This document shows positions 1 to 45,790 of a stretch of 45,790 bases of DNA, piece after piece. Each line of letters opens with the position of its first letter. Positions within the stretch are counted from its first letter, which is position 1. Under the pieces are notes generated by a model, which saw only the letters and a program-made list of their open reading frames with translations, did not search any database and had not been told where the DNA came from. This DNA is from Sphingomonadales bacterium (GTDB lineage Bacteria; Pseudomonadota; Alphaproteobacteria; Sphingomonadales; Sphingomonadaceae): assembly GCA_947470185.1 (NCBI GenBank), contig CANIRZ010000013.1:1-45790 (forward strand), given 5' to 3'. The position numbers were made by a program, and so were the translations under genes.

Positions 1-36
1 CTTGCCCGCGCCTTTGACAAGATCATGAAGGACTGA
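1..36 (+). CDS. C-terminal tail of upstream gene (probably 2-oxoacid dehydrogenase E1 beta)
   Basis: An open frame enters from the left edge and ends at a TGA at 34-36, coding for the last 11 residues LARAFDKIMKD. Only four bases separate this stop from the ATG of the E2 gene, so the two are surely co-transcribed. In branched-chain 2-oxoacid dehydrogenase operons the gene before E2 is usually the E1 beta subunit, hence the suggestion. The tail itself is too short to identify, so the product name is inference from position only. Confidence 0.5.
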   Translation, partial: LARAFDKIMKD

Positions 37-40
37 CGCG

Positions 41-1291
41 ATGCCTAAATTCACGTTTAATTTGCCTGACATTGGTGAAGGGATCGCCGAGGCCGAAATC
101 GTTGCCTGGCACGTCAAAGTTGGCGACATGATTTTTGAAGACCAGCGTTTGGCGGATATGATGACCGACAAGGCCACCGTTGAGATGGAAAGTCCGGTTA
201 CGGGGGTTGTCACCAAAGTGGCGGGCGAAGCCGGCGATGTGATCGCAATCGGAGCAATGCTTGTTGAAATTGAAGTCGCTGGTGAGGCAAAAGCGGAAGT
301 TGCCGAAGCTACGCCACTCGCGCCAGAGCCCGCGGCATCCATCGTCGAGGATGAAATTCCGCACGCGCCGGAACCCGTTTCCGTCGCCGAGGTCAAACCA
401 GCACCTGCTGCACCTGCTGCTGAGGCATCAGGCAAGGTCACGGCGTCGCCAGCCGTCCGCCAGCGTGCCAAGGAGCTTGGCGTGGATTTGACTGACGTCA
501 AGGCGGCAGGCGGGCATATTCGGCATGCTGATCTCGACGCTTTCCTGTCGTACGGAACGCAGATGGGCTATCGCCCAGCGCACGCAACTGCGCGGCGCGC
601 GGATGAGGCCGTTAAAGTCATCGGCATGCGGCGCAGGATTGCCGACAATATGGCGGCGTCGAAACGACATATTCCACATTTTACCTATGTCGAAGAAATT
701 GACGTTACTGCAATCGAAGCCATGCGCGCGGATTTGAATGCCAATCGCGGAACGAAGCCCAAGCTCACCCTGCTGCCGCTGCTCATCGTGGCTATCTGCA
801 AGGCCATTCCGCAATACCCGATGATGAACGCACGGTTTGATGACGAGGCTGGCATTGTCACACGGCACGGCGCTGTGCATCTGGGCATGGCAACGCAGAC
901 TGATGCTGGGTTGATGGTGCCTGTTATCCGCGACGCGCAAGACCGCAATATTTGGCAGTTGGCGACTGAGATCACGCGCCTTGCCGAGGCAGCGCGCAGT
1001 GGATCGGCCACAAGCGAAGAACTGTCGGGTTCAACCCTAACGATCACATCGCTGGGCGCGCTCGGTGGCATTGCCACTACCCCAGTGATTAACCGACCAG
1101 AGGTCGCCATCATCGGACCGAACAAGATTGTCGAACGCCCTATGTTCGTTGGCGACCGTATCGAGGCCCGTAAGTTAATGAACCTATCGATCAGTTGCGA
1201 CCACCGCGTTGTCGATGGCTGGGATGCCGCAAGCTATGTTCAGGCGTTGAAGAAACTTGTCGAGACGCCCGTTTTGCTGTTCGCCGACTAA
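41..1291 (+). CDS. bkdB: Dihydrolipoyl acyltransferase, E2 of branched-chain 2-oxoacid dehydrogenase
   Basis: A 416-aa E2 acyltransferase. It carries acyl groups on a lipoyl arm from E1 to CoA in oxidation of branched-chain keto acids. Residues 1-78 form one lipoyl domain with the lipoylated lysine at K44 in the DKATVE motif. An Ala/Pro-rich linker (about 80-130) leads to a peripheral subunit-binding domain (about 134-169). The catalytic domain (about 190-416) ends with HRVVDG, where H388 and D392 are the expected active-site pair. The N-terminus (FNLPDIGEGIAEAEI) fits the branched-chain type better than pyruvate (LMPALSPTM-like) or 2-oxoglutarate (VPALGESV-like) E2. AGGA lies just before the ATG. 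Its stop overlaps the convergent stop of the next gene by four bases. Confident as E2, less so for substrate. Confidence 0.9.
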   Translation: MPKFTFNLPDIGEGIAEAEIVAWHVKVGDMIFEDQRLADMMTDKATVEMESPVTGVVTKVAGEAGDVIAIGAMLVEIEVAGEAKAEVAEATPLAPEPAASIVEDEIPHAPEPVSVAEVKPAPAAPAAEASGKVTASPAVRQRAKELGVDLTDVKAAGGHIRHADLDAFLSYGTQMGYRPAHATARRADEAVKVIGMRRRIADNMAASKRHIPHFTYVEEIDVTAIEAMRADLNANRGTKPKLTLLPLLIVAICKAIPQYPMMNARFDDEAGIVTRHGAVHLGMATQTDAGLMVPVIRDAQDRNIWQLATEITRLAEAARSGSATSEELSGSTLTITSLGALGGIATTPVINRPEVAIIGPNKIVERPMFVGDRIEARKLMNLSISCDHRVVDGWDAASYVQALKKLVETPVLLFAD

Positions 1292-4200
1292 AATTTGTAT
1301 CCGGGCAAGCTTGTCTGGTCGAATTTCATTTTGAACGTCAAAAACGGTCCTGAACGGCTGTAGCGGGCCAGTTCAAAGTCGCGGTCTTCAAAGCCAATGA
1401 TGTTGTAGCCAATTGTTATGTTTGCGTTGGTAAATGGTGCAACAGTTAGAACGGGACCAACGGCGTACGCTATATTATCCCCACTGCTGCCGATCCTGAC
1501 CGTGCCCGTTAATCCTATGTCTGCAACATTGCTGATGTCGAATTTGAAATCACCGCCAAACACGTTGCTCCAGCCGCGAATATCGTCGGTTCCAAAACGG
1601 TCGGTTGCGTAACGCGTGCCCCAGAATACGGCATATTCGCCGCGCTCGACAAAGCTGCTTTCATTTTGGCGTATTGGCGTGAAGTTAACAGACAAGCTGT
1701 TGATCACGCGGCGGGCTGTGGCGTCGCCATTAACATTCAGCAAGGCGTTGCCAACTGGTCCAGCGTTGCCGGCGACCGCGCCACGCACGGCATCATAGCG
1801 AAATTCTGTCTTATTCAGTAAGGACCACGCGCTGTCGCCGGGACGATAGGCCCAGCTGATTTCGGCTTGCGCCGTTGTCGTTCGTGCACCCCCGTCTTCT
1901 TTTGCATTCAGCCAGCTGAGCGCGCCGCCAACGGCACGGCCTGCACCAATCTGACGCAGGACAGCAGTAGTGACGCCATAGCGTTTGTTGGTCTGTCCAT
2001 CACGCGTCTCAGCGCGGCCTGTCCAGCTCCATTCGGTGCCTCGGTAGGTTGCGCCACCCGTAATCGCGGTAAAGTCCTCTGTGAGGGCTCCACGCGTCCC
2101 CAGAAAGCCCCCGGAGGCCAACGGTTGATCTGTGTCGACCACATCAGCAGAATTTACCCCGCCAATGGTCTTGTTGCCATCCAGTGTCAGGTCCACCGAC
2201 CATTGATCCGTAATCCGAAATGACTGGGCAAGACCATATGCGGCATAGGTGCGGGGGCCGTATTCGGTCATATGTTCTTGATTGGCGCTGGCAAGCACGC
2301 GGCCACCCGCCCAAGGGGCAACATCGAAGCCAACCCGTGCAGTGCGCGCGTTAATATTTTCACCCTTGGCGATTTCATATCCTGCGACCAAGGCCATGCC
2401 GGATTTAATCTGATAGCGCGCCGAAACATTGTGGCGGGCAGGGAAGTCGATGCTCTCGTCCTTGCCGATCAATGCGAACTCGGTCTGCGCTGAAAGCTCA
2501 AGCTTGTCTTCAAGTAGCCGTTGTGAAGCTCCAAGGCGCGCGAGCGTGGATTGGTTCGTTGTGCCATCTGATAGTGTATCACGCGCATGGGTCAGCCCGG
2601 CGCGGAACGTTGTAGTATCGGCGCGATACTCCACTTCGGATATAGCTGCGCGCCGAAGTGCATCGCTGGCAAAAAATTCTTCCTGATAGGCAATCAGGGA
2701 TGCCGCGAGCTGTTCGGTCAGGCGTACGCGGCCATCGACGCCAAATTTTCGTGTTCCGACTTCGGAACGGTTCTGCTGCCCAAGCCCAAAGCCTGCTCCC
2801 TGTTCGCGGACATAGGTCAGAACGTCGAAACGTTCGTCATGATGCTCCGCCTCAAGCAGCCATGATGTTCGGTTGCCGGCGCCGTTTGCCGCGACAGCGG
2901 ATTGAGCTTGCGAGCGTGACCCTGCAAATTCAGCGCGAATTTCAGTGCCTGTTCCGGGACGATAGATCACATCAGCGCCCAATAGGTTGGTTTTGCCAAT
3001 GTCGCTTTCGTCATGGATGCCGGTCGCTGCAATCTGCAGCTTTTCGTCGTCGCTCGTCCAACGCACGCGGCCGCCGGCATTGGCCACCCGCTTGCCAACG
3101 CCGTCGACTTCATATTCGGCGATGATGAATTGTGGATCAAGACCACTAGAACGCGATAGTATCGGCACACGAAACCGCAGGCTGCCCGATAGATAATCAA
3201 TGTCATAATCAATGTGGCGGATGAGGACCTTGGTTTCGATGATGCGATCCGACCGAAGCCGGTCCCGCGTTTCGATACGGACATGCTCAGTATTCGCAAT
3301 GATGTCGCGCGCGCCGAGCATATATGGACCTGAAAGGCCATTGCCTTGAATTTCGTCGCGACGATAGCGGGTGGGCGTGTCCGAACCAAAGGCAGTCGCC
3401 TGAATCGCGCGGTTGCGATATTCGGCCTTCACACCATTGAAGGAGCGCTGATATCGGGCAAGTTCGGGCGCATCAATGCCCGTCTGGTAATCGCCAAACA
3501 GCGCGTAGAACTGCGGCCTTTCAAGTTTAAGATATAACCGACGAACAGAGGCTGCGTCATATCGTTGATCGGTGCCGTCAGCATAAACCGTGTAATAGCG
3601 GCGTGGGTCAATGGTCCCTGCAAAGCGGGTCTCGTCCTCCTTCTTGTCGCTGTCATATGCCATGGTCATCAGCCATTTGCCGCTAACACGGCCCTTGGCG
3701 TACAAAGCGATGCGGCCGTCGACGTTCAGTGGGGCATTGTCGCCTGCTAGATCCTCAAGACCCTCTTCAAGCTTGTTGAAGCCTATGGTTCCTGCGGCAA
3801 AGCCAACGACAGTCCAGGGACGGTCGCCCGGATCAAGCCATGTTTCAACGCGTTGCTCCCGACGCACTTTGCCATCGGTAAAGTTAAAACTTATCGCAAC
3901 CGTGCCTGACGCAGTGGTGGGCTCCAATTCGATATATGCAAGGCCATTGTCGCCATGGACGCGCCAAACGGGTTCTGCGCGTTCAAGCCCAGACAATTGG
4001 TTGGCTTGTTCCGCGTCGACCTCAACAGCGGGGCGGTAGGGGTCTGAAACCTGAAAAGCGCCGACCGCGCCATGTTGCACTGGCTTTCCTGCCCGGTCGG
4101 TCAGGCGGACCACGATGCGAGGCCGTGTCACGCCGTCCGCAACAAGGATAGAATGTTCCTTGATAAACTGTGCCTGCATTGGGGCGTGTGCAAAATACGT

Positions 4201-6375
4201 GCGGCGTTCGAGCGTCTCCACCACATTACCATTTGCGTCCTTAATCAGGGCCACAAGCTTGTTTTCGCCATCGTCGATGTCGACGCCACGCCATATGGCT
4301 ACGCGTATCTGTCCATCGGCGCTCTTCTTTACGCCATCAAAGTTCAGCGCGCTGATTGCTTTGCCGTTCACTTTAAGTTCGACAGTCTGCCCTGCGCGAT
4401 GTTTTACAGCGATACGGATGGACTTTACGCGCGGATTCTGGTCAATATCGGGATAGACAAAGCCCGTGCCGGGTTCTTGCCCGGTTAACCAGTCACGCTC
4501 AGCGCCCGCAGCTTGCGGGTCAGTGAGAACGGGTGGGAGCGGTGTAACAGATTTGCCAGTTTCGGCGCGGGGTGCGGTTGTTTTTGCACGGAAGTCAGCG
4601 CGCTTCAACGTTCCGCCACTGCCTTCTACAAAACGTGAAATTGCACTGCCTGCGCTGCGCGTATTATCGGCACAATCAACGGGTGCTTGGTTAAGCGGAA
4701 AGCTGCTTGGATCAACCTGTACCACGTGCAGGCCAGGGATAAGACCCTCGAAATGGTAACGGCCGTCCTTATCGGTGACGGTATATGTGCCGTCCTCAAG
4801 CATGACACGCACGCCCGCGATGCCCTTGGCCAAGCGCGGGTCAACAGTGCATCCACCATCGGTGATGCGACCGACCACACTGAACCGCTCGGAGATCCCG
4901 TCTTTGACGATGCGGATCGGGGCATCAACGGTGGCGCTTTGGGTGCCGCGACTGTCTATTGCAGTGGCAAGGTTGACTGCATTGCCGGGACGCGCGTCTT
5001 GCCGAACTTCTGCCAGATAGGTCAGCAACCCTAAGCCGCCACCGGGAAGCGAGGGAACTGTTATCTCAAAGCGGCTGGCATCAGCTGCAATTTTCGGGGT
5101 TACGGGAGCGCCCTGATATTTAATGCTGCCCATACGCAGGCGCAGCGCGGTCGGCAGTTGATCCGTGATAGTTACTTGTCCGGACATGCGGCCACGATCT
5201 GGGTTTGTTATTGTTATCCGATATTGAACAATATCGCCGGGCATGGCGGTTACCGTGGATGTTTCTTTGCGTAACATGAGCGCGCTACCAGGCCGGTCAA
5301 GCGGGATGTCGACGCGAACAGGGGCCGGGTCGTCCAAGACAATCGGGGCGCCATAAGAGTTTTCCGTAATGACAAAGCTACCCCCATCGGGCCGAACCAA
5401 AGCCTCTAATTCAGAAGGCGTTGATCGCGACGGGAAACTAAATGGGGCAGGGGGCGTGACTAATAGTCGATAGGTCCCCCGACGTAAAAACGGAAATCTG
5501 TAAAATCCCGGGGTAAATACATATACCGTGCCATTGGCATCTGTGACAGTCGACCCTGTAATGATACTGTTTGGGTAGGCAGATACGCCATCATCCCCAA
5601 AAACGTCTGCAGGTCGTCCTGTTGAAGCGTCGACGATCGTTATGCGCGTTCCGTCAATAGGAACGCCGTTGCCGCTGTCAAATGCGACACCGAAAGGATC
5701 GATTAAGATTTCGACTTTTGCATGCGCAACGGGTGCGCCGCTGGCGATATCATCAAGGTCGACATCAATCGTATCGCCAGGGTACACAGATAACGCGCAA
5801 TCGCCGATTGCCGGCGTCGGCGGAACAGCTTTGGTATTAATGTAACCAATGAATTTGGCGCTGTTTGAAGTGTCCTCTGTAAACGAGATTCGTTCGCGGT
5901 CGCCCTTCGACGTTGCGACTAAGGCATCGAATGTGTCGATTGCGGCTGGATTTATGTTTTTCGATGCTGCGGTGACGCGAATGATAAGCGGTTCGCCAGC
6001 GCGAATGGCTGTTGTCTGTAAAAGGCTCGCTGCAGCCAATTGCGTGTCGGCATAAGCACCACCTAATGTCATTGGCACGCGGCCTGCGGTGCCGGTACAC
6101 ATGGTCTGGGGAAGGGCATGCGTCGTCGATCCCGCACTTTTTGTTAGGCGGAATAAGGAAATGCTTGCAGAAACAGTAGCTGCTTCAACTACAAACCCTA
6201 CCGTATTTGAGTTGATGGACTGTCGCCCATAACCTGTATCCCATTGAGCGGACGCGGTATTTACAATGGACGCAGGAGCATTTTGCGCAATCACGCCGGT
6301 GCCGCCAACAGGGAGAAACAACCCTATCACCAACATCAGCACTACATTTTTGAGATATTTGGCTAAGCTACCCAT
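1288..6375 (-). CDS. Giant DUF11 / outer-membrane beta-barrel surface protein (1695 aa)
   Basis: A 1695-aa exported protein. Residues 1-30 are a signal peptide. Residues 34-66 match the N-terminal module of the two smaller genes upstream (NTASAQW...SNTVGFVVEA pattern). A DUF11-type conserved-repeat domain lies at about 365-485, a carboxypeptidase-regulatory-like beta-sandwich at about 498-556 (TVTDKDGRYHFEGLIPG), and Ig-like or invasin-like segments at about 640-840. From about 850 to the end the sequence is rich in alternating aromatic and polar strands and stops at a terminal Phe (LPGYKF), as outer-membrane beta-barrels do. I infer a large barrel with an N-terminal beta-sandwich array. No catalytic motif or TonB box was recognised. 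It is third in a minus-strand group, 47 bases after the 358-aa gene. No clear Shine-Dalgarno precedes the ATG. Function unknown. Confidence 0.8.
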   Translation of the reverse strand: MGSLAKYLKNVVLMLVIGLFLPVGGTGVIAQNAPASIVNTASAQWDTGYGRQSINSNTVGFVVEAATVSASISLFRLTKSAGSTTHALPQTMCTGTAGRVPMTLGGAYADTQLAAASLLQTTAIRAGEPLIIRVTAASKNINPAAIDTFDALVATSKGDRERISFTEDTSNSAKFIGYINTKAVPPTPAIGDCALSVYPGDTIDVDLDDIASGAPVAHAKVEILIDPFGVAFDSGNGVPIDGTRITIVDASTGRPADVFGDDGVSAYPNSIITGSTVTDANGTVYVFTPGFYRFPFLRRGTYRLLVTPPAPFSFPSRSTPSELEALVRPDGGSFVITENSYGAPIVLDDPAPVRVDIPLDRPGSALMLRKETSTVTAMPGDIVQYRITITNPDRGRMSGQVTITDQLPTALRLRMGSIKYQGAPVTPKIAADASRFEITVPSLPGGGLGLLTYLAEVRQDARPGNAVNLATAIDSRGTQSATVDAPIRIVKDGISERFSVVGRITDGGCTVDPRLAKGIAGVRVMLEDGTYTVTDKDGRYHFEGLIPGLHVVQVDPSSFPLNQAPVDCADNTRSAGSAISRFVEGSGGTLKRADFRAKTTAPRAETGKSVTPLPPVLTDPQAAGAERDWLTGQEPGTGFVYPDIDQNPRVKSIRIAVKHRAGQTVELKVNGKAISALNFDGVKKSADGQIRVAIWRGVDIDDGENKLVALIKDANGNVVETLERRTYFAHAPMQAQFIKEHSILVADGVTRPRIVVRLTDRAGKPVQHGAVGAFQVSDPYRPAVEVDAEQANQLSGLERAEPVWRVHGDNGLAYIELEPTTASGTVAISFNFTDGKVRREQRVETWLDPGDRPWTVVGFAAGTIGFNKLEEGLEDLAGDNAPLNVDGRIALYAKGRVSGKWLMTMAYDSDKKEDETRFAGTIDPRRYYTVYADGTDQRYDAASVRRLYLKLERPQFYALFGDYQTGIDAPELARYQRSFNGVKAEYRNRAIQATAFGSDTPTRYRRDEIQGNGLSGPYMLGARDIIANTEHVRIETRDRLRSDRIIETKVLIRHIDYDIDYLSGSLRFRVPILSRSSGLDPQFIIAEYEVDGVGKRVANAGGRVRWTSDDEKLQIAATGIHDESDIGKTNLLGADVIYRPGTGTEIRAEFAGSRSQAQSAVAANGAGNRTSWLLEAEHHDERFDVLTYVREQGAGFGLGQQNRSEVGTRKFGVDGRVRLTEQLAASLIAYQEEFFASDALRRAAISEVEYRADTTTFRAGLTHARDTLSDGTTNQSTLARLGASQRLLEDKLELSAQTEFALIGKDESIDFPARHNVSARYQIKSGMALVAGYEIAKGENINARTARVGFDVAPWAGGRVLASANQEHMTEYGPRTYAAYGLAQSFRITDQWSVDLTLDGNKTIGGVNSADVVDTDQPLASGGFLGTRGALTEDFTAITGGATYRGTEWSWTGRAETRDGQTNKRYGVTTAVLRQIGAGRAVGGALSWLNAKEDGGARTTTAQAEISWAYRPGDSAWSLLNKTEFRYDAVRGAVAGNAGPVGNALLNVNGDATARRVINSLSVNFTPIRQNESSFVERGEYAVFWGTRYATDRFGTDDIRGWSNVFGGDFKFDISNVADIGLTGTVRIGSSGDNIAYAVGPVLTVAPFTNANITIGYNIIGFEDRDFELARYSRSGPFLTFKMKFDQTSLPGYKF

Positions 6376-6422
6376 AATATCTTGAGCGGTGACAGCTTAT
6401 CTGCCCGCCGCCCCCTGACCCC

Positions 6423-7499
6423 TTAATTTATGGTTGCCTGGAAAATGAGGGCTCTGGAATTGCCGGCTTCGATATCCGACAACGATCCTACGACTGTGTT
6501 TGCCGGTGTTCCAAAGCTTCCACCGGCTGTGCCTCCGCTGCAACTTTGGCCGGTGCCGGGCGTGGTCACTGTGCCATTGACCTTGATCGAACCAGACACG
6601 AAAGTTGTGGTCGTCGGCAAAGTGTCGGTGATGCTGATGTTGGTCGCCGTGGCGCCGCCGGTCGCATTGGTGACAGAGATGCAATATTCCACGACGGCGC
6701 CGGGGATAGATTTATAATTGCTTGCGCTCACACCGTCACTGATAATCCGGCTGCTTTTGGTAACGCTTAGTAATGCAGTGGATACCGTGAAATCGTCAGT
6801 TGCAACGTCAATCCCGTCGCGCGCGGCAGATGTGCCACCAACGCCAGATTTTGCTGTATCCGCAAACACGGTTTCAACCGTATTCGCGCCGTTCACAGTC
6901 GAGTCATTGACGGAGGTGATTGCGCTCCCATTACTTTCAAGAGCCGTTGCTGTAAGCTCTACGCCCGCGATATGGCCGTTGGTGGCCGTTGCAGGGACAT
7001 TGCCAACTGCAAAAACATAGCGTGATTGGTCAACACCCAAATTGTCAATCGATGTCGCCGTATCGGTAGCTGGTTCGTAAGTGCCATTGCCATTCACATC
7101 GACAAAAAACGAGAACGACGTGAGGTCAAATGCATCCTGACCGTTATGGGCCACATTTGTCGAAGACGCCTGTTGAACCGCTGCGAGGCTAAAATCCAAA
7201 ATATCGTTCGATGTGTTTGTAAGCTGGAACCGCGCCACTGCTGCAACTTGTCCAAGGCTGACGGTGGTCGTGCCAATGGTCGCCGCCTCAACCAAACTAA
7301 AGTTGATTTTCCGGTCGACCTTAAATGTGTCCGTCGCGGTAATCTCCGTCTGTGGGGTGCCTCCGGTTTGATAATTAACCGTCACGACAGCAGAAATCTC
7401 GGAACCCGGAGCGGTACCACCAGCAATAGCAGGCGTAGAGCTCAGTATTGCTAGCGGTATTGGTGTGCAGGCGGCGAGTAGTTTAAGTGGTTTGGTCAT
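6423..7499 (-). CDS. Secreted DUF11 domain protein (358 aa)
   Basis: An exported 358-aa protein with a signal peptide at about 1-26 (cleavage after PAIA). The mature N-terminus carries the beta-strand module also seen in its two neighbours. At 131-147 there is a Ca-binding-like loop (FFVDVNGNGTYEPATDT, acidic or amide positions D134, N136, N138, D146). A DUF11-type domain fills about 245-358, recognisable by the motif for a tensed thioester-free beta-sandwich: PGAVVEYCISVTN followed by ITDTLPTTTTFVSGSI. It has low charge and many Thr, Ser, Ala and Val residues, typical of surface beta-proteins. The closest relative in the window is the 343-aa gene upstream. It probably forms an operon with both neighbours. 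I cannot assign a molecular function. Confidence 0.82.
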   Translation of the reverse strand: MTKPLKLLAACTPIPLAILSSTPAIAGGTAPGSEISAVVTVNYQTGGTPQTEITATDTFKVDRKINFSLVEAATIGTTTVSLGQVAAVARFQLTNTSNDILDFSLAAVQQASSTNVAHNGQDAFDLTSFSFFVDVNGNGTYEPATDTATSIDNLGVDQSRYVFAVGNVPATATNGHIAGVELTATALESNGSAITSVNDSTVNGANTVETVFADTAKSGVGGTSAARDGIDVATDDFTVSTALLSVTKSSRIISDGVSASNYKSIPGAVVEYCISVTNATGGATATNISITDTLPTTTTFVSGSIKVNGTVTTPGTGQSCSGGTAGGSFGTPANTVVGSLSDIEAGNSRALIFQATIN

Positions 7500-7630
7500 C
7501 GCTTAAAATTTCTGTCAATTTGTGGAATTGCGTTTGGACCGTCGCAATTGAACGGTTCTCGGGATGATCTGAAATACCCTAAGGGAAATATAGTTTACGG
7601 CTGCACACCCGCTTTTTTTAGCGTGCGTAA

Positions 7631-8662
7631 TCATTGAATAACGACCTTGAAAGTAACGGTCCGCGTCTCCCCAGCAGGAACATTGCCTGCCGTGACCGAA
7701 ATGCGCGCGCCATTGAACGCACCTCCGTCTGCATCAACTGCATCGGTTAATGCTATCGCTGCGGCTACTGAATTTTGAAGCGTTATGGATCCCGTTTGAT
7801 AGGCCGTGCCAACGGGAATTGGGTCGGTAATGACAAGGTTGCTAACCGCACCTGATCCCGTGACTGTTGCCACCAATTGATATGTCACAACCGCTCCGGG
7901 TAGAGGCCGTTGCCCGCCGAACTGGTCTACAATCGCGGCGGATTTGACGAGGGTTAAAGCGGTCGATTGCACCACTAAAAAGCTATTGGCTGAGCCATCC
8001 CCGCCCGTTGAACCGACGACAGCATTGCCGCCGCCTTGGCCTAGTCCTGCGAACGAAGTGCCCGGTGCGCCCACGCCAGTGACAGCTTCAGCAGTAAGGC
8101 TGACGTTGCCTCTGGCACCGTTCGTCTGGCCTGATGGGGTTGAGGTTATGACAAACACCGTCTTACTTTGGTCTGGCGCTATAATCGGATTATTGGAACC
8201 AGCGACGTAAACAGTATCAACGCCGGCATCATATGCGCCGTTATTGTTGCTATCGATGATGATCTGTTGAAGCGTTGGATCAAAATCGTTGCCGCCATTT
8301 GCGGTGTTGACGGTAAGGGCAAATGCTTCGTCACCATTGCCAGTGTTCGTCACGCGGAACGATTGGACGTTTCCTGTTTTGCCAGGGCTCGTGATGACAT
8401 CGCCGGCGTCTGTTTTCGCCACCGTTGCGTCGAGTAGTTCGTCTACCTTGATCGATAGTGTATTGGACGTGAGGGTAGCTGGGCTCCCAGCCACCTCAAA
8501 AGTTGCCGTTGCTATATTTTGGATATCAGTGCCTGCGACTGTGCCTGCTGCAAAAGCCGGCACGCTTGCAGACAGCATAAGAAGCGTTCCGCAGACCTGC
8601 GTCTTTTTCCCAAGACGAACCGCGCGCCTGAGGGCCGGGTAGGCTTCGAAATTACTTTTCAT
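7631..8662 (-). CDS. Secreted DUF11 domain protein (343 aa), first of the cluster
   Basis: A 343-aa exported paralogue of the next gene. The signal peptide is long (about 1-38, ending VPAFA) with a basic n-region containing LRRAVRLGKK. The mature start (TDIQNIATATFEV...SNTLSIKVDEL) is the module shared by all three cluster proteins. A D-x-N-x-N-G loop lies at 137-149 (DSNNNGAYDAGVD), matching the loop of the 358-aa protein. A C-terminal DUF11-type domain covers about 230-343 (LPGAVVTYQLVAT, ITDPIPVGTAYQTGSI). Its last residues (ETRTVTFKVVIQ) parallel the end of its paralogue (NSRALIFQATIN). It heads the minus-strand group behind a dyad-rich intergenic region. The role is unknown; a surface or matrix component is inferred. 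Confidence 0.82.
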   Translation of the reverse strand: MKSNFEAYPALRRAVRLGKKTQVCGTLLMLSASVPAFAAGTVAGTDIQNIATATFEVAGSPATLTSNTLSIKVDELLDATVAKTDAGDVITSPGKTGNVQSFRVTNTGNGDEAFALTVNTANGGNDFDPTLQQIIIDSNNNGAYDAGVDTVYVAGSNNPIIAPDQSKTVFVITSTPSGQTNGARGNVSLTAEAVTGVGAPGTSFAGLGQGGGNAVVGSTGGDGSANSFLVVQSTALTLVKSAAIVDQFGGQRPLPGAVVTYQLVATVTGSGAVSNLVITDPIPVGTAYQTGSITLQNSVAAAIALTDAVDADGGAFNGARISVTAGNVPAGETRTVTFKVVIQ

Positions 8663-8873
8663 GTGCCGGCCTATGCCGGAATAGTATCAATAAACAGTTA
8701 ATGCGTCGGGATCATGTTAACCATAACAAACTATTGAAATTACGTTAAAAATATTTTTTCAAGTAAATGAAATAGGGTGAATCTAAGAAAAATTTTTAAG
8801 AATTGTCATGTCATGACAAAAAAGTGGGCGTTGTCGGCGTCCGTTACAAAACAATCTTTTCCTACGAATGCCG
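8663..8873. promoter_or_regulatory. AT-rich upstream region of the DUF11 cluster with inverted repeats
   Basis: This gene-free stretch separates the DUF11 cluster (minus) from tRNA-Asp (plus). It is visibly richer in A and T than its surroundings. It holds a perfect 17-bp dyad at 8803-8819 (TTGTCATG-T-CATGACAA) and a smaller one at 8715-8728 (TGTTA-ACCA-TAACA). Both lie upstream of the 343-aa gene and could be operators for it. I could not pick a convincing -35/-10 pair on the minus strand. The dyads are direct observation; a regulatory role is inference. Confidence 0.45.
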
Positions 8874-8900
8874 TTGACAGAATCTTGCGCCGCTTATAGT
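8874..8900 (+). promoter_or_regulatory. Sigma-70-type promoter of tRNA-Asp
   Basis: A consensus -35 hexamer TTGACA (8874-8879) is followed 15 bases later by TATAGT (8895-8900), 19 bases before the tRNA 5' end. The spacer is slightly short, but both hexamers are strong and no other reader of this promoter is present. Confidence 0.65.
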
Positions 8901-8919
8901 GCGCCCCAACCGCAAGTTA

Positions 8920-8996
<77 letters not shown>

Positions 8997-9006
8997 CTTC
9001 CCTAGT

Positions 9007-9243
9007 TCAGGCTTGGGGTGGTGCGCGAAAAGACCCTGTCTCCATCCAGATCAAAAGCGGTCGCATGGGCACTATCCAGATGGTTCCTGCTATCAAATAG
9101 ATCATGCTTTGCACGGCAATGTGCTGCGCACCTATGTAATCAGATATACTGACCACCATTACAGCCCAAACTAATATAATCAGCAATATTGCCAGCATGC
9201 CTGCTGGTTTACGCCAGGTAGGTTGTTTGAGTGGTGTGGTCAT
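9007..9243 (-). CDS. DUF2842 family small membrane protein
   Basis: A 78-aa protein with two predicted membrane helices (about 15-34 and 45-63) after a short polar N-terminus containing WRKPAG. That start and the helix layout are typical of DUF2842, a family of unknown function common in alphaproteobacteria. I chose the ATG at 9243 because it overlaps the 5-FCL stop as ATGA, implying translational coupling. An ATG four codons upstream (9255) is possible. The longer frame to 9333 lies inside the 5-FCL gene and is unlikely. It ends 10 bases from the convergent tRNA-Asp gene. Family assignment is by recognition only. Confidence 0.72.
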   Translation of the reverse strand: MTTPLKQPTWRKPAGMLAILLIILVWAVMVVSISDYIGAQHIAVQSMIYLIAGTIWIVPMRPLLIWMETGSFRAPPQA

Positions 9244-9809
9244 AAGGTTATCCATGATGTTTCGGTGAGAATAGCGTCGAGGGGCATGTCCCAGATGTCG
9301 GATGCGATCGCAGGGGCGCGCTGCACCGACCACGCAAGGCCAATGGCAAAAGAATGGTCAAGCATACTTAAGGCGCGGTCATAATGTCCTGCGCCCTGTC
9401 CAAGGCGCATTAATTGATCATCAAAGGCCACTAGGGGTGTTAAAATGACATCGGGTTTGCATTCGAGGCAATTCTCGGCGGGTTGTAGCAGCCCAAATGG
9501 GCCAGGCATCAAATCGTCGCCAGGCGACCAGCGCAGAAACCGCATTGGAGCAATCTTGCTGGTAACATGGGGCAGGGCAATCTCGCTGCCGAGTGCATGC
9601 GCCTGGGCCAAAAGGGCCGAAGGATCGACCTCTGACCCTATCGCGACATAACCAGCTACTATTTTGCCGGGTTGTAAAAGTTTACCAAGCGGACTGGGGA
9701 TTTTGGAAAAGGCCAGCGCGCGATCTTGCGCCGAAAGTGCACCTACAAACTGGTCACGCAGCTCGCGATATTTTAACCGCTGCGACTGCTTGTCATATTC
9801 TGGTTTCAC
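9240..9809 (-). CDS. fau: 5-formyltetrahydrofolate cyclo-ligase
   Basis: A 189-aa cytosolic enzyme that converts 5-formyl-THF to 5,10-methenyl-THF using ATP. It shows the family's GYVAIGSEVDP stretch, the central PHVTSKIAPMRFLRW segment, and the phosphate-binding loop GQGAGHYDRAL (usually GxGGGYYDR). The open frame runs upstream to 9920, but those 37 extra codons overlap the 6S RNA and do not resemble the family. I place the start at GTG 9807-9809, six bases after an AGGA Shine-Dalgarno (9816-9819). This gives a normal family length. The gene lies 17 bases after the 6S RNA 3' end, the same order as ssrS-fau in E. coli, and probably shares its transcript. Confidence 0.88.
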   Translation of the reverse strand: MKPEYDKQSQRLKYRELRDQFVGALSAQDRALAFSKIPSPLGKLLQPGKIVAGYVAIGSEVDPSALLAQAHALGSEIALPHVTSKIAPMRFLRWSPGDDLMPGPFGLLQPAENCLECKPDVILTPLVAFDDQLMRLGQGAGHYDRALSMLDHSFAIGLAWSVQRAPAIASDIWDMPLDAILTETSWITL

Positions 9810-9826
9810 AGCTTTTCCTGAAAATT

Positions 9827-10004
9827 GTTGGCGGAACCACCATGGGTCGTTTCCCGGAATATCCTCTGACGCCAGGACGTCAGGTGGGCACCGTGTGATC
9901 TGGACCTTAAGGTTTCCCAAACGGCCCAGGCAGGGACAGCTCCCTTAGATAGATAATCGCCTCAGGGATGTTCTCATCAGTTCGTGCCGGACAGTCCCGC
10001 CAAC
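9827..10004 (-). ncRNA. ssrS: 6S RNA
   Basis: A roughly 178-nt structured RNA in the zapA to 5-FCL gap, where 6S RNA sits in many proteobacteria. 6S binds sigma-70 RNA polymerase by mimicking an open promoter. The ends pair in a perfect 10-bp closing stem (GTTGGCGGGA at 10004-9995 with the end at 9836-9827, one G-U). Inside, ATCC-CTGA pairs with TCAG-A-GGAT, leaving one bulged A. Further in are a GGGA-GCTG-TCCC hairpin and a TGGGCC/GGTCCA stem capped by GTTT-GGG-AAAC. The segment GGGAAACCTTAAGGTC resembles the GAGAAGCCUUAAAAC part of E. coli 6S. No real coding frame crosses it. The ends are estimated from the stem. Confidence 0.85.
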
Positions 10005-10008
10005 GGCT

Positions 10009-10036
10009 AATATAAGCGTATATTGTTAATTCTCAA
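10009..10036 (-). promoter_or_regulatory. Promoter of 6S RNA
   Basis: On the minus strand, TTGAGA (10031-10036) is followed after 16 bases by TATATT (10009-10014), about five bases before the 6S closing stem. The -35 lies inside the last codons of zapA, so 6S can be made independently of the zapA transcript. Confidence 0.65.
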
Positions 10037-10343
10037 GCCTTAGCGCCAGATTTTCCAATCGATCCGCAAGTCCTTCTAAAACATCAGCGGATTGAGCAAA
10101 TGCTGCTGATGTTTGTGCGTTGGGTTCGGCTGCTGCACTGCCACCCGCGTCCTGCAGCTTATCCGCCAGCAAAAGGGCGGAGAATAGAAGGGCACGGTTT
10201 TCAGTAAGGCCGCGAGAGCCGCCTCCCGCTTCAAGTGCGCTGGCATCCACCATTGCGCCCAGATCCATCAGACGTTGTTCTTCGCCGGGATTGCAAGCTA
10301 CAAAATAGTCGCGACCGGCGATGTTAATTTTGACGTCAGGCAT
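10026..10343 (-). CDS. zapA: Cell division protein ZapA
   Basis: A 105-aa cytosolic protein that bundles FtsZ filaments at the division site. The N-terminal ZapA fold is clear: VKINIAGRDYFVACNPGEEQRLMDLGAMVD, with the usual beta-hairpin and first helix. A C-terminal coiled-coil dimerisation helix follows (about 75-105, QSADVLEGLADRLENLALRL). Length is normal. The start ATG (10343-10341) shares one base with the stop of the preceding small gene (TGATG), so the two are translated together. Its 3' end contains the 6S promoter. Confidence 0.9.
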   Translation of the reverse strand: MPDVKINIAGRDYFVACNPGEEQRLMDLGAMVDASALEAGGGSRGLTENRALLFSALLLADKLQDAGGSAAAEPNAQTSAAFAQSADVLEGLADRLENLALRLEN

Positions 10344-10528
10344 CAGTCTGCACCTGCAAGAATTTTATCCATGTCATGAATAGCAGCGAGGGTTTCAGAT
10401 TTAAGTTTTTCGTGCCGCTTGCTGAGATCACTGTCATCTGACGGGCTTGGGGATATCGCCAATTTTTCGATCCGCGACAAAGCGCGCTCGATGCGCCCTA
10501 TTGCAAAAATTAATCGTTCATCTGCCAT
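10343..10528 (-). CDS. Small helical protein coupled to zapA (61 aa)
   Basis: A 61-aa, highly charged, probably all-helical protein (ERLIFAIGRIERALSRIEKL ... KRHEKLKSETLAAIHDMDKIL) with heptad-like hydrophobic spacing, so a coiled coil is likely. It has no signal peptide or membrane segment. Its stop overlaps the zapA start by one base. Short coiled-coil proteins are commonly found before zapA in alphaproteobacteria (DUF4164-like). Whether this one belongs to that family I cannot tell. A role as ZapA partner or divisome helper is inferred from the coupling only. Confidence 0.75.
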   Translation of the reverse strand: MADERLIFAIGRIERALSRIEKLAISPSPSDDSDLSKRHEKLKSETLAAIHDMDKILAGAD

Positions 10529-10748
10529 GGGTTACTATCCTCTGCTGAGGAGTATTAACAGACTATCTTTTGAATGCAAATGTGAGAACGGATTTATCAC
10601 CATAGATTCCACAGGTAAAAGCACCCGGCTCCCTTGACGCTTGGCGCTCGCATCCGCAAAGGGTTTGGACCAGCGACTCGGCGGTCACGCATATTGCGAT
10701 ATGCCCCGTCACCCGCTCCCATTCGGGAGTAACAAGTGGGGAAAGAAC
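10529..10748. promoter_or_regulatory. Divergent intergenic region between zapA group and tkt
   Basis: 220 bases with no supported gene; a frame on the minus strand (10563-10829) runs into tkt and looks spurious. It contains an inverted repeat GCATAT-TGCG-ATATGC at 10689-10704 and a hairpin CTCCC-ATTC-GGGAG at about 10715-10728. Both are upstream of the tkt Shine-Dalgarno (GGGGAAAG). Promoters for both directions must lie here, but I found no convincing hexamer pair. Confidence 0.4.
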
Positions 10749-12707
10749 ATGACCGTTAGTGACCAGCAAATGGCCAATGCAATACGGGCACTGGCCATGG
10801 ATGCGGTGCAGGCCGCAAATAGTGGCCACCCCGGTATGCCAATGGGCATGGCCGACGTCGCAACGGTTTTATATTCTAAATTTCTGAAATTTGATCCGCA
10901 GGCACCCGATTGGGCCGATCGCGACCGGTTTATCCTGTCGGCGGGGCACGGGTCGATGTTTGCTTATGCGACCTTGTATCTCACCGGATACGCAAGCCCG
11001 ACCATAGACGATATCCGCAATTTTCGACAATTAGGTAGCCCCTGCGCCGGGCATCCAGAAAACTTCCTTATTGATGGTATAGAATGCACCACAGGTCCGT
11101 TAGGGCAGGGTCTGGCGATGGCGGTAGGCATGGCGATGGCCGAACGGCATCTCAACGCGCGTTTCGGTGATGAACTGGTTGATCACCGCACATGGGTCGT
11201 TGCGGGTGATGGATGCTTGATGGAAGGCATCAACCACGAAGCAGTTGGGCTCGCAGGGCATTTGGGACTGGGGCGTTTGATCGTTTTCTGGGACGACAAC
11301 AGGATCACTATCGACGGCGCGACCGATCTGTCGACCAGCGAAGATATCGCAGCGCGCTATGTGGCCAGTGGCTGGCACGTCGAGGCGTGCGATGGGCATG
11401 ATTTTAACGACATTGATCGCGCCATTTCGGCGGCGGTAGCCGACAATCGGCCTTCATTAATTGCGTGCCGGACGTTGATTGGCAAAGGGTCTCCGAATAA
11501 GGAGGGCACGAAAGCGCCACATGGTAGCCCGCTTGGGGCGGACGAAATTGTTGCCACGCGGGCTGCACTTGACTGGCCGTACCCTGCATTTGAAATGCCT
11601 GATGATGTTCTTGGCGCATGGCGTGCGACTGGCAAAGCAGGCGCAGCGGCGCATGCGGAGTGGGACGCACGGTTTGCTACATCTGCAAAGGCTGCTGATT
11701 TCAGAACAGCTATGGCAGGCACGCCAAGTAATGCTTGGCTTAAGCCACATCTGGACGGTTTAATCGCAGCGCCGCAGAAGATCGCGACGCGCAAGGCATC
11801 TGAAATTGCGCTGACTTCAGCAACTGCTGCAATAGCTGAACTACTTGGTGGGTCGGCGGATTTGACAGGTTCAAATTTTACCCGAACTGCTTCCACTAAT
11901 ACTCTGGATAAAAACGATTATTCCGGTCGCTATGTGAACTATGGTATTCGTGAATTCGGTATGGCCGCAGCGATGAACGGAATGGCGTTGCATGGCGGGA
12001 TCATTCCTTATGGTGGCACTTTCCTCATATTCTCGGACTATTGCCGCGCAGCCATTCGCTTATCCGCCTTGCAAGAGACGCGCGTTATCTATGTTTTGAC
12101 GCACGACTCTATCGGTGTAGGCGAAGATGGCCCAACGCATCAGCCGATCGAACAGATTATGTCGATGCGTCTCATTCCGAATTTGGACGTGTATCGGCCT
12201 TGCGACACGATTGAGACTGCGGAATGCTGGGCATTGGCCATCGAAAGCGCATCGACCCCTTCGGTGTTGGCGCTATCACGCCAGAATCTGCCGCAACTGC
12301 GTACCGATATTAGTGAGAATTTCTCCGCTAAGGGTGCGTACAACCTGCGTGCAGCTTCGGCACCACGCAAGGTTATCTTAGTAGCTACGGGTTCTGAAGT
12401 TGAAATTGCGGCAGCCGTGGCCGACAAGCTTGAAGCACAAGGCATTGGCGCGGACGTTGTCTCCATGCCAAGCTGGGAGCGCTTCGACGCGCAGCCTGCG
12501 GCTTATAAATCAGAGCTTTTGCCCACGGACGTCTTACGCGTTTCGATTGAGGCCGGCACAACGATGGGTTGGGAGCGTTATGTCGGCGACGGTTTGCGGA
12601 TTGGCATCGACAGCTTTGGTGCATCCGCCCCGATTGATGCCCTTTATGAACATTTCGGCCTGACAGCCGACAAAATCACCCCTCAAATTGTCGCCCGTTT
12701 GGGCTGA
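10749..12707 (+). CDS. tkt: Transketolase
   Basis: A 652-aa thiamine-diphosphate enzyme that moves two-carbon units between sugar phosphates in the pentose phosphate pathway. The N-terminal domain has GHPGMPMG (about 29-36), the ThDP/metal motif GDGCLMEGI ... DDN, and [15 protein letters not shown]. The middle domain has [20 protein letters not shown] with the catalytic Glu, and [16 protein letters not shown]. The frame could extend to 10641, but that part is not family-like. ATG 10749 follows GGGGAAAG and gives the usual length. It heads a run tkt-gap-pgk with gaps of 11 bases each. Confidence 0.95.
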
Positions 12708-12718
12708 TTGGAGCAAGC

Positions 12719-13726
12719 ATGACTGTAAAAGTAGCAATTAACGGATTTGGCCGCATCGGTCGTTTGGTCGCACGCGCCATTTTGGAGCGCGATGACCATG
12801 ATCTTGAGCTGGTCGCGATCAATGACCTTGCGCCCGCCAAGGCCAACGCGCTTTTGTTCAAGCGTGACAGCGTTCACGGTCCTTTCCCTGGTACAGTTGA
12901 GGCGGATGGCAATGACATCATCGTCAATGGCAACCGTATCCATGTTACTGCAGAGCGTGATCCGGCCAACTTACCGCATGCCGCAAATGGCGTCGATATT
13001 GCCCTTGAATGCACAGGTTTCTTCACGGATCGTGCAAGCGCCGAAAAGCATCTGGCGGCAGGTGCAAAGCGTGTCCTGATATCTGCGCCGGGCAAAAATG
13101 TCGACAAAACGGTAGTCTTTGGCGTTAATCACGAGGTGTTGACCGCTGCCGATGTGATCGTTTCCAACGCAAGCTGCACCACCAACTGCTTGGCGCCAAT
13201 GGCGAAGGTGTTGAACGACGCGATTGGTATCGAGCGCGGGCTGATGACTACAATCCACAGCTACACCAACGATCAGAAGATCCTTGACCAGATACATGAA
13301 GACATGCGCCGTGCACGTGCCGCGGCAATGTCGATGATTCCGACAACAACCGGCGCAGCGCGTGCCGTTGGTGAAGTCATGCCCGAACTCAAAGGCAAAT
13401 TGGACGGTTCTGCCATTCGCGTTCCAACGCCCAATGTCAGCATCGTGGACCTGACCTTCACGCCAAAGCGTGACACGAGCGTTGAAGAGGTGAACGCGTT
13501 GTTGAAGGCGGCATCAGAAGGTGCCTTGAAGGGCGTGCTGGCCTATTCGGACGAGCCTTTGGTCTCGATCGATTATAATCATTGCCCGGCAAGCTCGACC
13601 ATAGATAGCCTTGAAACTGCGGTAATCGACGGCAAGTTGGTGCGCGTGTTGAGTTGGTATGACAATGAATGGGGTTTCTCCAACCGCATGGTCGACACAG
13701 CCGGCGTCATCGGCAAATTGCTGTAA
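12719..13726 (+). CDS. gap: Glyceraldehyde-3-phosphate dehydrogenase, type I
   Basis: A 335-aa NAD-dependent enzyme forming 1,3-bisphosphoglycerate. The Rossmann start [11 protein letters not shown] and D36 (AINDL) point to NAD preference. The catalytic motif SNASCTTNC places the active cysteine at C153 and the base at H180 ([10 protein letters not shown]). [13 protein letters not shown] near the C-terminus is the usual signature. The start follows GGAG. It lies directly between tkt and pgk, as in many bacteria. Confidence 0.97.
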
Positions 13727-13737
13727 GGAGCTGAATT

Positions 13738-14934
13738 ATGGCATTTCGCACGCTTGACGATCTTGGGGACATAAAGGGAAAGCGGGCACTTGTTCGCGTT
13801 GACCTGAATGTACCAATGGCCGACGGGCGTGTGACGGATGAAACGCGCATGCGTGCGTTGTTGCCGACGGTGCTAGAACTTGCGGATAAGGGCGCCAAGG
13901 TCCTGTTGCTCGCACATTTCGGGCGTCCCAAGGGTGCCAAGCATAGCGAAATGTCGGTGTCGATGGTGCTTGATGCCTTGCAAGAGGTGGTTGGCCGCGA
14001 AATCATGTTCGTACCGGAAGTTGCGGGCGATGTTGTGGCGCAATCGGTAGGCATATTGGCAGATGGTGACATCGCGCTTCTCGAAAACACCCGTTTTTGG
14101 GCTGGTGAAGAAAAGAATGATCCTGAACTTGCCCGCGCCGTTGCCGCGAACGGGGACTTTTACGTCAATGACGCATTTTCGGCGGCGCACCGTGCGCACA
14201 TGTCGACCGAAGGGCTCGCACATATCCTGCCGGCCTATGCTGGTCGTTCGATGGAAGCCGAGTTAAAAGCGTTGGAAGCGGCGCTTGGTTCGCCAGAGCA
14301 TCCTGTGGCAGCCGTAGTTGGCGGCGCAAAAGTGTCTACAAAGCTTGATGTGTTGAACAATTTGGTCAAACAGGTCGACCATCTGATTATCGGTGGCGGC
14401 ATGGCGAATACCTTTTTGGCCGCACGCGGTGTGCATGTTGGGAAGTCTTTGTGCGAGCACGATCTCGCCGACCAAGCCAATGCCATCATGGACGCAGCGG
14501 ACGCCGCTGGCTGCACTGTGCATTTGCCTTATGACGTCGTGACGTCACGCGAATTCCGCGTAAATCCTCCGGTACGGACAGTGAATGTCCACGAGGTCGC
14601 TGCTGATGAGATGATCCTCGATGTTGGGCCTGCCGCTGTTGAGGCGCTTGCGGATGTACTGAAAAATTGCCGCACATTGGTGTGGAACGGGCCATTGGGT
14701 GCTTTTGAGATTGAACCTTTTGACGCGGCTACAGTGTCACTGGCCCGCACAGCAGCCGCGTTGACGCGCGAAGGCTCGCTGGTGTCCGTTGCGGGTGGTG
14801 GTGATACTGTCGCTGCGCTGGCGCATGCTGGTGTGACGCAAGACTTTACTTTTGTTTCAACCGCGGGCGGTGCTTTTTTGGAGTGGATGGAAGGCAAACC
14901 GCTCCCCGGTGTTGATGCTTTGAATATCGTTTAA
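13738..14934 (+). CDS. pgk: Phosphoglycerate kinase
   Basis: A 398-aa kinase making ATP from 1,3-bisphosphoglycerate, or running in reverse for gluconeogenesis. It shows [18 protein letters not shown] near the N-terminus, the substrate-binding HFGRPKG, the hinge region around [14 protein letters not shown], and the C-terminal nucleotide loop [15 protein letters not shown] stands seven bases before the ATG. A rho-independent terminator follows at once, so tkt-gap-pgk probably ends here. Confidence 0.97.
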
Positions 14935-14939
14935 ACATT

Positions 14940-14962
14940 CGGGGTAGCGCCCCGTTTTTTTT
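14940..14962 (+). terminator. Rho-independent terminator after pgk
   Basis: A CGGGG-TAGCG-CCCCG hairpin (14940-14954) is followed by eight T residues (14955-14962), starting six bases after the pgk stop. It separates pgk from the aldolase gene, which therefore needs its own promoter. Confidence 0.9.
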
Positions 14963-14971
14963 CAACTGTTG

Positions 14972-14987
14972 GTGCATACGTATGCAC
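14972..14987. promoter_or_regulatory. Perfect 16-bp palindrome (LacI-type operator candidate) before aldolase gene
   Basis: GTGCATACGTATGCAC reads the same on both strands and has the central CG with TG...CA flanks seen in LacI/GalR-family operators (compare the E. coli PurR core GCAAACGTTTGC). It lies between the pgk terminator and the Shine-Dalgarno of the aldolase gene, 24 bases before the ATG, where a bound repressor would block transcription. As RNA it would have no loop, so a DNA site is more likely. Confidence 0.6.
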
Positions 14988-15011
14988 GACATAAAATTAA
15001 GGAAGTTGCTC

Positions 15012-15899
15012 ATGAATTACTCTGAAATGCTTGAAAAAGTTGCCACTGCATCTGGTTTTATTGCTGCGCTTGACCAGAGCGGCGGTTCAACACCCAAGGC
15101 ACTTCGGGGTTATGGTGTCGAAGAAGATGCTTACACAAACGACGAAGAAATGTTTGCGTTGATCCACGACATGCGTGCGCGGATTATTACTGCACCGAGC
15201 TTTTCCGGCGAAAAAGTGTTGGGCGCTATCTTGTTCGAACGGACTATGGATGGCGACGCCGGCGGCAAGCCCGTTCCAACAGCGCTGCAAGATCGCGGCG
15301 TGGTGCCATTCCTTAAAGTCGACAAGGGGCTTGAGGATGAGGTGGACGGTGTTCAATTGATGAAGCCAATAGCCGGTCTTGATGAACTGCTTCAGCGCGC
15401 GAAGGCCAAGGGCGTGTTTGGCACAAAAAAGCGGTCGGTAATCAATCAGGCTTCGCCTTCGGGCATCGCGGCGGTCGTGAAGCAGCAGTTTGAGGTGGCT
15501 GAGCAGATACTAGCGAATGGCCTGATGCCGATCATTGAGCCTGAAGTGAACATCAAAAGTGCTGACCGCGCGCAAAGCGACATTATTCTGCGCGACGAGA
15601 TATTAAAGGCACTGGATAATGTATCAGGCGACCACAAGGTGATGCTTAAACTGTCAATTCCGGCCGAGGCGGGCACGTTTGACGGGCTTATCCACCACCC
15701 ACGCGTCTTGCGTGTTGTCGCCTTGTCTGGTGGCTATGCCCGTCCTGAAGCGTGCGCCGAGCTTGCCAAGAACAAAGGCATGATCGCAAGTTTCTCGCGC
15801 GCTTTGTTGGAAGATCTGCGCCACCAGATGACCGCGGACGAATTTGACGCGGCACTTGCCAGCGCCATTGATGAAATTCACGCAGCGTCTGCGACTTAG
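15012..15899 (+). CDS. fda: Fructose-bisphosphate aldolase, class I (FdaA type)
   Basis: A 295-aa Schiff-base aldolase that joins or splits fructose-1,6-bisphosphate. Start and length match the Staphylococcus FdaA family (GFIAALDQSGGSTPKAL, GAILFERTMD, VVPFLKVDKGL, QLMKPI, FGTKKRS). The IIEPEVNI and VMLKLSIP segments carry the expected catalytic Glu and Schiff-base Lys. The frame also has an ATG at 14982, but that lies inside the palindrome and lacks a ribosome site. ATG 15012 follows AAGGAAG. The gene sits behind its own control region. Many sphingomonads use the Entner-Doudoroff route for glucose, in which case this enzyme would serve gluconeogenesis (inference). Confidence 0.93.
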   Translation: MNYSEMLEKVATASGFIAALDQSGGSTPKALRGYGVEEDAYTNDEEMFALIHDMRARIITAPSFSGEKVLGAILFERTMDGDAGGKPVPTALQDRGVVPFLKVDKGLEDEVDGVQLMKPIAGLDELLQRAKAKGVFGTKKRSVINQASPSGIAAVVKQQFEVAEQILANGLMPIIEPEVNIKSADRAQSDIILRDEILKALDNVSGDHKVMLKLSIPAEAGTFDGLIHHPRVLRVVALSGGYARPEACAELAKNKGMIASFSRALLEDLRHQMTADEFDAALASAIDEIHAASAT

Positions 15900-15949
15900 G
15901 GTCAGGGCCACGTAAATTCGCATGCGATGTTTGAGGCCAGTTTGGACAG

Positions 15950-15988
15950 AGGCCGGCAGTAAATGCGCAAGGCATTTGCCGCTGGCCT
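15950..15988. other. Long imperfect hairpin between aldolase and thiE genes
   Basis: AGGCCGGCAGTAAATGC can pair with GCATTTGCCGCTGGCCT across a short GCAAG loop. The stem is about 16 bp with G-U pairs and one mismatch. No T-run follows on either strand, so it is not a classical terminator. It may end aldolase transcription with Rho, protect the transcript end, or be a bidirectional stop. No TPP-riboswitch motif is visible before thiE. Confidence 0.45.
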
Positions 15989-16011
15989 AAAGCCGCGCTA
16001 TTGAGCGCAGT

Positions 16012-16635
16012 ATGAAAGAATTTCCCTGCCAATTATATCTTATCTCGCCGCTTGAAGTAGGCGGCGATTTTCCCGTTCAGCTTGAGGCTGCGTTATCTGC
16101 GGGGCCAGTTGCCGCATTCCAATTTCGCGTAAAGGATGTGGACCAGCATGAGGCTGCAGCCCTGGCAGAGCCCCTGCAGGTAATATGCGCCGCGCATGAT
16201 GTCGCGTTTATCGTTAATGACAGTGTAGCGCTCGCCAAACGGTTGAAGGCTGACGGCGTGCATTTGGGGCAGGGTGATGGTGACGTTAGCGAAGCACGCG
16301 AACTGCTTGGCCGTGACGCGCAGATTGGCGTTACCTGTCACAACAGTCGCCATCTGGCGATGGAAGCGGCGGAGGCAGGCGCAGATTATGTTGCCTTTGG
16401 GGCCTTCTACCCAACACAGACGAAGTCCGTCGAGCATATTGCTGATCTGGATACGTTGCAGAAATGGTCTCTTGTAACCGAAGTGCCTTGCGTGGCTATT
16501 GGCGGCATCACAACTGATAACGCCAAGCCGTTGATTGATGGTGGCGCGGACTTCATTGCCGTCAGCAACGCGGTCTGGACCCATCCACAGGGGCCGGCAG
16601 AAGCCGTAAAGGCGTTCAACGCACTGCTTGCCTAA
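16012..16635 (+). CDS. thiE: Thiamine-phosphate synthase
   Basis: A 207-aa TIM-barrel enzyme joining the thiazole and pyrimidine halves of thiamine. Family motifs are AFQFRVKD (pyrophosphate-binding Gln/Arg), FIVNDSVALAKRLKADGVHLGQGD, VTCHN, VAFGAFYPTQTK and VAIGGITTDNAKPLIDGGADFIAVSNAVW. The length fits ThiE; the related TenI is less likely because the catalytic motifs are intact. No other thiamine gene lies nearby. Its product is the cofactor precursor of transketolase and the 2-oxoacid dehydrogenase encoded in this window. The gene ends 81 bases before efp. Confidence 0.88.
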   Translation: MKEFPCQLYLISPLEVGGDFPVQLEAALSAGPVAAFQFRVKDVDQHEAAALAEPLQVICAAHDVAFIVNDSVALAKRLKADGVHLGQGDGDVSEARELLGRDAQIGVTCHNSRHLAMEAAEAGADYVAFGAFYPTQTKSVEHIADLDTLQKWSLVTEVPCVAIGGITTDNAKPLIDGGADFIAVSNAVWTHPQGPAEAVKAFNALLA

Positions 16636-16716
16636 TCGCGCTGTCATCGCTAAAGGCCGCGTCCAACGGTACGTTTCTGCGTACCTGCTCTTTCCATCTG
16701 TCAAGCGAGTGCACTC

Positions 16717-17280
16717 ATGAAAATCAACGCGGTTGAAATCAAGCCGGGTAACATTCTGGAATATGAAGGCGGCCTATGGCGCGTCGTAAAGACCGCGCAT
16801 ACCCAACCGGGTAAGGGCGGCGCATATATGCAGGTGGAACTCAAAAACCTCCGGGATGGCCGCAAAAACAATATCCGTTTTCGTTCGGCGGAAAGCGTTG
16901 AAAAAGTGCGCCTTGACCAGAAAGACTTCCAGTTTCTTTATTCCGAAGGTGACAATTTGGTGTTCATGGACAAGGAAACCTACGACCAGGTAACGTTGCC
17001 AAGCGACCTTTTGGGCGATGCTGCGGCGTTCCTGCAGGATGGCATGGATGTTGTTATGGAAATGTATGACGATGAAGCGCTTTCGGTGGCTTTACCTGAT
17101 CATATCGAAGCAACGGTCGTTGAAGCAGATGCCGTGGTCAAAGGCCAAACGGCATCCTCCAGTTACAAGCCTGCAATTCTCGATAACGGCGTGCGCGTTA
17201 TGGTGCCGCCGTTCATTAGCTCGGGCACGCGGATCGTGGTGGATGTGTACGAGCGGGAATATGTCCGGAAGGCTGATTAA
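16717..17280 (+). CDS. efp: Translation elongation factor P
   Basis: A 187-aa tRNA-mimic protein that rescues ribosomes stalled at proline runs. The KOW-like N-terminal domain has the modified-loop motif TQPGKGGAY, with the lysine at K33. Two OB domains follow, ending in the C-terminal signature [22 protein letters not shown] small hairpin GGTACG-TTTCTG-CGTACC at 16668-16685 lies in the gap after thiE. The stop TAA shares its last base with the ATG of the next gene. The lysine, rather than arginine, at the loop tip implies EpmA-type or no modification, but no epm gene is visible here. Confidence 0.96.
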
Positions 17281-18098
17281 TGCCTGCATTAACCGGTCTT
17301 TTGACCATCATGGAAAAAGCCGCCCGTAAAGCGGGTGGAAAGCTTCGCCGCGATTTTGGTGAAATCGAACATTTGCAGGTGTCGCAAAAGGGACCTGCCG
17401 ATTTCGTCTCTAAGGCAGATGAACGCGCCGAAGATACGATTTTTCGGGAACTCGAAATCGCACGTCCCGATTGGGGCTTTTTGATGGAAGAAGGCGGCGA
17501 GATTGCTGGCGCTGAGGGCAAGCCTCGTTTTATCGTCGACCCGCTCGACGGCACGAGCAACTTTCTTCACGGCATCCCGCATTTCGCGATTTCGATTGCC
17601 GTGCAAGATCCAAAGCCTGACGGTTCGGGCTGGGGTGATATTTTTGCAGGCCTCGTGTACAATCCGATTACGGATGAAAGCTTTTGGGCGGAACGGGGTA
17701 AGGGCGCTTGGTTAGGCAATCGTCGTTTGCGAGTTTCGGCACGCCGGCAATTAAATGAAGCGTTAATTGCGACTGGGACCCCGTATAAGGGACATGGCGA
17801 TTTCGACGAATGGGCCAAGATTTTTGGCACGATTGGTCCTTCGGTCGCGGGTATCCGGCGCTTTGGTGCTGCCAGCCTTGATCTGGCTTGGCTCGCCGCT
17901 GGTCGCTATGATGGCTTTTGGGAAAGCGGCTTGTCACCTTGGGATACGGCTGCGGGATGCTTGTTGGTGCGCGAAGCTGGCGGCTTTGTAACTGACTATC
18001 GCGGACGGAGCCCGCACATAGCAGATGTTCAGGTTTTGGCGGCAAATGACATACTGCATAGCAAGCTACATAAGCTGTTGGTCGGTGCCATAAAATAA
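17280..18098 (+). CDS. suhB: Inositol monophosphatase family protein (SuhB-like)
   Basis: A 272-aa metal-dependent phosphatase of the FIG superfamily, acting on inositol-1-phosphate or related sugar phosphates. The metal ligands are visible: E70 in MEEGG, then D87 and D90 in DPLDGTSNF, and the Asp of SPWDTAAG near the C-terminus. SuhB proteins also assist rRNA transcription in other bacteria. Here the gene overlaps the efp stop (TAATG), a coupling consistent with a translation-related role, but that is inference. A CysQ or HisN activity cannot be excluded. Confidence 0.88.
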
Positions 18099-18199
18099 AC
18101 CATGAAAATGTTAGAAAAAATGCCGATTCTTGGCCTTGCAGGTCAGGGTTCTTCTGCCTAAAAGCGCCGCATCTTACGGGGTTCGGAAGCGAGTCTGAT

Positions 18200-18574
18200 A
18201 TGACTGATTTGTCGCAATATTTGCCTATACTGCTTTTCCTCGTGGTGGCGCTCGGTTTGTCGTCGGCATTTGTGTTTTTGCCTATGGGTGTGTCGCGTTT
18301 GACGGGCACACATAAACCAACCGAAGCCAAGCTGACCGAATATGAGTGTGGATTTCCAGCGTTCGAAGATTCGCGGAGCCAGTTTGATGTCCGCTTCTAT
18401 CTCGTTGCAATCTTGTTCATAATTTTCGACCTTGAAGCCGCCTTTTTGTTTCCCTGGGCAGTTAGCCTGGGTGAAACAGGTTGGATTGGTTGGGGCACAA
18501 TGATGCTGTTCCTGTTCGAATTGGTCATTGGATTTATTTATGCATGGAAAGTGGGAGCACTCGAATGGGAGTAG
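18200..18574 (+). CDS. nuoA: NADH-quinone oxidoreductase subunit A
   Basis: A 124-aa membrane subunit of complex I. Three helices are expected (about 8-30, 70-90, 97-118). The loop between helices 1 and 2 carries the conserved [20 protein letters not shown] segment, with the cysteine that senses the active state of complex I in mitochondria. It is the first gene of the nuo operon, 101 bases after suhB. GGAAGCGAG precedes the ATG. No clear promoter was found in the 101-base gap, so read-through from efp-suhB is possible. Confidence 0.96.
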
Positions 18575-19101
18575 TCACACCAGCACTTTCGGACGTGCAA
18601 ACGCCGGATGCAGCTTTCTTCAAGGATATTGAAAGCGAAGTGAACGACAAGGGCTTTGTCGTTTCCTCCGCAGAAGATCTGTTTAATTGGGCGCGCACTG
18701 GTTCCTTGTGGCCAATGACCTTTGGTCTTGCATGCTGCGCCGTAGAGATGATCCACGGATATATGCCGCGTTACGACTTTGAACGCTTTGGCATAGCGCC
18801 ACGCGCGTCACCACGTCAGTCCGACGTGATGATTGTAGCAGGAACGCTGTGCAACAAAATGGCACCTGCCTTGCGCAAGGTTTACGACCAAATGTCTGAG
18901 CCGAAATATGTCATTTCCATGGGCAGCTGTGCCAATGGTGGTGGCTATTATCATTATAGCTATAGTGTTGTGCGCGGTTGCGATCGCGTGGTTCCGGTCG
19001 ATATTTATGTGCCAGGATGCCCACCGACCGCAGAAGCATTGTTGTACGGTATCATGCAGCTGCAGCGCAAAATCCGCCGGACAGGAACCATTGAACGGTG
19101 A
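18565..19101 (+). CDS. nuoB: NADH-quinone oxidoreductase subunit B
   Basis: A 178-aa peripheral subunit of complex I holding cluster N2, the last iron-sulfur centre before quinone. The four ligands are C57 and C58 (LACCAVEM), C122 (GSCANGG) and C152 (PGCPPTAE). The frame extends back to 18481, but ATG 18565 gives the family length. It overlaps the end of nuoA by 10 bases. Confidence 0.96.
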
Positions 19102-19847
19102 CCCATTCCGCACCTTTGATTACCACGCCTGTTGGTACGATAGAAGCTATCTCAAAAGCACTGGGTAAGCATCTGGTTTCTATTGAAGAAGCCAATAATG
19201 AAATTGCTGTGCATATTCATCGTGATGCGCTGGTGGAGTGCATGATTCAACTGCGTGACGAATGCGCATATCAGCAATTGATGGAAATCGCCGGCGTTGA
19301 CTGGCCTGATCGCGATCCCCGGTTTGAGGTTGTATATTGCCTGTTGAGCCTAACTAAAAACCACCGCATCCGCGTGCATCTGGTGACGAATGAAGATCAG
19401 CCAGTTCCGTCGGTTACGGGCATCTGGCCTGTTGCCGGATGGTTGGAGCGCGAAGTGTTCGACATGTATGGTGTGCTATTCTCGGGCAATACGGATTTGC
19501 GCCGGATTTTGACAGATTATGGCTTTGCAGGGCACCCGCAACGCAAGGACTTCCCATTATCTGGCTATGTGGAACTGCGCTATTCCGAAGAAGAAAAACG
19601 CGTGAAATATGAGCCAGTCCAACTGGCGCAGGATTTCCGTAATTTTGATTTCCTCTCGCCATGGGAAGGCGCGGATTATATCCTGCCTGGCGACGAGAAG
19701 ACCGGCGAGGGTGCTGGTAAGGCTGTGCCACCGCCTACACCCAAAACTACGGATACGGCGACACAGACTGGCGCTGGTAAAGCTGCGAACAAGGAAGCCG
19801 TTAAACGCAGTGTTCGGAAGCCTAAGGCGACGGGAGACAAGGCATGA
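19098..19847 (+). CDS. nuoC: NADH-quinone oxidoreductase subunit C
   Basis: A 249-aa subunit of the complex I connecting arm. The 30-kDa-subunit signature is present: [43 protein letters not shown]. The start is GTG, overlapping the nuoB stop as GTGA. After about residue 200 comes a 45-residue low-complexity, Lys/Thr/Pro/Ala-rich tail (for example [13 protein letters not shown]) that ends strongly basic. This tail is not part of the conserved domain. It is probably disordered and may bind a partner or nucleic acid; that is speculation. Confidence 0.94.
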
Positions 19848-21055
19848 GTATGCAGCAAGATCTCGCGCCGACCACTGGCGATGACGTCATCCAGAACTAC
19901 ACGATTAACTTCGGGCCACAGCACCCCGCAGCGCATGGCGTTTTGCGTCTGGTGATGGAGTTGGATGGTGAAATCGTCGAGCGGCTTGACCCGCACATCG
20001 GCCTTTTGCATCGCGGCACGGAAAAGCTTATCGAGTATAAGACCTATTTACAGGCTTTGCCCTATTTTGACCGGCTGGATTACGCGTCGCCAATGGCGAT
20101 GGAGCATAGCTATGTGCTCGCTGTCGAGAAGCTGCTGGACTTGGAAGTGCCGCTCCGTGCCCAATATCTGCGGGTGTTGTTTGCTGAACTGACACGGATA
20201 AAGAACCATACGCTGAATATTGCCCACCATATCATTGACGTCGGCGCGATGACACCGCCCTTGTGGTTGTATGAAATTCGCGAAGACATCATGGGCTTTT
20301 ATGAACGCGCCAGCGGTGCGCGTATGCATGCGGCTTGGTTCCGTCCGGGCGGCGTGCATCAGGATGTGCCGTTGAAGCTGCTGACTGACATCGCTGAATG
20401 GCTGGATGACCGCATGCCGCGCCTGTTTGAAGACGCGATGTCGCTTGTTGTCGACAACCGTATTTTTAAGCAGCGCAACGTCGATATCGCGATTGTTTCG
20501 AAGGAAGACGCCATAAAATGGGGCTTTTCCGGTCCGATGATCCGTGGTGCGGGCATCCCTTGGGATATCCGCAAAAGCCAACCTTATGATGTGTATGACC
20601 GGATAGAATTCGATATTCCGGTCGGCACGCGGGGCGATTGTTATGACCGGTTCATGGTGCGCGTTGAAGAAGTGCGTCAATCCGTCCGTATCATGAAGCA
20701 ATGTTTGCAACAAATGCCAGAAGGTCCGGTTTGCAGCGATGATCGTAAGGTCGTTCCGCCCAAGCGCGCCGAGATGAAGCAGTCGATGGAAGCGTTGATC
20801 CATCACTTCAAACTCTACACCGAGGGCTTTAAAGTGCCGGCAGGCAGCGTCTATGTCGCCACCGAGAGCCCCAAGGGCGAATTCGGTGTCTATTTGGTCG
20901 CCGATGGTAGCAATAAACCCTATCGCTGCAAAATTCGGCCCACGGCATTTTCGCATCTCCAAGCGATGGATTTCATGACCCGCGGGCACATGCTCGCGGA
21001 TACGACCGCCATATTGGGCGCGCTCGATATCGTGTTTGGGGAGTGTGACCGCTGA
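19844..21055 (+). CDS. nuoD: NADH-quinone oxidoreductase subunit D
   Basis: A 403-aa 49-kDa subunit of complex I, forming the quinone-binding pocket with NuoB. The loop [10 protein letters not shown] (H31 probably the quinone-facing His) and Y80 in FDRLDY have the same 49-residue spacing as H38 and Y87 in Thermus Nqo4. The C-terminus DIVFGECDR is the normal end. It overlaps nuoC as ATGA. NuoC and NuoD are separate proteins, as in alphaproteobacteria and mitochondria, not fused as in E. coli. Confidence 0.97.
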
Positions 21056-21234
21056 TGACACGCGAGCTAATGTTTCTGGCATCCGCTGCCATGGGGTCGG
21101 TCGCGTTGGTCGCTGCTTACTTGTATCTGTTCCATGCCGAGATTTCGGCAAAGGAAGTTGGGTCGACCGCGGCCGCGATGATGTTTGGGGCATATATTGG
21201 ACGGGTTTGGGGGCGGAAAGAAGCACATGGCTGA
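21055..21234 (+). CDS. Small membrane protein between nuoD and nuoE (59 aa)
   Basis: A 59-aa protein whose ATG shares one base with the nuoD stop (TGATG). Two hydrophobic segments (about 6-26, SAAMGSVALVAAYLYLF, and 36-52, STAAAMMFGAYIG) flank a polar turn HAEISAKEVG. The end (RVWGRKEAHG) is basic, so it should stay cytoplasmic. I recognise no family and no complex I subunit of this type. The strict coupling makes it a real gene in my view. It could be an assembly or accessory factor of the membrane arm, or merely a passenger. Confidence 0.75.
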   Translation: MTRELMFLASAAMGSVALVAAYLYLFHAEISAKEVGSTAAAMMFGAYIGRVWGRKEAHG

Positions 21235-21301
21235 CGCATTTTTTCTCAAATTTCCCAACGTTTCCGCTGTTGCATTGTCGCAGGGAAAGTTCGTCCAATG
21301 A
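21227..21301 (+). CDS. Possible 24-residue coupled ORF
   Basis: A 24-codon frame that starts inside the last codons of the 59-aa gene (ATG 21227) and ends with a TGA that overlaps the next ATG (21298) as ATGA. It would encode MADAFFLKFPNVSAVALSQG and four more residues. Both junctions have the same geometry as the proven gene boundaries around it. It may be a tiny protein or a device that carries ribosomes across the 63-base gap. Chance cannot be excluded. Confidence 0.35.
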   Translation: MADAFFLKFPNVSAVALSQGKFVQ

Positions 21302-21633
21302 GCGTGCGCCTCGCAACCGCGCAGCAGATGATTGCGTATTATAATGCACAAGATGCAGACGCATATGTGTCGTTAATGACCGATGATGCTGCCGAGGCTG
21401 TGTATCGCGGGGCCGTTGTTCGCGACGGGAAAGAGGGTGTCCGTTCGGGATTGAAGGCAATGTTTGCTGAATTCCCTGAGAATAGGGCAGAGATTGTGGC
21501 GTGCTATGCTTTAGGCGATTACGCTGTGTTGTACGAAAAAGTGTATCGTTCGGAATCGTCCGAACCCTTTGATGTCATGTCGATTTACAGTTTTGAAGGC
21601 GACAAAGTGTCGCGCGTGGAGTTTGTCCGCTAA
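21298..21633 (+). CDS. NTF2-like (SnoaL-type) protein in nuo operon
   Basis: A 111-aa soluble protein with the NTF2/SnoaL cone fold pattern: an N-terminal helix (ATAQQMIAYYNAQDADAYVSLM), a strand pair with VYRGAVVRDGKEGVRSGLKAMFAEFPE, then repeated beta-strands ending in DVMSIYSFEGDKVSRVEFVR. Such proteins are either small-ligand enzymes or binding proteins, and I see no decisive catalytic set. It shares one base with the nuoE start (TAATG) and four bases with the preceding ORF. It is not a known complex I subunit. Its place between nuoD and nuoE is the only hint to function. Confidence 0.82.
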   Translation: MSVRLATAQQMIAYYNAQDADAYVSLMTDDAAEAVYRGAVVRDGKEGVRSGLKAMFAEFPENRAEIVACYALGDYAVLYEKVYRSESSEPFDVMSIYSFEGDKVSRVEFVR

Positions 21634-22301
21634 TGGCTGGTGCAGTGCATATCCCTGATGAGGCTGAAACCCGCGCCAAGTGGGGCAGCTTTGCCTTTTC
21701 ACCCGCGTACAAGGCGAAGGCAGATGTCTTCATCGGCCGCTATCCCGCTGGGCGTCAGCAATCTGCCGTGATGGCGCTGCTTGATCTGGCGCAACGTCAG
21801 GTGGGCGAAGAAACGCAAACCCAGGGCTGGTTGCCAGTGCCGGTAATTGAATATGTCGCAAGTTATCTCGGCATGCCTTATATGCGGACCTATGAGGTTG
21901 CGACCTTTTACACGATGTACAATCTCGCCCCGGTGGGCCGTTTTCATGTGCAGATATGTGGCACGACGCCATGCATGCTGCGCGGGTCGGATGACATAAT
22001 CGCGGCTTGCAAGAACCGCGGACTGGTTAAGGGTGGAACAACCCCCGACGGGCTGTTCACTTTGAATGAAGTTGAATGCATGGGTAACTGCGCTTCTGCA
22101 CCTATGGTGCAGATCAACGACGATAATTACGAAGATCTCGATTATGACAGCATGACTGCTATCCTGAGCGATCTCGCAGAGGGCAAGCAGCCGAAGGTTG
22201 GCACGCAGTTGCCTGGTCGCCACACGGTTGAGCCTTACGGTGGCGCAACCACCTTGCAGGCGATGGTTGACAAGAACCATGATTATCGGGGCGAGTATTG
22301 A
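21633..22301 (+). CDS. nuoE: NADH-quinone oxidoreductase subunit E
   Basis: A 222-aa thioredoxin-like subunit of the NADH-input module of complex I, carrying the [2Fe-2S] cluster N1a. Ligands are C109 and C114 (QICGTTPCM) and C149 and C153 (VECMGNCASAP). The helical N-terminal part includes ATFYTMYNLAPVGRFHVQ. A C-terminal tail of about 40 residues (KQPKVGTQLPGRHTVEPYGG) is usual in the alphaproteobacterial form. The TGA overlaps the ATG of the next small gene. Confidence 0.96.
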   Translation: MAGAVHIPDEAETRAKWGSFAFSPAYKAKADVFIGRYPAGRQQSAVMALLDLAQRQVGEETQTQGWLPVPVIEYVASYLGMPYMRTYEVATFYTMYNLAPVGRFHVQICGTTPCMLRGSDDIIAACKNRGLVKGGTTPDGLFTLNEVECMGNCASAPMVQINDDNYEDLDYDSMTAILSDLAEGKQPKVGTQLPGRHTVEPYGGATTLQAMVDKNHDYRGEY

Positions 22302-22438
22302 TGGAATATCTCCCACTCATCGGCGTTCTCGTCGCTGCGTTCGTCGCGTGGAGATTGCTTAAGGGCATCATAAAGCTTGCCGTCATCGGGTTGCTCATCG
22401 CGGGCGCTGCATGGTTTTTTCTTGGAGGTTTGGGCTGA
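22301..22438 (+). CDS. Tiny membrane protein between nuoE and nuoF (45 aa)
   Basis: A 45-aa, almost wholly hydrophobic protein, coupled at both ends by one-base overlaps (TGATG with nuoE and again with nuoF). Two short hydrophobic stretches (about 4-17, [13 protein letters not shown], and 25-43, [19 protein letters not shown]) flank a basic RLLKGIIK link, so one long or two short membrane helices are possible. No family recognised. Gap-free coupling on both sides argues for a translated gene. It is placed next to soluble subunits, so a membrane anchor or assembly role is only a guess. Confidence 0.72.
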
Positions 22439-23733
22439 TGCTCGCTGACAAAGACCGTATTTTTACCAATCTATATGGCTATCAGGATTTCGCCCTGAAA
22501 GCGGCGCAGAAACGCGGTGATTGGGATAAAACCTCCGCCTTGATGAAGCTTGGGCAGGACGCGATTATTGAGGAAGTGAAAGCCTCTGGCCTGCGCGGTC
22601 GCGGCGGTGCTGGCTTCCCGACGGGTATGAAGTGGAGCTTCATGCCAAAAGCGCCAACGCCAGAGCGTCCCAATTTCCTTGTCATCAACGCCGATGAGTC
22701 CGAGCCTGGCAGCTGCAAGGACCGTGAAATCATCCGCCATGATCCGCATAAGCTAATTGAAGGCGCGCTGATCGCTGGCTTTGCCATGCGCGCGCGTGCA
22801 GCCTATATATACATTCGCGGTGAATATATTTTCGAAGCAAAGGTTCTGGAACAGGCCGTTGCTGAGGCATATTCAGCGGGCTTACTCGGCAAGAACGCTG
22901 CCAAGTCCGGCTATGACTTCGACGTCTTTGTTCATCGCGGCGCTGGTGCATATATCTGCGGCGAAGAAACCGCGATGATCGAAAGCCTTGAGGGCAAAAA
23001 GGGTCAGCCCCGTTTGAAGCCTCCGTTTCCGGCAGGTGCAGGGCTTTACGGTTGCCCCACCACGGTTAACAATGTCGAAAGTATTGCGGTCGTGCCAACG
23101 ATCCTGCGGCGCGGTGCGGCTTGGTTCAAAAGTTTTGGTCGTGAGAACAACCATGGCACGAAGCTGTTCCAAATCTCTGGCCATGTAGAAAAGCCATGCG
23201 TCGTCGAAGAAGAAATGGGCATTCCTTTCCGCGAGCTGATTGAGAAGCATTGTGGCGGCATTCGCGGTGGATGGGACAATCTGCTTGCGGTAATCCCCGG
23301 CGGGTCGTCGGTTCCGTTGGTGCCTGCGGCGATGATGATGGACGTGCCGATGGATTTCGACGGCTGCAAGGCTGTTGGTTCCGGCTTAGGCACAGCAGCC
23401 GTCATCGTGATGGACAAGTCCACCGATGTTGTGCGAGCAATTTCCCGGCTTTCGTATTTCTACAAACATGAAAGCTGCGGCCAATGTACGCCTTGCCGTG
23501 AAGGTACAGGCTGGATGTGGCGCGTGATGGAAAAGATGCGCACCGGCAATGCTGAAATAGGCGATATCGACACCTTGTACGATGTGACCAAACAGGTTGA
23601 AGGCCACACCATCTGCGCGCTCGGTGATGCGGCGGCTTGGCCTATTCAGGGATTGATAAAGCATTTCCGCCCCGAGATGGAGCGGCGCATTCATGAAGCC
23701 AAAGGCGATAACATGTTGGAGGCTGCAGAGTGA
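22438..23733 (+). CDS. nuoF: NADH-quinone oxidoreductase subunit F
   Basis: A 431-aa subunit that binds FMN and NADH, the electron entry site of complex I. The NADH-binding [14 protein letters not shown] is at 53-66, then [14 protein letters not shown] and the FMN-site [16 protein letters not shown]. Cluster N3 ligands are C347, C350, C353 ([12 protein letters not shown]) and C393 (TICALGD). The frame opens at 22411 in the preceding gene; ATG 22438 gives the family start [14 protein letters not shown]. Confidence 0.97.
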
Positions 23734-24431
23734 TTCGTCCGATATTAATCTCTGCGGCTTTGGTAGCTTCTACGGCGGCACTTGCTGATAAAGCCGTTGA
23801 TCAAGCGATGGAACGCAAAGTAGCGGCCAACTTTGGTAAATGCGTTGTGAAGCTTGATCCCGTATCTGCAAAAAAGGCGGTTTTGTCCGATCTTGAATCT
23901 GCAGAGATTAATAAAGACCACAAGAAACTGCTGGATCCGAGATGTTTGCCATCAACCGTTGGCAGTGGCATTCGGTTGCAAATGGACGACCTTTCGTTGA
24001 AGGCTGCAATAGCTCAGACGCTGATTTATCGAGATCTGCAGAATAGCCAGTTTAGCGATTTTACACGGGCGCCGCCGCTTACACACCGTCAGCCTTATCC
24101 GCTGAAAACGATAAACGATAAAACGGGGCTGCCGTTGAGCGAAAAATCCATCAAAAGCCAGCAAGAGGCGATAGCCCGCAAAACATTAGCATATACGCTG
24201 TCTCGCTTTGGGGAATGTGTTGTGCGGACGGACCCTGCAAGTGCTCGGAATGTTGTATTTGCACCCATCGGGACGACCGAAGAGATGGCCGCGATAAAGG
24301 CAATGGCACCGGTTTTATCGAGTTGCATTGCCAAGGGGGAAAATGTGGCATTCACTCGCCTCAGCATTCGTAACACATTGGGTGTGAATTATTACCGATT
24401 AGCGAACGCCATGCCAGGGGGCACCCAATAA
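23730..24431 (+). CDS. Exported protein with two internal cysteine repeats, inside nuo operon
   Basis: A 233-aa protein with GTG start overlapping the nuoF stop (GTGA) and a stop sharing one base with nuoG. Residues 1-19 are a signal peptide ([15 protein letters not shown]), so it is periplasmic. It is built of two repeats, about 35-106 and 160-225. Each starts FGxCVV..DP.SA(K/R), has a second cysteine 34-36 residues on (C38/C72 and C163/C199), and ends in a hydrophobic, Tyr/Arg-containing segment (TLIYRDL, VNYYRLA). The paired cysteines probably form two disulfides. No enzyme motif seen, and not a complex I subunit. Function unknown. Confidence 0.8.
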
Positions 24432-26431
24432 TGCCTAAAGTCACCGTAGACGGATTAGAGATCGAAGTCCCTGCAGGCGCGACAGTGCTGCAAGCGTGCG
24501 AGATGGCTGGGAAAGAAATACCCCGCTTTTGCTATCATGAGCGGCTGTCCATCGCGGGTAACTGCCGGATGTGCTTGGTCGAGATTGCCCCCGGGCCGCC
24601 TAAGCCACAGGCATCGTGCGCGTTGCCGGCCACCGAAGGCCAAATTATCCGCACCGATACACCAATGGTCAAAAAGGCGCGCGAAGGGGTGATGGAGTTT
24701 CTGCTCATCAACCACCCGCTCGATTGCCCCATTTGCGACCAAGGTGGCGAATGCGATTTGCAGGACCAAAGCGTTGCTTATGGTCGCGGTGCCTCGCGCT
24801 TTGAGGAAAATAAGCGCGCAGTTACTGAAAAATATATGGGTCCGCTGGTCAAAACGGCGATGACGCGCTGCATCCAGTGCACACGCTGCGTCCGTTTCGC
24901 CGAAGAAGTCGCGGGCATTGAAGAAGTCGGCGCGATTGGTCGCGGCGAAAATATGCAGATTACAACCTATCTTGAGCACGCCATGCAAAGCGAGCTTTCG
25001 GGCAATGTGGTTGATCTATGCCCTGTGGGAGCCTTGACGTCGAAGCCTTATGCTTTTGAAGCGCGTCCTTGGGAGCTTAAAAAGACGCCCAGCATCGATG
25101 TGATGGATGCTGTCGGCACCAACATTCGCCTTGATAGCCGGGGAAGGGCCGTGCTGCGCGCATTGCCGCGTATCAATGACGATGTGAACGAAGAATGGGC
25201 GTCGGACAAAACCCGTCATGCCGTTGATGGCCTGACGCATCGCCGCTTGGACAAGCCATATATCCGCAAGGACGGTAAGCTTGTCGCGGCAAGCTGGGTT
25301 GAGGCATTTGATGCGATCAAAGCCCATTGGACCGGCGAAGCTGCGGTATTGGCTGGTGATCAAGTCGATTGCGAGACCATGTTCGCGGCGCGCGCATTGG
25401 CGGGCGCGTCGATGCTTGAAGGGCGTCAAACTGGCCTAGCCTATGACACATCCTCGCTTTCGGCGGTGAATTTCAACACGACAATTGCGGGCGTTGAGAA
25501 TGCTGACGTCATCTTGTTGGTTGGAAGCGACTTGCGCCGTGAAGCACCATTGGTGAACACGCGTATTCAAAAGGCAATCCGAAAGCGTGGTGCAAAGGTC
25601 TTTGCGATCGGGCCAGTGACGGACCTGACATATAAGGTTGAGTGGCTGGGCGATGACCTGAACGCGCTCACAAAGGCGCCCAAGGCCCTGACAGAGGCGT
25701 TGAAGAATGCGGAGCGTCCTGCGATCATCGTCGGTGGCGGCGCGTTGCGTTATGCAGGCGTGCATGGAGCTGCGTTGGCGTTTGCCAAAAAGTTCAAACT
25801 GGTGCGTGATGGCTGGAACGGATTTAACGTCCTGCATTTTGCAGCCGCGCGCATGGGTGGACTGATGTTGGGCTATGCGCATGACGGCGGCATCAAGAAG
25901 CTGGCGGCGGCATCGCCCAAGCTGGCATTCTTCCTCGGCGCGGATGAGGTCGATTACAGCCTGTTTAGTAATACGTTTAAGGTCTATGTCGGCCATCATG
26001 GCGACAATGGCGCGCATCATGCTGACGTCATTTTGCCAGGTGCCGCCTATTCCGAGAAATCGGGTACATATGTGAATCTGGAAGGCAGAGTGCAGCGCGG
26101 AGAGCGTGCCGTGTTCCCGCCCGGCGATGCGCGCGAAGATTGGGCGATATTCCGGGCATTGTCTGACGCGTTGGGCAAACGCTTGCCGTTCGACAGTGTC
26201 GACGCGTTGCGCGGCGAAATGGCAAAAGCGGTGCCGGCGCTTGGTGTTGAGGGTCTCGCCAATTATGGTTGGAACGAACCGTCGCTGTCGGCGGAAGTTA
26301 ATGGCAAAATTGCCGATTATCCAATCAAGGATTTTTATCTGACGAACGCCATTTGTCGCGCGTCGGAAACGATGCAGAAATGCTCTTCGGAGCTGGTGCA
26401 CGGAACGCAGGTTCTGGAGGCGGCGGAATGA
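24431..26431 (+). CDS. nuoG: NADH-quinone oxidoreductase subunit G
   Basis: A 666-aa iron-sulfur subunit of complex I. Cluster ligands: [2Fe-2S] N1b at C34, C45, C48, C63; N5 at H95, C99, C102, C108; N4 at C148, C151, C154 and C198. The C-terminal two thirds are a molybdopterin-oxidoreductase-like domain without its cofactor. The extra N7 ligands of the E. coli form were not seen, as in mitochondria. Overlaps: one base with the preceding gene, four with nuoH. Confidence 0.96.
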   Translation: MPKVTVDGLEIEVPAGATVLQACEMAGKEIPRFCYHERLSIAGNCRMCLVEIAPGPPKPQASCALPATEGQIIRTDTPMVKKAREGVMEFLLINHPLDCPICDQGGECDLQDQSVAYGRGASRFEENKRAVTEKYMGPLVKTAMTRCIQCTRCVRFAEEVAGIEEVGAIGRGENMQITTYLEHAMQSELSGNVVDLCPVGALTSKPYAFEARPWELKKTPSIDVMDAVGTNIRLDSRGRAVLRALPRINDDVNEEWASDKTRHAVDGLTHRRLDKPYIRKDGKLVAASWVEAFDAIKAHWTGEAAVLAGDQVDCETMFAARALAGASMLEGRQTGLAYDTSSLSAVNFNTTIAGVENADVILLVGSDLRREAPLVNTRIQKAIRKRGAKVFAIGPVTDLTYKVEWLGDDLNALTKAPKALTEALKNAERPAIIVGGGALRYAGVHGAALAFAKKFKLVRDGWNGFNVLHFAAARMGGLMLGYAHDGGIKKLAAASPKLAFFLGADEVDYSLFSNTFKVYVGHHGDNGAHHADVILPGAAYSEKSGTYVNLEGRVQRGERAVFPPGDAREDWAIFRALSDALGKRLPFDSVDALRGEMAKAVPALGVEGLANYGWNEPSLSAEVNGKIADYPIKDFYLTNAICRASETMQKCSSELVHGTQVLEAAE

Positions 26432-27474
26432 CCTCCTTCTTCCAAAATTTGGGCATGGGTTATGACGCGGCCTGGTTCACCGCAACCATCGCGGGGATCC
26501 TTCTGATTGCTCTGCCGTTGATGTTAGCTGTGGCGATGATTATTTATGCGGAACGTAAATTATGGGCCGCATTTGCCCTTCGCAGGGGTCCAAACGTGGT
26601 TGGGCCCTTTGGTGTCCTGCAATCTTTTGCAGATGGCCTGAAGGTTTTTCTGCAGGAAACGATTATTCCGAGCGCGTCAAACCGCGGCCTGTTCCTGATC
26701 GCGCCCATCATCACCTTCACCGTGGCATTGATGGCATGGGCAGTCATTCCCTTTGCCGACGGTGTCGTGTTGGCGAATATCAATGTAGGCTTGCTCTATA
26801 TTTTGGCGATTAGCAGTCTTGGCGTTTATGGCGTTGTGATTGCGGGCTGGGCTTCCAACTCCAAATATCCGTTTTATTCCGCCATGCGGGCTGCGGCGCA
26901 AATGATATCCTATGAAGTCTCTATTGGGTTCATACTGATTTGCATTGTTTTGTGGGCGGGCACATTCAACATTGGTGGCATTATCGAAGGCCAGCGTGGC
27001 CACGTCTTTGGCTTCATTAACGCTTATGCCTTCAACCCTTTGTTGTTCCCGATTGCTGTCATGTTCCTGATCAGTTCAATGGCGGAAACCGCGCGCGCTC
27101 CGTTCGATTTGACTGAGGCTGAGAGCGAGCTGGTTGCTGGTTATCAAACCGAATATTCGTCCATGGCCTTCGCTTTGTTCTGGCTTGGTGAATATGCAAA
27201 CGTCCTTTTGATGTGCGCGCTCAATGCGATACTTTTCTGGGGCGGATATTTGCCTCCGGTTGATTGGGCGCCGCTTTATCTTGTTCCCGGTATTATCTGG
27301 TTCTTCGCCAAAATCCTGTTGATGTTCTTCATCTTCGCATGGGTGAAGGCGACCGTGCCGCGTTACCGCTATGACCAATTGATGCGTCTGGGTTGGAAAG
27401 TTTTTCTGCCAATCTCGCTGTTCTGGGTCTTTTTGGTGAGTGGCTATCTTATGTTCACAGGACATTTCGCATGA
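26428..27474 (+). CDS. nuoH: NADH-quinone oxidoreductase subunit H
   Basis: A 348-aa membrane subunit with about eight helices, contributing to the quinone channel and the first proton path. Signatures: [23 protein letters not shown] (loop 1), [11 protein letters not shown], and the acidic loop [28 protein letters not shown] 26428 overlaps the nuoG stop as ATGA; the longer frame from 26353 lies inside nuoG and is unlikely. Confidence 0.97.
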
Positions 27475-27959
27475 CCAGTATCGCCCAACTCATCAAAACC
27501 TTCACTTTGTGGGAATTCGTCAAGGCGCATTGGCTAACCTTGCAATATTTCTTCAAGCCAAAGGCGACGATCAATTATCCGTTTGAAAAGAACCCGTTGA
27601 GCCCGCGTTTTCGCGGTGAGCATGCCCTGCGTCGTTACCCCAATGGTGAAGAACGGTGTATAGCGTGCAAGCTATGCGAGGCTGTGTGTCCGGCACTTGC
27701 CATTACCATTGAGTCCGAACCACGCGACGACGGCAGCCGCCGTACGACGCGCTACGACATCGACATGACCAAGTGCATTTACTGCGGTTTTTGCCAAGAG
27801 GCATGTCCCGTAGATGCTATCGTTGAAGGACCAAATTTCGAATTCGCAACAGAAACGCGAGAAGAATTGCTGTATGATAAAGCCAAGCTCCTCGACAATG
27901 GCGCAAAGTGGGAGCGGGCAATCGCCGCGAACCTTGCTGCCGATGCCCCCTATCGTTAA
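27471..27959 (+). CDS. nuoI: NADH-quinone oxidoreductase subunit I
   Basis: A 162-aa subunit with two [4Fe-4S] clusters, N6a and N6b. The cysteine sets are C63, C66, C69, C73 ([12 protein letters not shown]) and C102, C105, C108, C112 ([12 protein letters not shown]). The amphipathic N-terminus fits its surface binding to the membrane arm. ATG 27471 overlaps the nuoH stop as ATGA, which fixes the start. A 12-base gap with AGGGCGG follows before nuoJ. Confidence 0.97.
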
Positions 27960-27971
27960 GGGCGGCGCATC

Positions 27972-28592
27972 GTGATACAGCTTATATCCTTCTATATTTT
28001 TGCAAGTATCGTCATTGCCTCAGCAGCGATGGTGATCTTCGCGCGCAATCCCGTGCACAGCGTGCTCTGGCTGATTGTGGCTTTCTTTAATGCTGCGGGC
28101 CTCATGGTTCTGATCGGCGCCGAATTTATCGCGATGCTCTTGGTCATTGTCTATGTCGGCGCGGTGGCAGTGCTATTCCTGTTTGTGGTGATGATGCTCG
28201 ACATTGATTTTGCCGAGTTGCGTGCTGGATTTGTCAAAAACGTGCCGCTCGGGATCTTGCTGGCGGTCGTTCTGGTGGCTGAGCTGGTGCTTGGTATTGG
28301 TGCCTATCAGGCGGGAGCTGTAAAGCTAGGTACCCCGGGCGCAGGGGTAGCCACGGTGTCTGCAACAGTGCCGAATATCGAGGCTATTGGCGGTTTGCTC
28401 TACAGTAAATATGTTTTCCTCTTCGAAACCGCAGGGTTGATCCTGTTGGTTGCTATGGTCGGCGCAATCGTTCTAACGCACCGTCGCAGCCATGGCACGC
28501 GTGGCCAGAATATCAGCAGCCAGGTGCAGCGCCGCCCCGAAGACGCGACGCGTAATGTTAATCAGCCCGTCGGGCAGGGGATTGAGTTGTGA
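27972..28592 (+). CDS. nuoJ: NADH-quinone oxidoreductase subunit J
   Basis: A 206-aa membrane subunit with five predicted helices. The third helix region [28 protein letters not shown] is the family signature. The C-terminus is a polar tail ([17 protein letters not shown]). Start is GTG at 27972, behind AGGGCGG. The stop overlaps the GTG of nuoK. Confidence 0.95.
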
Positions 28593-28894
28593 TTGGTATC
28601 GAACATTATCTCGTTGTCAGCAGCATATTGTTTGTCATGGGCGTGCTTGGGATTTTCCTGAACCGCAAGAATGTCATCATCATATTGATGGCGATTGAGC
28701 TCATTTTACTGGCGGTAAATATTAATCTCGTCGCGTTCAGTGTGTTTTTGGGCGACCTGACGGGGCAAATTTTCGCGATGTTCGTGTTGACTGTCGCTGC
28801 CGGCGAGGCCGCGATTGGCCTTGCCATATTGGTTATCTATTTCCGCGGCCGTGGAACCATTGCCGTTGATGATGTCAACCGGATGAAGGGGTAA
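28589..28894 (+). CDS. nuoK: NADH-quinone oxidoreductase subunit K
   Basis: A 101-aa membrane subunit with three helices, part of the proton path. The two membrane glutamates are in [13 protein letters not shown] and in [16 protein letters not shown] start overlapping the nuoJ stop as GTGA. It ends six bases before the nuoL start. Confidence 0.96.
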
Positions 28895-28900
28895 CATCCA

Positions 28901-30943
28901 GTGACTGCAATTCATATCATCGTTTTTCTGCCGCTTTTGGCTGCGCTCGCCGCAGGCCTGGGACAGCGCTTAATTGGGGCGTTGGCGGCCAAGACGATCA
29001 CAACCGCTGGGTTGTTTATCGCCGCGTTCCTGAGCTGGCCGATCTTCATCGGTTTTCTGAGCGGCAGTGAAACCGCTTATGTGCAGCCCGTGATGACATG
29101 GGTGCAGTCCGGCGATTTGACGTTTGACTGGGAATTGCGCGTCGATGCGCTCACCGCGGTCATGTTGGTCGTGATCACCAGCGTGTCTGCGCTCGTCCAT
29201 TTGTATAGCTGGGGCTATATGGAGGAAGACCCCGATCAGCCGCGCTTTTTTGCCTATCTATCGCTGTTTACCTTCGCGATGTTGATGCTCGTAACCGCGA
29301 ACAACCTTGTCCAGATGTTCTTTGGTTGGGAAGGTGTCGGCCTTGCATCTTATTTGCTGATTGGTTTCTGGTACAAAAAACCAAGCGCGAATGCGGCAGC
29401 AATTAAGGCGTTTGTGGTCAACCGCGTTGGCGACCTTGGCTTCATGTTGGGTATTTTTGGCATATTCTGCTTATTTGGCACGGTTTCCATCCCTGAAATA
29501 CTCGCTGCCGCGCCCGATAAGGTCGGCTCGAGCATTGGCTTCCTTGGTTTGCGCGTGGATACGATGAGCTTGCTGTGCATATTGCTGTTCATTGGCGCGA
29601 TGGGCAAATCGGCGCAGCTTGGCTTGCACACCTGGTTACCTGACGCAATGGAAGGGCCAACACCTGTGTCGGCACTGATCCACGCGGCTACCATGGTGAC
29701 CGCTGGTGTGTTTATGGTTTGCCGCCTGTCGCCTTTGTTCGAGACAAGCCAGTTTGCCCTTAATGTTGTGACCATTGTAGGGGCCACAACAGCTATTTTT
29801 GCCGCAACGGTTGGCTTGGTGCAAACGGATATCAAGCGTGTCATTGCGTATTCAACCTGCTCGCAGCTTGGCTATATGTTCTTTGCAGCAGGGTCAGGCG
29901 CATATGGCGCGGCAATGTTCCATTTGTTCACGCATGCCTTTTTTAAGGCGTTGTTGTTCTTGGGTGCGGGTTCGGTAATCCACGCCATGCACCATGAACA
30001 AGATATGCGTTATTATGGTGGCCTTCGGAAACATATCCCGCTGACATTTTGGGCGATGATGGCTGGAACGCTTGCAATTACGGGCGTTGGCATCGTTGGA
30101 GTTGGCGGATTTGCGGGCTTCTATTCCAAGGACGCGATTATTGAGGCCGCGTTCGCCAGTGGATCAACCTATCATATGTACGGCTTTGCCATTGGTGTGA
30201 TCGCTGCGCTTTTGACTAGCTTTTACAGTTGGAGGCTGATGTTCCTTACCTTCTTCGGCAAGCCACGTTGGGAGCAATCGGAGCATATTCAGCACGCGGT
30301 GCATGATCATGGTGACCACGCCCATGAACATGACCATGATGCGCATGCGCACGCGACGACAAGTGATGGGACGGCGGGGTATCATCCCCATGAAAGCCCA
30401 TGGTCGATGCTGACGCCTTTGGCGTTGCTCACGCTTGGCGCGGTGTTTGCAGGCTTTGTCTTTCATAATCAGTTTATCGAGGCAGAGGCCGGTAAGGCGT
30501 TTTGGGCAAACAGCACCCTCTATTTCAACGAACATTTGATGCATGCGATGCATGAGGTGCCGATGTGGGTGAAGCTGTCGTCGACAGTGGCAATGTTACT
30601 GGGACTGATAACAGCGTTTGCGATGTATCAGTTGTCAAAGGACGCGCCGCAGCGCTTGGCTGCGACTTTCGCCCCAATCTATCGTTTCCTTCTGAATAAA
30701 TGGTACTTCGACGAACTGTATAGCTTCCTATTTGTGCGGCCCGCATTCTGGTTCGGGCGCCTTTTCTGGAAGCAGGGGGACATCGGGATCATCGACCGCT
30801 TTGGACCCAATGGTTCTGCTGCCGTTGTGTCTTTCGGCAGCAAAATGGCGGTCCGGATGCAGTCGGGTTATCTTTACACATATGCGCTTGTGATGCTTCT
30901 CGGCCTCGTCGTCGCGGTTAGCTGGATGATGGTGAGAGTATAA
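28901..30943 (+). CDS. nuoL: NADH-quinone oxidoreductase subunit L
   Basis: A 680-aa antiporter-like subunit at the tip of the membrane arm. Expected features are the Glu helix ([19 protein letters not shown]), the Lys helix ([32 protein letters not shown]), and the long lateral C-terminal helix. The start is GTG. Residues 462-497 are strikingly His-rich (12 histidines, with [16 protein letters not shown]) in a loop between membrane helices. It may be a metal-binding insert; such inserts occur in related NuoL proteins, but I cannot say how widely. The stop shares one base with nuoM. Confidence 0.96.
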
Positions 30944-32502
30944 TGAACGCCGCGGATATCCCTGTACTTTCCATCATGCTCGCCATTCCGGTGGTTGCTG
31001 CCGCATTCTGCCTTTTTGTGCAGGCTGAACAGGCGCGGTTAATCGCGTTGGTGGCCACGCTGGCGAACCTAGCGCTCGGTATCGTGCTATGGCTTAGCTA
31101 CGATCCGGCGGGCGCGCAGTGGCAGTTTACTGAAGCCGCGACCTTGTTCGGGCCAATTGGCTGGCGGCTTGGCATTGATGGCATTTCATTGACGCTTATC
31201 ATGCTGTCCGTGTTCCTGATGCCGATTTGCATCGGCGCAAGCTGGACCTCAATCCAGAAGCGCGTCGGTGAATATATGGCCGCATTCTTGCTCATGGAAA
31301 CGTTGATGATTGGCGTTTTTGCGGCGCAGGATTTGCTGCTGTTCTACATCTTCTTCGAAGCTGGCTTGATCCCGATGTATCTGATTATCGGTATTTGGGG
31401 CGGACAGGACAGGATTTACGCGTCTTACAAATTCTTCCTCTACACCTTGCTCGGCTCGCTCGTCATGCTGATCGCTATGTTGTGGATGATCCAGTTTGCC
31501 GGCACGGCGGATATTCCGACTTTGTTGAACACGGATTTCCCTGTTGAGGCGCAGAAGTGGCTGTGGTTTGCGTTCTTCGCATCATTCGCCGTGAAAATGC
31601 CGATGTGGCCAGTGCATACATGGTTGCCCGACGCGCACGTTCAGGCGCCGACCGCAGGCTCCGTCATATTGGCGGGCGTGTTATTAAAAATGGGCGGTTA
31701 CGGCTTTTTGCGTTTCTCTTTGCCGATGTTCCCTGAAGCAAGTGCCGACTTCATTCCATTGGTCTTTGGCCTGTCGATGGTGGCCGTTGTGTATACGTCG
31801 CTGGTTGCTTTGGTGCAGCAAGACATGAAAAAGCTGATCGCCTATTCCTCGGTCGCGCACATGGCAATTGTAACTGTTGGGCTGTTTACGTTTAACCAAC
31901 AGGGCATTGAAGGCGCGATCATTGTGATGTTGAGCCACGGCCTGGTGTCGGGTGCGCTCTTCTTGTGCGTTGGCGTCATTTATGACCGCCTGCATACCCG
32001 CGAAATTAGCCGTTATGGCGGTCTGAGCGTCAATATGCCCAAATATGCTTTGCTGTTTATGCTTTTCACCATGGCGAGCGTTGGCTTGCCGGGAACCAGC
32101 GGTTTTGTGGGCGAGTTTTTGAGCCTTGCCGGCGCGTATAAGGTTTCAACCTGGGCTACGTTGATTGCGACTACCGGGATCATCCTTGGTGCTGGCTATA
32201 TGCTGTATCTCTATCGCCGAATCGCCTTTGGCCCGCAGGTCAATGCAGATGCTGCCGCAATGTCGGACGTAAATGGCCGTGAAATGTGGCTTCTTGCGCC
32301 CATTGCTGTCGTGGTGTTGTGGATGGGTGTGTATCCGGAAACATTTTTGGCGCCTATCCGCCGCGATGTCGCAACGATTGTCGCCCGCGTCGAACGCGCT
32401 GCACCCGCCGGGGATAGCAAACTCAAATTAGTAGATCTGACAACTGCGCCTTACCGCGTTGTGCAAGGTCCGGAAAAAAACATGGCTGAGGGGAGCCATT
32501 GA
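30943..32502 (+). CDS. nuoM: NADH-quinone oxidoreductase subunit M
   Basis: A 519-aa antiporter-like proton-pumping subunit. Key pieces are FFEAGLIPMYLIIGIWGG (Glu helix), KMPMWPVHTWLPDAHVQAPTAGSVILAG (Lys helix), and VQQDMKKLIAYSSVAHM. The C-terminal 40 residues are polar. ATG is fused to the nuoL stop (TAATG). Confidence 0.97.
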   Translation: MNAADIPVLSIMLAIPVVAAAFCLFVQAEQARLIALVATLANLALGIVLWLSYDPAGAQWQFTEAATLFGPIGWRLGIDGISLTLIMLSVFLMPICIGASWTSIQKRVGEYMAAFLLMETLMIGVFAAQDLLLFYIFFEAGLIPMYLIIGIWGGQDRIYASYKFFLYTLLGSLVMLIAMLWMIQFAGTADIPTLLNTDFPVEAQKWLWFAFFASFAVKMPMWPVHTWLPDAHVQAPTAGSVILAGVLLKMGGYGFLRFSLPMFPEASADFIPLVFGLSMVAVVYTSLVALVQQDMKKLIAYSSVAHMAIVTVGLFTFNQQGIEGAIIVMLSHGLVSGALFLCVGVIYDRLHTREISRYGGLSVNMPKYALLFMLFTMASVGLPGTSGFVGEFLSLAGAYKVSTWATLIATTGIILGAGYMLYLYRRIAFGPQVNADAAAMSDVNGREMWLLAPIAVVVLWMGVYPETFLAPIRRDVATIVARVERAAPAGDSKLKLVDLTTAPYRVVQGPEKNMAEGSH

Positions 32503-32504
32503 TA

Positions 32505-33947
32505 ATGGAACTGAACGCTTCTCTCTCATTAGTCCGTCCGGAGCTTATACTGAGTTTCTCGGCGCTGGCGCTGTTGTTGCTGGCCGCATGGCGGGAACAG
32601 GCAGGGCGCCTGATCAGCATTTTGTCGGTCGGAGCGCTGGTTGCTGCGGCGGCTTTCGTATTTGCCTTTATGGCGAAGGGAACCGATGTTTCGGCCTTTG
32701 ATGGGCTTCTTGTTAATGACGCGTTCGGCAACTTTGCCAAAATTCTCGTATATATAGCGGCGGCAATTTCCCTGATCATTGCCCCGCGTTTCCTCGAAAA
32801 AACGGGTGCCATGCGTGCCGAGTATCCCGTGCTTATCCTGCTGTCTTGTATCGGCATGGGGGTCATGGTTTCCGCGACGGACCTGATTTCACTGTACATC
32901 GGGCTCGAACTGCAAAGCCTTTCTGCTTATGTTTTGGCGAGCTTTGCGCGTTCCGATGGGCGTTCGGCTGAGGCTGGTCTCAAATATTTTGTCCTTGGCG
33001 CTTTGGCCAGCGGGATGCTGCTTTATGGAGCATCCTTGGTCTATGGCTTTGCCGGATCGACAAGTTTTGCTGCCATCGGCACGGCCATGAACGGCGAAGT
33101 TGGCCTTGGCTTGATATTCGGCATCGTCTTCATTCTGTCGGGTTTAGCGTTTAAGATCAGCGCGGCACCGTTCCACATGTGGACACCGGACGTATATGAA
33201 GGCGCGCCAACGCCCGTGACCGCATTCTTCGCCAGCGCGCCAAAGGTTGCGGCAATTGCGTTGACCATCCGCATCGTGCTTGAGGCATTTGGGTCGCAGA
33301 TTTTCGTGTGGCAGCAGATCATCATTGCCGTCGCTTTAATGTCCATTATCATTGGCGCAGTCGGCGCAATTGGTCAGCAGAATTTGAAGCGCCTTATGGC
33401 CTATAGCTCAATCAACAATGTAGGATTCATTCTGATTGGTCTTGCCACTGGGACAGAGCAGGGCATTGCCGCGATGCTCGTTTATCTGACCATCTATGTT
33501 GCGATGACCTTAGGCAGTTTCGTATGCCTGATGCAGTTAAAGGACAAGGATGGCGGCTATCGCGAAGAATTCGCCGACATATCGGGGCTTTCCAAAACGC
33601 GTCCAGCGCTGGCGGCTGCTTTTGCGATTTTCATGTTCAGCTTGGCCGGTATTCCGCCACTGTTCGGCTTTTGGGGCAAGCTGGTTGTGTTCAACGCTGC
33701 TGTTGCCGCGGGTCTTTTGCCATTGGCCGTCATTGGCATTGCTGCATCGGCGATTGGGGCATTCTATTACCTGAAAGTCGTCAAGGTTATGTATTTCGAT
33801 GATGCCGCCGACGTGATTGCGCAAAGCGATGACAAGGTTCTCGTCTGGACTGGCGGGCTGTTGGCAGCCGCAAACTCGCCGCTTGGCTATTTTGCAATAC
33901 CGGCGCTTGGTGTGTGGACGGCCTATGCCGCAAGAGCGCTTTTCTGA
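32505..33947 (+). CDS. nuoN: NADH-quinone oxidoreductase subunit N
   Basis: A 480-aa antiporter-like subunit, third of the proton pumps. Signatures: YIGLELQSLSAYVLASF, KISAAPFHMWTPDVYEGAPTPVTAFFASAPKVA, QQNLKRLMAYSSINNVGFILIGLA. A TTG at 32499 would overlap the nuoM stop, but ATG 32505 stands ten bases behind GAGGGG and is the better start. The gene's end overlaps the birA frame by up to 34 bases. Confidence 0.96.
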   Translation: MELNASLSLVRPELILSFSALALLLLAAWREQAGRLISILSVGALVAAAAFVFAFMAKGTDVSAFDGLLVNDAFGNFAKILVYIAAAISLIIAPRFLEKTGAMRAEYPVLILLSCIGMGVMVSATDLISLYIGLELQSLSAYVLASFARSDGRSAEAGLKYFVLGALASGMLLYGASLVYGFAGSTSFAAIGTAMNGEVGLGLIFGIVFILSGLAFKISAAPFHMWTPDVYEGAPTPVTAFFASAPKVAAIALTIRIVLEAFGSQIFVWQQIIIAVALMSIIIGAVGAIGQQNLKRLMAYSSINNVGFILIGLATGTEQGIAAMLVYLTIYVAMTLGSFVCLMQLKDKDGGYREEFADISGLSKTRPALAAAFAIFMFSLAGIPPLFGFWGKLVVFNAAVAAGLLPLAVIGIAASAIGAFYYLKVVKVMYFDDAADVIAQSDDKVLVWTGGLLAAANSPLGYFAIPALGVWTAYAARALF

Positions 33948-34660
33948 CGTCGATATTTGAAGAAGTCACGCTGACAGGATCAACGAACGCGGACCTTTTG
34001 GCGCGGGCGGTTCAGGGCGCACCTGAGGGATTGTGGTTGCGTGCCGATGCACAAGATGGCGGACGCGGGCGGCTCGGGCGCATTTGGGAAAGCCCAAGCG
34101 GCAACCTGTTTGCAAGCACGATTGTGCGGTTGCGCGGTACGGACCCGTCGCCGGCCAGCCTAGCCTTTGTGACGGCTGTCGCAGTGTTTGACGCCGTTCG
34201 GCTGATGGCGCCGCAAGTGCCTGTTTGCGTTAAGTGGCCAAATGATATTTTGACGCCGGATGGCGCAAAATTATGCGGCGTTTTGTTAGAGCGTGCGTCT
34301 GACGCTGTTGTCGTTGGTATCGGGCTTAACCTAGTTTGGCATCCGCAGAATCTTGAACGCAAGGTAACGGACCTACTTACCCTCGGCGCAACGCCACCCG
34401 ATGCGCAAACGGCAGTAGAGATCGTTGCAGAGGTCTTTGCGCGCTATCTCGCTATCTGGCGTCAGTCAGGGGTCGAAGTGATTGTGCGGCATTGGGAGGC
34501 ACGTGCACATCCACGCGGCACTGCTTTGTGCGCAAAGCTGCCCGATGGAGAGCATTTGGACGGCCTTTATGCAGGACTGAATGAAGATGGCGCATTGCAG
34601 CTTCGCTTGGCGGATGGTGCAATTCGTGCCATTCACGCGGCCGATGTTTTTCTAATTTAA
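33914..34660 (+). CDS. birA: Biotin-[acetyl-CoA-carboxylase] ligase
   Basis: A biotin protein ligase of up to 248 aa; it activates biotin as biotinyl-AMP and attaches it to the biotin carrier of acetyl-CoA carboxylase. Motifs: TGSTN near the N-terminus, the biotinyl-AMP loop GGRGRLGRIWESPSGN, KWPNDI, and KLCGVLLE. The N-terminal DNA-binding domain of the repressor type is absent, so it is a pure ligase. The start is uncertain: the listed GTG overlaps nuoN by 34 bases and lacks a clear ribosome site, and there is no ATG before the catalytic region. Confidence 0.9.
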   Translation: MDGLCRKSAFLTSIFEEVTLTGSTNADLLARAVQGAPEGLWLRADAQDGGRGRLGRIWESPSGNLFASTIVRLRGTDPSPASLAFVTAVAVFDAVRLMAPQVPVCVKWPNDILTPDGAKLCGVLLERASDAVVVGIGLNLVWHPQNLERKVTDLLTLGATPPDAQTAVEIVAEVFARYLAIWRQSGVEVIVRHWEARAHPRGTALCAKLPDGEHLDGLYAGLNEDGALQLRLADGAIRAIHAADVFLI

Positions 34661-34672
34661 CAGGAGTGGGCT

Positions 34673-35455
34673 ATGCTGCTCGCGATTGACACAGGTAACA
34701 CCAATGCCAAATTTGCATTGGTCGACGATACAGGCAAAATATTGCAGCGGTGGCGTATCGCGACCGATGCACGGCGCACAGCGGATGAATATGCCGTCTG
34801 GCTGGATCAGCTTATCCAGATGGCAGGATATCGCCGTACGGATATTGATGCGGTTATCATTGCGACTGTGGTGCCGCGTGCGCTGCACAATTTGCAGTTA
34901 CTGGCGACGCGCTATTTTGGCTGTGAGGCATTGGTGGCGGGATGCGGGACCGTGGGCTGGGGTATTCAACTGCGGGTTGCGGAACCGCATTCGGTAGGCG
35001 CTGACCGCGCCGTTAACGCCATCGCCGCGCAGTCGTTAACAGAAGGTCACAAGATCGTTGTCAGTTTTGGCACGGCCACCACCTTTGATTATATCGGTCC
35101 AGATGGGTCCTATCGCGGCGGCAGCATTGCACCCGGTGTGAACTTGTCCCTTGATGCCCTATACGCTGCGGCCGCCATGTTGCCGCGAATTGCAATTGAA
35201 CCGCCACCAAATGAAAGCGTAATTGGCACAACGACTGTTGGACAAATGCAGATTGGCATCTATTGGGGCTATGTGGCGATGATCGAGGGGATGATCGCAC
35301 GGATGAAAGCTGAAATCGGCGAACCGGTGTCGGTCATTGCGACTGGCGGTTTGGCTATATTGTTTCAGCAGCATGGCCATTTATTTGACCGGGTAGAGCC
35401 GGATTTAACGCTGCGGGGGCTGGCGCTTTTGTACAGGAATAGAGAACTTACCTAA
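34673..35455 (+). CDS. coaX: Type III pantothenate kinase
   Basis: A 260-aa ASKHA-fold kinase for the first step of CoA synthesis, not inhibited by CoA. Features: [18 protein letters not shown] (phosphate loop, D6), [14 protein letters not shown] with the catalytic D111, [11 protein letters not shown], and [20 protein letters not shown] lies before the ATG. Its stop is fused to the rnj start (TAATG). The birA-coaX-rnj block behind nuoN looks like one transcription unit. Confidence 0.96.
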
Positions 35456-37098
35456 TGACGACCCCAAAAAATGAACTTCTTTTCCTTGCCCTTGGCGGGT
35501 CCAATGAAATTGGCATGAACGTCAATTTGTACGGATGCGAAGGCAAGTGGGTAATGGTTGATCTTGGCCTGACATTCGCAAACTCCGAATATCCGGGGGT
35601 TGACCTTGTTTTGCCTGATCTCGAATTCATCGAGAAGCGTAAAAAAGACTTGCTCGGTATTGTGCTGACCCATGGTCATGAGGACCATATCGGCGCAGTC
35701 GCCTATTTTGCCGCCGACCTTGGTGTTCCGCTTTACGCGACACCATTCACGGCAACCCTTATTCGCGGCAAGCTGGAAGAAGAAGGCATCGCCGACATAG
35801 TAGAATTGAACGTGATCCCTATGGAGGGCGCGTTCTCCTTGGGCCCATTTGATTTTAAGTTTGTTACTTTGGCGCACTCGATCCTTGAAATGAGCGCCTG
35901 CTTGATCACAACGCCTTATGGAAAAATATTCCATACAGGCGACTGGAAATTGGACCCACGGCCAGTATTGGGCACACCATCAACGCAAGAGGCGCTCACC
36001 GCGATTGGCGATGACAAAGTGCTGGCTATGGTTTGCGATTCTACGAACGTCTTCAACCTAGAAACAAGTGGCAGCGAAGGCAGTGTCAAGGATGACCTGC
36101 TAAAGTCTGTTAAGGCCGCTAAGGGAAGGGTGGTCGTCACCACATTTGCCTCAAACGCAGCGCGGTTACAGACCTTAGGCGAAGTGGCACGTGAAAGCGG
36201 CCGCACCCTGTGCTTTGCAGGCCGTTCGCTCCACCGGATTATTGAGGCAGCACAGGCCAATGGCTATTTGAAGGATATGCCCAAGACCATTGGCATGGAG
36301 AACGTCGATAGCCTTCCACGTCGTGACGTTATTGTAGTGGCAACGGGCGGGCAGGGCGAAGCACGCGCGGCATTGGCGCGTATTGCTGAAGGTAACCACC
36401 CCGTAAAGCTGGAAGCGGGCGACACGGTCATCTTCTCATCGAAACAGATACCGGGCAACGAAATTGCCATTGGTATCATCATGAACAAGCTGGCTGAGCG
36501 CAACATTCTGACCGTCACGGAAAAGCAGGCGCATGTGCATGTGTCTGGACATCCAGGGCAGCCAGAGCTGGCCGCACTGTATGATTGGATCCGGCCTGAA
36601 ATTCTTGTCCCTGTCCACGGGGAGCGTCGGCACATGGCCGAGCAGTCGCGGTTTGCGCGTGCCCATGGAGTTCCTAAGACAGTGGTTCAGTCAAACGGCG
36701 ACGTGGTACGTTTGGCGCCTGGCGAACCCAAAATCATCGGCAAGGAACGCACGGGGCGCCTGATACTGGATGGAGACACCATCATTGCCGCGGATGGCGC
36801 AACATTGAACGAACGCCGCCGCCTGTCATGGTATGGGCTGATTTCAGTGGCCTTTGCGTTGGATGCTAAGGACAGAATGCTTGGTAGCCCTCAGATCCGT
36901 TTGCATGGCGTGCCGATTGAAGAGGATCTTGAGGATTTTCTTGAAGAATCCAGTTCTGCTGCGGCAAAGGCCGTCAAAGATCATCGCGGTGATTATGACA
37001 AGTTACGCGAAACAGTCCGCTTGGCCGTGCGCCGCGTCGCAGTAAGCTGGACAGGTAAAAAACCTATTGTTGATGTTCTGATAGTGGAGACAGCATGA
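35455..37098 (+). CDS. rnj: Ribonuclease J
   Basis: A 547-aa metallo-beta-lactamase nuclease with 5'-3' exo- and endonuclease activity in RNA turnover and rRNA maturation. The metal motif HGHEDH is at H73-H78 (H73, H75, D77, H78). Further conserved parts are HTGDWKLDPRP, SSKQIPGNEIAIG in the beta-CASP part, and HVHVSGHPGQPEL with VPVHGERRHM. Length fits the bacterial family. ATG fused to coaX; stop overlaps the DUF1467 start. Confidence 0.96.
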   Translation: MTTPKNELLFLALGGSNEIGMNVNLYGCEGKWVMVDLGLTFANSEYPGVDLVLPDLEFIEKRKKDLLGIVLTHGHEDHIGAVAYFAADLGVPLYATPFTATLIRGKLEEEGIADIVELNVIPMEGAFSLGPFDFKFVTLAHSILEMSACLITTPYGKIFHTGDWKLDPRPVLGTPSTQEALTAIGDDKVLAMVCDSTNVFNLETSGSEGSVKDDLLKSVKAAKGRVVVTTFASNAARLQTLGEVARESGRTLCFAGRSLHRIIEAAQANGYLKDMPKTIGMENVDSLPRRDVIVVATGGQGEARAALARIAEGNHPVKLEAGDTVIFSSKQIPGNEIAIGIIMNKLAERNILTVTEKQAHVHVSGHPGQPELAALYDWIRPEILVPVHGERRHMAEQSRFARAHGVPKTVVQSNGDVVRLAPGEPKIIGKERTGRLILDGDTIIAADGATLNERRRLSWYGLISVAFALDAKDRMLGSPQIRLHGVPIEEDLEDFLEESSSAAAKAVKDHRGDYDKLRETVRLAVRRVAVSWTGKKPIVDVLIVETA

Positions 37099-37367
37099 AC
37101 TGGAGTTCGATTGTTGCCATATACGCTTTGTTTTGGGTCATGACTGCTTTTGTGATCCTTCCCATCGGCGTGCGCACGCACGAAGAATTAGGATTGCCAA
37201 AAACCCCGGGGCAGGCTGACGGCGCGCCGGGTAATTTTCGGCCACGTGTTGTACTGCTCCGCACCACATTACTGTCGGCGACGTTATTCGGGCTATACTA
37301 CCTCAATTACATTTATGGCTGGATTGACCGCCATAGCTTTGACGCGCTGCTTAATGGGCCCAAATAG
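37095..37367 (+). CDS. DUF1467 family membrane protein
   Basis: A 90-aa protein with two predicted helices (about 5-25 and 58-77). The middle segment (RTHEELGLPKTPGQADGAPGNFRPR) is typical of DUF1467, a family of unknown function that follows RNase J or nearby genes in alphaproteobacteria. The start overlaps the rnj stop as ATGA. Its stop lies beside a GGGCCC-AAATA-GGGCTT hairpin at 37356-37372 that may be a weak terminator. Convergent with the next gene (3-base gap). Confidence 0.75.
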   Translation: MNWSSIVAIYALFWVMTAFVILPIGVRTHEELGLPKTPGQADGAPGNFRPRVVLLRTTLLSATLFGLYYLNYIYGWIDRHSFDALLNGPK

Positions 37368-37370
37368 GGC

Positions 37371-39653
37371 TTATTTGCGAAGGCGCTCAATGGCTTGAGC
37401 AAGCGCAACATACAGCTTGCCAATGTCCGATGATAGAAGCGTCACACCGATGGCATTGCCGTCGCGCGTGCTTAGCAACAGACGCATGATTGCTTCGAAA
37501 TCGTGGACATAGCGGTTGACGTGTTCGCGGAAGTCGCTGTCTTCGCCATAATGTCTTACAATAATTTTGGCTTCGCTAGAATCGAGCAGGCGCACAGCGC
37601 GGCGCGTAAATACACCTCGGTCACCCTTCAGATAGGCGTTCCAAGCGGTGTCGGTGACTTCGTTAGACAATATCTTTGTCACATCAATTGCGGTGGAATT
37701 CAATGATTCCGTCAACACTACCATGCGGCGTGCAAAGCTATCTTCTTGAACAGATTCAAAATTGTTTTTGGTATCGGCGATCCGGCCCTCAAGGCTTATC
37801 GTCATTTCCTCGAGTTCGCCAAGCTGCCTTACCGCTAATGATGAAGCGACTTCCGACAATTCGATATTACGCGCAATCGCCTCTTGCACGGCCTCATTCA
37901 TAGACGCCACCTGCGCGTCCAACGCATTTGCAAGCGCCGCACGATTTTGCTCGGTCAACTGGTCGGCAATATGCGCAAGTTCTTCATCTAGTATTTTGCG
38001 GCTGCTTTCGGCGGCAGCACGGGTTGTTTCTCGCACACGTAAGAGGGAAGACACCAGTCGGTCATTCGCCTCTCCCGACATTTCTTCCAACAATGCATGT
38101 GTCTGCTTTAACGCAGCGCCAAGCGCATCAACCTGTTCATGACGGGCCGCGAAATGGATATCGCTTTCTGCGGTCAAGGCGCCAACGGCGTCGTGCTGCG
38201 CAGCCATTGATTGCTCAATCTTTACGAGCTTCTCTAGCACCCCATCGCTTAAACTATCTAACGTTTCCGCGTTCGATAGTGCAGATTGGACTTGCGATAT
38301 ACTCTCGGTCATGCGGACGTTGAGATTGTCCATCGCCGTAGGAATGTTCTGGCCAATCTCATCATTCGCGGCGCCAAGCAACGTGTTCAATCTATCCGAC
38401 TGGGTAATGAGATCCGCCGCAATTACCTGATTGTCCGACAAAGCCGAACCGACCGAGCGTGTGCTTTCCCCCAGCGCTGTCACAATAAAGGCCAGTTTTG
38501 AGGTTTGGTCAGTGGCCGCTTTGTCAACTTCGGCGATTTGCGCAGCGCTTGTTTGGATGTGCGCAGTTATAGCCGTAATTATAGCGCGGACACGCGCGTC
38601 CTCCTGCTGGGATTGAGCCTCTATTTCGCTAAGCGCGCCGCGAAGGTCTGAAAGACTGGATTGGATTTGCACTTGGCTACCCGCAAAAATCGTATCGATG
38701 TCGCCAGAGGCTTGAGCTATGCCGCCTGAGATGGCTTGCGCTGCGCTGTCCATGAGCGTCGCCATTTCCGCACTTCTATCAAGCGCTTCGGCGCTCTTAT
38801 CATCAAGAAGCTTGGCGCTGCTGCTTAATGATTGCTCTAGCCTAACCGACAGATCATCTGCGCGCGTTTCTACATTGTCGATATACGCGTTGACGGATTT
38901 GCCTGCATCACTCACCCGCTCAAGGGACGCAATTAAGGATTTGATTTGGACTTGCGCATTATTACCTGCGCTTCCAATTTGATTTGTGACGTCTTTGGCG
39001 GCGCTCGTTACCACGGGTAAATGTTTGCGAAGATGCTCCAAATTCGTGTTAGCCGCCTGGCTAACGGCTTCAAGTTTTTTGGCCTTTTCATCGCTATCAG
39101 CAAGAGCAGCAGAAAGCATTTGCGCCGATTCTATAAGCTTTTGCGAAGACTGCCGCCCAACGGTTTCCAGTTCCCGTGCGTTTTGCGACAAAAATTCGCG
39201 GGCAAGCGAGATTTCTCCATTAACTGCGCGCATTCGCGCAGCGAGCGCGACGCTCTCCATCCGCAATCGGCTTGCGACCTTACCAAAACGGGCAGCTTCG
39301 CGGCTACTGTTCCGCATGGCCAGGAGCCATAAGACTGTAATTAACAAGGTCGGCGCGGACCAAGTTGTGACCAATGCGATGATCCGGTCGTTGGCCAGCC
39401 CTATCTTTATTTCAGGCCAATATGTCAGCGCAAAAAATGCCGTCCATGTCGAAAAGGCAACGAGCAGCAAAACAGGAGCAATATAGGCCAAGATTCCAGA
39501 CTGATATGTGTTCTCTTCCGCGTACTCTTCGAGGTCCGCATCATAACCGTCGTCAGAAGTTACCTCAACTTCACCTGCCGCGGGCGCAGAGGCATTTTGT
39601 TCGGTTTCGGTGATGTCGCGGCTTAGGCCGACAATTTTTGAGCGCATAGTCAT
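37371..39653 (-). CDS. Large membrane-anchored coiled-coil protein (760 aa), unknown
   Basis: A 760-aa protein. An acidic N-terminus (1-48) is followed by two membrane helices (about 53-78 and 90-112), a very long Ala/Glu/Gln/Ser-rich coiled coil (about 115-650), and a compact C-terminal region (about 665-760, NAYLKGDRGVFTRRAVRLL ... LSSDIGKLYVALAQAIERL). The layout recalls polarity or organising proteins such as Caulobacter TipN (two N-terminal helices plus coiled coil), but I see no diagnostic motif, and the homology is untested. The start is uncertain: ATG 39653 or ATG 39647, with no Shine-Dalgarno; the upstream bases AACCTCCC are instead anti-Shine-Dalgarno-like. Confidence 0.75.
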   Translation of the reverse strand: MTMRSKIVGLSRDITETEQNASAPAAGEVEVTSDDGYDADLEEYAEENTYQSGILAYIAPVLLLVAFSTWTAFFALTYWPEIKIGLANDRIIALVTTWSAPTLLITVLWLLAMRNSSREAARFGKVASRLRMESVALAARMRAVNGEISLAREFLSQNARELETVGRQSSQKLIESAQMLSAALADSDEKAKKLEAVSQAANTNLEHLRKHLPVVTSAAKDVTNQIGSAGNNAQVQIKSLIASLERVSDAGKSVNAYIDNVETRADDLSVRLEQSLSSSAKLLDDKSAEALDRSAEMATLMDSAAQAISGGIAQASGDIDTIFAGSQVQIQSSLSDLRGALSEIEAQSQQEDARVRAIITAITAHIQTSAAQIAEVDKAATDQTSKLAFIVTALGESTRSVGSALSDNQVIAADLITQSDRLNTLLGAANDEIGQNIPTAMDNLNVRMTESISQVQSALSNAETLDSLSDGVLEKLVKIEQSMAAQHDAVGALTAESDIHFAARHEQVDALGAALKQTHALLEEMSGEANDRLVSSLLRVRETTRAAAESSRKILDEELAHIADQLTEQNRAALANALDAQVASMNEAVQEAIARNIELSEVASSLAVRQLGELEEMTISLEGRIADTKNNFESVQEDSFARRMVVLTESLNSTAIDVTKILSNEVTDTAWNAYLKGDRGVFTRRAVRLLDSSEAKIIVRHYGEDSDFREHVNRYVHDFEAIMRLLLSTRDGNAIGVTLLSSDIGKLYVALAQAIERLRK

Positions 39654-39959
39654 GGGAGGTTATTTAGCACATTATTTCTGTAGAGAAATGCAAACTTAAC
39701 GGTTTTGGATTAGGTTAATCAAACGTTTCCTAGATCGTGACAGATTTGCAGCAGCATTAACGAAAATGATAGCCATCCATGTAACGCACACGGGACAAAT
39801 GTGCGTTTCTTCTGTGGCTAGCGCAAAGCGCCAGATAAAATTACTCTTAAGAATAATCTACAATGAAATTCAATATGTTGAGCGCTTTAATGTTAAATTG
39901 AGGGTATCACGACGGCAGATTTCTATTGGCAAAATGGTAACAACATTCATATCTGGGCA
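39654..39959. promoter_or_regulatory. Divergent intergenic region with a perfect hairpin
   Basis: 306 bases between two divergent genes. It holds a perfect 8-bp inverted repeat at 39783-39807 (AACGCACA, 9-nt loop, TGTGCGTT) and a second smaller hairpin near 39815-39833 (TGGC-TA-GCGC-AAA-GCGCCA). An open frame here (39766-40044) looks spurious. No clear promoter hexamers picked. The rest is AT-rich and shows nothing else. Confidence 0.4.
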
Positions 39960-41189
39960 ATGGCGCCTGCTCGTTCTCAAAATATTCCTACGATCGCTTT
40001 GTTGTCTGTTACCGGCGAAGGTAATGGTGGGAATGAGGTGTTAGCGGGTACGGCGCGTCAGGATCTTGCTGGCGGATCACTAATAGAGCATCAGATAACC
40101 ACCCTAGCGCGAGCAGGCATTTCGAAGTTCCTTATCGAAGTGGAGAATTACGACGGATCTCTCACCGCACTGGCGGACCGTTGTCGTATGAAAGGTTTAG
40201 TGGTCGTTTTTGTTCGGACTGGCTTAGATATCCAAAGTTTTGTCGAAGCTAGCGACCGCATTTGGGTCCAATCATCGCAATTATATGTTCAATTTGGGCT
40301 GATTGAAACGCTTACGAAAGCAACCGAGAATTTCGTCGCTACCGTTGATAGTCGTGATGAAAATACTGCTTTTGAAAGGATTGACTTGAACACGCGGTGG
40401 GCGGGTGTTTCTGTGGTGGGACAAGATACTATCGCGACGCTAAGGGATCTGCCTGATGATTGGAGCATTATCTCCTCGTTACTGCGTCAGTCGGTATTGG
40501 CCCAAATTCCGATGCGTCCTGTGTCCCAGCAGCACATCACTAATGGGACACTGACCGTTCTGACGGCGCCGCAAGATTTTTCCGAGCTTAACCGCCAAAT
40601 ATTAAGGCGGCGTGTGGCAAGCCGATCTGGTTTTGTAGAATCTCAGTTATTTGGTCCCGTACTGGCGCGCATAGTCCCAGTAATTTGGCAAAACCCTGTT
40701 GCCGTCACGATTACAAAGTTCGCAAGCCCAATTCTTGCACTAGTTGCGTTGGCCTTGGGCTTTGGCAATTTTGCAACTGCGGCTTGCATTGCGGCATTTG
40801 TAGCTATCGCAGCCAATTCCCTTCGCCTGGCGGTTACAGATGACGTTGATGACCATATTCACATCCAAAGCGTATCCTTAATAACATGGGCACTGATCAT
40901 TTTGGCCATGCTTAGCGCTGTCTATATGCAATCCTCATATCGCGATGATGGTCTATTCGTCGCTTTTGCGGTTTCGTCGCTTGCATATCTTACGCAGAAA
41001 ATGGCGTTACCAAAGGGGGCGAAGCAATTGCTACATTCGCCTGCGGCACTCACTATCTTTGCAGCAAGCGGCTCTGTTCTACTTGGGCTAATTCAGGCTT
41101 TGGAGTGGATTATGGTACTGCAACTTACTGTGCTCATCTTCGTCAGCCTGCGCAATGACATCATAGGCAAAAAGGCTAAGGAAACCTAA
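39960..41189 (+). CDS. Degenerate nucleotidyltransferase / CDP-alcohol phosphotransferase-like membrane protein
   Basis: A 409-aa protein. The N-terminal half (about 10-190) is nucleotidyltransferase-like (GGSLIEHQITTLARAGISKFLIEVE), but the GxGxR nucleotide-binding start is missing. The C-terminal half has a linker (RSGFVESQLFGPVLARIV) and about five membrane helices (about 248-400) in the layout of bifunctional inositol-phosphate cytidylyltransferase/phosphatidyltransferases. The catalytic D-x2-DG-x2-AR-x8-G-x3-D-x3-D motif is not recognisable; the equivalent region reads NSLRLAVTDDVDDHIH. I infer a family relative that has lost catalysis or acts on a different substrate. No Shine-Dalgarno; start by default. 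A different fold cannot be excluded. Confidence 0.6.
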   Translation: MAPARSQNIPTIALLSVTGEGNGGNEVLAGTARQDLAGGSLIEHQITTLARAGISKFLIEVENYDGSLTALADRCRMKGLVVVFVRTGLDIQSFVEASDRIWVQSSQLYVQFGLIETLTKATENFVATVDSRDENTAFERIDLNTRWAGVSVVGQDTIATLRDLPDDWSIISSLLRQSVLAQIPMRPVSQQHITNGTLTVLTAPQDFSELNRQILRRRVASRSGFVESQLFGPVLARIVPVIWQNPVAVTITKFASPILALVALALGFGNFATAACIAAFVAIAANSLRLAVTDDVDDHIHIQSVSLITWALIILAMLSAVYMQSSYRDDGLFVAFAVSSLAYLTQKMALPKGAKQLLHSPAALTIFAASGSVLLGLIQALEWIMVLQLTVLIFVSLRNDIIGKKAKET

Positions 41190-41365
41190 GGCCGAGTGAA
41201 CCTAAAATTGCTCTAGCTTTGGTTCGAACGCTATCTGGCCTCTGTGCGCCAAAATGCCACGGCTTTGACGGTAAGTGGAAACAAATTAACGCAGTGCCAC
41301 AGGAAACGACTTTAGAGAGGTGAAAAGGCGGAATGCTATAAACGCACTCCACCTTCAACGAGCTT

Positions 41366-42652
41366 TTAGCGGGCGTTTAGGCCGGGATAGGCCCTGTGAT
41401 TTGGTCCCGTGTATAGTTGGCGCGGACGACCGATTTTCTGGGCTGGATCGGAAATCATTTCATTCCATTGGGCAACCCAACCAACCGTCCGCGACAGGGC
41501 GAACAAGACAGTGAACATTTCGGTGGGGAAGCCGATAGCCGACAAAATTATGCCCGAATAGAAATCGACATTCGGGAACAGTTTTTTCTCAATGAAATAT
41601 GGGTCGTTCAGGGCCATTTCTTCAAGTTGCATTGCAACGTCAAAAATCGGGTCGCTAATGTTGAGTTCGGTTAGCACCTCGCGGACCGTTTTTTGCATGA
41701 CGGAAGCGCGCGGGTCATAGTTTTTGTAAACACGGTGACCAAAGCCCATTAGGCGGAACGGGTCATTCTTGTCCTTTGCCCGTTCGATGTAATGCGGAAT
41801 GCGGTCTGGCGTGCCAATTTCGCGCAGCATGTTTAATGCAGCTTCGTTGGCGCCGCCATGTGCAGGACCCCAAAGACATGCGATACCCGCTGCTATACAC
41901 GCAAACGGGTTCGCACCGGACGATCCGGCCAGCCGTACGGTCGATGTAGATGCGTTTTGTTCATGGTCTGCATGAAGAATAAAAATCCGGTCCAAGGCGC
42001 GTTCGATGACTGGATTTACAACATATTCCTCAGCTGGAACGCCAAAGGTCATACGCAGGAAGTTGCCGGTGTAGGATAGGCGGTTGTCCGGATAGACAAA
42101 GGGTTGGCCGGCCGAATATTTATAAGCCATTGCCGCAATTGTCGGCATTTTGGCAATCAAGCGATGGCTGGAAACCATCCGGTGTGTTGGATCGCTAATG
42201 TCAGTCGAATCATGGTAAAATGCTGAAAGCGCACCAACTACACCGCACATGATCGCCATTGGGTGGGCATCGCGTCGAAAGCCACGGTAAAAGGTCGCAA
42301 GCTGTTCATGCAGCATGGTGTGGCGCGATATAGTATAGCTAAAATGTTCTAGCTCGGCCTTGGACGGAAGCTCACCATTTAACAAAAGGTAAGACACTTC
42401 CATGAAGCTTGATTGCTCCGAGAGCTCTTCAATCGAATATCCGCGGTGCAGCAAAATACCTTGGTCGCCGTCAATGAACGTCAGTGCAGACTCACAGCTT
42501 GCGGTCGACGTAAAGCCGGGGTCGAACGTGAAATGGTCCGACGCAGCATACAGCTTGCGTATATCAATCACGTCAGGACCTTCGGTGCCCTTCATGATGG
42601 GCAAGTCATAGCTGGTTTCGCCAACAGTGAGCGTTGCGTTGTTATCGGCCAT
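41366..42652 (-). CDS. gltA: Citrate synthase
   Basis: A 428-aa TCA-cycle enzyme condensing acetyl-CoA with oxaloacetate. Catalytic segments: [30 protein letters not shown] (His), [14 protein letters not shown] (His and Arg), and the conserved Asp in NVDFYSG. ATG 42652 has GGAG eight bases upstream (42662) and gives the family start [10 protein letters not shown]; the frame extending to 42856 is not family-like. It is type II (hexameric, NADH-sensitive in other proteobacteria). No terminator found. Confidence 0.96.
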
Positions 42653-42906
42653 TTTCAAACTCCATATCTTGCTAACATAATAAACGGGCCGCTCATGCAT
42701 GGGCATTTTTTCTCGTTCGACATTGGAAGCAAGAAAACAACCGTTACGAACAGATAAGGCCCTGCAAATGCCAATTTTTCTTGGGGAGAAAACGGCTTTT
42801 GTACCGTTTAGCCCAATGGTAGCAAATTTTGCGGGCGTCAAGGCAAACAATAGCATCCGAGAACACAGGGATTTGCGGTTTATTCATTGAATGCTAAGCA
42901 TATGTT
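42653..42906. promoter_or_regulatory. Intergenic region between gltA and comEC
   Basis: 254 bases serving both divergent genes. A small dyad ATGCT-A-AGCAT (42891-42901) and ATTCA-T-TGAAT just before it lie beside the comEC start. No promoter pair was convincing on either strand. Confidence 0.4.
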
Positions 42907-45045
42907 ATGGCAACGAAATATTTCAAATTGAATACACTTGCATCTGTGGATTCAAATGAGAATTTGACGCTATTCCAAGCCGTCGAGAACTGGCTTGACC
43001 GCGAACGCGATCAATTACCGCTCTGGCTGCCAGTAGGCATCGGATTCGGTATCGCCATTTGGCAATCTGGCGGCACATCAATTTGGATTGGAGTTCTAGT
43101 AACCAGCATTGCTCTTGGCGCATATAGTCTTCTCATACCGCTTGGGAGCCGGTTCCGGCAACTTGTCCAAATATTCTCGCTGACATTGTCCATCGGCTTT
43201 TCGCTTATCGCATTAAGGTCGGAGGTCGTTGCTCAGCCTGTTCTAGGCAAGACATGGATCGGTGAGTTCTATGGACGCGTAGATTCTGTCGAAAATATTT
43301 CCGCCCGCGATGTATTTCGTATTCGTCTCGCAACGGGACCTGAATCGAGTTTGCCGCCTTTTGTGCGCGTCAACCTAACGCCTGAGCAATTTCGGGATAG
43401 CTTTCAGCCCGGATCAATCTTGCGGTTACGTGCGCGGCTTATGCCACCTGCGGGGCCAGCTTTGCCGGGTGGCTATGACTTTGCACGCCGGGCCTGGTTT
43501 CAACAAATTGGCGCAACGGGTTCCGCTTTGGGGGAAGTCCAGCTTTACCAGCCAGCTTCCGGACGTCCCTTGCTGGCATCGCAGAGGGAGGCACTAACAA
43601 ACCACATATTGGCGGCCATGCCGGAGGGCACAGGGGCCATTGGCGCTGCGCTTGTGACAGGCGATCAGGGACATATTAGCGAAGCTGATGCACAGGCTAT
43701 GCGCAACAGCGGGTTGGCCCATTTGCTATCGATTAGCGGGCTCCACGTTACGGCGGTTGTGGGGTTCATTTTCATCACCGTTGGTCGCCTTTTGGCATTG
43801 TCGTCATGGCTTGCCTTGCGGATATCTATTCCAGTGGTTGCTGCGACGGCAGCTGCGTTGGGCGCACTTGCTTACACGTTGCTCACGGGCGCCGAAGTGC
43901 CAACTGTGCGCTCTTGCATAGCGGCGCTGCTCATATTGGTGGCATTAGCGATGGGCAGGGATGCGCTGACGCTGCGCTTGGTTGCATTTGGAGCTCTTGT
44001 CGTCTTGATATTCTGGCCCGAAGCCATGGCAGGCCCAAGTTTTCAGCTAAGCTTCGCGGCAGTAGCGACTATTGTCATCATCCACGAGATGCCCATTGTA
44101 AAGCGCTTTACACAGATACGTGAAGAGCAGGTCTTTTTTAAAATCGCGCGCGCAATTGGCTCATTAGTGCTCACTGGCATCGCTATTGAGGCTGCACTTG
44201 CGCCCATAGCCCTTTTTCATTTTCACAAAACGGGCCTTTACGGGGCCTTTGCCAACGTAGTTGCAATACCAATTACGACCTTTTGGATCATGCCGTTAGA
44301 GGCATGCGCCTTGCTGCTTGATCTGTTTGGTTTGGGAGCGCCCGCTTGGTGGCTGGCGGGGCAGGGCATATACATGATCCTCGCGCTCGCGCATGCAGTG
44401 AATGCACAACCCGGCGCTGTGGCCATGATGCCCGCGATGCCATTATGGGCCTTTGCCGCTTTTATATGCGGCGGATTGGTGTTCGGGTTGCTGGCAACAC
44501 GCGCTCGATATCTCGGTATTCCGTTTTGCATAATAGGTGTCATCGCCATGGTTGCCGCGCCGCGCCCAGATATTTTGGTCACAGGGGACGGAAAACATGT
44601 GGCCTTCGTGCGCTCGGATGGACAAGTTGCCTTGCTGCGCGGGAAAGCGGGGGACTTTGTGCGCAGCATGATTTTCGAAAAGGCCGGAAGCGCCGAAACC
44701 GCGACGCCTATTGAACAATGGCCTGGCGCAGTATGTACGCTGGATAATTGCGTTGTTACTATTGCGAGTGAGAAACGCACATGGACTGTACTTGCGACGC
44801 GAACAGCCAACCAAGTGCCCGCGATGGAAATGGCCGCCGCGTGTAAACGGGTTGATATCGTCGTCAGTGACCGCTGGTTGCCGCAATCGTGCAGACCAAG
44901 ATGGATAAAGGCAGACCGCCGCCTGCTAGAGCAAAGTGGCGGCTTGGCTTTTTATCTGAACGAACCGCTTATCATTGGCGCCAATGACGGCACCCTACAA
45001 ATGCCATGGGTGCAAGCGCGCGTGAACGCAGCCACGGTCCAATAA
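42907..45045 (+). CDS. comEC: ComEC/Rec2 family DNA-uptake channel protein
   Basis: A 712-aa polytopic membrane protein. Residues about 30-180 are a DUF4131-like extracellular domain; about 235-520 form the competence membrane domain, with the signature NSGLAHLLSISGLHV. ComEC moves single-stranded DNA into the cytoplasm during transformation. The usual C-terminal metallo-beta-lactamase motif HxHxDH is absent; the last 150 residues form a beta-rich remnant (VTGDGKHVAFVRSDGQVALL). Many alphaproteobacteria have such a form. No Shine-Dalgarno at ATG 42907. It ends three bases from the convergent lexA stop. Whether the cell is competent cannot be told. Confidence 0.85.
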   Translation: MATKYFKLNTLASVDSNENLTLFQAVENWLDRERDQLPLWLPVGIGFGIAIWQSGGTSIWIGVLVTSIALGAYSLLIPLGSRFRQLVQIFSLTLSIGFSLIALRSEVVAQPVLGKTWIGEFYGRVDSVENISARDVFRIRLATGPESSLPPFVRVNLTPEQFRDSFQPGSILRLRARLMPPAGPALPGGYDFARRAWFQQIGATGSALGEVQLYQPASGRPLLASQREALTNHILAAMPEGTGAIGAALVTGDQGHISEADAQAMRNSGLAHLLSISGLHVTAVVGFIFITVGRLLALSSWLALRISIPVVAATAAALGALAYTLLTGAEVPTVRSCIAALLILVALAMGRDALTLRLVAFGALVVLIFWPEAMAGPSFQLSFAAVATIVIIHEMPIVKRFTQIREEQVFFKIARAIGSLVLTGIAIEAALAPIALFHFHKTGLYGAFANVVAIPITTFWIMPLEACALLLDLFGLGAPAWWLAGQGIYMILALAHAVNAQPGAVAMMPAMPLWAFAAFICGGLVFGLLATRARYLGIPFCIIGVIAMVAAPRPDILVTGDGKHVAFVRSDGQVALLRGKAGDFVRSMIFEKAGSAETATPIEQWPGAVCTLDNCVVTIASEKRTWTVLATRTANQVPAMEMAAACKRVDIVVSDRWLPQSCRPRWIKADRRLLEQSGGLAFYLNEPLIIGANDGTLQMPWVQARVNAATVQ

Positions 45046-45048
45046 TAA

Positions 45049-45732
45049 TCAATGATATCTGCGCAATAGACCTGCAAGCTTACCCTGAACTTGAACTTCA
45101 TGCGGGGCATAATATTGCGGTTGATAGCTGCCATTGGCGGGATCAAGACGGATCTTTTGACCTTCACGACGGAGATATTTCAACGTTGCTTCTTCGCCTC
45201 TAATCAAGGCGACAACAATCTCACCATCACGCGCTGTGTCTGCCTTACGGATCAAGGCGTAATCGCCATCCAATATGCCTGCTTCCATCATGGAATCGCC
45301 GGACACCTCAAGTGCATAATGTTCACCTGCACCCAGCAACGCCATTGGAACCGATAACGAGTTCTGCCCTTCAAGCGCCTCAATCGGAACGCCGGCAGCA
45401 ATCTTCCCATGAAACGGAATTTCAAGCACGTCATTCGCAGCAACAGGAATTTGAATTTGTGGTTTGGCTTCTTTGACAGGTGCCAGACGGGTTACATTGT
45501 CCCCACGCGCATTCGCGCTCTCAGGCATTTTCATAACTTCAAGCGCACGGGCTCGGTTGGCCAGGCGACGAATAAAGCCGCGCTCTTCCAACGCGCCGAT
45601 TAAACGGTGCACCCCGGATTTGCTTTTCAAATCGAGTGCTTCCTTCATTTCTTCAAATGACGGAGAGATGCCGCTTTGATCAAGTCGCTGATTAATGAAT
45701 ACAAGCAGTTCGTGCTGTTTTGCCGTGAGCAT
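45049..45732 (-). CDS. lexA: LexA repressor
   Basis: A 227-aa SOS repressor that cleaves itself when RecA is active. The N-terminal winged helix (about 1-65, [10 protein letters not shown] ... [15 protein letters not shown]) binds the operator. The Ala-Gly cleavage site is A113-G114 (KIAAGVP), with catalytic S147 (GDSMMEAGI) and K185 (ATLKYL). The frame runs to 45780, but [10 protein letters not shown] is the family start. Downstream of three GTTC half-sites, so autoregulated. Confidence 0.96.
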
Positions 45733-45752
45733 ATTCAGGGTTCCATCCTGTT

Positions 45753-45778
45753 GAACATGAATGGAACGATTAGAGAAC
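45753..45778 (-). promoter_or_regulatory. Two overlapping SOS boxes of lexA
   Basis: Read on the minus strand the region shows GTTC-N7-GTTC-N7-GTTC (half-sites at 45775-45778, 45764-45767 and 45753-45756). Each adjacent pair is a perfect alphaproteobacterial LexA box, sharing the middle half-site. It ends 20 bases before the lexA ATG. Confidence 0.9.
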
Positions 45779-45790
45779 AAAAGAGGTTAA

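Follow-up and report, generated by a model that had tools for sequence, protein, structure and literature searches.

Three neighbouring minus-strand genes in the window, the 45,790-nucleotide stretch of a Sphingomonadales bacterium contig analysed here, are read as parts of a surface fibre whose subunits, with split DUF11 (CLIPPER) domains, would assemble by donating hairpins to one another, with a barrel for an anchor and a covalent bond expected, a reading to which we give a probability of about 0.55. Two of the genes encode small proteins whose C-terminal DUF11 domains stop short of the last hairpin, and a related hairpin stands at the N-terminus of both and of their large neighbour, BIG.

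A gene cluster at one insertion site

The cluster occupies a single insertion site, which was found clean and empty in 8 of the 8 BIG-less relatives examined. Its features, for which ‘donor’ and ‘acceptor’ are the terms of the proposed model, are as follows.

41..1291, plus strand: lipoyl acyltransferase E2, identified by eye; left border of the insertion site, outside the system
1288..6375, minus strand: BIG, predicted outer-membrane protein of 1695 aa, with donor hairpin, complete DUF11, SdrD_B-like and Ig-like regions and a large predicted C-terminal beta-barrel
1291..3825, minus strand: C-terminal region of BIG, predicted outer-membrane beta-barrel, ~845 aa
4672..4830, minus strand: SdrD_B-like domain of BIG, residues 516-568, Pfam match
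4903..5286, minus strand: complete in-cis DUF11 of BIG, residues 364-491, with Lys370, Asp405 and Asn468
6178..6288, minus strand: N-terminal donor hairpin of BIG, residues 30-66, with Asn39
6423..7499, minus strand: small2, exported DUF11 subunit of 358 aa, paralogue of small1
6426..6785, minus strand: C-terminal DUF11 ‘acceptor’ of small2, residues 239-358, with Lys248 and Asp292
7074..7100, minus strand: D-x-N-x-N-G loop of small2
7308..7424, minus strand: N-terminal donor hairpin of small2, residues 26-64, with Ala37 at the conserved Asn position
7500..7630, no strand: 131-bp gap separating small1 from small2; in relatives the gene for the ~158-aa ‘mid’ lies here
7631..8662, minus strand: small1, exported DUF11 subunit of 343 aa, with signal peptide, donor hairpin, middle domain bearing a D-x-N-x-N-G loop, and C-terminal DUF11 without hairpin
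7634..7978, minus strand: C-terminal DUF11 ‘acceptor’ of small1, residues 229-343, with Lys240 and Asp280
8228..8254, minus strand: D-x-N-x-N-G-x-Y-D loop of small1, putatively calcium-like
8438..8548, minus strand: N-terminal donor hairpin of small1, residues 39-75, the conserved Asn being Asn49
8920..8996, plus strand: tRNA-Asp; right border of the insertion site, outside the system

The comparative set consisted of 71 full-length loci, L033-L041 and the window, 81 in all and 80 distinct: L038 duplicates L073 (same contig) and was dropped from the residue and gene-order counts, while still being within the profile-profile alignments, the hairpin-addition scoring and the gene counts by family models, the last built from these same loci (that for mid from 32 seeds, with mid found in 78). 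The usual cluster has four genes, mid standing between small1 and small2 (78/80 loci; it is absent from the window locus and from G006), and the order small1-mid-small2-BIG holds in 77/80. An earlier note on this DNA had the three genes as one system, and they do travel together: BIG occurs in 21 of 61 genomes and small1 in the same 21, with a further 26-residue match in G017. A fifth protein, ‘tip’, which has a P-domain, is unlinked to the cluster; at E<1e-20 it is found in 18 of the 21 BIG genomes and none of the 40 others, always at a distance.

Across the order full-length BIG is present in 70 of 296 sampled genomes by our own count, about a quarter, 76 having matched BIG before the removal of two fragments and of the hits to a shorter family, whose frames measure 1,179-1,520 aa. 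The same gene set is present in other Pseudomonadota. Within a phylum sample of 397 genomes 51 matched BIG, of which the 26 whose barrel is near full length were counted; mid (E<=1e-10) accompanies 24 of these 26 and is in 5 of the 371 others, with the mid and BIG profiles including sequences from the sampled genomes. Since mid is present in those 5 genomes without full-length BIG, and was found as an unlinked paralogue too, it may have another job.

Truncated DUF11 domains and a possibly displaced hairpin

All three proteins exceed the cut-off of 24 for NCBIfam TIGR01451 (small2 48.0 bits, small1 31.3, BIG 28.0), with Pfam DUF11 (PF01345) above cut-off in BIG alone of the three. Of the matching D-x-N-x-N-G loops described for the pair of small DUF11 proteins, a loose form recurs in 67/79 small1 and 44/80 small2. 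What distinguishes the domains is where they end. In small1, small2 and mid alike, the C-terminal domain covers columns 1-97 of BIG's 129-column DUF11 in the alignment and ends there, which for the small proteins is just before the last hairpin, so that the fold is complete in a single chain in BIG (residues 364-491) and not in small1, small2 or mid.

DUF11 was renamed CLIPPER in 2025 and can form a Lys-Asn isopeptide bond with an Asp helper, according to PMC12617251. The family profile of BIG's DUF11 matches the crystal structure 9IFR (E 3.8e-6), its Lys and Asn aligning to residues 91 apart, as are Lys-715 and Asn-806 in that paper; the 9IFR Asp aligned to BIG's is by our count 34 after the Lys, and the published Asp-748 33 after. 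The truncated domains alone failed to reach 9IFR (small2 E 0.17, small1 no match); the window's small2 acceptor as a single PDB query gave nothing convincing, with one row at E 1.6, and a small2 profile search ranked the unrelated SEC6 first at E 0.0035. Foldseek with the small1 model listed the TasA donor-strand fibre 8aur at rank 25 (prob 1.00, E 0.012) and CLIPPER 9ifr at rank 49 (prob 0.97, E 0.054), matches to be taken as unspecific because integrins, at E 3e-5 and TM about 0.2, top the list.

That all three proteins begin with a common module, as the earlier note proposed, is borne out by profile-profile comparison, in which the similarity, far from vanishing, is significant: with alignments of 79-81 sequences, including the one duplicate locus, E is 1.8e-9 for small1 and small2, 2.5e-9 for small1 and BIG and 4e-6 for small2 and BIG, or 2.3e-12, 9.4e-13 and 4.4e-8 under other settings, with the mid N-terminus as control reaching 0.17-0.79. 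Profiles were needed for the BIG hairpin because single-sequence BLASTP of BIG against small1 could not reveal it (14.2 bits, E 31, not significant). The homology of small1 and small2 spans ~300 residues (30% identity, E 6e-26). After the hairpin BIG has no detectable relation to the small proteins (E 0.15-0.18, versus 3.2e-24 between small1 and small2).

Rather than a stand-alone shared domain, the module looks like a DUF11 last hairpin that has become detached. A terminal-hairpin model from 13 tip DUF11 domains, chosen via a pattern, has the N-terminal hairpin as its best-scoring position along the chain in 35/79 small1, 51/80 small2 and, within its N-terminal part, 46/80 BIG, compared with 9, 11 and 11 when the hairpin letters are shuffled. 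When scored with the BIG DUF11 model, appending the BIG hairpin to small1 acceptors gives a median gain of 5.7 bits (+0.8 for shuffles), the real hairpin outscoring all 5 shuffles in 67/80. Other trials were unfavourable: the BIG-derived terminal model picks the small2 hairpin no more often than chance (11/80, shuffled 21/80), any hairpin appended to small1 acceptors lowers the score under a tip-derived DUF11 model (medians -1.0, -4.1 and -0.6), and profile comparison of the hairpin with DUF11 ends is weak against tip (E 0.03-0.19) and gives nothing against BIG's. The tip row of the hairpin-addition scoring and 51 ‘tip’ frames went unused, because BIG frames and cut ones are among them.

The residues of the predicted bond are distributed to match. 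Acceptor Lys and acceptor Asp are each present in 79/79 small1 and 80/80 small2 loci, and the hairpin Asn in 77/78 small1 (one hairpin of under 16 letters having been left out of the 79), 79/80 small2 and 80/80 BIG, the sole small2 exception being the Ala37 of the window itself. By sequence, then, the two parts of a bond-forming domain appear to lie at opposite ends of the small1 and small2 chains, Lys and Asp being C-terminal and Asn N-terminal. BIG's in-cis DUF11 has Lys in 79/80, Asp in 80/80 and Asn in 79/80. Read by eye, 15 distant small proteins have Lys in 15/15, Asp in 15/15 and Asn in 14/15; among distant BIGs 2/7 have Ser instead of Asn. In mid the column taken for Lys holds Arg in 35, Lys in 27 and Glu in 7 of 78, and Asn stands in place of Asp in 75/78. 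Co-variation does not single out hairpin-acceptor pairs: a signal specific at first sight was rejected by a same-gene control, in which the small1 hairpin scored 0.23 with its own middle domain and 0.23 with its own acceptor, the small2 hairpin 0.33 and 0.43.

A proposed fibre by hairpin donation, and other readings

Domain boundaries, hairpin homology, residue conservation, gene order, co-occurrence and the one insertion site are established at the level of sequence; from them we infer that hairpins are donated in trans and that a covalent bond forms, as well as the polarity of the fibre and a pore role. In the proposed scheme small1 and small2 would be exported shaft subunits, each with an N-terminal donor hairpin and a C-terminal open acceptor, and the donor of one would complete the acceptor of the next to give a head-to-tail polymer. 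Completion would also form an inter-subunit Lys-Asn isopeptide bond, expected because Lys and Asp are in the acceptor and Asn is in the donor; no sortase would be needed, and the pairing would resemble a SpyTag/SpyCatcher of natural origin. On reading the sequences, BIG is donor only, the small proteins are both, and mid, which is acceptor-like, and tip have an acceptor and no hairpin. BIG would be the last member, since it has a donor hairpin and no visible open acceptor, and its barrel would be the outer-membrane anchor of the fibre and may also serve as the exit pore; the acceptor-only mid and tip would cap the opposite end or guard free hairpins. Of the earlier idea that the small proteins assemble with BIG or are displayed by it, assembly is the best reading, and display would be a further step of the model.

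BIG itself had been described as the shared module joined to DUF11 and a barrel. Module and DUF11 are significant, and the barrel is suggested by a weak model: the last ~590 residues have 30 predicted strands at low confidence (mean pLDDT 48.7), and the model, used solely for class (barrel or not), has membrane beta-barrels, judged by titles, as 45 of its best 50 Foldseek PDB rows. Pfam gave no known autotransporter or intimin barrel family for it, a sub-threshold OMP_b-brl in 2/10 members (best E 0.0042) and a weak Big_1/Invasin_D3 match near residues 735-770. The final Phe pointed out before is there in the window and is not a family trait, being shared by 10/80 orthologues.

Could the hairpin close its own chain? 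Small1 and small2 would then be circularly permuted monomeric CLIPPER proteins, the hairpin lying on their own DUF11 with an intramolecular bond, and would be separate secreted or surface proteins. Both halves are indeed within one chain, the small1 model has a 34-residue low-confidence stretch between its N- and C-terminal parts, and same-gene co-variation about equals that of hairpin and acceptor. However, BIG, mid and tip cannot be satisfied in cis, because BIG has a donor beside a DUF11 of its own that is complete and holds all three residues (Lys, Asp, Asn), and because neither mid nor tip has a hairpin for its acceptor; moreover, donor-only, donor-acceptor and acceptor-only proteins cluster and co-occur; closure in cis is considered unlikely.

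Somewhat less credence is given to hairpin exchange in trans with no isopeptide bond, Lys, Asp and Asn being retained for packing; mid does keep the fold without the bond residues, but in small1, small2 and BIG the three residues are near-invariant on two chain ends. Most improbable is that the hairpin is the first two strands of the domain that follows and the small DUF11 a stable shorter variant, all belonging to co-regulated surface proteins. The hairpin has a pLDDT of 81-86 in an AF2 monomer of small1 and so is packed on something, yet it is homologous in BIG where the following region is not detectably related, all three acceptor families end at the same DUF11 column, and its Asn is nearly as invariant as acceptor Lys and Asp.

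Relation to known systems

The earlier remark that no system of this shape had been described agrees with the literature searched, in which none was found. Chaperone-usher pili have subunits lacking the end of an Ig-like fold, an N-terminal donor carried by the neighbouring subunit, a donor-less tip and a large outer-membrane barrel. The small proteins, judged from their sequences, resemble these in an incomplete Ig-like fold and an N-terminal donor extension, by analogy and not homology; unlike those pili, the donor here is a hairpin, the anchor itself bears a donor and a covalent bond is predicted. Pfam yielded no pili chaperone or usher family in BIG, small1 or small2 (E up to 1) or in mid or tip (E up to 0.1). 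The best reading is a fibre that resembles chaperone-usher pili without homology to them, in which donor hairpins would join the subunits, probably covalently, and which would end on BIG. Tag/catcher pairs such as SpyTag/SpyCatcher are engineered by splitting a CnaB-type isopeptide domain into pieces that covalently re-join, whereas the split here would have arisen naturally, would affect a CnaA-like domain and would serve a fibre.

The CLIPPER structure 9IFR, from the fibrillar adhesin B9T28_05395 (PMC12617251), has the same domain family, Lys, Asp helper and Asn pairing, but that domain lies entirely within a single chain and its bond is intramolecular; here the last hairpin is N-terminal and the domain open. 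The TasA fibres of Bacillus with their accessory protein TapA (PMC9674648, PMC10151520) are Gram-positive, with no DUF11, no barrel anchor and a strand rather than a hairpin, and TapA donates its own N-terminus, whereas mid has no donor; no Pfam or NCBIfam match to a camelysin-type family was obtained, the likeness to TasA (8aur) being in fold only. For the archaeal thread Saci_0406 PMC9715654 gives donor-strand complementation and a proposed intermolecular isopeptide bond, with no sortase known, that would link the side chain of Asn57 with the amino group at the N-terminus of the next subunit but one; the conserved pair here is instead a Lys and an Asn side chain within DUF11, and no N-terminal amino group takes part in it. 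F-ENA has DUF11 repeats in its anchor protein, and the available part of PMC11952670 makes no mention of split domains. A link to type 11 secretion was rejected, PMC12282271 having matched through ‘DUF1194’ in its text.

If the fibre model is true, a cluster of unnamed proteins becomes a testable system, truncated DUF11 domains gain a function, protein engineering gains natural tag/catcher pairs, and the short DUF11 proteins beside a giant barrel in about a quarter of sampled genomes of the order are explained. A more tentative extension, for which we would not quite offer even odds, is that Pseudomonadota own a widespread, sortase-free and self-ligating pilus-like fibre, a covalent hairpin-donated CLIPPER polymer whose exit or end is a ~30-stranded outer-membrane barrel contributing the final hairpin, and whose adhesive tip is the unlinked protein with a P-domain. 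An outer-membrane fibre that used unrelated parts to apply the donor-strand principle, and had its covalent lock built in, would be a new secretion/assembly class beside chaperone-usher, and at the same time a natural SpyTag/SpyCatcher polymer.

The cassette and its distribution

The closest named records carrying the cluster are from Sphingorhabdus, Sphingopyxis and other Sphingomonadales, and the parent genome of the window (its contig G000:C13) is of 1.48 Mb, 63% complete. Three consecutive minus-strand genes encode small1 and small2, exported DUF11 paralogues alike across about 300 residues, and BIG, a 1695-aa protein with a complete DUF11 domain and a predicted outer-membrane barrel.

Genes of the cluster and its borders
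41-1291, plus strand, acyltransferase E2, left border (named by eye)
1288-6375, minus strand, BIG, ORF
6423-7499, minus strand, small2, ORF
7631-8662, minus strand, small1, ORF
8920-8996, tRNA-Asp gene on the right of the cluster, right border

In all eight BIG-less relatives fetched, E2 and tRNA-Asp adjoin and the entire cassette is missing; ten genomes had been searched, G017 (no close E2) and G024 (E2 split over contigs) being left out. Relatives usually have a fourth gene, mid, the order small1-mid-small2-BIG being found in 77/80 distinct loci; mid is missing from the locus in the window and G006, and a small1 match from L040 (a Burkholderiales MAG by title). An extra neighbour of the type called tip, with a weak small2-type match and often of 640-800 aa, lies downstream of BIG in 33/81 and upstream in 4/81, some of these frames being cut or of marginal score.

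Conserved co-occurrence, named in the earlier note as a check on its three-gene system, was found for BIG and small1: among 61 genomes (its own, 36 of the genus and 24 of the order) 21 have BIG, and small1 is in all of these. Elsewhere small1 gave only a match to its first 26 residues (69% identity) in G017, a genome without the cluster (G017:C50:68907-68984), which may be a remnant or a shared signal peptide. Tip, a fifth protein with a P-domain, was matched away from the cluster at E<1e-20 in 18 of the 21 BIG genomes and in 0/40 others, two of which have weaker matches (5e-9 and 2e-4); in the remaining three BIG genomes tip matches are only at small2 or weak. Of 296 genomes of the order, 76 gave a barrel match and 70 have full-length BIG (our count); of 397 of the phylum, 26 have near full-length BIG, 29 mid (E<=1e-10) and 24 both. 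Five further families of the phylum contribute eight loci (L183-L186, L195-L197, L200) that have mid, BIG and between one and three small proteins; the four-gene order is retained in L186 and L196.

A hairpin at one end and a shortened domain at the other

The earlier note had seen one similar N-terminal module in all three proteins. Plain BLASTP of BIG against the small proteins detected DUF11 similarity and not this module, a beta-hairpin, and it was in profile comparison (79-81 sequences per alignment, from 78-80 distinct loci) that the similarity held, with E 1.8e-9 for small1 and small2, 2.5e-9 over 36 columns for small1 and BIG, and 4e-6 for small2 and BIG; a repeat gave lower E-values for all three pairs. 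Controls stayed at E 0.17-0.79 (mid N-terminus against the hairpins) and 0.15-0.18 (BIG after its hairpin against the small-protein middle domains), and on sequence grounds the three hairpins are clearly related. Small1 and BIG have the consensus I-x-N-x-A-x-A-x-(Y/F/W) ... S-N-x-V ... V; that of small2 is I-T-N-T-V-x-V-x-Y ... V-D-R.

Small1, small2 and mid each have a C-terminal domain that matches columns 1-97 of BIG's complete 129-column DUF11 and stops at column 97, the absent part being the final hairpin. In BIG that hairpin starts N-x-A-x-A (Asn 79/80, Ala 71/80 and 54/80), and N-x-A-x-A or N-x-V-x-V is also in the N-terminal hairpins. Bare profile matches of these to the tip DUF11 set are weak (E 0.03-0.19), and to the BIG DUF11 profile there was none. 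Terminal-hairpin models found their best site at the N-terminal hairpin in 35/79 small1, 51/80 small2 and 46/80 BIG when derived from tip (shuffled hairpins 9, 11 and 11), and in 32/79, 11/80 and 23/80 when derived from BIG (shuffled 6, 21 and 11); small2 thus fails with the latter, at 11 real against 21 shuffled. By these models the likeness to the DUF11 end mostly falls at the expected place. Joining BIG hairpins to small1 acceptors (the hairpin-less domains) gave a median of +5.7 bits under the BIG model against 0.8 for shuffles; under the tip model no hairpin raised the small1 score (medians -1.0, -4.1 and -0.6).

DUF11 was renamed CLIPPER in a 2025 paper (PMC12617251), which demonstrates, in structure 9IFR, a Lys-715/Asn-806 isopeptide bond with Asp-748 close by. 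The BIG DUF11 profile (28 sequences) matches the 9IFR chain at E 3.8e-6; its Lys and Asn align to residues 91 apart, the published spacing, and its Asp 34 after Lys (our count) against 33 in that paper. Neither truncated-domain profile matched the chain significantly, small2 giving E 0.17 and small1 no match. In the small proteins Lys and Asp are each invariant in the open C-terminal domain (79/79 in small1, 80/80 in small2), with Asn in the N-terminal hairpin (77/78 and 79/80), as in BIG (80/80); the window's small2 is the sole sequence of 80 with Ala there. By eye, 15 distant small proteins have Lys in 15, Asp in 15 and Asn in 14, and distant BIG hairpins Asn in 5/7. In mid the position taken as Lys varies (Arg in 35, Lys in 27 and Glu in 7 of 78); at the Asp position 75/78 have Asn, Asp being present in some far mids. 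The small2 acceptor (6426-6785) also has two cysteines, one in 80/80 and the second in 72/80, which suggests a conserved disulfide.

Barrel, tip and mid

The probable barrel of the earlier note is likewise predicted, in a poor model of BIG (pLDDT 48.7) that places 30 strands in its final ~590 residues; 45 of its best 50 PDB rows are membrane barrels, judged from titles. No Pfam family exceeds cut-off in the region, OMP_b-brl matching weakly in 2/10 members (E 0.0042); identity there is 46 and 63% to two sphingomonad relatives and 30-34% to three far ones. In L183, whose BIG was the sole distant one scanned, an OmpA domain (E 1.2e-9) follows the SdrD_B-like domain and precedes the barrel, suggesting that this middle part of BIG faces the periplasm; the window's BIG gave no OmpA match. 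A second, shorter family (L144-L150, e.g. G036:C1:2350603-2351424 and G307:C1:1765668-1766618; ORFs of about 1,240-1,490 aa adjoining other long ORFs) shares about 250-300 residues with the barrel region at 30-35% identity, and is possibly another barrel-anchored system.

Three tip proteins were scanned (L106, L186 and that of the window's genome, on a separate contig at G000:C8:6130-8103): all have the P-domain (PF01483) and two have DUF11 above cut-off, twice; by eye, none has an N-terminal hairpin and the DUF11 at the C-terminal end is without its own. Several short frames (about 310-330 aa) close together in G009:C62, G016:C1:198679-199536 and G033:C135 carry tip-type N-terminal and acceptor parts, and look like a varied tip set. 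Giant DUF11 proteins of 2,060 and 3,898 aa (L185:5308-11490, L191:1277-12973), with a strand-like C-terminal end, are candidate long tips in genomes with a distant cluster.

An unlinked mid paralogue, in the window's genome on a third contig (G000:C4), lies near an aconitase-like gene (by eye) there and in G036 (L193:6510-7073, L199:5149-5724), both genomes also having BIG. Mid occurs without BIG in G101, where it stands by itself between E2 and tRNA-Asp and small1, small2 and BIG are absent (L198:7710-8177), and in G399, adjoining trp-like genes (L194). A separate role for mid is possible.

A putative fibre

By count of ends, BIG would donate one hairpin and require none, small1 and small2 would each donate one and require one, and mid and tip would each require one and donate none, as would suit a chain with tip, shaft and anchor. 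We infer that subunits would be exported via Sec, that the open DUF11 of tip would accept the hairpin of a small protein, whose own open domain would accept that of the next subunit, and that the BIG hairpin would close the last, holding the fibre in the outer membrane. Each junction would become covalent, one partner supplying Lys and Asp and the other Asn. Mid, which keeps the fold and lacks the conserved reactive pair, might reversibly guard free hairpins or act as a non-covalent cap.

Might each small protein close on its own hairpin within one chain? This is the strongest rival, and hairpin-acceptor co-variation did not separate it from the fibre, but it may hold for the small proteins and cannot serve BIG, mid or tip; we consider it less probable than the fibre.

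No description of split DUF11/CLIPPER fibres was found in the literature, subscription papers and preprints being thinly covered, and there is a real chance that the system merits a separate class. Precedents are donor-strand fibres, CLIPPER bonds and an archaeal thread with covalent links, and the proposed bookkeeping of tip, shaft and anchor is that of chaperone-usher pili, to whose parts those of this system are unrelated.
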